64,000 nt of DNA from Bacteroidota bacterium (GTDB lineage: Bacteria > Bacteroidota > Bacteroidia > B-17B0 > Aurantibacillaceae). The notes beneath the pieces were generated by a model. It was not told the DNA's origin. It was given only the letters and a program-made list of their open reading frames with translations, and did not search any database. Below are positions 1 through 64,000 of the stretch, in pieces. Both the position numbers and the translations under genes were made by a program. Location of the stretch: contig JANYEQ010000126.1 of the NCBI GenBank assembly GCA_025363015.1, positions 1-64,000 on the forward strand, in the 5' to 3' direction. Position 1 is the first letter of the stretch, and each line of letters opens with the position of its first letter.

Positions 1-330
1 AGACACCACTCCGATATAGATATTGCTAATGGTAAAAGTTATGGAAGTAGCAGCTATTCTAACAACTTGAAATATTTAATAATAAAAAATCAAGTATTAA
101 ATTTTGATACAATATTCCCCTTCGATATTAAATTTTTCTTAAAATCTGGAATTAATAGTGCTTACCTTAGCCCATCTAAAATAATCTTTAAAGAAGGTTA
201 TTTTATATCGTTTCATGATACTACTCTTAAAACTAATCCTAAGTGTAAATTTTGCAAGATACATATCGATTCCATAGAAAAAATATTAGTAAGAGGGCCC
301 CGAATGAATAAAATGAATCGAAAAAAGTGA
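1..330 (+). CDS. 3' end of an unknown protein (partial)
   Basis: The reading frame is open from the first base of the window, so the gene starts to the left and only its last 109 residues are seen. A TTG at 67 could serve as a start, but the open frame before it argues for a longer protein. The visible part is rich in Lys, Ile, Asn and Phe. It has a CxxC pair (C-K-F-C) about 30 residues from the end and finishes in a very basic tail. I do not recognise a family. A decayed copy of its middle section lies just downstream (398-519). Confidence 0.5.
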   Translation, partial: RHHSDIDIANGKSYGSSSYSNNLKYLIIKNQVLNFDTIFPFDIKFFLKSGINSAYLSPSKIIFKEGYFISFHDTTLKTNPKCKFCKIHIDSIEKILVRGPRMNKMNRKK

Positions 331-397
331 GAGTGATGTTTTTTATTTTAATTATGTCTATACAAGGTTGCCATAACTACTTAATTGATATAGATTC

Positions 398-519
398 GGC
401 ATTAAGAGCGGCTACATTGATCCAAACACAATAATCTTTAAAAAGGCTATTTATTACTTTCCGTGATACTACTCTTAAAACTAACCCTAAATGTGAATTC
501 TGAAAGATACATATCGATT
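398..519 (+). pseudogene. Decayed partial duplicate of the preceding gene
   Basis: Bases 398-519 align with 148-271 of the gene to the left almost end to end, with scattered substitutions and a net 2-base deletion. In the copy, the frame that matches residues around I-x-S-x-Y runs into a stop just after the deletion, and the Cys codon TGC of the CxxC motif has become TGA. It therefore cannot encode the duplicated segment. This looks like an old tandem duplication or an eroded paralogue. Confidence 0.6.
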
Positions 520-755
520 AGCTCAGTATTAAACGTATTTTCGTTTTTTTTGCTAATGTTTCTTATCTCAGCTACAAAATTTAAAATGCTTTTAAAGCTA
601 TTATCTTCTATATTCATTAATTAAACGTACTAGTATTTTATCTGCTGTTGTAAATGTACTACCTCTTTAGGTTTTAGTTGTTCTTAAGTTTATAGTTTCG
701 CTATTCATAAAAACTAATTTTCAAAAAAAAACTAACTATGCTAAATACAAAGAAT

Positions 756-791
756 ATTTGTTTAACTTTACATTTATTTACTTAAACAAAT
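756..791. promoter_or_regulatory. Inverted repeat upstream of tspO (putative operator, site 1)
   Basis: Perfect 10-base arms ATTTGTTTAA (756-765) and TTAAACAAAT (782-791) are separated by 16 bases; the right arm ends 18 bases before the tspO ATG. The same core (TTGTTTAA, 16 bases, TTAAACAA) occurs before folE and crtI. Relative to those two sites this copy reads better in reverse, where it shares the longer right arm AAAGTTAAACAA. A MerR-family dimer operator is the natural reading; that is inference. Confidence 0.6.
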
Positions 792-809
792 AAAAAAATA
801 AAATTTATA

Positions 810-1307
810 ATGTTAATTTCTACAGAAATAAATAAATCAAAAACTTCTTTTTTAAGAGGAGTTGTTTGTAGCTTAATTATTTTAACATTAGGATTCTTAT
901 CAGGCTTATCTACTAGCAGCGAAATTCAAATTTGGTTTACAACCATTATCAAACCAAGTTTTAATCCACCAAATTTTATTTTTGGTCCGGTTTGGACATT
1001 ACTTTACATTTTAATGGGTATTTCATTCTCTATTATAATAAGCCAAAAGCCATCCGTTAATCGCACTAAGGCTATTACAATATTCGCTGTTCAATTTATT
1101 TTTAATTTAATGTGGAGTGTTATTTTTTTTAAAATACATCAAATAGGTTGGGCTTTTGTTGAAATTATATGTATGTGGATTTCAATATTAATAATGATAG
1201 TTTTATTTTATCGCTCTCAAAAAATAGCTGGCTTATTACAAATACCCTACTTACTATGGGTAAGTTTTGCAAGTGTACTTAATGGCAGTATCTATTATTT
1301 GAATTAA
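810..1307 (+). CDS. tspO: TspO/MBR family tryptophan-rich sensory protein
   Basis: This 165-residue protein has about five membrane-spanning segments, the usual size and layout of bacterial TspO (translocator protein/peripheral benzodiazepine receptor family). Family signatures include PPN near residue 53, GPVW at 59-62, F-N-L-M-W-S near 98-103 and PYLLW near 146-150, with the typical tyrosine-containing end. TspO proteins bind porphyrins and sterols in the membrane, and in Rhodobacter TspO modulates carotenoid and photosynthesis genes. Here it heads a group with a B12-type MerR regulator and photolyase. A perfect inverted repeat shared with folE and crtI precedes it, so control by light or oxidative stress is likely. 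Confidence 0.93.
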   Translation: MLISTEINKSKTSFLRGVVCSLIILTLGFLSGLSTSSEIQIWFTTIIKPSFNPPNFIFGPVWTLLYILMGISFSIIISQKPSVNRTKAITIFAVQFIFNLMWSVIFFKIHQIGWAFVEIICMWISILIMIVLFYRSQKIAGLLQIPYLLWVSFASVLNGSIYYLN

Positions 1308-1367
1308 CTATTTTATCAATGAAAATAAACAACACCACTATTATGTTTAATTTAAAAAAATTATAAA

Positions 1368-2246
1368 TTGAGTTCTTACCAAATAGCCGACCTAGAAAGA
1401 TTAACAGGAATTAAAGCGCACACCATTAGAATATGGGAGAAACGTTATAACCTTATTGAACCTCACCGCACCTCCACTAATATTAGGTATTATGATGACG
1501 CGCAAGCCAGAAAATTACTAAAGGTTTCCACTCTACTTGAGCAGGGATTAAAAATCTCAAAAATCTCACTGCTATCTGATAAAGAAATAAATATAAAGGT
1601 ACAGGAAATACAAAAGCAAGGCACTGATGATGTAACATGTGCCAGTTATATTAATGAGTTAATTGGTTCGATGCTTATTTTTGATGAAGTAGGATTTGAT
1701 AAAGCATTTTCATCGGCAGTCGTTCGTTTTGGAATGTATCAGGCCATGCTTAAAGTATTTTATCCATTCTTACATAAAACAGGTTTAATGTGGGCATTAG
1801 AAGAAGCTATGCCTGCACAAGAGCGATTTGCAACGTCAATTATTCACCGAAGATTAATTAATGCGATAGATGGTTTATTGCCTCCAACAAAAAAAACAAA
1901 AACGTTTTTGTTATTTCTTGCAAATGATGAATGGCACGAAACGGGCTTACTTTTCTCAGATTACATTATTCGTTCACAAGGTTACAAAACTATTTACCTT
2001 GGCCAAAATGTACCAGCAGAAAATTTGATAGAAGTAATAACTAGCACTAAGCCTACTCATATTCTTACCTTGTATATTGCCAGACGAGAATTATCAATCA
2101 TTGAAAAAGAACTAACTGCCATCTCAAAACAAAATCCTAATTTAAAATTATTAGTTGCTGGTAGCCATTCATTTGAAAAAATTTCTAAAAAAATTAAAAA
2201 TTTACTAATACTTAAATCTCCACCAGATTTATTAAAACTCCTGTAA
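1368..2246 (+). CDS. MerR-family regulator with cobalamin (B12)-binding domain, CarH/LitR type
   Basis: A MerR-type winged helix (residues 2-70, with Y-Q-I-A-D-L, R-I-W-E-K-R-Y and R-Y-Y) is followed by a helical cap domain (about 95-172) and a Rossmann-type B12-binding domain (177-292). E188-W-H190-E-T-G193 matches the D/E-x-H-x-x-G signature, H190 being the expected cobalt ligand. Relatives (CarH, LitR) repress carotenoid genes in the dark and release DNA when light breaks adenosylcobalamin. The cap motif Wx9EH is changed: W142 and E152 are present, but residue 153 is Arg. The later S-x-L and GG elements are also weak. Ligand or photochemistry may therefore differ. The only usable start is TTG; a stop lies in frame five codons upstream. 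The gene lies between tspO and photolyase. Confidence 0.88.
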   Translation: MSSYQIADLERLTGIKAHTIRIWEKRYNLIEPHRTSTNIRYYDDAQARKLLKVSTLLEQGLKISKISLLSDKEINIKVQEIQKQGTDDVTCASYINELIGSMLIFDEVGFDKAFSSAVVRFGMYQAMLKVFYPFLHKTGLMWALEEAMPAQERFATSIIHRRLINAIDGLLPPTKKTKTFLLFLANDEWHETGLLFSDYIIRSQGYKTIYLGQNVPAENLIEVITSTKPTHILTLYIARRELSIIEKELTAISKQNPNLKLLVAGSHSFEKISKKIKNLLILKSPPDLLKLL

Positions 2247-2308
2247 CTTATAAATATCCTTTATTAAGAACAATTTTTAAAATTATTCATCCACACATTA
2301 AATACTAA

Positions 2309-3616
2309 ATGAAAAAAATAGTTGTATTTTGGTTTAGAAGAGATTTACGTCTTAAAGATAATGCTGGGCTTTATTACGCGCTTAAAAGTGGGTATAACGT
2401 TTTACCTATTTTTATTTTTGATAAAAGTATTTTAGAAAAACTTCCTAGTAAAAATGATAAACGTGTTGATTTTATTCATCAAACAATTACTCAATTAAAT
2501 GAGCAATTACAACAATACCATTCCGGATTAGTTGTATTACATAGCACTCCAATAAAAGCCTTTGAAGAATTAATTACGACCTATAACATTGAATCAGTTT
2601 TTACAAATCATGATTATGAACCATATGCCAACGAAAGAGACAAATCTATTCATCAATTTTTAGCAACAAAGGGTATTGGTTTTAAAACGTATAAAGACCA
2701 ATGTATTTTTGAAAAAACAGAAGTAACAAAGGATGATGGAAAGCCATATAGCGTTTTTACACCTTATAGTAAAAAATGGAAAGCAAAACTCAATGCATTT
2801 TATTTATCATCATACCCCACCCAAAACTATTTCTCTAAATTTCACAAAATAGAAATCAAAAAAATTCCATCGTTAGAGCAAATGGGCTTTAAACAAACGG
2901 ATGTAGATATACCCATTAAAACTATTAAAAAAGAAATACTCATTAAATACAGTCAACAACGTGATTTTCCAGCTTTACAAGGCACAACACTGCTGAGTGT
3001 ACATTTGCGTTTTGGTACGGTAAGCATTAGAGAATTGGCGCGGGCTGCACAACAACTTAGCGAAACCTGGCTAAATGAATTAATATGGCGAGATTTTTAC
3101 ATGATGATTTTACATCACTTTCCGCATGTAGTTAAAGGAGCGTTTAAGCCTGCATACAACACTATTTTATGGCGTAATAACGAGCAAGAATTTAAAGCTT
3201 GGTGTGACGGAAAAACAGGCTACCCTATTGTAGATGCTGGAATGCGACAACTAAATGCCACAGGCTTTATGCATAATAGAGTGCGGATGATTGTAGCTAG
3301 TTTTTTAGTAAAAGATTTATTAATAGATTGGCGTTGGGGAGAAGCCTATTTTGCCGAAAAATTACTTGATTTTGATTTGAGTGCCAATAATGGTGGCTGG
3401 CAATGGGCAGCTGGCAGCGGTTGTGATGCCGCCCCGTATTTTCGAATTTTTAATCCTACCGAGCAAACTAAAAAATTTGATAAAGAATTAAAGTATATTA
3501 ATACTTGGATTTCAGAATTTAATACTTCCGAATATCCCTTACCAATTGTTGAACATTCTCAAGCACGTATTAAAACGTTACAAGCCTATAAAACTGCTCT
3601 CACAGCCCTTCACTAG
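2309..3616 (+). CDS. phrB: Deoxyribodipyrimidine photolyase (class I CPD photolyase/cryptochrome family)
   Basis: This flavoenzyme uses blue light to split cyclobutane pyrimidine dimers in DNA. At 435 residues it has the normal length, with an N-terminal antenna-binding alpha/beta domain (W-F-R-R-D-L-R-L at 8-15) and a C-terminal helical FAD domain. Visible active-site elements are W-L-N-E-L-I-W-R-D-F-Y (254-264), H-N-R-V-R-M (322-327) and A-A-P-Y-F-R-I-F-N-P (374-383). The electron-transfer tryptophan triad is intact at W288, W341 and W364, with the same 53- and 23-residue spacing as the E. coli enzyme. The complete triad and the CPD-type active site favour a repair enzyme over a pure photoreceptor. 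It lies 62 bases after the B12-type regulator and is probably co-transcribed with it. Confidence 0.95.
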   Translation: MKKIVVFWFRRDLRLKDNAGLYYALKSGYNVLPIFIFDKSILEKLPSKNDKRVDFIHQTITQLNEQLQQYHSGLVVLHSTPIKAFEELITTYNIESVFTNHDYEPYANERDKSIHQFLATKGIGFKTYKDQCIFEKTEVTKDDGKPYSVFTPYSKKWKAKLNAFYLSSYPTQNYFSKFHKIEIKKIPSLEQMGFKQTDVDIPIKTIKKEILIKYSQQRDFPALQGTTLLSVHLRFGTVSIRELARAAQQLSETWLNELIWRDFYMMILHHFPHVVKGAFKPAYNTILWRNNEQEFKAWCDGKTGYPIVDAGMRQLNATGFMHNRVRMIVASFLVKDLLIDWRWGEAYFAEKLLDFDLSANNGGWQWAAGSGCDAAPYFRIFNPTEQTKKFDKELKYINTWISEFNTSEYPLPIVEHSQARIKTLQAYKTALTALH

Positions 3617-3747
3617 TTACTATTAGTAAGTTTTGTAGTGATTTTTTTTGTAAATATTTGATAAAATTATAGCAAAATATATTTTTAGCTCTTAGTGTGT
3701 TATGCATCATTGGTAACAATACGCAACTATTGTAGTAATACTAAAGA

Positions 3748-3839
3748 TTTGTTTAATGATACAATTTACTTACATATAGCATAATTTTAGTTTGTTTAAC
3801 ATAAATACATAAAAGTTAAACAAAAAATGATTACATTTG
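3748..3839 (+). promoter_or_regulatory. folE promoter region with inverted repeat (putative operator, site 2)
   Basis: Perfect arms TTTGTTTAAC (3791-3800) and GTTAAACAAA (3815-3824) flank a 14-base spacer. Counting the shared 8-base cores TTGTTTAA and TTAAACAA, the gap is 16, as at tspO and crtI. A further lone half-site, TTTGTTTAA, lies at 3748-3756. A consensus Bacteroidota -7 box TACATTTG sits at 3832-3839, with no TTTG at normal -33 spacing, so the operator occupies the place of the -33 element. That geometry would suit an activator or a repressor blocking polymerase. Confidence 0.6.
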
Positions 3840-3867
3840 TAATTATTATAATTTAATTAATAATCTT

Positions 3868-4587
3868 ATGGAAAATCAAATTATAGAAATGAATTCGTTA
3901 TTAAATAAAAATAGCATTCAGTTAAGCCATTTAACAAGTGATGAAATAGGCGATGAACATATCTCAACAGGTATTGATACGCCTTTACTAGCAAATGCGT
4001 TTGAAATGAGTGATGCAGATAAAATAGCAAAAATTGAATTTCATTTTAAAGAAATAATGGAAACGATGGGTTTAGATTTAAGTGATGATAGCCTAAAAGG
4101 CACGCCCCATCGCGTAGCAAAAATGTATATTCAAGAAATTTTTAGTGGATTAAATCCAGCCAATAAGCCTAAGATTGCTTTATTTGAAAACAAATACCAA
4201 TACAATCAAATGTTAGTAGAAAAAGATATTACTTTTTATAGTAATTGCGAACATCATTTTGTACCAATATTTGGCAAAGCCCATTTAGCTTACATCTCAT
4301 CTGGTAAAGTAATTGGATTATCAAAACTAAACAGAATAGTTAATTATTTTGCAAAGCGCCCTCAGGTGCAAGAGCGATTAACGATGCAAATTGCAATGGA
4401 GTTACAAAGTATATTAGCAACAGAAGATGTGGCTGTGATATTAGATGCCAAACATCTTTGCGTATCGTCACGAGGGATTAAAGATAATAGCTCTGCTACT
4501 GTAAGTACTTTTTATGGAGGAAAATTTAACACAGAAGCCGTGAAACAGGAGTTTTTAAAATACATTCACTTAAACACTACTTACTAA
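3868..4587 (+). CDS. folE: GTP cyclohydrolase I
   Basis: FolE converts GTP to 7,8-dihydroneopterin triphosphate, the first step to folates and other pterins. The zinc ligands are all present at C127, H130 (in C-E-H-H) and C198 (in H-L-C-V-S-S-R-G), with the same spacing as Cys110, His113 and Cys181 of E. coli, offset by 17. The acidic, probably disordered N-terminus of about 45 residues is longer than in the minimal enzyme. The next gene overlaps the stop codon by one base (TAATG). The gene lies between photolyase and carotenoid genes and shares their inverted repeat. One inferred role is supplying the methenyl-tetrahydrofolate antenna of photolyase; other pterin uses are possible. Confidence 0.96.
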   Translation: MENQIIEMNSLLNKNSIQLSHLTSDEIGDEHISTGIDTPLLANAFEMSDADKIAKIEFHFKEIMETMGLDLSDDSLKGTPHRVAKMYIQEIFSGLNPANKPKIALFENKYQYNQMLVEKDITFYSNCEHHFVPIFGKAHLAYISSGKVIGLSKLNRIVNYFAKRPQVQERLTMQIAMELQSILATEDVAVILDAKHLCVSSRGIKDNSSATVSTFYGGKFNTEAVKQEFLKYIHLNTTY

Positions 4588-5009
4588 TGTATATCAATCC
4601 AATTGATAAAGATAAAGTTGCAGAAAACCCAGGTTTATTGGCTTATCCACACCATATAGGGAGCGTTAGCGTAAAGCCCGAAGATGTTGGAAAATTAAAA
4701 TCAAGAGCTTTAGCGGCTATGATAGAGCAAACAAATAAACAGCTATCACAACTACAAAAGCAAGCAGAGTTATTAGCGCAACAAGCATTTGAAATAAAAA
4801 AACGTGTAGAGGTAAGCGAAAAAATTTATACCGCCAGCATCACTTTTGAACCTTTTGTTGGTAACGAATATTATTTATACGAACACGAAGGTATTCATAA
4901 ACTTATGATGATTGCACCCTATGAATGGGGAAAATCAAAAAAAGAAAACTTAATTTTTGTAAGTACAGTAAGGCTTTTAAGTGACCATACCTGGGAAATA
5001 ATTAATTAA
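4587..5009 (+). CDS. DUF2452 family protein
   Basis: This 140-residue soluble protein resembles the DUF2452 family, whose function is unknown. A short N-terminal segment with N-P-I-D and Y-P-H-H-I-G-S leads into a long helix rich in Gln, Leu and Ala (about 45-85, probably coiled coil). A compact C-terminal part (about 90-140) contains Y-Y-L-Y and W-E-I-I. Its ATG overlaps the folE stop codon by one base, so the two are almost certainly translated from one message and share the regulatory repeat upstream of folE. Confidence 0.75.
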   Translation: MYINPIDKDKVAENPGLLAYPHHIGSVSVKPEDVGKLKSRALAAMIEQTNKQLSQLQKQAELLAQQAFEIKKRVEVSEKIYTASITFEPFVGNEYYLYEHEGIHKLMMIAPYEWGKSKKENLIFVSTVRLLSDHTWEIIN

Positions 5010-5253
5010 AAAATTATCATTTACAAAAATTATAGTGTACTATATTTATAAAAATATCACACTCTGTTCCAAATGTAATTGTCCATTCTTCATTAAATAA
5101 GCTAGTGTAAAAGCGTTTTTCTTTCTTTATATAAATTATTGCTCATCATAACATTTTCATTTTTTAAATTGTAATTAATCTTCCAGGAGTATCTTTTTTT
5201 AAATTGATTATAATCCCTAAATATTTAACAAATATTAATTGGTGATTTATATA

Positions 5254-5285
5254 TTGTTTGATATATTTACGAAAAAGTTAAACAA
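5254..5285. promoter_or_regulatory. Inverted repeat upstream of crtI (putative operator, site 3)
   Basis: TTGTTTGA (5254-5261), 16 bases, then TTAAACAA (5278-5285), ending 5 bases before the crtI ATG. The left arm differs by one base from the arms at tspO and folE; the right arm in its longer form AAAAGTTAAACAA is identical to that at folE. A -7-like box TATATTTA (5262-5269) lies inside the spacer, so a bound protein would cover the core promoter. Role as an operator of the carotenoid operon is inference. Confidence 0.55.
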
Positions 5286-5290
5286 AATAA

Positions 5291-6763
5291 ATGTCTAATA
5301 TTACAGTAATAGGAAGTGGTTTTTCAGGTTTAGCTGCCTCGGCTTATCTTGCAAAGGCAGGGCATAAAATAACTGTTCTTGAAAAAAATTCTCAAATAGG
5401 TGGTAGGGCGCGTGCTTTTGAGGCCAATGGCTTTATGTTTGACATGGGGCCAAGTTGGTATTGGATGCCAGATACGTTTGAAAGTTTTTTTAATGCGTTT
5501 GGTAAAACCACACAAGATTATTATCAATTAGTAAAACTAGAGCCAGGGTTTCAAATATTTTTTGGTAAAGGAGAGGTTATTCAAATTCCTAACAATAAGG
5601 AAGAGCTGATGAATCTTTTTGAATCTATTGAGAAAGGAAGTGCTAAAAAATTAGACCTCTTTCTTAAAGAAGGAAAATTTAAGTACAAAGTAGGCATGCA
5701 AAAACTTGCTCATAAACCAGCCATTTCGTGGATGGAATTTGCAAATTATGAAGTGATTAGTGGTGCCTTAAAATCGAATATGTTTCGCTCTATGAAAAGC
5801 TATGTCAATAGTTTTTTTAAAGATCCACGATTAGCTTCTATCATGGAATTTCCAGTTTTATTTCTTGGTGCAAAGCCTTCAAATATCCCTGCTTTGTATA
5901 GCTTAATGAATTATGCTGCTCTTGAATTAGGAACATTTTATCCGATGGGTGGCATGTATAAAATTGCAGAGGGAATGAAAGAATTAGCTCTTGAGCTTGG
6001 TGTAAATGTAATAACCAATTGCGAGGTTGAGCATATCTTAACACAAAATAAACTAACAAAAAGTGTTAGCACCAATAAAGGTTCATTTTTAAGTGATGCT
6101 ATTATCGCTTCTGGCGATTATCATCATATTGAACAAAAATTATTAGATGAAGAATTTAGAAACTATAGTACTAGTTATTGGGATAAAAGAATATTAGCGC
6201 CTTCTTCACTTATTTTTTATATTGGTGTTTCAAAAAAAATAAAAAAACTGATCCATCATAATTTATTTTTTGATTCGAGTTTTGAAAAACATTCTTTTGA
6301 AATATACGATGAACCGCAATGGCCATCCGAGCCCCTTTTCTATGTTTGTTGTCCCTCTAAAACAGATGATTCGGTTGCCCCTAAAGAAATGGAAAATCTA
6401 TTCATACTTATACCAATTGCTACAGGATTAAAAGATACTGACGAATTAAGAGAAGCCTACTTTAAAAAAGTAATTACGAGATTAGAAAAGGAGTGTAATG
6501 ATACTATTGAAGAACATATTACTTATAAAAAAAGCTATTGTATAAATGATTTTGTAAACGATTACCACGCGTTTAAAGGAAATGCTTATGGCTTAGCGAA
6601 TACGTTATCACAAACTGCTGTGCTTAAACCTTCTATACGTAATAAGCAACTTAAAAATATTTTTTACGCTGGGCAACTTACTGTTCCTGGGCCTGGCGTT
6701 CCTCCTGCATTAATTTCAGGAAAAATTTCGGCCGAACAAACTATTAATTATTTAAAAAAATAA
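5291..6763 (+). CDS. crtI: Phytoene desaturase (CrtI type)
   Basis: The enzyme introduces double bonds into phytoene to give lycopene, using FAD at the membrane. The N-terminus has the dinucleotide fold G-S-G-F-S-G-L-A-A-S (8-17) followed by E-K-N near residue 32 and G-G-R-A-R-A. The C-terminal carotenoid oxidoreductase signature A-G-Q-L-T-V-P-G-P-G-V-P-P-A lies near 462-475. At 490 residues the length is typical. This is the first gene of a tight operon, three bases before crtB, and directly follows the shared inverted repeat. Lycopene as product is inferred from the cyclase further down. Confidence 0.96.
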   Translation: MSNITVIGSGFSGLAASAYLAKAGHKITVLEKNSQIGGRARAFEANGFMFDMGPSWYWMPDTFESFFNAFGKTTQDYYQLVKLEPGFQIFFGKGEVIQIPNNKEELMNLFESIEKGSAKKLDLFLKEGKFKYKVGMQKLAHKPAISWMEFANYEVISGALKSNMFRSMKSYVNSFFKDPRLASIMEFPVLFLGAKPSNIPALYSLMNYAALELGTFYPMGGMYKIAEGMKELALELGVNVITNCEVEHILTQNKLTKSVSTNKGSFLSDAIIASGDYHHIEQKLLDEEFRNYSTSYWDKRILAPSSLIFYIGVSKKIKKLIHHNLFFDSSFEKHSFEIYDEPQWPSEPLFYVCCPSKTDDSVAPKEMENLFILIPIATGLKDTDELREAYFKKVITRLEKECNDTIEEHITYKKSYCINDFVNDYHAFKGNAYGLANTLSQTAVLKPSIRNKQLKNIFYAGQLTVPGPGVPPALISGKISAEQTINYLKK

Positions 6764-6766
6764 AAC

Positions 6767-7603
6767 ATGAAGCATTTGTTTGATGATGTATCATTCGCTA
6801 CAAGTAAGCATACTACTCGCACCTACAGTACCAGTTTTTCTTTAGGTATATACTGTTTAAATAAAAGTGTTCATACGCCTATTTATAATATTTATGGATT
6901 TGTGCGCTTTGCCGATGAAATAGTAGATTCATTTCATGACTACGATAAGGTTAAATTGCTTAAAGAATTTAGAGAAGAAACCTATAAGGCTATTGAACGT
7001 GGCATTAGTATAAATCCTATACTAAATAGCTTTCAACATGTAGTAAAAAAATATAAGATTGAAATGGAACTTGTAGAATGTTTTTTAAATAGTATGGAAA
7101 TGGACCTGACTGAAAATAGACATTCACAAAACTCCTATGAAACCTACATTTTAGGTTCTGCAGAAGTAGTAGGATTAATGTGCTTACGGGTTTTTACAAA
7201 TGGCGATGAATCTCAATATCAAAAATTAAAACCTTCGGCCATGAAACTAGGTTCTGCTTTTCAAAAAATTAATTTTTTACGAGATATTAAAGATGATTAT
7301 AAAACCTTAGGTCGAACCTATTTTCCAAACATAGACATTGCACTATTAACCAATAAAGAAAAAGCTGAAATTGAGCTTGATATTGAATCTGATTTTAGAG
7401 TAGCTCTTGAAGGTATTAAGCAATTACCAATGAATGCTCGCTTTGGAGTTTACGTTGCATATGTTTATTATTATGCGCTCTTTACCAAAATTAAAGGGAT
7501 ACCATCCTATAGAATAATGAAAGAACGTGCACGTATTTCTAATTATCAAAAAATTGGGCTACTCGCACGTTCCTATTTTAAACACAGTTTAAGAATGCTA
7601 TGA
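6767..7603 (+). CDS. crtB: Phytoene synthase
   Basis: CrtB condenses two geranylgeranyl diphosphates to phytoene, the first committed carotenoid step. Both aspartate-rich motifs that bind the diphosphate-magnesium complex are present: D50-E-I-V-D54 and, after N-F-L-R, D173-I-K-D-D177. The conserved S-x-S-F and G-R-x-Y-F-P segments of squalene/phytoene synthases are also seen. The 278-residue length is normal. The stop codon overlaps the next ATG (ATGA), showing translational coupling within the operon. Confidence 0.96.
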   Translation: MKHLFDDVSFATSKHTTRTYSTSFSLGIYCLNKSVHTPIYNIYGFVRFADEIVDSFHDYDKVKLLKEFREETYKAIERGISINPILNSFQHVVKKYKIEMELVECFLNSMEMDLTENRHSQNSYETYILGSAEVVGLMCLRVFTNGDESQYQKLKPSAMKLGSAFQKINFLRDIKDDYKTLGRTYFPNIDIALLTNKEKAEIELDIESDFRVALEGIKQLPMNARFGVYVAYVYYYALFTKIKGIPSYRIMKERARISNYQKIGLLARSYFKHSLRML

Positions 7604-8103
7604 AAAAACTATTTATTCTATTTTTAATTGCCTACATTCCATTTCAGCTATTTGCCAGCGATAAAGATTTGTTAAAAGTTCGCGATCTTTATTATAGAGC
7701 CTCTGCAAATAAAGAAGATGCGGAAATTTTTCACGAGTATTTAATAGCTAAACCTGAAATTACAACCGATCTACTTTCGGGTTATAAAGGTATTTCCTAT
7801 ATGATTAAAGCTAATTATTCGTGGAATCCTTACAACAAGTTAAGTTTTTTTAATAAAGGCAAAGATCTTCTGGAAAATGCAATAGGAAAAGATCCATCAA
7901 ATGTTGAACTTCGATTTCTTAGATATTGCGTACAAGCCAACGCACCTGGTTTTTTAGGTTATAGTGGGAAAATAAAAGAAGATAAAGCACTAATACTTTA
8001 TGGTTATGCCTTTTTAAAAGATACAGATTTAAAATACCGCATTAAAAATTATCTTAGTATCTCAAAATACTTAACAGAAGAAGAAAAACGTTCGCTCAAA
8101 TAA
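7600..8103 (+). CDS. Unknown exported protein within the carotenoid operon
   Basis: This protein of 167 residues has a clear signal peptide (about 1-19, ending F-A-S), so it should act in the periplasm or cell envelope. The rest is mostly helical and TPR-like, with a segment A-N-Y-S-W-N-P-Y-N-K-L near 66-76, then D-P-S-N-V-E-L-R-F-L-R near 92-102. No enzyme motif is seen. Its ATG overlaps the crtB stop codon by four bases and crtZ follows 22 bases later, so it is tied to carotenoid synthesis. A role in assembling or placing the pigment in the membrane is only a guess. Confidence 0.7.
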   Translation: MKKLFILFLIAYIPFQLFASDKDLLKVRDLYYRASANKEDAEIFHEYLIAKPEITTDLLSGYKGISYMIKANYSWNPYNKLSFFNKGKDLLENAIGKDPSNVELRFLRYCVQANAPGFLGYSGKIKEDKALILYGYAFLKDTDLKYRIKNYLSISKYLTEEEKRSLK

Positions 8104-8125
8104 TGTTAAATTTACACATTTAAGT

Positions 8126-8590
8126 ATGACTTGGTTTATAAACATATCAATTACCATTATCACCTTCATTACTATGGAAGGCACAGCTTGGCTGGCTCAT
8201 AAATATCTTATGCATGGTTTGCTATGGAACTTACATCGCGATCATCACGAACCTCATGAAGAAAAAGTGTTTGAAAAAAACGACTATTTCTTTGTTATAT
8301 TTGCTTTGCCTGCTATCATTTGTTTTTATATTGGTTTTATAGACTTCTCGTTTCCATTATGGATAGGACTTGGAATTACGCTTTATGGCTTAGCTTATTT
8401 TTTTATTCACGATCTTTTTATTCATCAGCGTTTAAAAGTGTTACGAAAAGCCGATTCGGTTTATTTTAGAGCAATTAGAAAAGCACATAAAATGCATCAC
8501 AAGCATTTGGGACCTCAAAACGGAGAATGTTTTGGTATGCTTTGGGCTCCTTTAAAATATTTTAAAGACGTAAAAAAACATGCCCAGTAA
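8126..8590 (+). CDS. crtZ: Beta-carotene 3-hydroxylase
   Basis: This 154-residue diiron membrane enzyme carries the full histidine set of the fatty-acid hydroxylase/CrtZ family: H25-x4-H30, H37-x2-H40-H41, H95-x4-H100 and H121-x2-H124-H125-x-H127, spread between hydrophobic segments. It adds hydroxyl groups to the beta rings of beta-carotene, giving cryptoxanthin and zeaxanthin. It overlaps the lycopene cyclase gene by 11 bases, and the pair provides ring closure plus hydroxylation. No ketolase (CrtW or CrtO) gene was recognised in the window, so zeaxanthin rather than astaxanthin is the expected aglycone. Confidence 0.93.
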   Translation: MTWFINISITIITFITMEGTAWLAHKYLMHGLLWNLHRDHHEPHEEKVFEKNDYFFVIFALPAIICFYIGFIDFSFPLWIGLGITLYGLAYFFIHDLFIHQRLKVLRKADSVYFRAIRKAHKMHHKHLGPQNGECFGMLWAPLKYFKDVKKHAQ

Positions 8591-9266
8591 GTTTACCTAT
8601 TTACTTATTGATGTTGCCACAATTTTAGTGCCGTTTGTCTTTAGTTTTCATCCTAAAATAAAATTTCATAAAACGTGGAAAGCATTTTGGCCAGCTAATA
8701 TCATCATCGCCTTATTATTTATTTTATGGGATATACTTTATACCTATTTGGGTGTTTGGGGCTTTAATGATAAATATATCTGTGGCTTAAAACTATTTAA
8801 TTTGCCAATTGAAGAAGTATTATTTTTTATTTGTATTCCTTACGCAAGTATATTTACTTACCACTGTTTTAAACTTTTTATAAAGAATAAAAAAGTAAAT
8901 GTAAAATATGTTTCTCTTTTTTTAAGTGTATTGCTTATTGTAATAGGTTTAATGTTTATTTCAAATTTATATACTAGTGTTACATGTATTCTACTTGGTA
9001 GTTTTATTATTTTTCTTACATTCATAACAAAGGTAAATTGGTTACAAGCTTTTTATTTGTGTTATTTAGTGATTCTTTTACCCTTTTTTATCGTTAACGG
9101 AATACTAACAGGTTCATGGATTAACGAGCCAATTGTTTGGTATAATAATCAAGAGAATTTACATATACGTCTTTTAACCATACCGGTAGAGGATATCTTT
9201 TACGGAATGTTATTATTAATGCTTAACACATGGCTATATGAGCGTTTCTCTAAACAAAGAGAATAA
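8580..9266 (+). CDS. Lycopene beta-cyclase, CrtYcd/CarR-like membrane type
   Basis: The 228 residues form six to seven membrane segments as two lycopene-cyclase domain repeats. Each carries the acidic signature P-x-E-[ED]: P76-I-E-E-V and P202-V-E-D-I. The segment N-G-x-L-T-G-S-W (173-180) is also typical. In actinobacteria the two halves are separate CrtYc and CrtYd proteins; here they are fused, as usual in Bacteroidota. It converts lycopene to beta-carotene without net redox change. The start overlaps crtZ by 11 bases and the end overlaps the glycosyltransferase start by 29 bases. Confidence 0.92.
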   Translation: MPSKFTYLLIDVATILVPFVFSFHPKIKFHKTWKAFWPANIIIALLFILWDILYTYLGVWGFNDKYICGLKLFNLPIEEVLFFICIPYASIFTYHCFKLFIKNKKVNVKYVSLFLSVLLIVIGLMFISNLYTSVTCILLGSFIIFLTFITKVNWLQAFYLCYLVILLPFFIVNGILTGSWINEPIVWYNNQENLHIRLLTIPVEDIFYGMLLLMLNTWLYERFSKQRE

Positions 9267-10338
9267 AAAGAGAATTCTTTTTTTTCCGTTCAACTTAATG
9301 TCGCATTATTTACGATGTATTGTTTTAGCAAAACAATACCCAAATGATGAAATTTTTTTTCCTTACTCAGAAAAATATAATGATTTCGTGAGTAAAGAGG
9401 GCTATTCTACTTTTAATGTAGAGAGTTTTGACCCAGTTAAGGTAATGAAAGACGCAGCTAAATTTGATTTTACGTGGCTTAATGAAAAAGATATTGAGCG
9501 CGTTTTTAAATCACAAGTAAATGCACTTAAAAGTCTAAAACCCGATTTTGTTATTGGCGACACATCGCCAACTTTAAAAATGGCAGCAGAATTTGCCGAC
9601 GTACCATTTACTGCATTAATGAATGGTTATATGAGTAAATATTATAAAAATGTACGTTGCTTATCCATCACGCATGTCAGTTATCCTTTTTTATCATGGT
9701 TACCAACTACTTTTAAAAACCAAATAATTACTGTAGCAGAAAAAATTTCATTTCGGCAGATACATAAACCTTTTAAAAAATTACGAAGACAGTATAATCT
9801 AAAATCAATTTCAAATTATTTGAATGAAATAGAAGGTGATGAGAATTTAATTTGTGATTATGACTTTTTATTTCCTCAAAAAGAATTACCTGTAAATTAC
9901 CGTATTATTGGTCCCTTAAAATACATTACAAAAAGTAATGACAATGAAATTATTTCTCAAATTAATCCAACTAAAAAAACAATTTGTGTTTGCATGGGAA
10001 GTTCGGGTGATTGGGAAAAATTTCAATTTCTTTCTAATAGTAAATATGCAAATTACAATATTATTGTGGCCGGAGATTTACAAAATAAAATAAAAGGGAA
10101 TCATGTAATTTCAAGTCGATTTGTTAATCTCGAAAAAATAGTGGCACATTGCTGTATTTTAATTTGCCATGGTGGCAACGGAACAATTTATTATGGCATC
10201 GATAATAAAATTCCTATTTTATGTCTAACGAGCCATTTTGAACAGGAATGGAATGTACAACAATTAGAGGCGCTTAAACTTGGGGCCTGTATTAACAAAA
10301 AACCACAAAAAAAAATAGATGCGTTTCTAAATCGTTAA
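9238..10338 (+). CDS. UDP-glycosyltransferase family protein, probable carotenoid glycosyltransferase
   Basis: This 366-residue protein is of the GT1/MGT type (as CrtX). It has an N-terminal acceptor domain and a C-terminal donor domain with M-G-S-S-G (253-257) and the nucleotide-sugar motif H311-G-G-N-G-T316, then F-E-Q-E-W-N where these enzymes have their conserved acidic/Gln pair. The end, a few residues after K-L-G-A-C-I, looks 20-40 residues shorter than usual, so slight C-terminal loss is possible. As the last gene of the carotenoid operon, overlapping the cyclase gene by 29 bases, it probably glycosylates zeaxanthin hydroxyls. The sugar and acceptor are inferred from context only. Confidence 0.82.
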   Translation: MSVSLNKENKKRILFFPFNLMSHYLRCIVLAKQYPNDEIFFPYSEKYNDFVSKEGYSTFNVESFDPVKVMKDAAKFDFTWLNEKDIERVFKSQVNALKSLKPDFVIGDTSPTLKMAAEFADVPFTALMNGYMSKYYKNVRCLSITHVSYPFLSWLPTTFKNQIITVAEKISFRQIHKPFKKLRRQYNLKSISNYLNEIEGDENLICDYDFLFPQKELPVNYRIIGPLKYITKSNDNEIISQINPTKKTICVCMGSSGDWEKFQFLSNSKYANYNIIVAGDLQNKIKGNHVISSRFVNLEKIVAHCCILICHGGNGTIYYGIDNKIPILCLTSHFEQEWNVQQLEALKLGACINKKPQKKIDAFLNR

Positions 10339-10776
10339 CTGTTGCTGTTCAATTAAGAACAACTTAAAACATACGAATATTCATTTTTGTATTTATAAAA
10401 TTTACTATTCTGTTTTTGATACGCTGTAAATGCATAAAAAATTACAAACAAAGTTTGTATTAATATCCAAATTAGGGGGCTTTCAAGCCTATGTCAAAGA
10501 CTTAAAAAAATCCGTCTCTTACAAATGTGCAATGATGATAATCAATAGTTTAAGTGTTTTTTGAGCCATTTTTTGGTTGATATGCTCTTTAAAAAAAGTT
10601 GATTTAGTAGTTTTAGTAAAAAATATCTCTCTTTTTAGCAACTAAATACTGCGTTTTGAATACCATATCAATTATTTTAAGTTGTAAATAATTAGTAATA
10701 TTTTAAAACAATAAATAATAAAGTATTATTATTTCATATCTTCAAAAAAATTATAATCTATATCTATAAAGTGAGT
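10339..10776. other. Intergenic stretch without a recognised gene
   Basis: About 440 AT-rich bases lie between the carotenoid operon and the sensor kinase gene. A 44-codon open frame (10430-10564) starts M-H-K-K-L-Q-T-K, but nothing supports it as a gene. No tRNA, clear terminator hairpin or consensus promoter was found. Confidence 0.4.
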
Positions 10777-12681
10777 ATGCGTTCAATAATATTAATTTGT
10801 TTAATTTTTGTTAATGTAATATTAAAATGTCAAAACAAAACTGATAAGGAAAAAGTAACCTATTTTTTAACCAATCATAAATACAAACAAGCTTTAAAAT
10901 TATGTAACAATAATCTTTCTATTTCTCAAACAAAAAGTGATTTAATAAATCATTCGTGGTTTTTAAGCGTTAAAGGAATAATTTATTTAGACACAATTAA
11001 TGCTGACTCTGGAAAAATATTTTGCGAAAAAAGTTTAAATGAGGCATATAAAATTGGCAACAAAAAAAGTATTTGTAATTCGCTACATGGTATAGGAAAA
11101 TATTATTATAGAACAAATGAGTTTAAATTAGCTTTAAAACATTTTGAGTTTTTAAATAACTATTCTATAAATATAAAAGACAAAAATTATGAACTTATTT
11201 CCAATTATTACAGTGGAGCTATTTATTATTTTTTAAAGTCTTACAGAAAGGCTCTATCATATGATTTAAAGGCCTGTAAACTTGCAATTGAAACAAAAGA
11301 CACCGCCGATTATATTAGAACTATTTTGGCAATTGGCTCACAATACGAAGCGCTTCGAATTATTGATTCTACAGACTATTATTATTCTTTGGCAAATACT
11401 GTATTTTTAAAGTATAGTAAAAAAACCAATAATACAGAAGCTGTTATTAATGACGCACTCGTAAAAATAAACATTCTAAAACAAAATTACACTAACGGTA
11501 TTAAATTTGGCCATAGAGCTATTAATGCTGCCATAAAAGATAATAACTATAGTATATTAAATGTTTACTATGACAATACTGCTATCTGCTATACTAATTT
11601 AAAACAATACGACTCGGCTTATTTTTATTATGATAAAGCTTTAGAACTCGAATTAAAATATAATTATATATATGAGTACAAAGAAGATTTAAAAGAACTA
11701 ATATTTATAAGTAAACTAACTCAAAACAATATCAAAGCCTTTTTTTATATTGATAGATATATTGCTTCTGATTCTCTTTATCAAAATTCAAATAGTGATG
11801 TGATTGATAGTTTAAAAATTGCTTTTGAAAAAGAGAAGGCCGAACTGACATTAAAAACCGAGAAAGAAAAAATACAAGATGCATATAAGAAAAAGCAAAT
11901 TATTTATATTGCTATTGTTATAATTTTACTCTTACTGGTTACTATTATACCTTATTTATTTTATTTAAGAAAACGAATTACTATCGAAAAAGAAAAACAA
12001 AACTTATTAATACAAGTAAAAGATTCTGAAATAAAAGCCTTGCAGTCTCAAATGAATCCACATTTTATTTTTAATTCGTTAAACTCTGTTTTAGAATTTA
12101 TAAGTAAATCAGAAAAAGACAATAGTATAAAATTTCTTACTAAATTTTCGCGATTAATACGTTTGGTGTTAGAACACTCTAATAAAAAAACTATTGTTTT
12201 GGCTGATGAAATAGAGTTATTAAATTTATACATAGAGTTAGAGAAAATAAAAACTGAAAACGGCTTTAATTTCACTTTTAAAATTGATAAAGATTTAGAT
12301 GTACAGGATTATGAAATACCTGCAATGTTAATTCAACCGTTTATTGAAAACAGTATTATTCACGGCATTCAAAATAAAATTAAAATAAGCGAGCAAGAAA
12401 AAAAAATGTATAAAGGTGAACTAAAAGTTTCCTTCATTAAAAGTAAAGATTTTCTAAAATGTATTATCGAAGATAATGGTATTGGAAGAAGAAAAGCCTT
12501 AGAAATAAAAAACAATAAATCATTTAATCATCTATCTTTAGGTATGAGAATTACTAAAAATAGATTAAATTTAATAAGCGAAAGTAAATGTAAAATAGAG
12601 TATATTGATTTGAAAGATGCTACTAATAATTCTATTGGAACAAGAGCAGAAATTTTAATACCTTTAATAGAAAATTTTTAA
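10777..12681 (+). CDS. TPR-containing LytS-type sensor histidine kinase
   Basis: A signal peptide (about 1-19) leads into a TPR-like helical sensor region (about 25-340), a membrane segment (about 372-394, I-Y-I-A-I-V-I-I-L-L-L-L-V) and a cytoplasmic kinase of the His_kinase (LytS/YehU) family. The phosphoacceptor is H429 in Q-M-N-P-H-F-I-F-N-S-L-N. The ATP-binding part shows I-Q-P-F-I-E-N-S-I-I-H-G (N box) and E-D-N-G-I-G-R (G box). I chose the ATG at 10777; a GTG two codons earlier is possible. The response regulator gene starts one base after the stop, so the two form a classical pair. The signal sensed is unknown. Confidence 0.9.
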   Translation: MRSIILICLIFVNVILKCQNKTDKEKVTYFLTNHKYKQALKLCNNNLSISQTKSDLINHSWFLSVKGIIYLDTINADSGKIFCEKSLNEAYKIGNKKSICNSLHGIGKYYYRTNEFKLALKHFEFLNNYSINIKDKNYELISNYYSGAIYYFLKSYRKALSYDLKACKLAIETKDTADYIRTILAIGSQYEALRIIDSTDYYYSLANTVFLKYSKKTNNTEAVINDALVKINILKQNYTNGIKFGHRAINAAIKDNNYSILNVYYDNTAICYTNLKQYDSAYFYYDKALELELKYNYIYEYKEDLKELIFISKLTQNNIKAFFYIDRYIASDSLYQNSNSDVIDSLKIAFEKEKAELTLKTEKEKIQDAYKKKQIIYIAIVIILLLLVTIIPYLFYLRKRITIEKEKQNLLIQVKDSEIKALQSQMNPHFIFNSLNSVLEFISKSEKDNSIKFLTKFSRLIRLVLEHSNKKTIVLADEIELLNLYIELEKIKTENGFNFTFKIDKDLDVQDYEIPAMLIQPFIENSIIHGIQNKIKISEQEKKMYKGELKVSFIKSKDFLKCIIEDNGIGRRKALEIKNNKSFNHLSLGMRITKNRLNLISESKCKIEYIDLKDATNNSIGTRAEILIPLIENF

Positions 12682-12682
12682 G

Positions 12683-13441
12683 ATGATTACTGCTGTTATA
12701 ATTGATGATGAAATAAAAAAAGCTAATTACTTAAAAAACGTTATTGAAAAAGGCATTCCCTCCGTGGTGTTAAAAGGCATTGCCACTAGTGCAGAAGAAG
12801 GCATTAAACTTATTTTAAACCAACAACCACAGTTAGTTTTTTTAGATATTGAATTGCAAACATCGACTGGCTTCGATTTATTAAATCAAATTAAAGATAT
12901 TAATTTTTCTGTAATATTTACTACAGCACATGAACATTATGCCTTAAAAGCAATAAAATTTGCAGCCTTAGATTTTTTATTAAAACCTATAGATGAAGAT
13001 GAACTTAAATTGGCTGTTAATAAGGCCATTAAGCAACAAGCCGAAACTTCAGTAAATAAAAATATTGAAGTATTGATAAATAATTTAAATCAAAAAAATA
13101 CTCATAAAAAAATTGCAATAAGTACTAATACTGGAATAATAGTATTAGAAATAAAAGATATTATTTATTGTAAATCTGATGGGCCTTACACAACAATATA
13201 TTCTCATACAACAGAATTAGTAAGCTCTACGCATCTCAAAGAATTTGAAAATTTATTAACTGAATTCGGTTTCTTTCGTATTCATAAGTCGTATTTAGTG
13301 AACTTAAGTGAAATTAAGAAATACAAAAAATCTGAAGATGCTCATGTTATTGTTAGCAATACTCACAGAGTAGATGTATCTGATAAAAAAAAGGAAGAAT
13401 TAATTTCTAAACTTTCATCACAGGTAATATTTGTACATTAA
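12683..13441 (+). CDS. LytTR-family response regulator
   Basis: Receiver domain (1-120) has acidic residues D8-D9, phosphoacceptor D55 (in V-F-L-D-I), T80/T81 and K101 (in L-L-K-P-I-D-E-D). A LytTR DNA-binding domain (about 140-245) follows, with the typical F-F-R-I-H-K-S-Y-L-V-N-L segment near 197-208. It should be phosphorylated by the kinase encoded one base upstream and bind DNA as a dimer at direct repeats. Target genes cannot be told from the window. The next gene downstream, a secreted T9SS protein, is a candidate only by proximity. Confidence 0.93.
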   Translation: MITAVIIDDEIKKANYLKNVIEKGIPSVVLKGIATSAEEGIKLILNQQPQLVFLDIELQTSTGFDLLNQIKDINFSVIFTTAHEHYALKAIKFAALDFLLKPIDEDELKLAVNKAIKQQAETSVNKNIEVLINNLNQKNTHKKIAISTNTGIIVLEIKDIIYCKSDGPYTTIYSHTTELVSSTHLKEFENLLTEFGFFRIHKSYLVNLSEIKKYKKSEDAHVIVSNTHRVDVSDKKKEELISKLSSQVIFVH

Positions 13442-13555
13442 ATTGATTAACTAAATACCTTCTTTCGTTAACTAATATTTACGTTTTGTTAATTACAAAA
13501 AATACTACTAATTAAATGCTTTAATTTTATTTAAAACATATAAAATTATAATATT

Positions 13556-14470
13556 ATGAAAACTTCAAGATTGTTTATTACCATTACAGGTATTGCTTGC
13601 TTTATAGTGTTAACATCAGAAACAACAGGCGTTTTAGATTCGAGTGGTAAATTAGGAAATGCTGGCGGCCCAGGCGAACAAACCTGTTCAAGTACTGGTT
13701 GCCATGGTAGCGGTAATGGTAGTGGCACTTCGGGTGGTTTAGCAAACAATACCGGGCCAGGCTCTATAACATTAACAGCCGTTCCCGCATTTGTAGGCAA
13801 TACTTATGTGCCAAATCAAGTGTATTCAATTACAGTTAACGTTACCGAAACTGGAAAAAATAAATTTGGCTTTTCGTGTGAATTTTTAGATAATAGCGGT
13901 AATACAAATCCTTCTGTAAATAACTCAGTAGGTTTAGTAACTATTACCAATAGCGTAACTACACGAAAAGGGCAACCTTTTGGAACTGCCAGAGTGTATA
14001 CCACACATCAAACTAATGGTGGAGCAGTTGCAAATTCAGCAAATTTTACTTTTAATTGGACAGCGCCAGCATCGGGTACAGTAAATGTATATTACGATGG
14101 TGCTGCCGTTAATAATGATGCGTTAGCAAATGCTTTGGATAACGTTTATGCACATAATTTTCAATTAACAGTTGCTTCAGCAACAACAACTGGTATTATA
14201 GAAAACTCAAAATTATCTGACGTAAAAATATTTCCTAATCCTGCAAAAAATATTTTAAATTTTAGTTACAGTGTTGAAAGCGATATTCATATTGATGCTA
14301 AAATAGTTGATATTTATGGCAAAATAATAGTTAACGCATTTTCAAAAAATAGTACTAAAGGCATACAAAAGGAAAGTATTAACATATCTGATTTACAAAC
14401 AGGTCTTTACTTTTTAATACTAAAAGGCAAAGACTTTATTATAACAGAGAAAATAATTATTGCTAATTAA
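13556..14470 (+). CDS. Choice-of-anchor V domain protein with T9SS sorting domain
   Basis: This 304-residue secreted protein has a signal peptide (about 1-21). It is followed by G-G-P-G-E-Q-T-C44-S-S-T-G-C49-H50, the cysteine-rich start typical of choice-of-anchor V domain proteins, then beta-rich modules (about 65-205). The type A T9SS sorting domain (about 220-304) has V-K-I-F-P-N-P-A-K-N, the I-V-D-I-Y-G-K segment and L-Q-T-G-L-Y-F. It should be exported by the type IX system and attached to or released from the cell surface. The CxxxxCH motif resembles atypical heme-binding sites, but the region is also Gly/Ser-rich, so heme binding is uncertain. Confidence 0.85.
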   Translation: MKTSRLFITITGIACFIVLTSETTGVLDSSGKLGNAGGPGEQTCSSTGCHGSGNGSGTSGGLANNTGPGSITLTAVPAFVGNTYVPNQVYSITVNVTETGKNKFGFSCEFLDNSGNTNPSVNNSVGLVTITNSVTTRKGQPFGTARVYTTHQTNGGAVANSANFTFNWTAPASGTVNVYYDGAAVNNDALANALDNVYAHNFQLTVASATTTGIIENSKLSDVKIFPNPAKNILNFSYSVESDIHIDAKIVDIYGKIIVNAFSKNSTKGIQKESINISDLQTGLYFLILKGKDFIITEKIIIAN

Positions 14471-14657
14471 GATTCGTTTAGTACTATTGCTAGCAATTAA
14501 AAAACACAAATAGCATAATAGATTTTGGTATGTTTTTCTATTAGAAACTCTGTGGGTGCGAATTAATTTATTATCTTTTAATGTGTTTTGTATTTATTTG
14601 CTTGATATTTTTAGTGTGTGATGATGACAAATTACCTATAGGCGTAAAAAAATTAAT

Positions 14658-15050
14658 TTAATTTTTCAAATACTCTTTTTTAATTTCCTCAAAATCTTCC
14701 TCTGTTAATTGAATGATTTCTTTTTTATAAATTATGTCAGTTAATTTAAATTCTAAATTCAAATGCACTACTATTTCGTTAATTATTTTAAGCAAATTTT
14801 TTTTGCCTAAATGTTTTTGTACCAGTATTTTTTCGGCTACCTGAGTTAATTTTAATTTATCACCTTCTTGTATTAAAAACTCTATACTAATTAATTTTGA
14901 AAACGATTCGATTAATTCAGTGTATGTCATTATTGAATGGTCTAAATAATCTCGATAAGTAATAACTGAAGTTACAAAGGTCTTTAAATTTTCACTTTTA
15001 TCTATATAAAGTGAGTGGAGTATTAGCGCATCATAAAAATTAAATTGCAT
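14658..15050 (-). CDS. Unknown small protein
   Basis: This 130-residue helical protein is rich in Ile, Leu, Lys and Glu, with no signal peptide or membrane segment. The middle part (L-I-Q-E-G-D-K-L-K-L-T-Q-V-A-E-K, about 58-75) has the look of a winged-helix wing and third helix, but I cannot assign a family. It begins 48 bases after the end of the next gene on the same strand and may be co-transcribed with it. Confidence 0.55.
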   Translation of the reverse strand: MQFNFYDALILHSLYIDKSENLKTFVTSVITYRDYLDHSIMTYTELIESFSKLISIEFLIQEGDKLKLTQVAEKILVQKHLGKKNLLKIINEIVVHLNLEFKLTDIIYKKEIIQLTEEDFEEIKKEYLKN

Positions 15051-15098
15051 ATTTGTAAGGTATTTATTAAAAAAATTAATACTATTTTAGTACTTACA

Positions 15099-16328
15099 TT
15101 ACATTCTTTTATGCCAATTTACAGTGCCATTATTTTTATTTAAAGAAAGTACAAAGCCTTCAAAAGCGAAAATAGCCTGATTATTATAAAATAATGAACG
15201 AATGTATTTTGGATACTTAGCAAAAAAATCACCAATATTTAAATCTTTTTGATTTGCTTCCCATAGTAATTTACTTTTTATTGAAACACAGGTTAGTTTA
15301 AATTCTAATTTTTCTAACGTTTTATAACTTAAAATATAAACGTTTTTCTCTATCGAATCATATAAAACAAATTCGCTCTTTAAAAAATCTAACTCTTTAT
15401 TTAATAATTCGCCATTTTGATCATACAATTGCTGCCTATCTTTTCCCCTTAAACTAATAAAACTTTCAGCATACTCCTTATAAGCATTATCTGGTAACTT
15501 CTCATACTCAGCATCTAACTCAGCATATGATAAATTACTTTTTAATTGTTTATCACGAATACTATCTAAATGTTCTCGTTGGGTTTTTGTATAAGTTTGA
15601 GAAATAAGATTTTTGAAGTTATTTTTAATTTCATATTTTGTAATTATGTAATGCTTTGCTGATTCTAAATTTACGGTACTATCATTAATTTTGGTACTAA
15701 TTAAGTTTACAGAAACATGTTTTGCATCTTTTGACACAATATCAAACAACTGTGTGTTTTTATTAAATACACATGTATAAACACCTGCTTGTAATTCAGG
15801 TAATATTTTTACTAAATAGTATTCATTTACTAAAAGAAATACTTTACCAGTTTTAATATTTATACCAGTAATGTCTATTTTTTTGTATGCTGATTGATAC
15901 CACGAAATTTCGTTTTGTTGCCCTAATAAGTCAAAATAATTATCGCCCGATAACTGATATAAAATTTTTCCTGTATTAAGATCTAAACCTTGTAATCTAT
16001 ATATCGTTCTACTTAAAGCTTTACCGTTTGTTGATGCAAAATCATCGATACAAGCTAATACATTATCTTGTTGTTTAATTACTTCAAAAGATTTTGTGCT
16101 ATAACCAATACATGTATAATTGGGGTTTAAGTAAGAAATAAAAAAATAAGTAGCTAACGAAACAACTATTATAACTGTTGCGCCAATTGTAACTTTTCGG
16201 CTTAATAAGCCTTTTTTATCTTGCTTAAGTAAAAGAATACCCCCACCAATAAATATAACGCCAAAAAAACACCATAAACCATATTCTCCTACAAAGGTTA
16301 TTAAAAATTTTAATATACTACTTATCAT
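15099..16328 (-). CDS. Unknown membrane-anchored protein with PQQ-like repeats
   Basis: This protein of 409 residues is counted from the ATG; a TTG three codons earlier is less likely. Two N-terminal membrane segments (about 12-34 and 44-66) are followed by an extracytoplasmic region. Recurrent phrases such as G-L-D-L-N-T-G-K-I-L-Y-Q, I-N-I-K-T-G-K-V-F and L-N-K-N-N-G-T-V-N-W resemble the blades of PQQ-type beta-propellers. A charged helical insertion lies near 225-290. Function is not known. It is divergent from the next gene, with about 130 bases between. Confidence 0.6.
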   Translation of the reverse strand: MISSILKFLITFVGEYGLWCFFGVIFIGGGILLLKQDKKGLLSRKVTIGATVIIVVSLATYFFISYLNPNYTCIGYSTKSFEVIKQQDNVLACIDDFASTNGKALSRTIYRLQGLDLNTGKILYQLSGDNYFDLLGQQNEISWYQSAYKKIDITGINIKTGKVFLLVNEYYLVKILPELQAGVYTCVFNKNTQLFDIVSKDAKHVSVNLISTKINDSTVNLESAKHYIITKYEIKNNFKNLISQTYTKTQREHLDSIRDKQLKSNLSYAELDAEYEKLPDNAYKEYAESFISLRGKDRQQLYDQNGELLNKELDFLKSEFVLYDSIEKNVYILSYKTLEKLEFKLTCVSIKSKLLWEANQKDLNIGDFFAKYPKYIRSLFYNNQAIFAFEGFVLSLNKNNGTVNWHKRM

Positions 16329-16461
16329 ATTAAACAATAATACGCTTTATAATTAATTTACCTATTATCTTTTTATATAAGCGTAAAACAAATTAACGAA
16401 ACAGCATTTCTAATTAATAAAAAAAACAATGGGGTAAATTATAATAGCTAGTTTTAGAGAA

Positions 16462-17154
16462 ATGATGAAACCCAAACCTATTAACCAAGTTAAACATAAT
16501 AATTCGTTTAAATTATATTATGCCATGCGAGATAGAGGATACAGTAGCCCTTATTACAATACTTTTTTAGGTTTTATAGCATATGCACCTCTTGCGCTGT
16601 CTTTAGTATGTTTTTTAACTTTTATAACACAAAATAATAGAGGTGTAAATACACATAATATTATTTTAGTATTACTGACTTGTATTATAGTAAGTGCCTT
16701 AATTTTATTTAGAAAACAATTAATTTATATATCAAATTACAAAAAATTTAAAAATTGGGAAGAACAATTATCCTTTAAAATAGAAGGTTCTCAGAGATTA
16801 TTATCAAAATCAGAATTATTAATTTGGTTTAATTGGTACGAGTATTGTAGTGTTAAAATAAACTTCTCTGTAAACTGTTCTGAAGAAACAAAAGCGCTTA
16901 CTACAGTAGCCATATCTAATATTTTAAAAAATATTGAAGATGTTGTTAGAAATTTTAAAATATATACCTCTTGGAAATTTGAAGGTAATGTTTTAATGGG
17001 ATCTGCAAACATTCTTATTTTAGGGATTATACAGCGATTTATTAGTAACGATTTAAATAAAATAAATTTATTAAAAGGCGAAATTAATTCAGTTGAGATT
17101 ATAGCGTCTAAAACGTTAACACACATTGAACATATTTATATTAATAGAGATTAA
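16462..17154 (+). CDS. Unknown two-segment membrane protein
   Basis: This 230-residue protein has two membrane segments (about 34-56 and 66-85) and a C-terminal cytoplasmic domain of about 140 residues, in which G-S-A-N-I-L-I-L-G-I-I-Q-R-F-I is the most distinctive part. I recognise no family. The tandem ATG ATG start leaves one residue of uncertainty. The gene is flanked by a divergent PQQ-like gene and a T9SS cargo gene, which gives no clear functional hint. Confidence 0.55.
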   Translation: MMKPKPINQVKHNNSFKLYYAMRDRGYSSPYYNTFLGFIAYAPLALSLVCFLTFITQNNRGVNTHNIILVLLTCIIVSALILFRKQLIYISNYKKFKNWEEQLSFKIEGSQRLLSKSELLIWFNWYEYCSVKINFSVNCSEETKALTTVAISNILKNIEDVVRNFKIYTSWKFEGNVLMGSANILILGIIQRFISNDLNKINLLKGEINSVEIIASKTLTHIEHIYINRD

Positions 17155-17435
17155 AAGGTTATTCTAAAAAAAATTAATTATTTCTGTTAAATCAGTAAAT
17201 AGTTTCGTTAAGCGAAACCCTCTTTTGGTTAACTCAACTAAAAACATATATTTATTTAGTAGAACTTTATACTGATTAAATTTATTATTATGATAAAACA
17301 TTTACAACTACTAAAAACAATAACTCCACTAAAATAATTACAGGGTGGATGTTAATTTTTCATTGTTCTAAACAAAATATAATTTTTTACGTTAAAAAAA
17401 ATGTTACTTTCGATACAAATTAAATAATCTTATTT

Positions 17436-19940
17436 ATGAAAAAAAAATTACTAAGCTTAACATTAATATTTTCTGTTGTCATTTCATTTTCTCAGTCAAT
17501 TCCAAACGGCGGATTTGAGAGTTGGAGTACAACTACTTATGAAAATCCTCAATTTTTTGAAACCTCCAATTATGATGACCATACAGGCGGGTTTTATGGT
17601 GTAAATTGTACAAAAACTACCGATGCCTATCACGGTAACTTTGCTGTAATACTAACAACTACCGGGAGTAATGCAAACCCTGCATTTGCTTATATAGCTA
17701 ATGGTAGCCCTGGTCAAAGCTCTGCCTCTTATACAAATTCTTCGGGTGGCATTCCTTATTCTCAAAAACCCACAGGAATTAGATTTCATTATAAAAGCAA
17801 TATCTTATCTGGCGATTCAGCAACTGTAATAACTATTTTTAGAAAGTCTGGAGTTAACATTGGTTTTTATAAACAAAAAATTGCTACTTCAAGTAGTGTG
17901 TATACAGTATATAATAACACGTTTAGCCCAGCATTACCAATTACGCCCGACACCGTTATTTTTGCAGTAGCCTCAAGTAATGTGTTTGGCAACCTTGCAC
18001 TTGTGGGTAATAGTTTACAAATTGATAGTGTTTTATTTACAGGTGTTAGCGCTCAACCCGCTAATTTTAATTCTAGTTTCGAAAATTGGCAAACAGTACA
18101 AGATAGTAAACTAAACGGGTGGAAGTTAAGGGGAGGCAATACTCAATCTACTGATTTTTATACCGGTACTTACGCAATTGAATTACAAACACTACCTCCA
18201 TCGCTAAGCACAGGCAATAGTGTAGCTTCAGGCGAAGCAAGCACTGGTAATAATATTTTTAATAATGTTAAAGGCGGTTATCCATTTTCTAACCAAATTG
18301 ATACGATAGTTTTTCGTTATAAATACATTCCGGCAGACCCTTTAGACAATGGAGAATTTTATATATACTTTAAAAAAAATGGCATACAAATTGCTCAAAC
18401 TAACAATTCCCTTGCTATTTCACCCTCTTACCAGCAAGTAGTTATTCCATTTAATACAGGCATAGCACCAGATACTATTAATATCATGTTTAGGTCGTCA
18501 AAATATCCAGTTTTAAATTCTTATGTAGGTTCTGATTTAAAAGTAGATAACCTATATTTAAAATCACAAAAAACACCTATCAGTTTTTTTAATGCGCCCC
18601 TAACTGGGTGTGTTGGTCAAGCTATAAATTTAATAGATAATTCGGCCAATATGGCAAATGCTTGGGGTTGGATTATGCCAGGCGGAACACCAGGAAGTTC
18701 AACTCAACAAAACCCTATAGTAATATATAATAGCACAGGTATAAAAACTATAAGTATGATTGCCAGTAATCAATTTGGTTCTGGTTTATTAGTTTCAAAA
18801 ACAATAACTATTAATCCATTGCCTGTTGTTTATGCCACATCTACAATTACAGCCTGTGGCGGTAGCAATGTGATTTTAACAGCAAATGGGGCAAATTTTT
18901 ATTCTTGGAGTTCAGGGCAAACTACACCAACTATTGCTGTAACAGCAACCATCTCTACTAATTTTACTGTTACAGGCGCAACAAATGGCTGCACAAATAC
19001 CGCTATTGGTTCGGTAATAGTGCCATCGGGTATTACACCACAAATTTGTATGGTTACTACTGATAGTGTAGGAAACAATAACGAAATTTATTGGGATAAA
19101 ACACAATACGCAAGAGTAGATAGTTTTATTATTTATAGAGAAACACCTACTATTACAAATACACTAACCGGCTCATATAGCAGAATTGGTGCTGTTAGTA
19201 AAACAGCTTTTAGTATGTATACAGATACGGCCCGACACATTGGTGGCTTTGTAAATGGTAATCCAAGTTTTACGTCCTACAAGTATAAATTACAAATTAA
19301 AGATAGTTGTGGTATATACAGTGCTTTAAGTCCTTATCATCAAACCATTTTTGTACAAGACCAACAAAATGGCAACTTTAATTGGAATCCATATTCAATC
19401 GAAGGGTCAACTATTACTCCAGTTTCTAATTATGTGTTATATCGCCGAAACATTAATACAGGTCAAACATCAACAGTTGCTGCCACCTCGTCCAATTTAC
19501 TTACCGACCCATATTACAATGTATTTTATCCTACAACTATAAAATGGTTTGTAGATGCACAAGGCTTTAATTGTAATCCAACTTTTAAAATTAATGGTAT
19601 ACTGGCAAATAAACAAAAAACAAAAAGTAATAATTCTAACGAAAGAACGTATCCCGCCGTTAGTATTACTAAAAATGTATTAGAGGATTTTGAGATTAGT
19701 ATTTATCCAAACCCTGCGAAGGATATTGTAAACATTGAAATTAAAATGCTGAACACTTCATCAACAAGCCCCATAATACAAGCAGAAATAACAAATATAC
19801 TTGGGCAAATTGTGCAAACCGCCAGCATTTCAAACCAAAAAACATCTATAAATGTTCAGTATTTAAATAGTGGGATTTATTTTTTAAATTTAAAACAAAA
19901 TGCTACTTCTTTTTTGGTTAAAAAAATAATAATTAATTAG
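17436..19940 (+). CDS. Large secreted T9SS cargo protein with PKD-like domain
   Basis: A signal peptide (about 1-19, ending S-F-S-Q) precedes two related beta-sandwich units of about 185 residues (20-205 and 210-378). Each begins with an N-x-x-F-E-x-W motif and ends in I-D-S-V-L/V-D-N-L-Y, as in carbohydrate-binding-like modules. A PKD-like domain (about 381-460) and Thr/Asn-rich beta modules follow. The type A T9SS sorting domain (about 751-834) carries I-S-I-Y-P-N-P-A-K-D and L-N-S-G-I-Y-F-L. The protein of 834 residues is most likely surface-displayed and adhesive or glycan-binding. A strong terminator follows 26 bases after the stop. Confidence 0.82.
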   Translation: MKKKLLSLTLIFSVVISFSQSIPNGGFESWSTTTYENPQFFETSNYDDHTGGFYGVNCTKTTDAYHGNFAVILTTTGSNANPAFAYIANGSPGQSSASYTNSSGGIPYSQKPTGIRFHYKSNILSGDSATVITIFRKSGVNIGFYKQKIATSSSVYTVYNNTFSPALPITPDTVIFAVASSNVFGNLALVGNSLQIDSVLFTGVSAQPANFNSSFENWQTVQDSKLNGWKLRGGNTQSTDFYTGTYAIELQTLPPSLSTGNSVASGEASTGNNIFNNVKGGYPFSNQIDTIVFRYKYIPADPLDNGEFYIYFKKNGIQIAQTNNSLAISPSYQQVVIPFNTGIAPDTINIMFRSSKYPVLNSYVGSDLKVDNLYLKSQKTPISFFNAPLTGCVGQAINLIDNSANMANAWGWIMPGGTPGSSTQQNPIVIYNSTGIKTISMIASNQFGSGLLVSKTITINPLPVVYATSTITACGGSNVILTANGANFYSWSSGQTTPTIAVTATISTNFTVTGATNGCTNTAIGSVIVPSGITPQICMVTTDSVGNNNEIYWDKTQYARVDSFIIYRETPTITNTLTGSYSRIGAVSKTAFSMYTDTARHIGGFVNGNPSFTSYKYKLQIKDSCGIYSALSPYHQTIFVQDQQNGNFNWNPYSIEGSTITPVSNYVLYRRNINTGQTSTVAATSSNLLTDPYYNVFYPTTIKWFVDAQGFNCNPTFKINGILANKQKTKSNNSNERTYPAVSITKNVLEDFEISIYPNPAKDIVNIEIKMLNTSSTSPIIQAEITNILGQIVQTASISNQKTSINVQYLNSGIYFLNLKQNATSFLVKKIIIN

Positions 19941-19965
19941 TCAGCATTATTTGTTTTCATATTCT

Positions 19966-19992
19966 AAAAGCACGAATAGAATTCGTGCTTTT
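19966..19992 (+). terminator. Rho-independent terminator of the T9SS cargo gene
   Basis: Perfect 12-base arms AAAAGCACGAAT and ATTCGTGCTTTT flank the 3-base loop AGA, and the T run continues after the right arm. It starts 26 bases after the stop of the cargo gene and ends 22 bases before the TTG start of the next gene. Confidence 0.85.
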
Positions 19993-20013
19993 TTATTACT
20001 TTAGCATATTGTT

Positions 20014-23000
20014 TTGGCAAAAAATAAAGTATACCTAATTTTTTTACTTTTTTTTATAATAAGTAACGTAATTTATTCGCAAAAAGGCGAGTATTTTAGT
20101 GTTAATTATTTACCAAAAGATTACAATTCGAGTGCAAATAATTTTGGAATTACTCAAAGTGAAAATGGATTAATTAATATAGCTAATGATAATGGCATTT
20201 TAATATTTAATGGGTTTAAATGGGTTGTATGTAACCGTTCTGCAAAAGATCAAATATCTATTACAGCAATATCTAAAACCACTGATGGAAAAATTATATA
20301 TGGTTGTATAGATGGCGATTTTGGAGAGTTGGAAAAAAATGATAAAGGTAAATTCTATTTACATTCATTAAAACAACGTTTATCGGAAACCGAACAACCT
20401 ACAGAAGCAATCAGGCAAATCATAAATTTAAACGGCAAAGTTTATTTTTTATCTTCCGATAAATTAGTAGAATATAGTAATTCTAAATTTAAAGTTTTCA
20501 ATCCCACAAATAGTTTTCATACCAGAGCATTAGTAATGGGTAAACATTTGTTTGTATTTGATATTGATAATACCATTTCTGTTTTACAAAATAACGTTTT
20601 AAATACCGTTTTAAATACTGAGGCTTTTTCTAATTTTAAAGCTTTTTATTGTTTCCCATTATCAAAAAAGGAGTATGCAATTGGTATTAGAGGTAAAAAT
20701 ACTTATAAGGCCATTTACGATTCAATAACCCCAACTAAAACAATTTTTGTTGATTTTAAAAGCAATTGCGATGAGGAATTACAAAGTGCTGAATTTAATA
20801 ATGGGACTTTATTAAAAAACGGAAATTTTATTATAACAACTAATAAAAAAGGTGCTTTTGTATTAAACAAGCAATTACAAATTATTCAACGTTTTAATAC
20901 TAAAAATGGCTTAAATGACGATAATGTAAAAGCTGCTTTTGAAGACGAAAACGGCAACCTATGGTTTTCTTTATATTATGGCATAAGTTATATTGAAACA
21001 AACTCAAAATTATTTAAATACACAAGAACAAATGGTATTAAAGGCCCAGTGCAAAGCGCCTGTTATTTTCAAAATCAATTATACATTGCTACAGACAAAG
21101 GCGTGCAATACTATAACGCCTCATTACAATCATTTACAAATTTGCCAAATTTTGATAAACAAAGCTGGTACTTATTAAATTATGCTAATACTTTATTTAT
21201 TTGTTCGCAAAAAGGAATTTATATCTATAATGGAAGTTCAGTTAAGCAAATTAGTGATAAAAAAACAAATTTTATTTTAAACGACCCACTCCAAAAGAAT
21301 ATATTATATGCAGCTACAGACAATGGTATTGAGGTGTATAACTTACAGAAAAAAACCATTAATTTTATTAGAGCGTACAATTTAAACCACGAGGTTAAAA
21401 GTATTACCAGCGATATAAATAAAAATATTTATTTTGGAACCGTAGATAATGGTATTTATTTTTTAAACCATAACATGTCTCTTTCTCTCGACTCTTTACA
21501 GGAAAAAAATGGGCTTCCGAGCCAAGTAAGCGAAAATTACATAACTAATTACAATAATAATTTGATAATAGGAACTGATAGTGGCATTTATACGGTTGAT
21601 GTTAAGCTAAAAAAAAATTACAAATGTATAAAAGATCCAAATTTTTGGACTTTAACAAAAGGCTCCGAAATTTTTCGAGCATCCAATCTTGGGGGTGATT
21701 TAATTTGCTCGCAATCCTATGAAAACAAACAAACAAATAACGTTGAGCAAAAAATAGTTTATTTCTCAAAAAATATAAAAGGCTATTCAATTAGTAATAA
21801 TACCATAACTCATTTAAAAGATATTAAAGCAAATTTAATAACTTACGATAGTATTAGTAAAGTAGTTTTTATATGTACTGACGAAGGCTTATTTATTATG
21901 AATAAACAAAGTACATTAAACACAAAAAAGTATAATTTATACCTAAATAGCTTTTATAATAAAAACGATACCATCTATCAAAATTTAAATTCAAACGATA
22001 AACAATTACAAAATGAAATAGCTATTAATTATAATAATAACGATATAAAAATAAATATAGGTTACAATTGTTTTGAAAATATTAATAATGTTGAAGTTGT
22101 TTATTATCTTCAAGGAAAAGACGAAGACTACGGGAAACGCGAAAAAAAATTTGAATTTAATTACAACAATTTAAAAGAAGGTAGTTATATATTTCGATTA
22201 AAAGTATTTAATGAGTTAACCAGCCAAGTAAAAGAATTAAATATTCCATTTAAAATATTACCGCCTTGGCATCGTTCTGTTTTTGCTTACATTATCTATG
22301 TTTTTATTTTTATTTTATTTTTAATTGTAGTTATTAAACTAAATAGCAAACGCTTAATTGCTAAAAATTTAAAATTAGAAGGGGTTATAAAACAGCGTAC
22401 CTCCACTATAAATGAGCAGGTAATTTTATTAGAACATAAAAATAAAGAGATTACTGATAGTATAAATTATGCTAAACGTTTACAAAAAGCTATTTTACCA
22501 CAATTAGAAACTATTAAAAAATCATTATCCCAAAGTTTTGTTTTATATCTACCAAAAGATATTATAGCTGGTGATTTTTATTGGTTTCACCAAGAACAAA
22601 ACAAAATATTTATTGCCGCTGCCGATTGTACGGGGCACGGTGTTCCGGGGGCTATGGTTAGTATAGTATGTAGTAAAGCATTGAACCAAGCTGTAAACGA
22701 ATTTAGTATTTTTGATACCGGAGCTATTTTAGATAAAACACGAGATTTAGTTTTAGATACATTTAGTAAAAGTGGCGAAGACATTAAAGATGGTATGGAT
22801 ATTTCATTAGCATGTATTGATTACTCTTTAAAAACTATAACCTGGAGTGGCGCTAATAATCCCTTATGGATAATTAAAAATAATAAATTAATTGAAGTAA
22901 AAGCCAACAAACAACCTATTGGTAAAGCCGATAATTATTTACCTTTTACTACAAACATCATTCCTTTTGAAAAAAACATGATGTTATACTTTTTAACTGA

Positions 23001-23190
23001 TGGATATGCTGACCAGTTTGGTGGTCCAAAAGGAAAAAAATATAAATATAAACAACTATCAGATTTATTAATTGCAAATTGTAATAGCTCACCTAATAGT
23101 CAACAACTACTACTTGAAGAATCGTTTGCAAATTGGAAAGGTAATTTAGAACAAGTTGATGATGTTACTATTATTGGTATTAGAATTTAA
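20014..23190 (+). CDS. Propeller-sensor SpoIIE-type (PP2C) phosphatase
   Basis: The protein has 1058 residues. A signal peptide (about 1-23) is followed by an extracytoplasmic two-component-type beta-propeller (about 30-630, with repeated G-N-L-W-F and A-T-D-K/N-G elements). Then come a Y_Y_Y-like beta domain (about 650-745), a membrane segment (about 756-776), a coiled coil (about 785-820) and a SpoIIE/PP2C phosphatase (about 825-1058). Metal-binding Asp residues D854 (A-G-D-F-Y-W) and D871 (A-D-C-T-G-H-G) are present. It should sense an external or periplasmic signal and dephosphorylate a partner, perhaps an anti-sigma-antagonist type protein. The start is TTG, just after a terminator. Confidence 0.88.
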   Translation: MAKNKVYLIFLLFFIISNVIYSQKGEYFSVNYLPKDYNSSANNFGITQSENGLINIANDNGILIFNGFKWVVCNRSAKDQISITAISKTTDGKIIYGCIDGDFGELEKNDKGKFYLHSLKQRLSETEQPTEAIRQIINLNGKVYFLSSDKLVEYSNSKFKVFNPTNSFHTRALVMGKHLFVFDIDNTISVLQNNVLNTVLNTEAFSNFKAFYCFPLSKKEYAIGIRGKNTYKAIYDSITPTKTIFVDFKSNCDEELQSAEFNNGTLLKNGNFIITTNKKGAFVLNKQLQIIQRFNTKNGLNDDNVKAAFEDENGNLWFSLYYGISYIETNSKLFKYTRTNGIKGPVQSACYFQNQLYIATDKGVQYYNASLQSFTNLPNFDKQSWYLLNYANTLFICSQKGIYIYNGSSVKQISDKKTNFILNDPLQKNILYAATDNGIEVYNLQKKTINFIRAYNLNHEVKSITSDINKNIYFGTVDNGIYFLNHNMSLSLDSLQEKNGLPSQVSENYITNYNNNLIIGTDSGIYTVDVKLKKNYKCIKDPNFWTLTKGSEIFRASNLGGDLICSQSYENKQTNNVEQKIVYFSKNIKGYSISNNTITHLKDIKANLITYDSISKVVFICTDEGLFIMNKQSTLNTKKYNLYLNSFYNKNDTIYQNLNSNDKQLQNEIAINYNNNDIKINIGYNCFENINNVEVVYYLQGKDEDYGKREKKFEFNYNNLKEGSYIFRLKVFNELTSQVKELNIPFKILPPWHRSVFAYIIYVFIFILFLIVVIKLNSKRLIAKNLKLEGVIKQRTSTINEQVILLEHKNKEITDSINYAKRLQKAILPQLETIKKSLSQSFVLYLPKDIIAGDFYWFHQEQNKIFIAAADCTGHGVPGAMVSIVCSKALNQAVNEFSIFDTGAILDKTRDLVLDTFSKSGEDIKDGMDISLACIDYSLKTITWSGANNPLWIIKNNKLIEVKANKQPIGKADNYLPFTTNIIPFEKNMMLYFLTDGYADQFGGPKGKKYKYKQLSDLLIANCNSSPNSQQLLLEESFANWKGNLEQVDDVTIIGIRI

Positions 23191-23650
23191 TGTTCGCCAA
23201 AACTTTGCAATTAAATTTAACTAAGGCAAGCAGTAAAAATTAATACTGTTGAAATAAAAAAATACAGTAATGGATATATATCAACCATTAAATACACATT
23301 TGTAATATATACGCTAGAAAAATACTAATCCAATTTTGTCTCTTATTTTCTCTTTTAACTTTAATAAGTTAGTACCTTATTTCTGCAAAAGCGTTATTGT
23401 TTTTTGAGTATACTGTTAAAAGGCTTAACACAGGTACTTAAAACCTATTAAATACTTGTTTTTTAAATTTTAAAGTATAATTTTAATATTATCCAGTTCA
23501 AAATATAATAAATAATCATTCATCGATAAAAAACAAGCTTTTGTACTAACTTTTTATTCAACCACCATTGCTAACAACTTATTAGTCGTAATTATTGAAT
23601 TTGCATGTTTATTAATTGTAATTTTAACATCGTTTTAAACAAACCCCCAC
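23191..23650. other. Intergenic stretch upstream of kup
   Basis: These 460 very AT-rich bases hold no open frame worth reporting, no tRNA and no terminator that I could define. No riboswitch consensus (such as the c-di-AMP type found before kup in Firmicutes) was recognised. The length of leader-like sequence before kup leaves room for regulation. Confidence 0.4.
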
Positions 23651-25615
23651 ATGGGAAATCATCATAATGAACACCTAAATAAAATTACTATAGGTGGCTT
23701 AATTGTAACACTTGGTATTATTTATGGTGATATTGGTACATCGCCTCTTTACGTTTTAAAGGAAATTGTAGGTAACGAGCCCATTAATGCCGATTTGGTA
23801 AAAGGGGCTATATCTGCTATTTTTTGGACCTTAACTTTACAAACAACATTTAAGTATGTAATATTAACCTTACAAGCCGATAATAAAGGTGAGGGCGGAA
23901 TTTTTTCGTTGTACACTTTAGTTAAACGTTGTAAATATAAATGGTTATTAGTACCAGCTATTATTGGTGGATGTGCCTTATTGGCCGACGGTATTATAAC
24001 ACCGCCAATATCTGTTGCCTCAGCAGTAGAAGGTTTAAGAATGATTTATCCAAACATAAAGACTGTACCCATTGTAATTGGAATTTTAGTAGGCTTATTT
24101 GCCATACAACGGTTTGGAACTAAGTTTGTTGGTAGAGCGTTTGGCCCATTAATGTTTATTTGGTTTGGAATGTTAGGCACATTAGGTATTAGTAATTTAG
24201 TTACTGATTGGGGCATTTTAAGTGCCTTAAATCCTTACTACACTTATAAATTATTAAGTACACATCACGAAGGGATTTTAATTTTGGGTGCGGTATTTTT
24301 ATGTACAACTGGAGCCGAAGCACTGTATAGTGACTTAGGCCATTGCGGTAAAAAAAATATTAGAATAAGCTGGATTTTTGTAAAAATAATGCTAGTATTA
24401 AACTATATGGGGCAGGGGGCTTGGCTTATTGCACATGAAGGCAAAACCCTAGCTGATTTGGGTGGAAAATATGGCAACCCTTTCTTTTTAATTATGCCAC
24501 AAGGTTTTTTAATTTTAGGTATTATCATTGCCACAGTTGCTGCTATAATTGCTTCACAGGCTTTAATATCAGGTTCGTTTACGTTAATTAACGAAGCCAT
24601 ACGTTTAAATTTATGGCCAAAAGTTAGGGTAAAATACCCAAGCGAATTAAAAGGTCAATTATACATTCCATCCATAAATACACTATTATTATTAGGCTGT
24701 ATTGCCGTAGTATTATATTTTAGAGAGTCGAGTAACATGAGTGCAGCTTATGGCTTAGCCATTGTATTATGTATGTTAATGACTACTATTTTACTTAATT
24801 TTTATTTACACTTAAAGCGTTACAATCCTATTTTTATTGTATGTGTTATTACTCTTTATGCCATTGTTGAGTTATCGTTTTTTTACGCTAACCTTAGTAA
24901 GTTTTCACATGGCGGTTGGATAACCTTATTAATTGCAGGTTCGTTAATGCTGGTAATGGCCATTTGGTTTTTTGCCAAAAAAATTAGACAACGTTACATT
25001 GATGTTGTAAGATTAGATGATTATAAACAGTTTTTAATTGATTTAAGTAGGGATGAAAGCATACCAAAATATGCAACGCATTTAGTATACCTAACATCAG
25101 TTAACGACAATGCATTAATTGAACAAAAAATTATTCACTCCATTTTGCAACGCCGCCCTAAAAAAGCTGATATCTATTGGTTTGTTCACGTTGATGTGGT
25201 AGATGAACCTTACAGAATGGAATACAAAGTAAACCATATTGCTGAAGATGATATTATAAGAGTAGATTTTAAATTAGGCTTTAGAGTGGATCCAAAAATT
25301 AATTTAATGTTTAGAAAAGTAGTTGAGGATTTAGTGGCAAATAAAGAAGTAGATATTACAAGCCGATACGAATCCTTACAACGAAACAATATTAGTGGTG
25401 ATTTTAAATTTGTAGTGGTTGAAAAATATTTAAGTTATGATAATGATTTACCATTTCTTGAAAAAATAATTCTAGAAGCTTATTCTATTTTAAAACGCCT
25501 AAGCTTAACTGAGGCTAAAGCTTTTGGTTTAGATAATAGTTCGGTAAAGGTTGAAAAATTTCCAATGATATTTAAAACGCCTAAAACAATAAATAATTTA
25601 AAACGTATTATTTAG
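23651..25615 (+). CDS. kup: KUP-family potassium uptake protein
   Basis: This proton-coupled potassium importer of the inner membrane has 654 residues, about twelve membrane segments in the first 440 residues, and a cytoplasmic C-terminal domain. The N-terminus shows the family signature G-I-I-Y-G-D-I-G-T-S-P-L-Y (about 22-34). Others seen are A-D-N-K-G-E-G-G-I-F-S-L-Y near 76-88, T-G-A-E-A-L-Y-S-D-L-G-H near 221-232 and G-S-F-T-L-I-N-E-A near 308-316. The miaA gene starts two bases after the stop, so the two are in one transcript. Confidence 0.95.
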   Translation: MGNHHNEHLNKITIGGLIVTLGIIYGDIGTSPLYVLKEIVGNEPINADLVKGAISAIFWTLTLQTTFKYVILTLQADNKGEGGIFSLYTLVKRCKYKWLLVPAIIGGCALLADGIITPPISVASAVEGLRMIYPNIKTVPIVIGILVGLFAIQRFGTKFVGRAFGPLMFIWFGMLGTLGISNLVTDWGILSALNPYYTYKLLSTHHEGILILGAVFLCTTGAEALYSDLGHCGKKNIRISWIFVKIMLVLNYMGQGAWLIAHEGKTLADLGGKYGNPFFLIMPQGFLILGIIIATVAAIIASQALISGSFTLINEAIRLNLWPKVRVKYPSELKGQLYIPSINTLLLLGCIAVVLYFRESSNMSAAYGLAIVLCMLMTTILLNFYLHLKRYNPIFIVCVITLYAIVELSFFYANLSKFSHGGWITLLIAGSLMLVMAIWFFAKKIRQRYIDVVRLDDYKQFLIDLSRDESIPKYATHLVYLTSVNDNALIEQKIIHSILQRRPKKADIYWFVHVDVVDEPYRMEYKVNHIAEDDIIRVDFKLGFRVDPKINLMFRKVVEDLVANKEVDITSRYESLQRNNISGDFKFVVVEKYLSYDNDLPFLEKIILEAYSILKRLSLTEAKAFGLDNSSVKVEKFPMIFKTPKTINNLKRII

Positions 25616-25617
25616 CG

Positions 25618-26538
25618 TTGCAATCCAATTATAATTGCATAGTTATATTAGGTACAACCGCTAGTGGTAAAACAAAATTAGCATGTAATATAGCTTATTA
25701 TTTAGAAGGTGAAATTATAAGTGCCGATTCGCGCCAAGTTTACAAATATTTAAACATAGGTACAGGTAAAGATTTAGAAGAATATTGTATTAAGAGTAGA
25801 AAAATAAACTATCATTTAATTGATATATGCGAGCCTACTGAACAATTTTATTTACACCAATTTTGTGCCGAATTAAATATTGCTTTTAATAGTATTAGTG
25901 CCAAAAATAAAATACCAATTATTTGCGGCGGCACAGGTTTGTATATTGATGCCCTGCACAAAGATTTTTCATTTACACAAATAAAAGAAAATACTGAATT
26001 ACGTTTTTTATTAGAACAAAAAACAAAACAAGAATTACTAGTACAACTAAAATTATATCCGAACGAATTAATTGAACATGTTGATTTAAACTCAAAAAAA
26101 AGAATTATAAGAGGTATTGAAGTTGCAGATTATCTTGCTAAAGATAACAACACTCTTCTAAAAACAAAATTACCTTATAAGCCTTTGTACATTGGTATAA
26201 AAACAGATATAGAAGAACGTAAAGAATTAATTAGTAAACGCCTTATTTATAGAATTGATAATGGCTTAATAGAAGAGGTAGAACAACTTTTACAAAAAGA
26301 CATTACTCACCATCGGTTACAATGTTTAGGTTTGGAATATAAATTTACATCACTTTATTTACAAGGTACTTTAACCAAAGCACAATTAATAGAACAATTA
26401 CAAACCGCCATTTTTAAGTTTGCAAAGCGTCAGCAAACTTGGTTTAATAAGTTAGAAAAAGAAGGTATTACAATTAATTGGGTAAATAAAAACTACGATT
26501 TACAAAGCCTTTTAAAATTAATACAGCAAACGTATTAA
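25618..26538 (+). CDS. miaA: tRNA dimethylallyltransferase
   Basis: MiaA adds a dimethylallyl group to A37 of tRNAs reading U-starting codons. The P-loop G12-T-T-A-S-G-K-T19 and the tRNA-binding segment S-A-D-S-R-Q-V-Y (35-42) with G-T-G-K are present, as is the C-G-G-T-G-L-Y motif. At 306 residues the length is normal. The start is TTG two bases after the kup stop; no in-frame ATG precedes the P-loop. Being joined to kup has no obvious functional meaning. Confidence 0.94.
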   Translation: MQSNYNCIVILGTTASGKTKLACNIAYYLEGEIISADSRQVYKYLNIGTGKDLEEYCIKSRKINYHLIDICEPTEQFYLHQFCAELNIAFNSISAKNKIPIICGGTGLYIDALHKDFSFTQIKENTELRFLLEQKTKQELLVQLKLYPNELIEHVDLNSKKRIIRGIEVADYLAKDNNTLLKTKLPYKPLYIGIKTDIEERKELISKRLIYRIDNGLIEEVEQLLQKDITHHRLQCLGLEYKFTSLYLQGTLTKAQLIEQLQTAIFKFAKRQQTWFNKLEKEGITINWVNKNYDLQSLLKLIQQTY

Positions 26539-26539
26539 T

Positions 26540-29500
26540 TTATTTTCTATACATCAACCTTAATAAACTTGGAAAAACTAAAAGTAATAAAGGTAATCCC
26601 GCTGTAAACCCTCCAATTACTGCTACAGCCAGTGGCTGTTGCATTTGCGCTCCTAAACCTATTCCTAATGCTAAGGGCATTAATGCCAGTATAGCTCCAA
26701 TAGCAGTCATTAATTTTGGACGGATTCTCAATGCAATTGCATAGTTGATGGAAGTATCAATATCTCCCGTTTCTTTTAAGTTTGCTTTAAATTGATTAAC
26801 AGTAAAGATGGCATTTTCGGCAATGATACCCACAATCATAATAATACCCGTGTAACTACTTACGTTTAAAGGGATATTACATATATATAAGCCTAATATA
26901 CATCCAGCTATTCCCATTACCGAAATAAATAAAACTAAAAAAGAAAGCATAAACTCTTTAAATAAAAACATAAGTACACCAAATACTAATAACGAAGCCA
27001 ATGCTAAAATCATTAGCAATTCTTTAAAAGATTGCTGTTGTTCTGCATAAGCACCACCATAAGCTATGCTGTATCCTTGTGGCAAAGGTAAATTTTGTTT
27101 AAACGTTTTTTTAATTTCTTTAATGGCACTGCCTAAATCTCTATTTTCTAATCGTGTTGTTAATACTACTGCCGATTTTAAATCTTCCCTACGAAATTCT
27201 ATTTCTCCTGGTATAATAGATACATCACAGAAAAAAGATATTGGACGAGTTGTACCATCTGGTAAAAAAATTAATTGCTTTTTAATATTTTCTAAATCAT
27301 TGGTTTTATAATTTGTAAAACGTAATAATATTCTGCGCATTTGTTCCCCATCTTGTAGTTGCCCTAATTGCAAACCTCCTGTCATAGCTGCTTGTGCAGT
27401 AGATGGTACGGGTATATTTGCATTTGCACCAAGTGGCACACCACTTGTATAAGCCGTTAACTGTGTTTGAAAATCAAGTAAAGATATTTTGTACAAACTT
27501 AATTTTTCTTGATTGGGTGTAAATATAAGTGATGGACCAGTCGTTACTAAACCATTGTTAATATCTACAATACCCGGTATTTGTTGTAATAACGAATCGG
27601 CTTGTTTGGCATATACTTTTAATAATTTATAGTCGTTACCATAAATTTTTATTTGAATGGGTGAAGGTGTACTCATTAAGTCGCCTAATAAATCGGAGAT
27701 ACGTTGCCCAAATGAAATTTCTTCCATTGTAGTAACTGTTGCTTCAATCTCTTTTCGCAATTCATTAATAACTTCTTCGGTTGTTTTTTTTCTGTCTTTT
27801 TTTAATTGAATAGAGTAATCGCCAATATTTGGTGGGTCTGCTCTAAAGGCCATGTGCGTACCTGTTCGGCGAGAGTATGCTTCTACATCAGGATGTTTAA
27901 TAACAATCTTTTCAATTTCTTTACACATTGCATCCGTTTCTTCAATAGATGTTCCTGCAGGTGAAATATAATCTAACACAATACTGCCTTCATCTAAATC
28001 AGGTAAAAAACCTGTTTGTAATTTACCTGATGCCCAAAAGGCAGATACACCAAGCAATACGACTAATAAAATAGCGATGATTGGTTTTTTAAAAAACCAA
28101 GTCAACCATTTTAATTTATTTATAGCTTTTTCAGCACTATGATCTATTGGCTTCAAACTATGTTTGTAACCTATAGCTAAATGCAAAACAGGAAGTAACA
28201 ACCAAGTTACCAAAAACGAAGTAATCATAGTTATTTGCATGGTGTCGGAAAGTTCTTTAAAAAAACTTCCTGCTAAACCGCTCATTAACCGAAATGGAAA
28301 ATGAATAACAATGGTTGCTAATGAAGAGCCTACCATAGCAGGAAATAAATCCTTAATAGCTTCTTTTACAATTTGGTATTTATTTTTTTCGGGATAATCT
28401 TCGTGTGCCCGATAAATTTGTTCGATGATAACAATAGCATCGTCTATAATTAAGCCTATTGATGCCGCAATTGCGCCCAACGACATAATATTAATAGTAA
28501 TACCAACTAAATACAAAACTAATAAAGTAAATGCTAAAGTAATAGGGATAGTAACCATTACTATTAAACTTGCACGCCAAGAACGAAGAAACAATATCAT
28601 AACAATGATGGCTAAGAAAAGGCCTTCGTATATTGTTTTAATTACACTATGAATACTGTCTCCAACAAAAGCACTTTGATCGTAATATGGTTTTAATATA
28701 TATCCTTTCGGCAATACCTTTTTAGCTTCGGCCATTTTTGCCTCCGCATCCTTTGCAAAATCAATTAAATTAACATCAGGTTGTTTTACTAAATCAATTA
28801 AAACGGCATTGCTGCCATTTGCATTAATAATTAAAAACTCTTGTTGTTCTTGTATTTCAATTTTTGCAACTTCTTTTAATTTTACTAACCTGAGCCCGTC
28901 ATTTTTTATAATTACGTTTTCTAAAGCGTCCACATCATTTACACGGGTATCAGTAATTGATAAATACAAACGACGGTAATCGTTTAAATAACCATTAGAG
29001 AGTACAAAATTATTATTGCTAAATGCAGTAATTAAAGCATTTGGCGTTAATCCTAACGATGATAATTTAATGGCATCAGGAATAACTACAAAGTCTTTTG
29101 CTTTACCACCTCTAACCACAACGTTTGAAATACCTTTTACTTGCGAAAAAATAGGACGTAAAATTAAATTAGCAGCATCTCTCAATGCAACTTGGCTGTG
29201 AGTTGGACTTTCTAACGTTAATCCATAAACCGGAAATAATGATTGATTCATCGCTTCAATTGATAAATTAACGCCTTGAGGTAAATAATTTTTTATTTCA
29301 TTAATTCGGCTTTCTATTTGCGTTTTTTGTGCATAAGTATCTAATCCCCATTCAAAATAAACATCAATAGTAGATGTGCCCCTACCAGTGCTGCTTCTCA
29401 CAATGGTTACTCCTTTTACACGCTTAACGGCGCTTTCTAAAGGTTTTGTAATGGTAATCATCATTCTATCTACTGGTATTTGTCCGGCATCTACTAAAAT

Positions 29501-29641
29501 GGTAATTCGTGGAAATAAAACTTCTGGAAATAAATTAGTTTGCATTCGGTTATACGAAAAACCGCCCACCATTAAAAGCAAAATACCAACAAAAATAATT
29601 GGCTTCGCAAAAATTTGAAAATAATTTTTTGAGTTTAGCAT
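26540..29641 (-). CDS. RND-family efflux pump inner-membrane transporter
   Basis: This 1033-residue proton-driven exporter of the AcrB/CusA superfamily has twelve membrane segments and two large periplasmic loops. The proton-relay aspartates D400-D401 lie in G-L-I-I-D-D-A-I-V-I-I-E of segment 4, and a lysine (K976, R-I-R-P-K-L-M-T-A) sits in segment 10. The N-terminal P-E-V-L-F-P-R-I-T and the loop phrases fit multidrug-type pumps better than a metal-specific CusA; the substrate cannot be told. It is the last gene of an operon with outer-membrane and adaptor genes. Its stop faces the miaA stop with one base between. Confidence 0.93.
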   Translation of the reverse strand: MLNSKNYFQIFAKPIIFVGILLLMVGGFSYNRMQTNLFPEVLFPRITILVDAGQIPVDRMMITITKPLESAVKRVKGVTIVRSSTGRGTSTIDVYFEWGLDTYAQKTQIESRINEIKNYLPQGVNLSIEAMNQSLFPVYGLTLESPTHSQVALRDAANLILRPIFSQVKGISNVVVRGGKAKDFVVIPDAIKLSSLGLTPNALITAFSNNNFVLSNGYLNDYRRLYLSITDTRVNDVDALENVIIKNDGLRLVKLKEVAKIEIQEQQEFLIINANGSNAVLIDLVKQPDVNLIDFAKDAEAKMAEAKKVLPKGYILKPYYDQSAFVGDSIHSVIKTIYEGLFLAIIVMILFLRSWRASLIVMVTIPITLAFTLLVLYLVGITINIMSLGAIAASIGLIIDDAIVIIEQIYRAHEDYPEKNKYQIVKEAIKDLFPAMVGSSLATIVIHFPFRLMSGLAGSFFKELSDTMQITMITSFLVTWLLLPVLHLAIGYKHSLKPIDHSAEKAINKLKWLTWFFKKPIIAILLVVLLGVSAFWASGKLQTGFLPDLDEGSIVLDYISPAGTSIEETDAMCKEIEKIVIKHPDVEAYSRRTGTHMAFRADPPNIGDYSIQLKKDRKKTTEEVINELRKEIEATVTTMEEISFGQRISDLLGDLMSTPSPIQIKIYGNDYKLLKVYAKQADSLLQQIPGIVDINNGLVTTGPSLIFTPNQEKLSLYKISLLDFQTQLTAYTSGVPLGANANIPVPSTAQAAMTGGLQLGQLQDGEQMRRILLRFTNYKTNDLENIKKQLIFLPDGTTRPISFFCDVSIIPGEIEFRREDLKSAVVLTTRLENRDLGSAIKEIKKTFKQNLPLPQGYSIAYGGAYAEQQQSFKELLMILALASLLVFGVLMFLFKEFMLSFLVLFISVMGIAGCILGLYICNIPLNVSSYTGIIMIVGIIAENAIFTVNQFKANLKETGDIDTSINYAIALRIRPKLMTAIGAILALMPLALGIGLGAQMQQPLAVAVIGGFTAGLPLLLLVFPSLLRLMYRK

Positions 29642-29646
29642 TGCTT

Positions 29647-30561
29647 CTATTTTGTGATTTTTACAGAAGCAGTATCTGCTAAACCATAATTACCATTACT
29701 TATAATTCTATCTGTAACATTAAACTTTGGAGATATAATTTCTACTTCTTTATCACTTTTATTGCCAAGCGTAATGGGTATTTTAACAGCTGTACTATCA
29801 TTAATCAATTTCATTACCCAAAATTCTTGCATCATTTCATCACTTAGTACGCAAGGCTTTGCTATAATTTGTGTGTTACCATTTGATGTTTTATCAATTA
29901 AAACTTTAACAATTAAATTTTCGGGTAAAAAAAGTATATCGTTAGACTTTGCTAAAATAGTTTGGGTTTGAGCTAATGCGTTCATAGCTGTTAATGGTGT
30001 TGTAATAGTAGCAGAATGTGTTGTATTGTCGGGCAAACTTATTGTACAATGATGTCCTACTTTTGTATACTGACTAAATTCGTAAGGCACATTAATTTGA
30101 AATGCTAAATCATTACTTTCTGCAATGGTACACAGTTGTGTGCCTTCTAAAATATAATCGCCCGTTTGTTGTTTATCAAATGTGCTAATTATACCAGATG
30201 CAGGCGCATAAATTTTTATATTTCCAAAATTAGTTAAGGCTGTATCTGAATTAATAATTTGTTTTCCTAATGCCTTACGTTCTTTGGTTTGTAACTCATA
30301 TAATACTTGTCCTTTGGTAATTCTATCGCCCAAATGAATATTTACTTTAGTAATAAACGCTGGAATTTCGGCAGTAATTACATTTCTTTTTAAATAAATA
30401 GTGGTAGCCGATAGTATTAAGTTATCATCAATTGAACCTATTCGGACAGTCGTCGTTTGTACAGGCGATTTTGGAGTAACTAATTGCTCAAGCTCTTGTT
30501 GCTTATTATTGCACGCCGTAATTATAACAGTAAAAAAAAGTATATAAAATAATTTAGCCAT
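29647..30561 (-). CDS. RND pump periplasmic adaptor lipoprotein (membrane fusion protein)
   Basis: The adaptor links the inner-membrane pump to the outer-membrane channel. A lipoprotein signal ends at C17 (I-I-T-A-C). The lipoyl-like halves appear around I-T-K-V-N-I-H-L-G-D-R-I-T-K-G-Q-V-L-Y (about 67-85) and I-Y-A-P-A-S-G-I-I-S-T-F (about 113-124), followed by beta-barrel and membrane-proximal parts. At 304 residues it is short for the family because the helical hairpin between the lipoyl halves is nearly absent. It lies five bases before the pump gene and four after the channel gene. Confidence 0.9.
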   Translation of the reverse strand: MAKLFYILFFTVIITACNNKQQELEQLVTPKSPVQTTTVRIGSIDDNLILSATTIYLKRNVITAEIPAFITKVNIHLGDRITKGQVLYELQTKERKALGKQIINSDTALTNFGNIKIYAPASGIISTFDKQQTGDYILEGTQLCTIAESNDLAFQINVPYEFSQYTKVGHHCTISLPDNTTHSATITTPLTAMNALAQTQTILAKSNDILFLPENLIVKVLIDKTSNGNTQIIAKPCVLSDEMMQEFWVMKLINDSTAVKIPITLGNKSDKEVEIISPKFNVTDRIISNGNYGLADTASVKITK

Positions 30562-30565
30562 AGTA

Positions 30566-31849
30566 TTACCAATTCCAATAATTATACGTATTAATTAATA
30601 ATTGTTTAGTAGATTGCATTAAAACATAATCACGTTGCAAAGAAGCTAAATTTTTTACGGTTGTAATATAAGCAGTAACGGATTGTTGACCAGTTATTAC
30701 CTCTTTTTTATAATACTCTAATAGCTGTTTGTAATCCTTTAATTGATTACTAGAAATAAGCATCCTTTCGTTAAGGGACATAATCTCGGTTAAAATTTTA
30801 TTTTTACGAATAGTATTTTGTGTAATAAAATTTAATTTATACGATTGAGTTGATTTTATTAAAATATCTGTTTTACGTTTATTTAAGCTTTTTTGTTTTC
30901 CATCAAAAAGATAAATTGAAAAATTTAAGCCACCACTTAATCCAAAACGATTGGGCAATGTTGGCACATAAACACCATTTAAGCCTACATTAGCAAAAGC
31001 ATTTAATTGCGGTTTATATTTTAAGTCGAATATTTTTTGTGAGGCTATTAAATTCAAACTGTCTAGTTTAAACTTATCTGTAAAAGCAGATTGATTGATA
31101 GATGTATTAATAATCAAGTCAATATCTTTAATGGTAATTAAATTAGTATCATTAATTCCACAAAGTATATTTAAATCCATTAAATGGCTTCGGTATGTTG
31201 ATTTGAATAATGCCAATGTATTTAATTGTGTTTGTTGCTCTATAGACACTAACAATAAATCAGATTGCTTTAACAAACCACTTTCAACTAATTTAGTAAC
31301 AACTAATTTTTGTTCAGAAATTAATTGCGAAAGTTGTTTTACATAGTCTGTTTGTTTTAAATCTTGAAGGCACAAAATATACTGGTCGCCAACAATTTTT
31401 TCAATATCATGTTCGCTCAATTTAACATTATTTTGGTTTATTTGATTGGCTACAGCAACTTGTTCACTCGCCATTTTTAATTTACCTGCGTTAAATATAG
31501 GTTGGTTAAGATTAAACATAGCCTGATATACGCCACCGTTACTAGCAGCAATATCATATCCAAAATAATTTGTAGCATCACTTGGACTTACTTGAAATTG
31601 GGTAACGCCATTATCTTTATTAATAATTGGGGCAACCGCAATGCCTGCGTTGAATGTAACTTGTGGCTTGGTGTATAAGGCTTTAATGCGTTCTACTTCA
31701 ACTTTAGAAGCTTCACTTTGATTTTTGTTATCTTGTATAAGTGGGCTATTAGTTTTGGCTTGTGTAATGTAATAGGTTAAATCATTTTGACTGTAAATAT
31801 AACCAGAAGCGGATAGTATTAATAGTATATATAGGGGCACTTTTTTCAT
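30566..31849 (-). CDS. TolC-family outer-membrane efflux channel
   Basis: This 427-residue protein has a signal peptide (about 1-20). The long, mostly helical remainder has the two-fold repeat of outer-membrane efflux proteins: N-S-P-L-I-Q-D-N-K-N (about 35-44) in the first half and K-Y-K-P-Q-L-N-A-F-A-N-V-G (about 280-292) in the second. It forms the outer-membrane exit duct of the tripartite pump encoded with the two genes that follow it. As first gene of the operon it sits directly behind a consensus -7 box. Confidence 0.9.
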   Translation of the reverse strand: MKKVPLYILLILSASGYIYSQNDLTYYITQAKTNSPLIQDNKNQSEASKVEVERIKALYTKPQVTFNAGIAVAPIINKDNGVTQFQVSPSDATNYFGYDIAASNGGVYQAMFNLNQPIFNAGKLKMASEQVAVANQINQNNVKLSEHDIEKIVGDQYILCLQDLKQTDYVKQLSQLISEQKLVVTKLVESGLLKQSDLLLVSIEQQTQLNTLALFKSTYRSHLMDLNILCGINDTNLITIKDIDLIINTSINQSAFTDKFKLDSLNLIASQKIFDLKYKPQLNAFANVGLNGVYVPTLPNRFGLSGGLNFSIYLFDGKQKSLNKRKTDILIKSTQSYKLNFITQNTIRKNKILTEIMSLNERMLISSNQLKDYKQLLEYYKKEVITGQQSVTAYITTVKNLASLQRDYVLMQSTKQLLINTYNYWNW

Positions 31850-31858
31850 TTACTTTAA

Positions 31859-31887
31859 CAAATGTAAGTAAAGATTCTAAAGCAAAT
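31859..31887 (-). promoter_or_regulatory. Promoter of the RND pump operon
   Basis: Read on the minus strand, TTTG is followed by 16 bases and then the consensus Bacteroidota -7 box TACATTTG (31866-31859), which ends nine bases before the ATG of the channel gene. The spacing is at the short edge of the usual range, and the leader would be very short. Confidence 0.5.
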
Positions 31888-31914
31888 CTATTCTTAATTA
31901 AGTATAATAAATGT

Positions 31915-33426
31915 TTACTTAATTTTATAGATATAAGCTGTTTGGTTATCATTTAACGGGTTAAGCCAATGAAGGGTTTTATCAAGTAAACTGGCATCAA
32001 TTGTTGCTTCGTATGTTAAGGTAGGAAAACGTTTTCTTAAAGTATCAACTCTCGCATTTATGTTTTCTGTTTGCACAAAAAGTACATAATTTGGTTTTTG
32101 AGAAGCCTTATAATTATAGTAATACAAAGCACTATCTGCATTAAAATTTTTAGAAATCCCACACACCGAAAACCATTTACCGTAATAAAACAAAGGTGGC
32201 ATTAAAAAATTATTTTCTTTATTACTATCTTCCACAAAAAAACCATTACATTCTTTTTTATTATAAAAATAATACGCTGATTCTACCATGTGCCGTTTAC
32301 CATAAGATGGACTTAATAACAAGAACAAAATGCTATTTATTATAATTACAAAATACATAAATATTTTTAAAAGTTTTTTATTAAATTTTTGCTTATAGGT
32401 TTCATAAATACTAAACATACCAATAGTACCAGCAATAATTAGTAAGGGAAAAATGGTAAGTACAAAACGTTCTTGCTTGTTTGGGAAATAAGTATGAAAT
32501 GCTAAATAAATTAAAACTGGCCAAAATAAAATAGGTAATTTTTTCCAGGTATAAAAATAACCAGCAAAAATTAAAAAGCTTAATGGAGGTATTAGTAAAC
32601 CAAAAATTAAATCGAAATACATGTGCCAATTATTCGTACCATAAACATTAGCATTATTGATATTGTAATTTATATATTCAATAAATTCGGCAAAAGGTTT
32701 TTTCCATAAAATAAAATCTACTATACCATTTGTAAGTAGTATTAAACCAAAAAACGAAATAACAATAGTAAAAATACTTTTAAATTTTGTTTTATATAGT
32801 AACAAAGCCACACCTATACCTGCTAACACAAATACAATTTGAAAACGCATACTAAATGCAATACCAAATAATAAGCCTGCTACTACATAATTTTTTAGTG
32901 TTGGCATAGGCTTTATAAGCAACCAAATACCAATTAAAATAGGTGGGACACAAACAAATTCAGCTAAGTTACGTACACAAATAAAAGGCATAAACCAATA
33001 TAGTGCCATAAATAAACCAACATACCAAGCTACTTTTGCATTGCTATATTGCTTAGTTATTTTATAACCATATTTTATGAGTAGTAAGGAATATAAAGCG
33101 TGGATTAAGCGAACTAGAAACATTTTTAGTTGCGGATTTAAAATACCACAAAATTTTAAACCACTAAAAAATACATAATGTAACCACACATAAAAAAGTG
33201 GATGGCCTTGTGCTTGTCTGGTTGGGTCAGCTTTATCGGGTAACCAATAATTATAATCAAAGCCATCCACCCAACTTTGCGAGGCTTCGATAATTAAAAA
33301 ATGATCGTCAAAAAATCCAAAACCCTTACTAAAAATTACCGATATTAATCGGGCTAAAAAACCAATTAATAATAATTGTTGTAAAGGCGTAAATTTATTT
33401 TTAAACCAATTTATATAAACTGTCAT
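31915..33426 (-). CDS. Polytopic GT-C glycosyltransferase-like membrane protein
   Basis: This 503-residue protein has about ten to twelve membrane segments. An acidic pair, D40-D41-H, lies in the first external loop (G-F-G-F-F-D-D-H-F), the hallmark of GT-C enzymes such as PMT/GT39-type mannosyl- or arabinosyltransferases that use lipid-linked sugars. Further loop features are Q-G-H-P-L-F-Y (about 73-79) and N-K-Q-E-R-F in a late loop, also seen in that group. The C-terminal 100 residues are extracytoplasmic. The ATG overlaps the stop of the S41 peptidase gene by one base (TAATG), so the two are co-translated. Acceptor and sugar are unknown. Confidence 0.75.
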   Translation of the reverse strand: MTVYINWFKNKFTPLQQLLLIGFLARLISVIFSKGFGFFDDHFLIIEASQSWVDGFDYNYWLPDKADPTRQAQGHPLFYVWLHYVFFSGLKFCGILNPQLKMFLVRLIHALYSLLLIKYGYKITKQYSNAKVAWYVGLFMALYWFMPFICVRNLAEFVCVPPILIGIWLLIKPMPTLKNYVVAGLLFGIAFSMRFQIVFVLAGIGVALLLYKTKFKSIFTIVISFFGLILLTNGIVDFILWKKPFAEFIEYINYNINNANVYGTNNWHMYFDLIFGLLIPPLSFLIFAGYFYTWKKLPILFWPVLIYLAFHTYFPNKQERFVLTIFPLLIIAGTIGMFSIYETYKQKFNKKLLKIFMYFVIIINSILFLLLSPSYGKRHMVESAYYFYNKKECNGFFVEDSNKENNFLMPPLFYYGKWFSVCGISKNFNADSALYYYNYKASQKPNYVLFVQTENINARVDTLRKRFPTLTYEATIDASLLDKTLHWLNPLNDNQTAYIYKIK

Positions 33427-34889
33427 TACTTTAAATTTAATAATTCTTTAACTTTTAATAGTTCTAAATCTTTTTTAGCAAAAATATCATTAATAGTATA
33501 TTCAATTTTATAATCGGGTAATATACCGTGCCCTGTAGTTGTTTTAAAAATATCATGGTTAATTCTAAAAGCGGGTATTCTTACTTTTAAGTGTGTATTT
33601 GGTAAAATATAGTAGGGTGTAATACCTGCATTACAGCCTTCTAATGTCCCACTAGTTTCTTCGCCTATGAAAGTAGCTCTGTTATTGTTTTTTAAGTATG
33701 CCCCTACTAAACACGATGCCGAAAAAGAACCACCATTAATTAACACATATATTTTTTTAGCATAATGGTATTTTTTAATAGGTTTAATTTTTACAATATA
33801 ATTATCTGTATCGCCCACGCTTTGTTTTTTTGCAATGTATTTAAAACCAAAGCGCATTGACCTAAACCAAACATTACCGCTAGTGTATTTTTTAAAGGGA
33901 TAATTTTTTATATGCGTTTTTAATGTTTGATTTTGGCTACTATCTAGTAAATAACTTAATAATTTATAACTATTTGCTAAACTCCCGCCACCATTGTTCC
34001 GCAAGTCTATAATTAAATTTTCAGAATGATTAATTTCTAGTTTTTTAAATATTTTTTTATATGCTTTTCTGTAGCCTTTACGGCTAAACGAAGCTATTTT
34101 TAAAAATACTGTTTTTTTAGCTGTATCTAAAAATTTATATTTAATAGTCGCACGCTTATAAATCGAAAATGAGCTATCATCTTTTGCTAATAAGGGTATA
34201 GCTGGTATATTTATTAATTTTTGTGCAGGATATTTTACAGTTTTAATGACTTTGTTTTTTAAATACTCAACATTAAATGTATCTGGCCTGCCAAACAAGC
34301 CTAAATAATAGCCATTAAACCCATATTTTAAATAATGATTTTTTCCTGTTTCATTAAAACCATCCACGGTAATCATTTGCTTACAGGCTTTTAGCATAGA
34401 GTCGGCGCTATAGCCATTGATTCTTAAAATTTCTATTCCTTTTGTTAAAAGGGTATCGCGTTTTTTAGTTAAACCCGCCAAAACATAAATTTTATTTTGT
34501 ACTGGAATAAATAAGTAAGGCGAGTAATTTAATTTTAATTTATTTATTTCTTTACCATACTTTTTAGAAAAGCCAACCTCAGTATGTCCGCAGTGTAAAT
34601 CGTTAATTAATATTTTTAATTTAATTCTAAATTGTTTTTCGGTAAGACTATCATTTATTGAGTAAATAAAATTATTAAATTTAGTTTCGTAATACCCTTT
34701 ACTATTATAAATACCAATAACAGGGTGCATCTTTAAAATTACATTTTTTAAAATTGTAGCATCTTCAATTAATTGTTCTGATGCATATTTTTTAGTAAGC
34801 AACGATTGTTTTGAAGCTTGGGGGTAACACAACGATACGAATAGCAATGCAAAAAATAGTAAAATAAAATGTCGTGATAAAAAAAGCAT
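33426..34889 (-). CDS. S41-family peptidase, secreted
   Basis: This 487-residue protein has a signal peptide (about 1-24). An N-terminal helical part contains the L-K-I-L-I-N-D-L-H-C-G-H-T-E segment, whose histidine is typical of this subgroup. The catalytic S41 domain (about 255-460) has L-I-I-D-L-R-N-N-G-G-G-S, the serine in G-G-S-F-S-A-S, and G-E-E-T-S-G where C-terminal processing proteases carry their F-G-K lysine. It therefore belongs to the lysine-less, tricorn/IRBP-like branch and probably uses another general base. No PDZ domain is evident. It is divergent from the gene at 34918, only 28 bases apart. Confidence 0.85.
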   Translation of the reverse strand: MLFLSRHFILLFFALLFVSLCYPQASKQSLLTKKYASEQLIEDATILKNVILKMHPVIGIYNSKGYYETKFNNFIYSINDSLTEKQFRIKLKILINDLHCGHTEVGFSKKYGKEINKLKLNYSPYLFIPVQNKIYVLAGLTKKRDTLLTKGIEILRINGYSADSMLKACKQMITVDGFNETGKNHYLKYGFNGYYLGLFGRPDTFNVEYLKNKVIKTVKYPAQKLINIPAIPLLAKDDSSFSIYKRATIKYKFLDTAKKTVFLKIASFSRKGYRKAYKKIFKKLEINHSENLIIDLRNNGGGSLANSYKLLSYLLDSSQNQTLKTHIKNYPFKKYTSGNVWFRSMRFGFKYIAKKQSVGDTDNYIVKIKPIKKYHYAKKIYVLINGGSFSASCLVGAYLKNNNRATFIGEETSGTLEGCNAGITPYYILPNTHLKVRIPAFRINHDIFKTTTGHGILPDYKIEYTINDIFAKKDLELLKVKELLNLK

Positions 34890-34923
34890 ATTGTTATATT
34901 TGTAAAAATACTACAATATGCTT
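34884..34923. promoter_or_regulatory. Divergent start region inside an 11-base inverted repeat
   Basis: AAGCATATTGT (34884-34894) and ACAATATGCTT (34913-34923) are perfect reverse complements 18 bases apart. Each arm contains the start codon of one of the two divergent genes, so both messages begin translation in the same sequence. A consensus -7 box TATATTTG (34895-34902) for the + strand gene fills part of the spacer. Binding of one protein here would control both genes; this is inference. Confidence 0.5.
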
Positions 34924-36123
34924 AAAATAAAAATTGGCGTTTTGCGTGAAGAAAAAAGTCCACCAGATAAACGTGTGCCCTTAACGCCCTTAATTTGTTC
35001 AGAAATTAGCCGTAATTATCCCACTGTTGAAATTGTTGTTCAGCCCAGTAAAATTAGGTGTTATAGCGATGATGAATACACCTCTTTTGGGGTAACATTA
35101 CAAGAAGACTTGAACGATTGTGATGTATTAATGGGTGTAAAAGAAGTACCTAAAGAACAATTAATTGCTACTAAAAAATATTTTTTCTTTTCGCACACGA
35201 TTAAAAAACAAGCACATAACAAAAAATTAATGCTAGCATTAATTGAAAAAAAAGTGCAAATGATTGATTACGAAACTTTAACCGATAAAAACAACAATAG
35301 AATAATTGGTTTTGGGCGTTACGCAGGCGTTGTTGGCGCTTACAATGGTATTTTAGGCTATGGTTTAAAGTATGATTTGTTTCGCTTAAAACCCGCTAAC
35401 TTGTGTAGAGATAGAGCCGAAATGGAAGAAGAACTGAAGCGTGTAAAATTACCAAATATAAAAATTGCTTTAACGGGTGGCGGACGTGTTGCCAATGGCG
35501 TAATAGAAACATTAAGTGCCTTGCGCATTAGAAAAGTAACCCCCGAAGAGTTTTTAGGAAATAGCTTTAGAGAACCAGTTTATTGCCAGCTAAACCCACG
35601 AGATTATGTAGAGAGACCCGACGATCATAACTTTGATTTAAACGACTTTTTTAAACACCCCGAACACTTTACCTCAAAATTTGTAGCTTTTACAAAGGTT
35701 ACCGATTTATTTATTTCAGCACATTATTGGGATCCTCGCTCGCCAAAAATGTTTACCAAAGAGGATATGAAAGCGCCCGATTTTCACATCAGTGTAATTG
35801 CCGATATTACTTGTGATATTGATGGAAGTGTGCCTACAACCATTCGTTCAACCACAATTTCGCAACCATTTTTTGGGTATAACATTAAAGAAGATAAAGA
35901 AGATTTACCATTTAATAAAAATACCATTTGCATTATGGCTGTTGATAATTTACCCTGTGAATTGCCCCGCGATGCCAGTGATGATTTTGGAAAAGATTTA
36001 ACCGAACGTGTATTACCTTTTATTTTTAGCAATGATAGCGATAAAGTAATTGAACGCGCAAGCATTTGTATTAATGGTAAACTTACCAAAAACTTTGAGT
36101 ATTTGAGCGATTATGCATATTGA
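34918..36123 (+). CDS. Saccharopine/alanine dehydrogenase-like NAD(P)-dependent oxidoreductase
   Basis: This 401-residue protein has an AlaDH/PNT-type N-terminal domain ([19 protein letters not shown], about 6-24) and a Rossmann domain with [13 protein letters not shown] near 182-194. The layout resembles yeast-type lysine-forming saccharopine dehydrogenase (LYS1) and the relatives common in Bacteroidota. The second half has [15 protein letters not shown], also typical. The actual substrate in bacteria without the alpha-aminoadipate pathway is unclear, so an exact reaction is not given. Confidence 0.8.
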
Positions 36124-36167
36124 TATTAAAGTTATCATTTAATAATAATTTTTTTACAAAAAAAAAT

Positions 36168-36377
36168 ATGGAAGTAAAAGATAGTAATGGAGCAATACTA
36201 ATAGATGGCGACTCGGTAACCTTAATAAAAGATTTAAAAGTTAAAGGCTCATCTTTAGTATTAAAACGAGGTACAGTAGTTAAAAAAATTAAATTAACGG
36301 ATGACGAAAACGAAATAGATTGTCGTATAAATGGCAGTAATATTGTACTTAAAACAGAATTTTTAAAGAAAATTTAA
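36168..36377 (+). CDS. PhnA-domain (YjdM-like) small protein
   Basis: This 69-residue protein corresponds to the C-terminal PhnA/YjdM domain: V-K-D-S-N-G (3-8), [18 protein letters not shown] (11-28), K-R-G-T-V-V-K and a final [10 protein letters not shown]. The zinc-ribbon N-terminal half of E. coli YjdM is missing, as in many short bacterial homologues. Despite the name it has no shown role in phosphonate use. I chose the ATG at 36168; an upstream TTG overlapping the previous gene is unlikely. Confidence 0.85.
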
Positions 36378-36432
36378 ACAAACTAGGTATTTCACCAACC
36401 TATAACTTCCTTATTCTTATTTTACATTAATA

Positions 36433-36882
36433 CTATCTTATTCTATCTGCGCTTTTAATTAACTCAATGTCTTTTTTAATAAAAACGCTAGCTAAATAAG
36501 CTCCTAAAATAGCAAAGCCACAACATAAGTAGCCAAAATAAGTAGTTTTAATTTCTATAATTTCGGTGGTTTTGGTTACTAATGGGCAAAAGGCTATCAT
36601 GGCCATTAAAATAAGCCAAATAACAATTAATATGTAACATAATTTTATTTGTAACTGGCGTTTTTTAAATAAAAAAATGGTTGTTACGGATATTATTAAT
36701 CCTAAAAAATTAAGTACAGTAGCCGCAAAATGCCCTGCAGTTGATGTAAAATTTACCAAAGGCACTAAACATAAATAGTGTGTATCTAATTTATTATAAA
36801 TAATCTGTATGGGTATAAATAGCATGGCTAAGCTAAATAGTACCAACTGTAATAAAAATAAAGTTTGTTTACGTTGAATCAT
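36433..36882 (-). CDS. DUF4293 family membrane protein
   Basis: This 149-residue protein has four membrane segments (about 7-27, 50-70, 80-100 and 116-136) and begins M-I-Q-R-K-Q-T-L-F-L-L, the characteristic start of the DUF4293 family found in Bacteroidota. Function is unknown. It stands alone on the minus strand between a PhnA-domain gene and a papain-like protease gene, both on the other strand. Confidence 0.82.
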   Translation of the reverse strand: MIQRKQTLFLLQLVLFSLAMLFIPIQIIYNKLDTHYLCLVPLVNFTSTAGHFAATVLNFLGLIISVTTIFLFKKRQLQIKLCYILIVIWLILMAMIAFCPLVTKTTEIIEIKTTYFGYLCCGFAILGAYLASVFIKKDIELIKSADRIR

Positions 36883-36975
36883 TTTACAAATTTACAATTA
36901 TTTATAAAAATTATTTCAAAAACTATTTCTATAATAATTACTACTTTTAAAGTCTAAATAAAAAAGCAAAATACT

Positions 36976-38526
36976 ATGCCTATACGAATGAGTGAAGATA
37001 ATGACTCGAATAGTGGTTATTCTGGTAATCAAGGTTCTGGTAATTCTGGTGGTGGCTCAAGTGGTGGTGGTGGCTTCCCTGGTGGTAATTTAATTGGTTT
37101 TTTATTACCGCTTTTATTTCGTTATCCTAAATTATTAATTGTAGTCATTATTTTAGGCGGTGGTTATTACTTAGTTAACAAAGGGTGTTCCGGACCTGTT
37201 AGGCATAGCCAACAAAGTACATATGCAAAAGGCGCCACCTTAGACCAAGAAGTTTACGATAAAAACGAAGTATATGCGGCCCTTGATAATGGCGAACCCT
37301 TACCCGATAGAGTATCCTTAGAACAATTTGCACCTACCCCTAAAGACCAAGGCCAGCAGGGTTCTTGCGTTGGTTGGGGAAGTACCTACTGCGGACGAAC
37401 CGCTTTAGAATGTGCTATTACAGGTAAAAACCCAAACGAAGTAGCTTTTAGTCCGGCATTTACCTACAACCAAATTGGCTTGCAAGATTGTCAAGGCACT
37501 TATATTACAAAGGCTGTTGATTTATTATCAAACACAGGTAGCGTGCCTTTTAACGAGTTTCCTTATACCGATCAATCGTGTAATGCCCAACCAAATGAAA
37601 AACTTTTTCAAGAAGCGAGCCAATTTAAAATGAAAGGTGCTACCCGCCTTACCTTAAATGGAGATGAATATACAGTGGATGTAAACGCTATGCGGCAAAA
37701 TTTAGCGCACTACGCACCAGTAATTATTGGTATGAGCGTAGGTGGAAGCTTTATGCAAGATATGGAAGGGCAAGAATTTTGGCAACCTACCCAAAGTGAT
37801 TATAATAAAAATGGCTTTGGTGGGCATTGTATGTGTGTAATTGGTTATGATGATAAATATTTTAAAGATGATGGTGCCTTTTTATTACAAAATAGTTGGG
37901 GCCCTAAATGGGGAAAGGGTGGCAGAGCTTGGGTAAGCTACAGCGATTTTGTTCAATTTACAAACGAAGCTTATGGTATTAATGCCATGCCAAGTAAACA
38001 AGATCAAAGTAAATTAGATTGCAGTATTAGTTTAGTTGATAAAGAAACAAAAGAAGAAATTAAATTAAATGCAAAAGGCAATAATATTTTTGAAAGTGCA
38101 TCGCCGTTAAAAATAGGGCAAAAGTTTAAGGTAAAAATTACCAATAATGTGGAGTGTTATGTATATATTTTTGGTAAAGAAACGGATAATAGTAGTTATG
38201 TATTATTTCCTTACACGCCTAAACATAGCTCGTATTGTGGCATTACAGGCACTCGTATTTTTCCACGCGATTTTAGTATGGAAGTAGATAAAGTGGGTAA
38301 TAAAGATGAAATTGCTGTTTTAATTAGTAAACAAAAAATAGATTTTAAAGCCTTTAACCAGAAATTAACTTCTGATAAAAATACCAAATTTTCTACCCGA
38401 TTATTTAAACAAGTAGAAAATGAAACGATTACCAACGTTAGTTTTCAAAAAACAAATGGTATTAGTTTTACATCCGATGTAAAAGATAAAACCATACTTC
38501 CTTTAATAATAGAAATTAATAAATAA
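36976..38526 (+). CDS. Membrane-anchored papain-like (C1) cysteine protease with DUF4384-like C-terminus
   Basis: The protein has 516 residues. A Gly/Ser/Asn-rich cytoplasmic tail (1-38) is followed by a membrane segment (about 43-67) and a papain-fold domain (about 105-335). The complete catalytic set is visible: oxyanion Q125, nucleophile C131 (Q-G-S-C-V-G-W), H284 (G-G-H-C-M-C-V-I-G-Y) and N306 (Q-N-S-W-G). Q125 to C131 has the papain spacing of six. The last 170 residues resemble DUF4384 (C-Y-V-Y-I-F-G, then L-F-P-Y). No pro-peptide is obvious. The domain should face the periplasm or the outside. The methyltransferase gene overlaps its stop by one base. Confidence 0.88.
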   Translation: MPIRMSEDNDSNSGYSGNQGSGNSGGGSSGGGGFPGGNLIGFLLPLLFRYPKLLIVVIILGGGYYLVNKGCSGPVRHSQQSTYAKGATLDQEVYDKNEVYAALDNGEPLPDRVSLEQFAPTPKDQGQQGSCVGWGSTYCGRTALECAITGKNPNEVAFSPAFTYNQIGLQDCQGTYITKAVDLLSNTGSVPFNEFPYTDQSCNAQPNEKLFQEASQFKMKGATRLTLNGDEYTVDVNAMRQNLAHYAPVIIGMSVGGSFMQDMEGQEFWQPTQSDYNKNGFGGHCMCVIGYDDKYFKDDGAFLLQNSWGPKWGKGGRAWVSYSDFVQFTNEAYGINAMPSKQDQSKLDCSISLVDKETKEEIKLNAKGNNIFESASPLKIGQKFKVKITNNVECYVYIFGKETDNSSYVLFPYTPKHSSYCGITGTRIFPRDFSMEVDKVGNKDEIAVLISKQKIDFKAFNQKLTSDKNTKFSTRLFKQVENETITNVSFQKTNGISFTSDVKDKTILPLIIEINK

Positions 38527-39290
38527 TGTTTCACTTTTTATTACGCACCATACCTCGCCCATTATTAATCACATTTAGTTTGTGGTTTAGTAAAATTGCA
38601 CCATTAATTTATTATGGTAAAAAATACCAAGATCCAATTAGTGGAAAAACCTATCGTAAATTTTTACCTTATGGTTATAGTGGCCGAGCCAAACGTAAAA
38701 ACGTATTATGCCCAGGGAGTTTATCACTAGAGCGACACAGACTTTTATGGTTATACTTAAAACACAAAACTGATTTTTTTACTAAGCCTTATAAAATGCT
38801 ACATATTGCTCCTGAGCAATGTTTTTACAAGTTATTTAAAGTACAAAAAAATTTAACTTACACTACTGGCGATTACAATAGCCCCATTGCCGATATACAT
38901 TTTGATTTACACAAAGCCCCTTTTGAAGATAATAGCTTTGATGTGATTTTTTGTAATCATGTTTTAGAACACGTTGAAAACGCAGAAGTATGTATGAAAG
39001 AATTATGCCGTATTATGAAACCTAATGGTTGGGGTATTTTTCAAGTACCATTAGATACTACTCGTGTAATAACTTACGAAGATAAGACAATTGTAAGCGA
39101 AACCGATAGAGAAATACATTTTTGGCAAAAAGATCACTTACGTTTATTTGGATTAGATTATAAAGATAAATTAGCCAACGCAGGGTTTACCGTAATTGTT
39201 GATGATTTTATAAATACCCTAAGCCCTGAGTTAATTGAAAAATACCGTTTGCCCAAAGGTGAGATGATTTATTTGTGTAAAAAATTGTAA
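38526..39290 (+). CDS. Class I SAM-dependent methyltransferase
   Basis: This 254-residue protein has a methyltransferase domain in the C-terminal two thirds: H-I-A-P-E (motif I region, about 95-99), D-I-H-F-D-L-H-K-A-P-F (about 122-132), F-D-V-I-F-C-N-H-V-L-E-H-V (about 138-150) and a L-C-R-I-M-K-P-N-G-W-G segment. This is the Methyltransf_11 pattern, with a basic N-terminal extension of about 80 residues. The substrate is unknown. The start overlaps the protease stop codon by one base, so the two are translationally coupled. Its stop directly abuts the stop of the CHAT gene on the other strand. Confidence 0.85.
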   Translation: MFHFLLRTIPRPLLITFSLWFSKIAPLIYYGKKYQDPISGKTYRKFLPYGYSGRAKRKNVLCPGSLSLERHRLLWLYLKHKTDFFTKPYKMLHIAPEQCFYKLFKVQKNLTYTTGDYNSPIADIHFDLHKAPFEDNSFDVIFCNHVLEHVENAEVCMKELCRIMKPNGWGIFQVPLDTTRVITYEDKTIVSETDREIHFWQKDHLRLFGLDYKDKLANAGFTVIVDDFINTLSPELIEKYRLPKGEMIYLCKKL

Positions 39291-42200
39291 TCAATTAAAC
39301 GTTTTTAACAATACAAACGCACTCCAATAATAAGGGTGAGGATATTTATTTTTTACTTGTTGTTGTGCCTTTTTAAAAGATGTTTGAATATCATTTGTTA
39401 CGGCATAATTTTTATAAAACTCTGTCATTAATAATTGTGTTGCAAAATCATCAACTGGCCACAAACTCATAATTATGTTTTTTGCACCAGCAATACTAAA
39501 CGAACGCTGTAAACCTGCCACACCTTCGCTTCCCATATCGTCGCCCAAGCCTGTTTGACAAGCAGAAAGTACAACCAATTGTGTATTTGCTAAATTTAAC
39601 AAACAAGCTTCTGCAGCAGTAACTATACCATCGTTTTCTGAATCAACATTTAAACTATCGTTAGTGGCAGGGCCCACACCTGCTAGAATAATACCCGAAC
39701 GTAGTAAAGAAAAATCTTTAATTTTTGAACTTTCAAAGCCTAAAAATAATTTATCATCACTCTCTACATCTTTTAAAAAATAACCGTGTGTAGCTATATG
39801 TAAAATGGTTGGCGATTTTATTTTTCTTAAATTAGCTTCACTCGCAAACTGTTCTGTAAAAATATCTACCGCCCAATTTTTATCTTTTAACTGTTTATTA
39901 ATCTCTTCTACTTCAATTTTTGTGCCTGGTAGTTTGGTTAAATTCGTTAAACCATAACGGCTAGCAACTTGTTGATTATTTTGGGTAGTACTTACTTTTT
40001 GCTTAGTTAAATCGTAATCATAATCAGGGTAGCCAAATAATGAAGCGGTGTTATTGGTTTTTTGAGTAACAATTTGTTTGTTTAAAATAGTTGAGATATT
40101 AGACGTAGGGTAAATTTCAAAATCATTTACTACATATTTTTTAGTTTTAGTATTGTATAAACTTAATAAATTTAATTTGTGAAAAACACCATCCGCTGAT
40201 ATGTATATTTTAGAAATATTTGTCAAACTTGTTTCAAAAGGTTTAAAAAAGTTATTATAACTAAGGGTATCTAGTTTTTGTTCATCAATATTTTTATAAT
40301 AGTTTTCAAAACCTGTTTGCTCTAAATTGTTACCATTTTTAAAAATAATAAACTCAGGTTGATTACTATTTTTTTTAATAATTAAAGCGCCATATTTAAT
40401 TTGGCTTGTAGTATCATTAATTTGTTCATTGGTTTTAAATAGTTCAATAGCAGCTTCATCATCTGCTAAACTTTGTTTTAAGGCATCAAATGTTATAAGA
40501 GTAGGTTTTACAAATGTTTTAAGTTTTGTTTTTAATTTAATTTCTAACTCAGATGCTTTTTTATATAATTCATTATCTTCAAAAACTACTTGGGTAGATT
40601 TATAATTATTTATTAATTCGTTTTTAATAAGTAACCAATTGCTATATATTTTTTGTAATTCAACATCGTTACTTGCCATTACCTCTTTGCGAACCTGAGC
40701 CGATTTATTGGCTAATAATGATTTTAATTGAAGTTGATAACGTAAAGCGCGATTAGTGTAATCTGCAAAATTTTTATTAGGCTGAGTTAATTTATAATTA
40801 ATTAAAAAAATATTATAACTTTCAAACACAGGCGTTATAAATGATAAATACTGCATTTGATTTTCTTCGCTCATCGCATCAAAATATTGATTTAATTGAT
40901 TGGTATAGTAATCTAAACATTCAAAATACAAAGGTGTGGCTTGTTCGTACTTTTTTTGAATAGAAAAAATTTCGGCTAATAATAATTGTGAGTGGGCATA
41001 TAATTCGTGCTTTTTACCAAAAATTCTTTCAATTAAGGTTAACGCTTCGTTTAAATTTATTTGGGCACGTTGTAAATTATTAGTTTTTTTATATAATTGG
41101 CAAGTAGAAATTAAATATGATGCATAACGGTAATGATTTTTACCTACACTATTTTCTATAATTTGTAAAGCTTGTAATTTACACTCTTCGGCCTTTTTAT
41201 AATCTTTAAAATGTAAATAACATAAAGATAAGCAGTTTAATATATTACCATAGCCCTGATGTTTTTCGCCTACTGTTATTTTATAAATTTCATTTGCTTC
41301 TAAAAATTTTTCTAAAGCTTCTTTATAATATTGCGAATCGAAATATACTAGAGCTAAATTAGTAAGCGAATTAGCGTAGTTTTCTGATTCGGTACCAAAT
41401 CTATTTTTTCTAATTTCTAAGCTAGTTAACAATATATCCGATGCTTCGCCATATCTACCAAGAGTTCGTAATAAATCGGCTTTATTACTTAATGTACTGC
41501 AATAAGCTTCGGTATTGGTAAAACTTAAACTTTTATAAATACTTATGGCATTGTTATAACATTGTTCCGCGTTTTTAGAATCGCCATAGGATTTAAAACA
41601 GAGGGCTAAATTATTTTCGATAGTTGCTAAAACATCTCTTTCTTTTAAATTATATTTTTGATGTAATTGTTTGGCTAATTTTAAATTATAAATGGCTAAA
41701 TCAAATTTTCCATACTCGCGATAAACATCTCCAAGGTTTAAAATACTGACAATATAGGCTGCTGTATCATTAAATTTAAGAGGTAATTTTTCGTCAACAA
41801 TATTTATATATATATCAATAGCATCGTCATACTTACCTAAATTTTGCAAAATAATGGCTTTATGATTTAATAAACGGATGTATTTAATATTATTTTCGCC
41901 ATCTAATGTTTTATAGTAAAATATTAACGCATCTATATAAGGCTGTGCTTGTTTATACTTTTCTAAATCAATTAATAAAGTAGTATAATTATAAAATATT
42001 TCGGTGTATTGACGGCTATTTGCACCATATATAAGGCTCATTCCATACATACACGCGTTATAAAATTTTTCGGATTGTGTTGAAAAATCTTGCCCTTGAT
42101 AGTAATACGCTAAGTTTAACTCGGTAATATAAATTAATTGGGTATCAATTGCCGTTTTAGAATATTGAAACGATAAACCATAACTTTCTTCTACTTTTGT

Positions 42201-42437
42201 ATAATTTTTTTGGTTGTAATATTCGCTTGCTAATAAGCTATAAAACTGTGTTGAATTATCTGGATACTTATCAAATTGTTTTTTGTATTTAGTTTCAAAA
42301 CTTTCTAATTCTTTAATAGAAAGGTTTTGACCTGCATCTATTTTTTTTAATAATATAGCCCAATCCTTTTCATAGGTTTGCGCAACAGAAGCATGAAAAC
42401 ATAAAATTAAAAGTATTAGTAAAAGTTTAATATTCAT
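39291..42437 (-). CDS. TPR-CHAT protein (caspase-like protease domain)
   Basis: This 1048-residue protein has a signal peptide (about 1-19). A long array of TPRs (about 45-520, with recurring Y-x-x-A-x-x-x-Y and L-A-x-x-Y units) and a helical linker lead to a C-terminal CHAT domain (about 700-1045). The caspase-like dyad is intact: H884 in I-A-T-H-G-Y and C960 in L-S-A-C-Q-T-G, 76 residues apart. G-V-A-G-L-Q-R-S-F and M-S-L-W-P-V-D-D are also typical. The signal peptide places it in the periplasm or outside, unlike CHAT effectors of the Craspase type, so it may be a secreted protease or scaffold. It follows tamB by 12 bases. Confidence 0.9.
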   Translation of the reverse strand: MNIKLLLILLILCFHASVAQTYEKDWAILLKKIDAGQNLSIKELESFETKYKKQFDKYPDNSTQFYSLLASEYYNQKNYTKVEESYGLSFQYSKTAIDTQLIYITELNLAYYYQGQDFSTQSEKFYNACMYGMSLIYGANSRQYTEIFYNYTTLLIDLEKYKQAQPYIDALIFYYKTLDGENNIKYIRLLNHKAIILQNLGKYDDAIDIYINIVDEKLPLKFNDTAAYIVSILNLGDVYREYGKFDLAIYNLKLAKQLHQKYNLKERDVLATIENNLALCFKSYGDSKNAEQCYNNAISIYKSLSFTNTEAYCSTLSNKADLLRTLGRYGEASDILLTSLEIRKNRFGTESENYANSLTNLALVYFDSQYYKEALEKFLEANEIYKITVGEKHQGYGNILNCLSLCYLHFKDYKKAEECKLQALQIIENSVGKNHYRYASYLISTCQLYKKTNNLQRAQINLNEALTLIERIFGKKHELYAHSQLLLAEIFSIQKKYEQATPLYFECLDYYTNQLNQYFDAMSEENQMQYLSFITPVFESYNIFLINYKLTQPNKNFADYTNRALRYQLQLKSLLANKSAQVRKEVMASNDVELQKIYSNWLLIKNELINNYKSTQVVFEDNELYKKASELEIKLKTKLKTFVKPTLITFDALKQSLADDEAAIELFKTNEQINDTTSQIKYGALIIKKNSNQPEFIIFKNGNNLEQTGFENYYKNIDEQKLDTLSYNNFFKPFETSLTNISKIYISADGVFHKLNLLSLYNTKTKKYVVNDFEIYPTSNISTILNKQIVTQKTNNTASLFGYPDYDYDLTKQKVSTTQNNQQVASRYGLTNLTKLPGTKIEVEEINKQLKDKNWAVDIFTEQFASEANLRKIKSPTILHIATHGYFLKDVESDDKLFLGFESSKIKDFSLLRSGIILAGVGPATNDSLNVDSENDGIVTAAEACLLNLANTQLVVLSACQTGLGDDMGSEGVAGLQRSFSIAGAKNIIMSLWPVDDFATQLLMTEFYKNYAVTNDIQTSFKKAQQQVKNKYPHPYYWSAFVLLKTFN

Positions 42438-42449
42438 ATAATAAAATAA

Positions 42450-45400
42450 TTATTTAATGCCTTCATTTTTATTCTTTTTTAATTTGCTTAAATATCTGTT
42501 AAATAATTGGTTTACAGTCTCAAATTCTTCGCGGTAAAATAAGCCAACACCTTGTGTAAATTGCCCTCCAGAGGTTGCCACTTGTGTATTATTATTTGTT
42601 CGGTTAAAACCTTTTAATCTATAGCGTCCATCTTCACTTAATTTATATTCAATATTTACATCTCCTATTAAAGCACTTGAACCGCTGGTAGTTTGGCTTT
42701 GATTTACACCAAAGTTACCATCAACCGATACTTTATTATTTAAAAACTGTTTGCTTAAGGCTAAATCTACCGCTTGGTTGGATGTTTGGCTACCCGAACG
42801 GTAATTTAAACCGACTTGTAAATCTTTTATACCCGTTATGTTACCAACATAACTATTTAAAAAATTACTTACACGGTTACTTAACATTTCGCTTCCGGTT
42901 GAGGCTGCTGCACTTCCAGCACTCACACCGCCACTATTAGCATTAAAAATAGCAGGGGTTACAAAACTTCTAAATAATAAAAACGAAAATACTTGTCGGT
43001 TTAATTCTACCTCATCGCTTAATACATTATTAATACGTGCACGCGCTGTGGCATCTACAGTAGGTACTTCTATTTTAAAATTTATTACTGGCGAAAATAA
43101 TTTATTTGTAATTATTAATTTACAATCCACTGGAAAGCGTCCTTTGTATCGAGCAGTAGTATCGTTTAATAATGGCGCTACCGATGCGCGTTGCCTGTAA
43201 CTAGCGGCTACATTAATTTCAGCACCTAAAGGGTCTCCACTCCAAGAAACAACACTTCCAGGATCTATTTCAAATTTTTTACTAATCACATTTTCGAGTG
43301 TAAATAAATAATCGCCGTTGGTAATTAAATAATCACCAAACATTTCAAACTTACCTAATGTATTTATTTTAAGTGCTAACCTTCCTTCGCCTTGTACGTT
43401 TAAACCGTCACCGGTTTTAGCGTCTAAAATAATTTTTGTAAGTGCGTCAGGCGTTACATTAATAGTCATATCCAAATCAAAACCTGTTAATTTTTCTTCT
43501 TCTTTTTTAAGTGTATCTTTTTTTACAAATTTTATAAAATCATTTTCGTCAATTTCTGCAGGTCCATCTAATGGTAGTACAAACCTTGAGTGTTTGTTTG
43601 TTGTGTTTGTAATTTGCATGTGTAAGCCATTTAAAAAGCCATAAATACCAACATTTCCAGTGCCATATACTTTTCCATAAAAAGTTTTATTTTCATTTTG
43701 GGTGGTATTTAACACCAACATATTTTTATAACTAACGTCGTAATCTATTTGCATTTTAGTGAAGTTTCTGTGAAAGAGATTGCCATTAATAGTGCCTTGT
43801 GGTGTAGCTTTTAACCCATTTTCACTCATTAATAATTCCGAAAATCGAATTTGGTCGGGTAATATTTCTATCTCACCAGTAATGTTATAGGTTACGTTTG
43901 TATAATCAACTTTAATTTCGCTTTTATATAATTTTAATTTACCGTCAATTTTAATATTATCGGGCGAACCATGTATTTTACCTTTACCTGTAACCAAGGC
44001 ATTTTTAATCGTTAAAATACCCTCTAAATACGGATTTAATAATTTTAAGTTAGCTGGAGTTGCTGCAAAATCAATATCAATACTTTCGTCTTTTTTATCT
44101 AAATAATAATATCCTTTAAAGGCAATATTTTTTTGTTGACTACCAAACTCATCAAGAATACCAATAGAAGTATAGCCATCGAGAAAAATATATTTTTCTT
44201 TTGAGTTATAATCGCTTTTTAAAACTAATTGTCCTAAAAGATTATTATTTATTTTAAGTTTTAAAAAATTTAAATCGGCAGTAAATGCAAAACTATTTTG
44301 TGTATTGTGTAATATTACTTTACCATTTAATATACCGTTTAGCTCTAATTTAAAGGCATTTAATATAGGGTTAAACTGATCTAAATTTACGTTACTTGTA
44401 TTTATCACTAAACTTTCGGTTTCTTTTTTAGAGAAGGCGCCACTAATATTAATGAGTTGATTTTTATTAGCAAATGCTAATGTATTTATAATTATGCTTC
44501 CACTTGTATCAATTACTGTAGGATTTGATGTCGTTAAATGCCAAGTACTGTCTCTTACTGTAACTGAAATTGTATCGTGTTGAATGTAAATAAATGAGTT
44601 ATTAAATAATATACGGCCTGCAATCTCTCCTTTATTGCTGGGTTTTAAAAAATTATTCCATTCAAAATTATACTTGGTATTTTTATCGTTTGAATTTAAG
44701 CATAAATTAAAATTTTGTAGTACAAGGCTATCTGTAAGATTTATGGAATTACCAGAAACTACAGCAGTTATAATATTATTTTCTTCGTGCGAATTAATTG
44801 CTAAATTATTTAGCACAAATGTTTTATACTTTAACTGGCTGCTTAAAAAATTTATTTGAAAGGAGTTGTTGTTAATATCAATTTTTCCATCTAATACGGT
44901 GCCAGCTTTTAGCATTAAATCTGGGATAAATAATTCGCTAATGGTTTTAAAATTTTTAATAGTAAGATTAAATGCAATTTGATCGGTATATTTTTTTGTA
45001 GAAACTGGTTTTTTAAAAAATGCGGGATAATAATTAAATAAAAACTCTTCAAAGGCGGGCTGAAGGTTATTAAGTTTAAACTTACCTTGTGCACTTGCAT
45101 TTATATATGCAGAGTTTAATGTAATTTTTTTATCATCAGAGGCTTGATTTAAATCTAAATTAAAGGTGGATAATTTATAACTTTTTGTTTTTGTTTTATA
45201 TTTGGTATCGTCAAAATTTATTTGCCCTGTTAAATTATCCAAATTATCTCCTTTTAAATTAATTAATATTTGGGTTGAAATGGTTCCACTATCAGCTTTT
45301 GATGATGGAATTAAATTTAAGGCCGATAAGTTTAAATTAGTAACTGATGAGATAAAATCCATTTCAGGTACTTTATTTTTAAAATTTATTTTACCATTAA

Positions 45401-46940
45401 AATCAAAATTAGCATTAGGGTCTGCGCTAACAAGTAAACCTATAAATAATTGATTTTTAATTTCGCCATTTAATTTTATATTTTTATAGTTATAACCATT
45501 ATAATTACAGGCTAAAACTTGTCCATTTACTATAGCATTTATGGCATTTAGCGTAATGCCCTTACCCTTAACTTCGGCATTTAAGTTAAGTTTGGATAAG
45601 TTGGTAACGCCAATCAAAGCGCCCAAATTAAAATTTTCGGTTTTTATTTTTCCGTTATATTGTAAATCGTCTGTTTTTTTTCCCAGCTTAATGCTAATAT
45701 TTGCAACTACTTTTCCTAATGCTGTTTTTAAAGTTCCGGTAGTATTAAAATCGTTTATAAATCCATCAAATTTACCTTGATATGAAATTATACCTAATTG
45801 CTTTAATTGATTGGGTAATTGTAATTTTTTATTTTCGGTAAACGGATAATTAGGGAAATTACTTAAATCGCTATAGCTGGTTGAAATTTCTTTTGCATCA
45901 AAATTTAAATACGTTGTACTAAAAATAGGCAGACCACTCAATGATAAATTACCTACAAATTTTGTATGGTTACCATATTTAAATTTAAATTTTTTGAGAT
46001 GCAAATCACTAACAAAGCCATCTACTTTACCTGATAAATAAACAGTTTCATTTAAACCGTTTAATTCGCTGGTAAAGGCAGCAACATCCGTAAAGCATAC
46101 GCGACTACCTTCTAATAAATTGATATCCATTTTTATTTTATCAATAAATTCGGTATAATCTTTAAACTCGTTATAATTAAAATGTATACTACCTTTTAGT
46201 ATCGTTTTTGGAGTTTTTAAATATAGTTTAGCTAGTAATAACTCTTCGCTACTTACTTTTGCTTGAGTAGTTAAATTATTTAATTCAAATCCACTTTGAT
46301 CTATTGTTTTAAGATTTTTAATAGCTACTTCAATTACCTCGTTATCTAATTTTAAGTTGGAAAATGTACCCGACGTATTTTTTAAATACAAATTACTAAA
46401 ATTTATATTATGCGAAACGGAAGTATCGCTATTATCATCTCTATATCTAAAAGCAATATTATTTAATTCAATATCACCAAAACTAATATCCCAACCTTTT
46501 TTATGGATGGTTGAACGTGTAACTTTATCTGAACTAAAATAATTTACTAAAAACTGAAAATTAAAATCAGGATTATTTTTATATCGTATTAATTTTGTTG
46601 TGGTATTTTGTAGTATAACTTTTTTTAAGATTAGCGATTGATTTTTATAATCAAAATTTTTAATATCGACATCTAGATTTCCATAAAGTAAGGTGTCTTT
46701 TTTTTCATCTAAAATAAATACGTTTTTTAACTTTGCCTTTGAAAATAAATCTAACTCAATTGAATTAACAGAAATGGTAGTGTTTAATTCATTACTTAAA
46801 TAAGCACTTGCTTTTTTACCTAACCATGTTTGAAAACTGTAAGATTGAATGCCAAAATATAAGCCAATTAATAAAAGAATAACCGTTATAAATATAACGG
46901 CCACTGTTTTAAAGAATATTCTTGTAATTTTACGCAACAT
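42450..46940 (-). CDS. tamB: Translocation and assembly module protein TamB
   Basis: This 1496-residue AsmA-like bridge protein spans the periplasm. An N-terminal inner-membrane anchor (about 10-32) is followed by a very long repetitive beta-rich groove with many G-x-I-x-F and L-x-G-x-I/V units. The TamB_CTD/DUF490 region (about 1050-1450) contains N-G-D-Y-L-F-T-L-E-N and D-P-L-G-A-E-I-N-V-A-A-S-Y. It is thought to help outer-membrane protein assembly and, as for related bridge proteins, to carry phospholipids. No TamA/Omp85 gene is next to it. The divergent tsaD neighbour is 50 bases away and the TPR-CHAT gene follows by 12 bases. Confidence 0.92.
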   Translation of the reverse strand: MLRKITRIFFKTVAVIFITVILLLIGLYFGIQSYSFQTWLGKKASAYLSNELNTTISVNSIELDLFSKAKLKNVFILDEKKDTLLYGNLDVDIKNFDYKNQSLILKKVILQNTTTKLIRYKNNPDFNFQFLVNYFSSDKVTRSTIHKKGWDISFGDIELNNIAFRYRDDNSDTSVSHNINFSNLYLKNTSGTFSNLKLDNEVIEVAIKNLKTIDQSGFELNNLTTQAKVSSEELLLAKLYLKTPKTILKGSIHFNYNEFKDYTEFIDKIKMDINLLEGSRVCFTDVAAFTSELNGLNETVYLSGKVDGFVSDLHLKKFKFKYGNHTKFVGNLSLSGLPIFSTTYLNFDAKEISTSYSDLSNFPNYPFTENKKLQLPNQLKQLGIISYQGKFDGFINDFNTTGTLKTALGKVVANISIKLGKKTDDLQYNGKIKTENFNLGALIGVTNLSKLNLNAEVKGKGITLNAINAIVNGQVLACNYNGYNYKNIKLNGEIKNQLFIGLLVSADPNANFDFNGKINFKNKVPEMDFISSVTNLNLSALNLIPSSKADSGTISTQILINLKGDNLDNLTGQINFDDTKYKTKTKSYKLSTFNLDLNQASDDKKITLNSAYINASAQGKFKLNNLQPAFEEFLFNYYPAFFKKPVSTKKYTDQIAFNLTIKNFKTISELFIPDLMLKAGTVLDGKIDINNNSFQINFLSSQLKYKTFVLNNLAINSHEENNIITAVVSGNSINLTDSLVLQNFNLCLNSNDKNTKYNFEWNNFLKPSNKGEIAGRILFNNSFIYIQHDTISVTVRDSTWHLTTSNPTVIDTSGSIIINTLAFANKNQLINISGAFSKKETESLVINTSNVNLDQFNPILNAFKLELNGILNGKVILHNTQNSFAFTADLNFLKLKINNNLLGQLVLKSDYNSKEKYIFLDGYTSIGILDEFGSQQKNIAFKGYYYLDKKDESIDIDFAATPANLKLLNPYLEGILTIKNALVTGKGKIHGSPDNIKIDGKLKLYKSEIKVDYTNVTYNITGEIEILPDQIRFSELLMSENGLKATPQGTINGNLFHRNFTKMQIDYDVSYKNMLVLNTTQNENKTFYGKVYGTGNVGIYGFLNGLHMQITNTTNKHSRFVLPLDGPAEIDENDFIKFVKKDTLKKEEEKLTGFDLDMTINVTPDALTKIILDAKTGDGLNVQGEGRLALKINTLGKFEMFGDYLITNGDYLFTLENVISKKFEIDPGSVVSWSGDPLGAEINVAASYRQRASVAPLLNDTTARYKGRFPVDCKLIITNKLFSPVINFKIEVPTVDATARARINNVLSDEVELNRQVFSFLLFRSFVTPAIFNANSGGVSAGSAAASTGSEMLSNRVSNFLNSYVGNITGIKDLQVGLNYRSGSQTSNQAVDLALSKQFLNNKVSVDGNFGVNQSQTTSGSSALIGDVNIEYKLSEDGRYRLKGFNRTNNNTQVATSGGQFTQGVGLFYREEFETVNQLFNRYLSKLKKNKNEGIK

Positions 46941-46990
46941 TGTACAGTTGCTTAAAGATATTAAAATTATTAAAATGCAAATATTAAAAA

Positions 46991-48022
46991 ATGCAAAATA
47001 ACGATATATACATATTGGCTATTGAAAGTAGTTGCGACGATACCTCGTGTGCTATTTTGTGTAATAATAAAGTTTTAGTAAACATTACTGCAAATCAAAC
47101 AATACATTCATTATATGGAGGTGTAGTGCCTGAATTGGCTAGCCGCGACCATCAAAAAAATATTGTAGCCGTTGTTGATATTGCTTTAAAAAATGCTAAA
47201 ATTACCATACAACAATTAAATGCCGTTGCTGTAACCGAAGGCCCTGGCTTAATGGGTAGTTTATTGGTAGGTATATCCTTTGCTAAATCGTTAGCCTTGG
47301 CATTAAATATTCCGCTAATTGGTGTAAATCACATGCAAGGGCATATTTTATCACATTTTATTATAGATGACACTGAACAAAGTTTACCTCAATTTCCATT
47401 TTTATGTTTAACAGTAAGTGGCGGACATACCCAATTAGTAATGGTTAGTAACTATTTAAATTTTAAAATTATTGGGCAAACCCTTGATGATGCTGTTGGC
47501 GAAGCCTTTGATAAAGCCGCTAAACTATTAGGTTTAGGTTACCCTGGCGGCCCCCTAATTGATAAATTAGCGCAAACAGGAAATAAAACAAAATTTAAAT
47601 TTGCCGAAACTAAATTAAACCATTACGACTATAGTTTTAGTGGCATTAAAACATCTTTTTTATATTTTATTCAAAATAATGTACAAAAAAATACAAATTT
47701 TATTGCCGAAAATATAGAAGATATTTGTGCTAGCTACCAACAACATTTAATTACTGTACTTTTAAAAAATGTTATTAATTGTATAGAAGATACAGGTGTA
47801 AAACAATTAGCAATTGCGGGTGGAGTTAGTGCTAATAGTGCATTACGATTACACATAAAAGCTTTAGAAAGAAAATTAGCCATTAAAACATTTATTCCAA
47901 AATTTGAATATTGTACAGATAATGCTGCAATGATTGGAATTACGGCTTATTATAAATTTTTAAACAAAACATTTAGTCATTTAAGTATAGTACCAAAAGT
48001 TAGAATGAGTGTAGAGGATTAA
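46991..48022 (+). CDS. tsaD: tRNA threonylcarbamoyladenosine synthase subunit TsaD
   Basis: TsaD transfers threonylcarbamoyl to A37 of ANN-decoding tRNAs together with TsaB and TsaE. The E-S-S-C-D-D-T-S motif (12-19), the metal-binding histidines H114 and H118 (N-H-M-Q-G-H) and S-G-G-H-T-Q-L are all present, as is A-G-G-V-S-A-N near the C-terminus. At 343 residues the length is normal. It is divergent from tamB and ends 7 bases before the stop of the glycosyltransferase on the other strand. Confidence 0.97.
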   Translation: MQNNDIYILAIESSCDDTSCAILCNNKVLVNITANQTIHSLYGGVVPELASRDHQKNIVAVVDIALKNAKITIQQLNAVAVTEGPGLMGSLLVGISFAKSLALALNIPLIGVNHMQGHILSHFIIDDTEQSLPQFPFLCLTVSGGHTQLVMVSNYLNFKIIGQTLDDAVGEAFDKAAKLLGLGYPGGPLIDKLAQTGNKTKFKFAETKLNHYDYSFSGIKTSFLYFIQNNVQKNTNFIAENIEDICASYQQHLITVLLKNVINCIEDTGVKQLAIAGGVSANSALRLHIKALERKLAIKTFIPKFEYCTDNAAMIGITAYYKFLNKTFSHLSIVPKVRMSVED

Positions 48023-48029
48023 AATTTAA

Positions 48030-49193
48030 TTACATTAAATATTCGGCGGCTAATTTTTTTCCAACTACATTAAATGCCGCATTATTGGCAATAAACTCAA
48101 CCATTTTTTCGGAATAAAATACCAATTTACCCTCTAAAAAAAACTGTAATTGGTTTGTTAATTGCTCTTCATTTCCTATATCTACCAGTACACCAAAATT
48201 TTCATTTACAAAAAAAGGTAATTGCCCTACTTTACTTGCAAAAATAGGTAGGCCACACGCTAAAGCCTCTAACACTACCACTGGCATATTTTCATAATTA
48301 CTAAATAAAATTAAAGCCTGTGCCTGTTGCATTAACTGGGCTATTTCCTCCTGTGTTTTATTTCCTACAAAATTTATATTTCTTATATTTAATTGTTGGG
48401 CGTATTGCTCAAAATGTATTTTTTTAGCCTCGTCTCCTCCCACAAATATGGAGTTAAAAATAAAACCATTTTGTTGTAATTTTTTCAAAGAATTTAAGGT
48501 GCCTAAAATATTTTTTTGTTCATAATCTAAGGTTGATACATGTAAAAATGTAGGTATTACGTTTTTTACATTTTTAGTAAAAGTAAACACATTGGTATTT
48601 ACAACATTATACATTAATTGGTAATTACCTTTTAAACCCTGTATTTGCATAGCATGTTTTTGTAATTCAGAAACATAAAATATTTTTGAGACTTGAGCAA
48701 AAGCCTTTTTTGTATAATGTTTAATTAAAAAACCTTTATAATTTCCATCTTCGGGTAAATAGCCGCTCCAATGCTCAAAAATAGTGTGTTTAACTTTGTA
48801 ATAATTTTTAAAAATAGGCAAGCTTATTGCTGCCGGAAAAACAACATTTAATTGAATAGCTGTAACATTTATTTTATTAGTAATTAAGGTTTGTAATAAT
48901 AATTTATACGCTTTTTTAAAGCACCATGTTTTTTGTAATTGGGAGATAATTGGAATACTTGAACTTACTTTTTTATACTCGATTAAATATTCGGTAAAGT
49001 TTTGATTAATATTATTTGTGTGTAACTTAAAATTAGCTGCGTGTTGATTTGAATAAGCATATACCACCACTACATTTATAAATTTACTTAATGCTAATGC
49101 ATGATTTTTTATAAAAATACCATGGCTTTTATTTATTGGTGTGGGATACCAAGATGCTAAAAATAAAACTGTAGGAGCATTTGTTTGCGCCAT
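48030..49193 (-). CDS. Glycosyltransferase family 4 protein
   Basis: This 387-residue protein is of the GT-B fold. The N-terminal domain begins L-F-L-A-S-W-Y-P-T-P-I-N-K-S-H-G-I-F, typical of GT4 enzymes making surface polysaccharides. The C-terminal domain has F-L-H-V-S-T-L near 208, F-V-G-N-K-T-Q-E-E-I (about 280-289) and the E-x7-E-type segment around Y-E-N-M-P-V-V-V-L-E-A-L-A-C-G-L-P (about 307-323). It is the last gene of a group with a deoxynucleoside kinase and a SiaB-like kinase, with 7 bases between it and the latter. Acceptor unknown. Confidence 0.88.
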   Translation of the reverse strand: MAQTNAPTVLFLASWYPTPINKSHGIFIKNHALALSKFINVVVVYAYSNQHAANFKLHTNNINQNFTEYLIEYKKVSSSIPIISQLQKTWCFKKAYKLLLQTLITNKINVTAIQLNVVFPAAISLPIFKNYYKVKHTIFEHWSGYLPEDGNYKGFLIKHYTKKAFAQVSKIFYVSELQKHAMQIQGLKGNYQLMYNVVNTNVFTFTKNVKNVIPTFLHVSTLDYEQKNILGTLNSLKKLQQNGFIFNSIFVGGDEAKKIHFEQYAQQLNIRNINFVGNKTQEEIAQLMQQAQALILFSNYENMPVVVLEALACGLPIFASKVGQLPFFVNENFGVLVDIGNEEQLTNQLQFFLEGKLVFYSEKMVEFIANNAAFNVVGKKLAAEYLM

Positions 49194-49200
49194 GTTGCGC

Positions 49201-49776
49201 TTATTCTATGTTAATAGTTACTTCTAATAAAAACAACGAATATTTTTCGTTAATTTTATTATACTGTACTCCTAATTTATTACCACTTTTCATAGCAATG
49301 GTTATAAAGCCTAAGCCGGCGCCACCTTTATCGCTTAACTCATTGTTTTCTAAATGCTCTAAATAAAAAGCTTTTAAATCGGCAGATTCGCTAAACGAAT
49401 TTATTTTATCAACGTCGGCGCTAAGTTTTGCTATTACACTATTTGAAATTAAATTAGCAGATTTAATTTTTACGGATGTGTTGGTAATGTATAAAATAAA
49501 AAAATTATGCTGCGCACCGTTATCATCTCTATGCCCATGAATAAGCATATTTTGTAAAACTTCAACACAAATAAAAAAAACTTTTTTAATTACCATTTTT
49601 GGTAAATTATTTTCAATTATTTTTTCTTCAATGGTGCCTTCTAATTTAGAAATGGTTTCGTTATTTAACACGCCATCATAGGCCAGAATTAAATTACCGG
49701 CAGCATTTGCAGTTTCGATATTTTTATCGAAATGTAAATCAAAAAATGGTTCTTCTTTATCTAGCGTAATGTTCAC
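49201..49776 (-). CDS. SiaB-family (DUF6272) protein kinase-like protein
   Basis: This 191-residue protein is of the histidine-kinase-like ATPase fold. The N-box region is F-I-C-V-E-V-L-Q-N-M-L-I-H-G (about 67-80) and a glycine-rich lid D-K-G-G-A-G-L-G-F-I (about 147-156) follows. SiaB proteins phosphorylate a SiaC-type switch protein that a PP2C phosphatase (SiaA) dephosphorylates. No siaC or siaD gene is beside it. The start is GTG, overlapping the deoxynucleoside kinase stop (TAGTG). Confidence 0.8.
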   Translation of the reverse strand: MNITLDKEEPFFDLHFDKNIETANAAGNLILAYDGVLNNETISKLEGTIEEKIIENNLPKMVIKKVFFICVEVLQNMLIHGHRDDNGAQHNFFILYITNTSVKIKSANLISNSVIAKLSADVDKINSFSESADLKAFYLEHLENNELSDKGGAGLGFITIAMKSGNKLGVQYNKINEKYSLFLLEVTINIE

Positions 49777-50393
49777 TATTTAAATAATCCGTTTAGTTGT
49801 GCGTCAATCATTCGTAATACTTTTCCTAAGTCTTCTTTGCTTTCGCTAAAGTTAATATCATCTACATCTACCACTAAAATTTTTCCACCTTCATAGCTGG
49901 TACTCCAGGCTTCGTAGCGTTCGTTTAAGCGTTTTAAATAATCTAATCTAATACTGTTTTCATAGTCGCGCCCACGTTTTTGTATTTGTTTCACTAAAGT
50001 GGGTACGCTGGCTCTTAAATAAATAATTAAATCGGGGGCTTTTACTAAGCCGTCCATTAATTTAAATAAATTAAAATAGTTATCATAATCGCGTGAGGTC
50101 ATTAAACCCATTGCGTGCAAGTTGGGCGCAAAAATATAGGCATCTTCGTAGATGGTTCTATCTTGTACAACTGTGTGTTTTCCTTTACGAATATCTAAAA
50201 TTTGATTAAAACGGTTATTTAAAAAATATACTTGTAGATTAAACGACCAACGTTGCATATCTTCATAAAAATCGTTTAAGTAGGGATTATCGTCCGCATC
50301 TTCATAATGTGCATGCCACTTATAATGCTTGGCTAATAATGATGTTAAAGTGGTTTTTCCCGACCCAATGTTTCCCGCAATTGCAATATGCAT
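49776..50393 (-). CDS. Deoxynucleoside kinase
   Basis: This 205-residue cytosolic kinase phosphorylates deoxynucleosides in the salvage pathway. The P-loop is G7-N-I-G-S-G-K-T-T15. It is followed by the E-D-A-D-D-N-P-Y-L substrate region (about 31-39), Q-V-Y-F-L-N-N-R (about 54-61) and the D-R-T-I-Y-E-D catalytic segment (about 78-84), in place of the E-R-S of animal enzymes. A lid region with R-G-R-D-Y-E lies near 140. It is the first gene of a three-gene group and is coupled by one base to the SiaB-like gene. Confidence 0.92.
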   Translation of the reverse strand: MHIAIAGNIGSGKTTLTSLLAKHYKWHAHYEDADDNPYLNDFYEDMQRWSFNLQVYFLNNRFNQILDIRKGKHTVVQDRTIYEDAYIFAPNLHAMGLMTSRDYDNYFNLFKLMDGLVKAPDLIIYLRASVPTLVKQIQKRGRDYENSIRLDYLKRLNERYEAWSTSYEGGKILVVDVDDINFSESKEDLGKVLRMIDAQLNGLFK

Positions 50394-50512
50394 AATTGTA
50401 TTTTAAAGTAATTATTTTAAATAATAGACTAAAGTAGATAAATAACTTATTAAATGCAAAATTTTATAGACGAAAATCAATTTTAATTGCCTGAAAATTA
50501 ATAACTTGTATT

Positions 50513-51526
50513 TTAGGCCTTTTTATCATTTAAATAATGGGTGCAAATTTGGCTAATTACTTGATTTATAGGCGTAAATACTACATTTAAATCTTTTATA
50601 ATTTTTGTGTTAGAAAGTGTTTGTGTATTTAAGGCAGCATCTATTAAACTTTTGCTTAATGTGGGTGGCTTATTTTTTAGTGAGGATAAAAAATTATCGG
50701 CAAAGCAAGCCATATTTAATAAAAATTTAGTGGCTTCTATAGTTGGTAATGGTTTTTTAAATTGTGTTTGTATAAGATTAAATATAGTGTGTATTGTGTA
50801 GTTATTTTCGATTATAATATAACGGTTTGAAAATAGTTTTTTATTTATTAAATTAATCATTGTAGTAGCAACATCAGTGGCACAAACATAACCAGCACTA
50901 CCTTGTGTATAAAATTTATTACCTTTATAACAGCTGGTAAATAATTTTGAACTGCTTTGATTCCAAAATCCGGGCGATAAAATTACACCAGGATTAACAA
51001 TTACAGCATTTAAACCTTCTTCAATGCCCCGCCAAACTTCGCACTCGCCTTTGTATTTACTAATGGCATAATCACTTTCTTTACCTGACGTTTTCCAAAA
51101 AACGGTTTCGTTTAAGGCGTGTTTATAATCTAAGTTATTAATAGTAGCTACTGAACTAACGTGGCATAAAGCATTTATTTTTTTGTGTAAGCACGCATTT
51201 ACAATATTTGCCGTACCTTTTTCGTTAATATTAAAAAGTTGTTGTCTATCTTTTTTATTAAAGGATACAAATCCAGCGCAATGATAGACCGTATCAATAT
51301 CTTGTAGGGCTTCTTCTATTGAAAAAATATCACACACATCCACATCTACCCATTTAATTTTTGAAAATAAATTTTTATAATCGATAGTGTAATACGAAAA
51401 TAGTTTTTCTACTTTTTTAATATCGCTTGTGCTTTGTTTGCAAGCAACAACAGGGAGATTTTGTTGTAATAATTTTAAAACAACCGTGCTTCCTAAAATG
51501 CCTGTAGCGCCTGTAACTAGGTTCAA
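50513..51526 (-). CDS. NAD-dependent epimerase/dehydratase-like (extended SDR) protein
   Basis: This 337-residue Rossmann protein has an N-terminal V-T-G-A-T-G-I-L-G (4-12), D-T-V-Y-H-C-A-G near 77-84, and the catalytic Y-A-I-S-K (Y-x-x-x-K) near 148-152 preceded by V-S-S-V-A. The pattern is that of dihydroflavonol-reductase-like extended SDRs. The product is unknown. The start is TTG, three bases after the stop of the C-terminal processing protease, which suggests co-transcription with it. Confidence 0.85.
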   Translation of the reverse strand: MNLVTGATGILGSTVVLKLLQQNLPVVACKQSTSDIKKVEKLFSYYTIDYKNLFSKIKWVDVDVCDIFSIEEALQDIDTVYHCAGFVSFNKKDRQQLFNINEKGTANIVNACLHKKINALCHVSSVATINNLDYKHALNETVFWKTSGKESDYAISKYKGECEVWRGIEEGLNAVIVNPGVILSPGFWNQSSSKLFTSCYKGNKFYTQGSAGYVCATDVATTMINLINKKLFSNRYIIIENNYTIHTIFNLIQTQFKKPLPTIEATKFLLNMACFADNFLSSLKNKPPTLSKSLIDAALNTQTLSNTKIIKDLNVVFTPINQVISQICTHYLNDKKA

Positions 51527-51529
51527 AAT

Positions 51530-53227
51530 TTAAAATTTCTTTTTTATATTAAATGGCTTGGTAGCTTTATCGGATGTAGATAATAATATTTTTATTTTAT
51601 TATTATCCGCTAGTAAGCGCTCTGCTTCTTTTAAATCATCATCAGTTTTTAAATTAAATTCTATTCTTCCTTTTTGAAAATAGTAACGTGATGCAATTTC
51701 TTCTTCTAAATATTTTTTAATTTCGGTTTTGTGCTTTACTAAATCTTCTTTTTTATTGGCGTTCATTTTTGCAACCAAAGCATCAAATTCGTTTTTTACA
51801 TCGTTATAATATTTTTCATCTACTGCATTTTTTTTAAGGTCGGCTAACTCTATTTCACTTTTGGTTTTATAGTTATAATCTTTACCATTTAGGTAATTTA
51901 AAAAATCGTTATATTCACTATCTGTTAAGCTAAAATCGATAATGCTTGCTATTTGTGGGTGTTTTAAAAAATAATCGGTAGCGTAATTAAAAATAAAATG
52001 TTTATTAATTAAGCTTGCTAAAGCCATACTAAATTTATCATCGCTTGTTTTTACATCTGGCATAATACCTGCGCCATCATATACCACTCTACCAATTTTT
52101 GTTTTAAATGCTGTAATTAAACTATCGGGTACTTTTTCTACACGCCCTTCTTCATCTTTAGCACTGTAATCTAAAGCCTGAACACAACGCCCGCTTGGAA
52201 TATAATATTTTGCAACTGTAATTTTTATTTTTGCATTATATACTAAATCTTTTGTTTGCTGCACTAATCCTTTACCAAATGTGCGCTTACCTATTATTAA
52301 GGCGCGATCTAAATCTTGTAAAGCACCGCTTACAATTTCGGAAGCTGAGGCCGAATTTTCGTCAACCAACACCACTAATGGAATTTGAGTATCAATAGGA
52401 TTATTAACTGCTAAATACGTTTTATCCCACTCAGCCACTTTTCCTTTAGTATATACTACTTCCTGGCCTTTATCAATAAAAAAGTTTACAATATTTACGG
52501 CTTCGTGCAACAATCCTCCTAAGTTTCCTCGTAAATCTAATATTAAATTTTTACAGCCTTTACCCTTTAAATTTAAAAGGGCTTCTTTAACCTCGTTACT
52601 ACAATTATCGGTAAAGCCCGTTAACTTTATATAACCTGTTTGGTTATTGGGTAGCATAGCAAAATAAGGTACTGCTTTTGTTTTAATTTCTTCGCGATTT
52701 AAATTTATTTCGATTGGTGTTTTTTGCCCAGCTTTAATAATTTTTAATTTAATGGGTGTGCCCGCCTGTCCTTTTAATAAATTGGTAATATCCTCGCTAC
52801 GTTTACCCTCCACATTAATGTTATTTACACCTACAATTTGGTCTCCACCTCTTAGCCCTGCCTTAAAGGCACTAAAGCCTTCATAAGGGTCGGCAATAAT
52901 TATTTTATTGTCAATATCTAAAACAGCCGTGCCAATGCCACCATACTCACCTGTGCTTAAAAATCTATAATCTTCAATATCATTTTCAGTGTAATAAACG
53001 GTGTAAGGGTCTAAGGAATTTAACATGGCATCAATGCCTGTTTTCATAAGCTGTCCGGGTTTTATACCATCAACATAAGCAATGTTTAATTCGCGATAAA
53101 TGGAATTGAAAATATCTAAATTTTTGCTGATTTCAAAATAATCGGGTGTGTAAGCGGTACCAATAAAAATTGCAATTGCAAGTATTGTAAGGCTAATAGT
53201 TTTTTTAAATTTAATAAGTGTATTCAT
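51530..53227 (-). CDS. C-terminal processing peptidase (S41, CtpA/Prc type) with PDZ domain
   Basis: This 565-residue protein is exported (signal segment about 8-27). A PDZ domain (about 90-170, Y-G-G-I-G-T-A-V-L and F-K-A-G-L-R-G-G-D-Q-I) precedes the S41 catalytic core: L-D-L-R-G-N-L-G-G-L, the serine in D-E-N-S-A-S-A-S-E, and the lysine in R-T-F-G-K-G-L-V-Q, 25 residues apart as in E. coli Prc. A helical C-terminal domain of about 170 residues follows. It should trim periplasmic or exported proteins. Unlike the S41 protein at 33426, its Ser-Lys dyad is complete. Confidence 0.93.
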   Translation of the reverse strand: MNTLIKFKKTISLTILAIAIFIGTAYTPDYFEISKNLDIFNSIYRELNIAYVDGIKPGQLMKTGIDAMLNSLDPYTVYYTENDIEDYRFLSTGEYGGIGTAVLDIDNKIIIADPYEGFSAFKAGLRGGDQIVGVNNINVEGKRSEDITNLLKGQAGTPIKLKIIKAGQKTPIEINLNREEIKTKAVPYFAMLPNNQTGYIKLTGFTDNCSNEVKEALLNLKGKGCKNLILDLRGNLGGLLHEAVNIVNFFIDKGQEVVYTKGKVAEWDKTYLAVNNPIDTQIPLVVLVDENSASASEIVSGALQDLDRALIIGKRTFGKGLVQQTKDLVYNAKIKITVAKYYIPSGRCVQALDYSAKDEEGRVEKVPDSLITAFKTKIGRVVYDGAGIMPDVKTSDDKFSMALASLINKHFIFNYATDYFLKHPQIASIIDFSLTDSEYNDFLNYLNGKDYNYKTKSEIELADLKKNAVDEKYYNDVKNEFDALVAKMNANKKEDLVKHKTEIKKYLEEEIASRYYFQKGRIEFNLKTDDDLKEAERLLADNNKIKILLSTSDKATKPFNIKKKF

Positions 53228-53287
53228 AATATTATAGATATTAAAATTAAAGAATAATACTTGATAATAAAAATTAACGCAAAACTA

Positions 53288-53325
53288 AAAAGCCTAATTT
53301 ATAATTAATTATAAATTAGGCCTTA
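53288..53325 (-). terminator. Terminator downstream of pckA, built on a 30-base perfect palindrome
   Basis: Bases 53292-53321 are a perfect palindrome with half GCCTAATTTATAATT. Read on the minus strand, it is followed by a short T run, as expected of a pckA terminator. Its location 24 bases past the pckA stop codon supports this role. Confidence 0.7.
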
Positions 53326-53344
53326 AATATAAATTTTAATCCTA

Positions 53345-54958
53345 TTAAGCTGTAACTTCTACTTTTGGAGCAGCAGCCAATATTTCGGCATTAGCAGCAC
53401 TTGCATATTGGTCGAAATTTTTTACAAACGAGGCCGCTAATTGTTGTGCTGTTTGATTAAAAGCATCTTTATCTTTCCAAGCATTTTTGGGTTCTAATAT
53501 TTCTGATGGAACATTAGGGCAGGTTTTTGGGAAATTTAATTTAAAATACGGCGTTGTTCCATACTCTACTTTATCTAATTGGCCTGTTAAAGCTGCCGTA
53601 ATTAACGAGCGGGTGTAACTTAATTTAATACGACTTCCAACGCCGTATTTACCACCAACCCAGCCAGTATTTAATAACCAAACGTTTACATTATTTTTCT
53701 TTAATTTTTCGCCCAATAATTCTGCATATTTAGTTGGGTGTAATGGTAAAAATACTTTACCAAAACAAGCGCTAAACGTAAGGGTTGGTTCGGTAATTCC
53801 CATTTCAGTTCCTGCCACTTTTGCAGTATAACCACTAATAAAATGGTACATGGCTTGGGCAGGAGTTAGTTTACTTATTGGAGGTAAAATACCATAAGCA
53901 TCGCAGGTTAAAAAGAAAATATTTTTTGGCACATCGCCCACAGCTGGCGTTACAGCATTATCAATGTAGTGCGAAGGGTAACTTACGCGTGTGTTCTCAG
54001 TTTTAGAAATGTTTGTAAAATCAACGGTCGTTGTACCATCAACGTATTCAATGTTTTCTAATAACGAACCAAATTTAATAGCATTAAAAATTTGAGGTTC
54101 TTTTTCGGCGCTTAAATCAACGCATTTTGCATAGCAGCCTCCTTCAAAGTTAAACACGCCAGTATCACTCCAACCGTGTTCATCGTCGCCAATAAGTTTA
54201 CGATTTGGATCGGCACTTAGGGTAGTTTTACCTGTACCTGATAGACCAAAGAAAATAGCCGTATCGCCATCTTTACCAATGTTTGCAGAACAATGCATTG
54301 GTAAAACGCCTTTTTCGTGTGGTAAAATATAATTTAAAACAGCAAATATGCCTTTTTTAATTTCGCCTGTGTAGCCAGTGCCACCAATTAAAATTATTTT
54401 TTTGGTAAAGTTTAAAACTGCAAAATTATGCTGGCGAGTACCGTCAATTTTAGGATCAGCTTTAAAGCCAGGTGCATTTATAATTGTCCACTCGTGCTTA
54501 AAAGTTTCTAATTCGGCAGTTGTTGGCCGTAAAAATAGGTTATAGGCAAATAAATTGCTCCACGGAAATTCGTTTACAACACGAATGTTTAAACGGTATT
54601 TCGGATCGGCACAAACATAAGCATCACGTACCCAAATTTCTTTTCCGCCTAAATAAGCTAGCATTCTATTGTGTAAAGTGTCAAATTTATCGGCTTCAAA
54701 ACGGTTGTTTACATCGCCCCACCATACACTATCTTTGGTGTTTTCATCGTACACTACAAATTTATCTTTAGGTGAGCGGCCTGTAAACTCGCCAGTATCA
54801 ATGGCTAAAGCGCCGCTATCGGTAAGGTTTCCTTGATTTAAAACAATACAATCTTCAACCAATTCACTTGGGTAAAGATTCCAATTTGCCATATCTACAT
54901 TTGCAAGCCCTAATTGAGCCACTGAAGCATCATCTGCTCTTAATCCAATTTCGTTCAT
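53345..54958 (-). CDS. pckA: Phosphoenolpyruvate carboxykinase (ATP)
   Basis: PckA converts oxaloacetate and ATP to phosphoenolpyruvate, CO2 and ADP in gluconeogenesis. At 537 residues it has the length of the ATP-type enzyme. Signatures include T-G-R-S-P-K-D-K-F (about 58-66), the kinase-1a P-loop G-L-S-G-T-G-K-T-T-L (about 236-245) and G-D-D-E-H-G-W (about 255-261). The adenine-binding region follows near T-R-S-L-I-T-A. It is a single-gene unit between two terminators, with a TACTTTTG box (54994-54987 on the minus strand) 28 bases before the ATG as its likely -7 element. Confidence 0.97.
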   Translation of the reverse strand: MNEIGLRADDASVAQLGLANVDMANWNLYPSELVEDCIVLNQGNLTDSGALAIDTGEFTGRSPKDKFVVYDENTKDSVWWGDVNNRFEADKFDTLHNRMLAYLGGKEIWVRDAYVCADPKYRLNIRVVNEFPWSNLFAYNLFLRPTTAELETFKHEWTIINAPGFKADPKIDGTRQHNFAVLNFTKKIILIGGTGYTGEIKKGIFAVLNYILPHEKGVLPMHCSANIGKDGDTAIFFGLSGTGKTTLSADPNRKLIGDDEHGWSDTGVFNFEGGCYAKCVDLSAEKEPQIFNAIKFGSLLENIEYVDGTTTVDFTNISKTENTRVSYPSHYIDNAVTPAVGDVPKNIFFLTCDAYGILPPISKLTPAQAMYHFISGYTAKVAGTEMGITEPTLTFSACFGKVFLPLHPTKYAELLGEKLKKNNVNVWLLNTGWVGGKYGVGSRIKLSYTRSLITAALTGQLDKVEYGTTPYFKLNFPKTCPNVPSEILEPKNAWKDKDAFNQTAQQLAASFVKNFDQYASAANAEILAAAPKVEVTA

Positions 54959-54986
54959 TATTATAATACGTGTTAGTTAGTGCTGG

Positions 54987-54994
54987 CAAAAGTA
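54987..54994 (-). promoter_or_regulatory. -7 box of pckA
   Basis: On the minus strand this reads TACTTTTG, matching the Bacteroidota consensus TAnnTTTG, 28 bases before the pckA ATG. It sits directly behind the terminator of the preceding gene, and no clear TTTG is seen at -33 spacing. Confidence 0.45.
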
Positions 54995-55000
54995 CAAAAA

Positions 55001-55025
55001 AAAACGGACTTATAAAGCCCGTTTT
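55001..55025 (-). terminator. Rho-independent terminator of the small lipoprotein gene
   Basis: Arms AAAACGGACTT (55001-55011) and AAGCCCGTTTT (55015-55025) pair with one A-C mismatch across a 3-base loop. Read on the minus strand, it ends in a run of nine T. It lies 29 bases past the stop at 55055 and insulates pckA from that gene. Confidence 0.8.
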
Positions 55026-55054
55026 TGCACAATTTTAATTGTTAAATTTTATTT

Positions 55055-55429
55055 TTAATTAACTGATACTGAGACTAATTGCCCAGTTTGTGCAGTTTTT
55101 TTCAACTGTTCAATAAAAGCAGTTTTGTCTGCATCTTTTAATTCAGTAAGGGCTAAGCACCATTGTGTTTCTCCTTCTTTACCTTTGCGGGTTTCGGTAT
55201 ATTTTACTTTTTTGGCTTCAATCATTTTTTTAAGTTCTTCCATCGTTTTATGATCAATACCACTGCCAGCGCTTGCAAAATCTATTTTTGCGGCACAAGT
55301 TGCTGTAGTTTCAGCTTTATTTTTAGTGCCTTTTTGTGTTTTTGATTTTGTTTGACAAGCAGCACTGTTAATTAATAAAAAAGTGCTTATTAATATAAAT
55401 GCACTTTTTAAGATGTTTGTATTTTTCAT
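55055..55429 (-). CDS. Unknown small lipoprotein
   Basis: This 124-residue protein has a signal ending in a lipobox (N-S-A-A-C25). After it comes a Lys/Thr-rich spacer, then a compact domain (about 48-124) with H-K-T-M-E-E-L-K-K-M-I-E, R-K-G-K-E-G-E-T-Q-W-C-L-A-L-T-E-L and V-S-V-S-V-N at the end. I do not recognise the family. It should be anchored to the inner or outer membrane. Terminators bound it, so it is a single gene. Confidence 0.6.
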   Translation of the reverse strand: MKNTNILKSAFILISTFLLINSAACQTKSKTQKGTKNKAETTATCAAKIDFASAGSGIDHKTMEELKKMIEAKKVKYTETRKGKEGETQWCLALTELKDADKTAFIEQLKKTAQTGQLVSVSVN

Positions 55430-55503
55430 TGTTTTAGGTTTTTAGTTGTGTAAATATGCTAATTATTGTTGATAATGCAAATAGCGTGCCTATTTATTTT
55501 TTA

Positions 55504-56325
55504 TTAATGCATTTTGTATTTAATAGGCAATTGGTAGTACACTTTTACAGCTTTGCCTTTTACTTTTGCGGGTGTTTTAAAGTTTGGTATTAAACTTACT
55601 ACGCGTAATGCTTCTTCATCCATACCGTAACCTACCGAGTTTAGTAAATTTAAGTTGCCAACTTTGCCATTTTCATCCACCACAAATTTTACATAAACGG
55701 TTCCTTCTTTACCAGTTTCAGAAGCAATTACTGGGTATTTTAATTTAGAACCTACAAAGCTGTAAAGGGCGGCTAAACCGCCTTCAAACTCGGGGTTAGA
55801 ATCTACCTCGTAACCCTGACTAACAGGCGTGTTACCTCCAACGCTAGTGGTATTGCTAAGCGCTGTATTTGTGCCAGTGCTTGCCACGCTGCCTCCATCA
55901 ATACTTGTAATAGAGCTTGTAGCTGCACCAGTATTTGTAAAACTAGTAGCAACGGTATGGGTAAGGGCTGTAAGCGAATCGCTAATGCGGGTTGATGTTG
56001 CCACATCAGTAGTTGTTTTTTGCTTTTGTTGGTTTTCAGGTTGTTTTGGTTGTTCTATCTCCTCTACTTTTTTTAAATCAAATGGTGTAACAAGTATTGA
56101 ATCTTTAAAAATTATCCCGTCTGTTTTTTGGTTAGGCTGATTATCTTTATTTGTATAATAATATGCACTACCCATTAAACTAATAAAACCAAATGCCATA
56201 ATAGATATTGATTTTACTAGCGTATTACCATAGCTTGAACGAATGGCATACGCACCATAATTTTTATTGCGAGAAGCAAAAACAATATCGTTTATTTTTT
56301 GCTCATTATTTATTGAATAGCTCAT
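55504..56325 (-). CDS. TonB-family energy transducer
   Basis: This 273-residue protein has a cytoplasmic start with F-A-S-R-N-K-N-Y-G-A-Y-A-I-R (typical of Bacteroidota TonB), a membrane anchor (about 38-57) and a charged then Ser/Thr/Gly-rich linker (about 80-185). The C-terminal TonB domain (about 190-273) has F-E-G-G-L-A-A-L, Y-P-V-I-A and G-T-V-Y-V-K-F-V-V-D-E-N-G-K-V. It transmits proton motive force to outer-membrane receptors. The linker lacks the usual proline-rich stretch. No ExbB/ExbD gene is adjacent. Confidence 0.9.
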   Translation of the reverse strand: MSYSINNEQKINDIVFASRNKNYGAYAIRSSYGNTLVKSISIMAFGFISLMGSAYYYTNKDNQPNQKTDGIIFKDSILVTPFDLKKVEEIEQPKQPENQQKQKTTTDVATSTRISDSLTALTHTVATSFTNTGAATSSITSIDGGSVASTGTNTALSNTTSVGGNTPVSQGYEVDSNPEFEGGLAALYSFVGSKLKYPVIASETGKEGTVYVKFVVDENGKVGNLNLLNSVGYGMDEEALRVVSLIPNFKTPAKVKGKAVKVYYQLPIKYKMH

Positions 56326-56570
56326 AATTTTTAGTTTTATGGTTTTAATCTATTACTCTTTTAATTGCGCTTTTAAAACGAGTGTAAATCTTACTGTAAA
56401 ATTACATACAGCATTGCCTAAATTATTCTACTTTTTAATAAGTGGCGGTAGTTTTATTATAAATGGACGGTTTTGGCGAAAAATTGGTAATAGTTTAAAA
56501 TACAGTTTGGTTAATTGTTTATTAAAAAGTTTGTCTTAATAAGTATCCTACAACTAATGTTTTAAAAATG

Positions 56571-56578
56571 TATTTTTG
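56571..56578 (+). promoter_or_regulatory. -7 box before gldF
   Basis: TATTTTTG matches TAnnTTTG and ends five bases before the gldF ATG, so transcription from it would give almost no leader. No TTTG is found at normal -33 spacing. The remaining 245 bases back to the TonB gene hold nothing I can name. Confidence 0.35.
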
Positions 56579-56583
56579 CTAAA

Positions 56584-57324
56584 ATGTTTACGCTTTATTT
56601 AAAAGAAATACGCAGTTTTTTGAGTTCGCTTATTGGCTTTATAACCATTGGCGTTTTTATTTCGCTTATAGGTATTTTTATGTGGATAATACCCAGCGAA
56701 AGCGGTGGCTCTAACATTATAGATAATGGCTTTGCAAACATCGACTCCTTATTTTTTATTGCGCCCTGGGTATATTTATTTTTAATACCTGCCATTACCA
56801 TGCGATCATTTTCTGAAGAAAAAAAAACAGGGACTATTGAATTGCTATTAACCAGGCCTTTAACCGATTTACAAATAGTGTTGGCGAAATATTTTGCAGG
56901 TTTTACCTTAGTTATTGTGTCATTACTACCTACACTAATTTATTATTACAGTGTACATGTATTAGGTTACCCAAAAGGTAATATTGATACGGGAGGAATG
57001 TGGGGTTCGTATATAGGCTTATTATTTTTGGGTGCAGGCTTTGTAGCCATTGGTATTTTTGCAAGTGCCATTGCCGAAAACCAAGTTATTGCATTTATAA
57101 TTGCCTTATTACTTTGCTTTTTTTGTTATATAGGTTTTGAGTTTATTGCCCAAAGCGGTGTGTTTGGTAAGTACGATGTGTTGTTTAAAGGGCTGGGTAT
57201 TAGCCATCATTATACAAGCATGAGCCGTGGTGTAATTGACACCCGCGATGCCCTTTATTTTATAAGCCTTGTTGCCATTTTTAATTTACTAACCAAATTA
57301 GTTTTACAAAGCCGAAAATGGTAA
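56584..57324 (+). CDS. gldF: Gliding motility ABC transporter permease GldF
   Basis: This 246-residue inner-membrane permease has six segments and belongs to the ABC-2 type. The N-terminus M-F-T-L-Y-L-K-E-I-R-S-F-L-S and the R-S-F-S-E-E-K-K-T-G-T-I-E-L-L-L-T-R-P segment (about 73-91) are typical of GldF. With GldA (ATPase) and GldG it forms an ABC transporter linked to gliding and the type IX secretion pathway in Bacteroidota. gldA is not in the window. The gene overlaps gldG by seven bases. Confidence 0.93.
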   Translation: MFTLYLKEIRSFLSSLIGFITIGVFISLIGIFMWIIPSESGGSNIIDNGFANIDSLFFIAPWVYLFLIPAITMRSFSEEKKTGTIELLLTRPLTDLQIVLAKYFAGFTLVIVSLLPTLIYYYSVHVLGYPKGNIDTGGMWGSYIGLLFLGAGFVAIGIFASAIAENQVIAFIIALLLCFFCYIGFEFIAQSGVFGKYDVLFKGLGISHHYTSMSRGVIDTRDALYFISLVAIFNLLTKLVLQSRKW

Positions 57325-59042
57325 GCGCTAAAAAAAATAATGCTTTAAATACTACTAAAAAAAGAGACATTACTTTTTTAGTAGTGTTAATTGGTATAAT
57401 AATTTTAATAAACTTTATAGGCTCGTTTGTATTTAAACGTTTTGATTTAACCAGCGAAAAACGCTACACCTTGGCCGAATCAACATTAAAACTTTTAAAA
57501 AATTTAGAGGATGAGGTATATTTTAAAGTGTATTTACAAGGTAATTTTAACCCAAGTTTTTCGCGCTTAAGAAACGAAACAAAAGAAATTTTAGATGAAT
57601 TTAGAGCCAACTCTAACAACCAAATTCAATACGAATTTATAGTGCCAGGCGATGGTTTAAATAAAGATGAAGCAAGTAACATTGAAAAAGAGTTATACAA
57701 CAAAGGTTTAGTACCAGAAGAAGTTATAGAGAAAAAACAAGACAAAACATCGCAAACATTAATATGGCCAGGCGCAATTGTTAGCCATAAAGGTAAAGAG
57801 GCAGTGTGGCAAATTTTTAAACGTCAAATTGGCATTGCTCCCGAAGAGTGTATTAACAATAGCGTTCAAGAATTAGAATATTCGTTAACAAATACCATTC
57901 GTAAATTACAACGCGATAAAAAACAAGAAGTAACCTTTATTGAAGGGCATAGCGAAACTGATACCTTACATCAGTATGATTTTATGCGTTCGTTGAGCGA
58001 ATATTATAACGTAAACCGTACACCCATTAATGGTAAAATAAGTGCCTTACAACAAAGCGACGCTATTATTATTAGTCAACCCGATAGTACCTTTAACGAT
58101 AAAGATAAATTTATTATTGACCAGTATATTATGCGTGGTGGCAAAGTATTGTGGTTGATAGACCCTGTAAACGTAAACCTTGATACCCTTTATATGAAAG
58201 GTTACAGCATAGGTTTAAATAAAGAATTGAATATTGACGATATGCTTTTTAAATATGGTGTACGTTTAAACTCGGTATTGGTGCAGGATTTACAATGCGC
58301 AAAAATTCCTATTAATGTTGGTTTTAAAAAAAGTGCAGCGCCTAACTTTCAACAATTTCCTTGGTTGTATAGCCCATTAGTACTACCCGATGTAAACCAC
58401 CCCATTGTAAAAAATTTAGATTTAATTAAGTTTGATTACCTAAGCACCTTAGATACCGTAACCGCAAAAGGCATTAAAAAAACAATTTTACTACATACCT
58501 CGCGTTATACCAAAACACAGCCTACACCTGCCCGCTTAAGTTTAGGCATGGTAAAATACCAAGCTAAAGAAAGCCAGTTTACAAACAGCTACCAACCCAT
58601 TGCATGTTTGCTTGAGGGTGCATTTAGTAGTTTTGTTGAATATCGCATACCAGTAAGATTATTAAACGATAGCACTTTTAAATACATAGATAAAGGCAAA
58701 CCTACAAAAATGATTGTAGTGGCTGATGGCGATGTGGCGCGTAACGATTTTAACAGAGGTAATGGCCAAGTGATAGAGCTAGGTTACGATAAATACAGCG
58801 GACAAAAATTTGCAAACAAAACATTTTTATTAAACTGTGTAAATTACTTATTAGATGATGAAGGGTTACTACAACTACGCTCGCGCGAAGTAAAATTGCG
58901 TTTGTTAGATAAAAAGAAAGTAAATTTACAGCGTGCCAAATGGCAGTTTATAAACGTAGCCTTACCTTTATTATTAGTAATTGCCTTTGCTTATATACAA
59001 TTTTATATTAGAAAAAGAAGATATACTAATGCGAAAGTATAA
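57318..59042 (+). CDS. gldG: Gliding motility-associated ABC transporter substrate-binding protein GldG
   Basis: This 574-residue protein has an N-terminal membrane anchor (about 18-40, with F-V-F-K-R-F-D-L-T-S-E-K-R-Y-T-L just after it), a large extracytoplasmic domain and a C-terminal membrane segment (about 545-565) ending in a short basic tail. The domain holds an I-E-G-H-S-E-T-D segment and the R-G-G-K-V-L-W-L-I-D-P part typical of ABC-type uncharacterised transport proteins of the GldG family. It overlaps gldF by seven bases. Its last codons form one arm of a hairpin with the decayed gene that follows. Confidence 0.93.
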   Translation: MVSAKKNNALNTTKKRDITFLVVLIGIIILINFIGSFVFKRFDLTSEKRYTLAESTLKLLKNLEDEVYFKVYLQGNFNPSFSRLRNETKEILDEFRANSNNQIQYEFIVPGDGLNKDEASNIEKELYNKGLVPEEVIEKKQDKTSQTLIWPGAIVSHKGKEAVWQIFKRQIGIAPEECINNSVQELEYSLTNTIRKLQRDKKQEVTFIEGHSETDTLHQYDFMRSLSEYYNVNRTPINGKISALQQSDAIIISQPDSTFNDKDKFIIDQYIMRGGKVLWLIDPVNVNLDTLYMKGYSIGLNKELNIDDMLFKYGVRLNSVLVQDLQCAKIPINVGFKKSAAPNFQQFPWLYSPLVLPDVNHPIVKNLDLIKFDYLSTLDTVTAKGIKKTILLHTSRYTKTQPTPARLSLGMVKYQAKESQFTNSYQPIACLLEGAFSSFVEYRIPVRLLNDSTFKYIDKGKPTKMIVVADGDVARNDFNRGNGQVIELGYDKYSGQKFANKTFLLNCVNYLLDDEGLLQLRSREVKLRLLDKKKVNLQRAKWQFINVALPLLLVIAFAYIQFYIRKRRYTNAKV

Positions 59043-59068
59043 TTAATTTTTAATCATACTTTCGCATT
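59028..59068. repeat. Hairpin at the end of gldG
   Basis: AATGCGAAAGTAT (59028-59040) and ATACTTTCGCATT (59056-59068) pair perfectly over 13 bases around a 15-base loop. The left arm is the last coding bases of gldG and the right arm is the last coding bases of the decayed gene on the other strand. It could act as a bidirectional transcription stop, although no T run follows. Confidence 0.55.
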
Positions 59069-59735
59069 CTTTAAACAGTTCTGAAAAAACAGTTGAAAGC
59101 GGTTTTGAGCTTGTATAAAATGAAAGTGGCGTAATTGAAATTCTTTTATGCTTTAAATCTACACTGTAAATAGTTGCTTGAGCCTTTGGCAGGTTTTAAT
59201 GAAGATAAGGTAGATATGTAATCTACTGTATAATGCTTGAGTCAACAATAAAAATAGTTTCTATATTGTTATTTATAAATTGTAAAACAAAATCAGGGCA
59301 AGCATCTAAAAAATTTACATCTACATGTTTTCCTAAAATCTATCTTTATCTATTTGGTTAATGTAATTTGCTATAAATTTTATTTTACTACTTTCTCTAA
59401 AGTTTAAAACATTTTCATTTACTATATTCATAAATTTATTGTTTTCGCAAAAATAATTATAATCGCGGTATGCCATTTTTTGGCTTTCAATATCTTCAGT
59501 ATAACCACCTGTATTTTTATAAAAATTAATGTCGTGTAGTACTTGTATATTCATCAACAATAGTTTGATCTTTCTCGTTTTTTAATTTTTCTTTTAATTG
59601 AAAAGAATATTCATTTTCATCAAAACTAAAATTTAGAAAAACAGTTGGTGTTACTGCAATAGGGTGTAAACTAATTGTGCATTTATTACAAACATAGTTT
59701 GTAATAAAATAAATATTAAAACCAATTTTTTATAT
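59043..59735 (-). pseudogene. Decayed gene for an unknown exported protein
   Basis: The minus strand reads as one former gene broken in several places. First come a signal-peptide-like K-K-L-V-L-I-F-I-L-L-Q (near 59725) and then, in another frame, H-P-I-A-V-T-P-T-V-F-L-N-F-S-F-D-E-N-E-Y. Third is an open frame of 75 codons (59560-59333), then F-L-D-A-C-P-D-F-V-L-Q-F-I, and last I-Y-S-V-D-L-K-H-K-R-I-S-I-T-P-L-S up to a stop at 59043. Frame changes and stops separate the pieces, and the start codon is lost. The pieces together would make a protein of about 220 residues. The family is unknown. The rest of the 59043-59854 stretch holds only a terminator. Confidence 0.6.
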
Positions 59736-59802
59736 ATTCTAAATTATAGAATACTTTTAATAAAAAAAAGTGCGTAAATTTTTTTGGTATTATATAAAAA
59801 AT

Positions 59803-59833
59803 AAAGCCATATTGTTATATACAATACGGCTTT
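59803..59833 (-). terminator. Terminator of the DUF3276 gene
   Basis: AAAGCCATATTGT (59803-59815) pairs with ACAATACGGCTTT (59821-59833) with one mismatch around a 5-base loop. It lies 22 bases past the stop of the DUF3276 gene on the minus strand and has T/A runs on both sides, so it may work both ways. Confidence 0.75.
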
Positions 59834-59854
59834 TTAAATAGAGTGCTCTAATTT

Positions 59855-60181
59855 TTAATTCCCTAAATCTTCAAAATTAACTTCTGAACTGGTATTATTT
59901 TCTTCGGCAGGAGGTAATTCGGGAGAATTTTCTTTAATATAATCAAGGGTTTCGTTTAATCCTTCAATAAATTTTTCAAAATCTTCTTTGTATAAAAAAA
60001 TCTTATGTTTTTCGTAAAAAAATTTTCCATCATCGCCAAAACGCTTTTTACTTTCGGTAATGGTTAAATAATAGTCGTTGCCTTTTGTGCTTTTAACATC
60101 AAAAAAATAAGTACGTTTACCCGCCCTCACTGGTTTAGAGAATAATTCTTCTCTATCGTTTTTTTCAAATTCGTGTGACAT
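59855..60181 (-). CDS. DUF3276 family, PUR-alpha-like nucleic-acid-binding protein
   Basis: This 108-residue protein has a PUR-type domain (about 12-85: F-S-K-P-V-R-A-G-K-R-T-Y-F-F-D-V-K, Y-Y-L-T-I-T-E-S-K-K-R and the K-I-F-L-Y-K-E-D-F-E-K-F segment) and an acidic C-terminal tail. It belongs to the DUF3276 family found throughout Bacteroidota and related to eukaryotic PUR-alpha, so it probably binds single-stranded DNA or RNA. It is a single-gene unit with its own terminator. Confidence 0.9.
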   Translation of the reverse strand: MSHEFEKNDREELFSKPVRAGKRTYFFDVKSTKGNDYYLTITESKKRFGDDGKFFYEKHKIFLYKEDFEKFIEGLNETLDYIKENSPELPPAEENNTSSEVNFEDLGN

Positions 60182-60594
60182 AATGTGTTTTATAGAATTA
60201 TAACAAATATTGTAAAAAACTTAATAGGTAACGCACTTGTTAATAATTTACTTTTATTGTTAATAGCGCATTAATACATAGTTTTTAGTTGATAGTAGTT
60301 AGTAGTTGCAACTAAACGGGCGTATTATTGATTCGTATGTGAATTAACTCACAAAATTACTATTCCAGACAAATAAACTTTACCTAACAACAATTTTTTT
60401 AACACGTAAAGCGTTCGCTAAATTTAGCCAAACACTTTATTTGTTTAATTAAAAAACCCCAAACCTATAACGTTTGGGGTTTTTAAAATTATATTTATAA
60501 GCGTAGTAGGCTTTAACTACTTGGTTATATCTCCTTCAACTATGTTCAGGATAAGTATTCTCTACCTTTCGCGGTGCAAAAGCTAAGAACTTGC
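60182..60594. other. Intergenic stretch between DUF3276 and groEL
   Basis: About 410 bases without a gene. It contains the groEL terminator (60453-60483). It also has a partly palindromic segment at 60532-60552 (CTTCAAC, TATGTTCAGG) resembling the dispersed CCTGAGC/GTCGAAGG-type repeats of Bacteroidota genomes, though degenerate. The rest shows nothing recognisable. Confidence 0.4.
60453..60483 (-). terminator. Terminator of groES-groEL
   Basis: AAAACCCCAAAC (60453-60464) and GTTTGGGGTTTT (60472-60483) form a perfect 12-base stem around a 7-base loop, with A/T runs on both sides. It lies 111 bases past the groEL stop on the minus strand and is symmetric enough to act in both directions. Confidence 0.85.
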
Positions 60595-62238
<1,644 letters not shown>

Positions 62239-62289
62239 TTAATTTTTAGTTTTAAGTGATTAGTTTTTAATATTAGATTTTCGAAAAAT

Positions 62290-62568
62290 TTATATAATAG
62301 CGTAAATATCGCTTTCTTTCATAATGAGGTAATCTTTCCCATCAATGTTTAACTCAGTACCGGCATACTTGCCATACAGTACATTATCGCCTACTTTTAC
62401 AGTCATCGGTTCATCTACTTTACCATTACCAACGGCAATTACTTTGCCACGCATTGGTTTTTCTTTAGCGGTATCTGGAATAATAATTCCACCTGCTGTT
62501 TTTGTTTCGGCTGGTGCAGATTCTACTAGCACTCTATCAGCCAAAGGCTTAACGCTTATTTTTGCCAT
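62290..62568 (-). CDS. groS: 10 kDa chaperonin GroES
   Basis: GroES is the seven-fold lid of GroEL. This 92-residue protein has the roof and mobile-loop pattern: [11 protein letters not shown] (6-16), the mobile loop [14 protein letters not shown] (about 21-34), G-K-V-I-A-V-G-N-G, and Y-G-K-Y-A-G-T-E near the end. It is the first gene of the chaperonin operon. Confidence 0.98.
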
Positions 62569-62621
62569 AATTTATGTTATTTTTTATTGTTTGTTTAAGA
62601 TAAATACTTTATTTGAGACGC

Positions 62622-62645
62622 TAAATGTAAGGCATAAACTATGCC
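62622..62645 (-). promoter_or_regulatory. groES promoter with adjacent small palindrome
   Basis: On the minus strand a -7-like box TACATTTA (62629-62622) lies 53 bases before the groES ATG. Directly upstream of it is a perfect inverted repeat, GGCATA and TATGCC around three bases (62631-62645). The palindrome sits where a regulator of polymerase entry would bind. The CIRCE operator of HrcA is not present. Confidence 0.45.
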
Positions 62646-62803
62646 AATACTATTTTTTGGGTTTATTATAGACAAAATGTTAGCCTTATTGCATTTTGAA
62701 GGTAAAAATGGCAGTTTTTATTGTCAGTTTATGCTTTTAGCATCTGTTTTAACGATTACAACAAGTGCTTTAACGACTTAAGCAGGTAGTTTAAGGCGAA
62801 ATA

Positions 62804-64000
62804 TTAGCTAAGTACTTGGTATGCCAATAATGATGAGGCATAAGCCAAGGCGGTCATAAATATAAATTGAATAATTGTCCACTTCCAACTTTTAGTTTCG
62901 CGCTTTGTAGTTGCAACCGTACTCATACATTGCAAGGCAAAGGCATAAAATAACAACAAACTCCAACACACCGCAGTAGTGTATTTTGGTTTACCATTAA
63001 CCTCTTTTTCGTTTTGTAATTTTTGTTTTATGCCTTGCGTATCTTCATTCGCATCAGAATTATAAATGGTAGCCATAGTGCCTACAAATACTTCGCGGGC
63101 AGCAAACGAGGTAATAAGGGCTATGCCTATTTTCCAATCAAACCCTAAGGGTTTTATTACAGGCTCAATAACATGCCCTAATTTACCAATGTAGGATAGT
63201 TCTAATTTTTTAGTGGCTATTTGATTTATGGCCGAATCGTTTTTTGGATTTGAGGTTTGTTGCAATACTATTTCTTGTGCATTAAGTTGTGCAAATTGCT
63301 TATCCATACTATGCGAACTTAAAAACCAAAGCACAACCGATAATGCTAAAATTATTTTACCAGCATCTTTAATAAATACTTTTACTTTATTAAACACCAT
63401 TATACCAATATTTTTTGGTTGGGGTAAGCGATAAACAGGCAACTCCATTATAAAAAACGATGCTTCTTTTGATTTTATTAGCATTTTTAAAACAAATGCA
63501 GCGCTTAGTGTTATTACAAAACCTAACAAATAAAGTAGGAGGAGCACTAAGCCTTTTATATTAAAAATGCCTAAAAATGTACTACTTGGGTATAGCAAAG
63601 CAATTATTAATGTGTAAACAGGCAGCCGTGCCGAGCAACTAATTAAGGGCAAAATAAAAATAGTAATTAATCGTTCTTTAAAATTACTAATGCTGCGCGT
63701 AGCCATAATAGATGGTACTGCGCAGGCTGTAGCGCTAATTAATGGTATTACGGATTTGCCACTTAACCCAAATTTGCGCATAAGCCTATCCATTATAAAA
63801 CTGGCACGAGCCATATAGCCTGTATCTTCTAGCACACCAATAAATAAAAATAAAAATGCAATTTGTGGTACAAACATTACTACCCCACTAATACCAGCAA
63901 TTAAGCCATTAACAATTAAATCGTTTAATTGCCCTTTTGGTAAGGTAGTTTTTACAATATCTTGTATGTTTAAAAAGGTTGTCTCTATCCAATTCATTGG
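62804..64000 (-). CDS. feoB: Ferrous iron transporter FeoB (C-terminal membrane part, cut by window edge)
   Basis: The frame is open to the last base of the window; the 399 visible residues are the membrane domain. FeoB imports Fe(II) across the inner membrane, driven or gated by its N-terminal G domain, which lies to the right. Visible signatures are V-M-F-V-P-Q-I-A-F-L-F-L-F-I-G-V-L-E-D-T-G-Y-M-A-R, S-A-T-A-C-A-V-P-S-I-M-A-T-R and C-S-A-R-L-P-V-Y, the gate segments with conserved cysteines. A late A-F-A-A-R-E-V-F-V-G-T-M and the Q-C-M-S-T-V-A-T-T-K-R-E segment complete the pattern. The ATG at 63997 is internal, not the true start. Confidence 0.95.
   Translation of the reverse strand, partial: PMNWIETTFLNIQDIVKTTLPKGQLNDLIVNGLIAGISGVVMFVPQIAFLFLFIGVLEDTGYMARASFIMDRLMRKFGLSGKSVIPLISATACAVPSIMATRSISNFKERLITIFILPLISCSARLPVYTLIIALLYPSSTFLGIFNIKGLVLLLLYLLGFVITLSAAFVLKMLIKSKEASFFIMELPVYRLPQPKNIGIMVFNKVKVFIKDAGKIILALSVVLWFLSSHSMDKQFAQLNAQEIVLQQTSNPKNDSAINQIATKKLELSYIGKLGHVIEPVIKPLGFDWKIGIALITSFAAREVFVGTMATIYNSDANEDTQGIKQKLQNEKEVNGKPKYTTAVCWSLLLFYAFALQCMSTVATTKRETKSWKWTIIQFIFMTALAYASSLLAYQVLS

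Follow-up and report, generated by a model that had tools for sequence, protein, structure and literature searches.

The window examined here, a stretch of 64,000 nucleotides from a member of the Bacteroidota, carries a regulator gene whose product is, by sequence and structure, a member of the MerR-B12 lineage of CarH and in which the histidine of the Wx9EH motif is replaced by arginine. We read this protein, at a probability of about 0.55, as a Bacteroidota cobalamin repressor of photoprotection genes of the CarH/LitR type whose cap has been altered in one lineage and which would still bind cobalamin and switch. New here is a candidate operator that tracks the regulator through related genomes. 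The regulator may sense light or B12 differently from nearly all its relatives.

1368..2246, + strand: CarH-like regulator with MerR-HTH, four-helix cap and B12-binding Rossmann domain (Pfam, PDB sequence match, model)
1824..1826, + strand: codon CGA of R153

The open reading frame at 1368-2246 (+) starts with TTG and encodes 292 amino acids. Pfam detects MerR_1 (PF13411, 1.5e-16), and the RxWE.RY of MerR-type HTH domains is found in TIRIWEKRYN; the B12-binding domain (PF02310, residues 186-267, 1.1e-4) is matched at 22.5 bits, under the 32.1 cut-off. In a phmmer search against PDB sequences the best solved structures were those of LitR/CarH from Thermus thermophilus (TtCarH; PDB 5C8D/5C8E/5C8F, 3WHP), and when an AlphaFold2 model (53-sequence alignment, mean pLDDT 93.1) was compared with known structures, CarH entries and CtMerR of Chloracidobacterium thermophilum (PDB 8JBS/8JBT, Z 19.0) came out on top with Z about 19, mostly over residues 89-292. 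The regulator shares with TtCarH the MerR HTH, the four-helix cap and the Rossmann B12 domain, the Trp, the Glu and the lower His, and the carotenoid genes nearby. It is present in a single copy in its genome, a draft in 143 contigs, and its homologues with a named source are all Bacteroidota. It probably works like other members of the CarH lineage.

The sequence-only reading had reported an intact cobalt-ligand motif and a Wx9EH region with Arg in the place of His, and the open reading frame reads exactly so. The lower-ligand motif D/ExHx2G is present as E188-W-H190-E-T-G193, with E and H found in all 109 aligned Bacteroidota homologues (80 from a search of the contig collection and 29 from related genomes, three rows being identical). 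The Wx9EH region reads W142, nine residues, E152-R153, and R153 is aligned under the His of the TtCarH EH by phmmer against PDB sequences; the equivalent TtCarH residues are W131 for W142, E141 for E152, H142 for R153, H132 for A143 and H177 for H190. In the model, residue 153 lies inside helix 149-168. Strict CarH membership, defined by two intact motifs, does not extend to the regulator because its Wx9EH is incomplete; we class it as CarH-like, in a form specific to its lineage.

The Arg does not characterise the clade. Of the 109 homologues, 108 have His at position 153 and the remaining one (L033) has Tyr; none of the relatives examined has Arg, and all 109 have Trp at position 142. A search of 395 genomes of the class for the pattern G139..W142..P149.QE[153]F gave matches in 88 with His codons and in one, the window's own, with CGN Arg codons; with DDN codons, which include AGR Arg and exclude CGN, none of the 395 matched. 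As the codon pattern is strict, a genome with no match may still hold the regulator gene. The closest relatives, one from the same genus (L092) and two from the family (L082 and L083), keep EH, and since R153 is private the change is therefore placed on one terminal branch. No other His stands in register: the only one gained nearby is H160, where 106 of 109 homologues have Arg or Lys, and it was rejected as a substitute because it lies seven residues, or two helical turns, further along the helix. An error of sequencing or assembly at codon 153, or a strain variant of an ordinary EH regulator, is a very improbable source of R153: although the genome is a draft and the search turned up no other genome from this species (the nearest row is 65% identical), CGA is at least two base changes away from the CAC/CAT of the ten near rows, the reading frame is intact and the same helix carries further private residues close by.

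A second upper-face position is changed as well, a point that the sequence-only reading had missed. In TtCarH the histidines near the upper face are H132 and H142 (PMC4557120); H132, the His after the Trp, is the upper ligand in the light, and an H132A variant was mostly still a tetramer after illumination in one study, an earlier report having differed (PMC10442372). The equivalent of H132, position 143, lacks His in all 109 Bacteroidota homologues, Gln being the commonest residue (50), and among 91 EH-pattern matches from the 395 genomes His was read by eye at this place in one (G092). The regulator, with A143 for H132 and R153 for H142, has neither upper-face His. CtMerR also has no His at the H132 place: it carries Arg there, it goes from tetramer to monomer in the light, the Glu and His of its EH move on illumination, and no bis-His light state was seen (PMC11796333). 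Since His132 is absent and CtMerR switches with Arg in its place, bis-His ligation appears unlikely as a rule in the Bacteroidota members, in which the EH histidine is probably the remaining upper-face His. Unlike CtMerR, which keeps EH, the regulator has Arg for that His.

As regards the remaining pocket, the regulator has six private residues found in no other row of the 109 (R153, H160, R162, N165, A185 and N186), which map without exception to the cap helix or to the loop preceding the cobalt ligand (32 of 289 columns), none falling in residues 1-75, the DNA-binding part. The pocket share, 6/6 against 59/598 for the other rows (binomial 9e-7), refers to a region that was defined post hoc; in a stricter count over 14 near relatives the regulator has three of four deviations in the pocket, and so has L084. 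Because of the post hoc region and the similar concentration in L084, we take this clustering as a lead and not as proof of remodelling.

The interpretation given by the sequence-only reading is supported in part. Its altered cobalamin cap stands, R153 being found in no relative examined and no His standing in register. The weakness of the S-x-L and GG elements, which had been counted towards it, is real (T234 and G265-S266 stand for the SxT/V...GG of CarH), but it is clade-wide, the second G of GG occurring in 2 of 109 homologues and position 234 being Thr in 84 of 109, and it adds nothing to the cap alteration. The signature of light response has been given as GxxW, EH, GxxH and GxxxP (PMC11796333): the regulator has G139xxW142 and keeps G212xxxP216, its EH is ER, and the G of GxxH is D187.

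Decay or relaxed constraint of the regulator was rejected, since it keeps 52 of the 55 columns with conservation of at least 90% and its terminal branch is ordinary in length (0.33 changes per column, the median being 0.34, in a quick tree). Its three departures, N52K, H153R and K162R, fall within the range of the other rows (median 1, largest 8). K52 (window 1521-1523), where 105 of 108 homologues have Asn, belongs to the long helix of the DNA-binding part (residues 44-58).

The genes around the regulator are the following.

810..1307, + strand: TspO/MBR family protein, the first gene before the regulator (PF03073, 3.3e-47)
2309..3616, + strand: DNA photolyase/cryptochrome family (PF03441, 9.2e-74; PF00875, 1.5e-42)
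3868..4587, + strand: GTP cyclohydrolase I, folE (PF01227, 1.8e-61)
4587..5009, + strand: DUF2452 protein, after folE here and in some relatives (PF10504, 4.5e-11)
5291..6763, + strand: CrtI-type phytoene desaturase, named from family context (Pfam Amino_oxidase PF01593, 8e-26)
6767..7603, + strand: CrtB, phytoene synthase family (PF00494, 4.3e-41)
8126..8590, + strand: CrtZ-like hydroxylase, name inferred from context (PF04116, 1.4e-11)
8580..9266, + strand: lycopene cyclase (PF18916, 1.3e-40)

These families resemble those controlled by class II LitR of Pseudomonas, namely photolyase, folE and cryptochrome-like genes (PMC9758184). Class II LitR is described as having kept just the four-helix portion of its B12 domain (PMC9758184), whereas the regulator has the Rossmann part, as indicated by the weak PF02310 hit and by the model aligned with CarH over 89-292, and also the lower His. 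The adenosyltransferase family (PF01923) was found in 11 of 12 genomes and the mutase family (PF01642) in 12 of 12, its own genome included; because both families are present, AdoCbl is plausibly made in the cell, and a lack of AdoCbl is ruled out as an explanation.

The palindrome TTGTTTAA-N16-TTAAACAA stands in front of tspO-merR-phr, folE and crtI, and of photolyase genes on another contig (C68, locus L115).

758..789, no strand: candidate operator, exact, 20 bp before the tspO start
3792..3823, no strand: candidate operator, exact, 44 bp before the folE start
5254..5285, no strand: candidate operator, one mismatch, 5 bp before the crtI start
7683-7714 and 10711-10742 of contig C68, own genome: candidate operators, exact

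Two exact sites in the window compare with 0.03 expected, an expectation calculated with gaps of 12 to 20 allowed. The genome as a whole has five candidate sites, four exact (none for the reversed control) and one with one mismatch. Sites were accepted at 0 or 1 mismatch only, a search with two mismatches being no better than control (43 places against 39 reversed). Of 120 related genomes, counting its own, 70 have the regulator; 56 of these carry an exact site and 14 have none, and of the 50 without the regulator one (G035) carries an exact site. The Fisher value of 2e-19 is a statistic that ignores kinship. At 0 mismatches the reversed control matched in 3 of the 120 (G013, G016 and G091). 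In 80 homologue loci, with at most one mismatch, the arms are separated by 16 bases in 60 sites, distributed over 46 loci, and by any other gap from 0 to 40 in at most 7. In a survey of gene order in 93 loci of relatives (L001 and L082-L114 omitted as short or duplicate), sites adjoin merR, folE and crtI too. The sequence TAnnTTTG, which we take to be the Bacteroidota -7 promoter element, falls inside 19 of the 60 sites, while shuffled sequences gave 2.0 (6 at most), and an operator overlapping it therefore fits a repressor role.

The TnnACA core of each arm agrees with the CarH half-site consensus, nAnnTnnACAn, which belongs to 11-bp direct repeats (PMC8156234); the arrangement here is inverted, with 16 bp between the arms. 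From the position and distribution of the sites, the regulator probably binds this palindrome at its own operon, folE, crtI and the further photolyase genes, and the 758-789 site would make tspO-merR-phr autoregulated. In the literature searched, mostly freely available papers, nothing recognisable was found on the arm TTGTTTAA or its extensions in this system, and no paper joining CarH and Bacteroidota; light-induced carotenoids are described in Chryseobacterium lacus, with a regulator that is speculative there (PMC7064467). The literature used also includes PMC8221060 and PMC12828988.

Near the C68 sites are genes of the DPRP, DUF2071, photolyase/cryptochrome, flavin reductase, short-chain dehydrogenase and DUF2805 families. 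This second operator-linked group (L115:3591-10701) contains two photolyase-type genes, DPRP and cryptochrome-like, and includes an unassigned 152-aa protein. Just behind the operator at 7683 lies an open reading frame (L115:7795-8012) whose start resembles that of an ABC transporter ATPase (GPNGAGKST) but which is cut short and leads into a YceI-like gene, as a deletion remnant would.

We infer DNA binding, cobalamin binding, repression and light response of the regulator along the following lines. In the dark, the regulator with cobalamin on H190 would occupy the palindromes and keep expression of its own operon, of folE and of the carotenoid and photolyase genes low until light, or the loss or change of the upper B12 ligand, freed them. 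In one lineage His153 would have become Arg, together with the private H160, R162 and N165 on the same helix and A185 and N186 in the loop leading up to the cobalt ligand. Cobalamin would still be held through H190, with W142, E152, E188 and H190 kept, and R153 would alter both how the upper ligand is gripped and how the photoreaction proceeds. Contacts of R153 with the adenosyl group or with E152 may shift the photochemistry; alternatively, R153 may make the protein prefer a different cobalamin or may release it from light control. Most likely, the regulator still represses the photoprotection regulon using cobalamin, with altered upper-face chemistry.

Wx9EH is described as absolutely conserved in all the CarH homologues studied and as critical for AdoCbl binding (PMC8156234), so that R153 could abolish cobalamin binding. 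Against a simple loss of function stand a DNA-binding part free of private residues, the five candidate operators and the adenosyltransferase and mutase families. More tentatively, the cap may have been rebuilt in this one lineage with no TtCarH upper-face His, the candidate operators and regulon being kept, giving either a third light-state chemistry or a light-free sensor of non-adenosyl cobalamin in charge of a photoprotection regulon. If this were true, such a sensor would need neither bis-His ligation nor the EH pair.

Doubtful is a light-independent cobalamin reporter, in which R153 would admit methyl- or hydroxocobalamin and the B12 state or redox would be sensed instead of light. The absence of both TtCarH upper-face histidines, the retention of the lower ligand H190 and of Trp142, and the private residues centred on the pocket are in its favour, but the gene set is photoprotective (photolyases, carotenoid genes, folE), as in light-inducible regulons (PMC9758184), and CtMerR still switches in the light with no H132 equivalent, though with EH kept (PMC11796333).

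A B12-independent repressor similar to CarA of Myxococcus xanthus, driven by a partner or by redox, is rather improbable. CarA is also a MerR-B12 protein with an incomplete Wx9EH, and partial loss of the motif went with its B12 independence (PMC9304148); moreover tspO lies directly upstream of the regulator, probably in the same operon. But CarA lost the Trp and its flanks and kept EH, whereas the regulator has done the reverse, keeping Trp and Glu and losing the His. H190, E188, W142 and G212xxxP216 are all kept, no BLUF match was found in the six genomes searched, its own included, and in some relatives tspO also adjoins His-bearing regulators (L124 and L126; it also adjoins the regulator of L121, which is cut off).

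A natural protein that keeps Trp and Glu but carries Arg for His offers a direct way of probing the part played by that His. The Bacteroidota homologues without His132, many of them beside carotenoid or photolyase genes, make switching of a B12 photoreceptor without bis-His directly testable, and the candidate operator can serve as a reporter and as a means of listing the regulon in other Bacteroidota genomes.

Two further features of the window were observed. Between crtB and crtZ, window 7600-8103 encodes a 167-aa protein with no Pfam match, and a similar protein is present in 16 of the 93 loci. Upstream of tspO, the end of ORF 67-330 (window 190-275) is apparently duplicated at 437-520 as a decayed copy, the shared stretch of roughly 80 bases having picked up changes and a stop, as read by eye.
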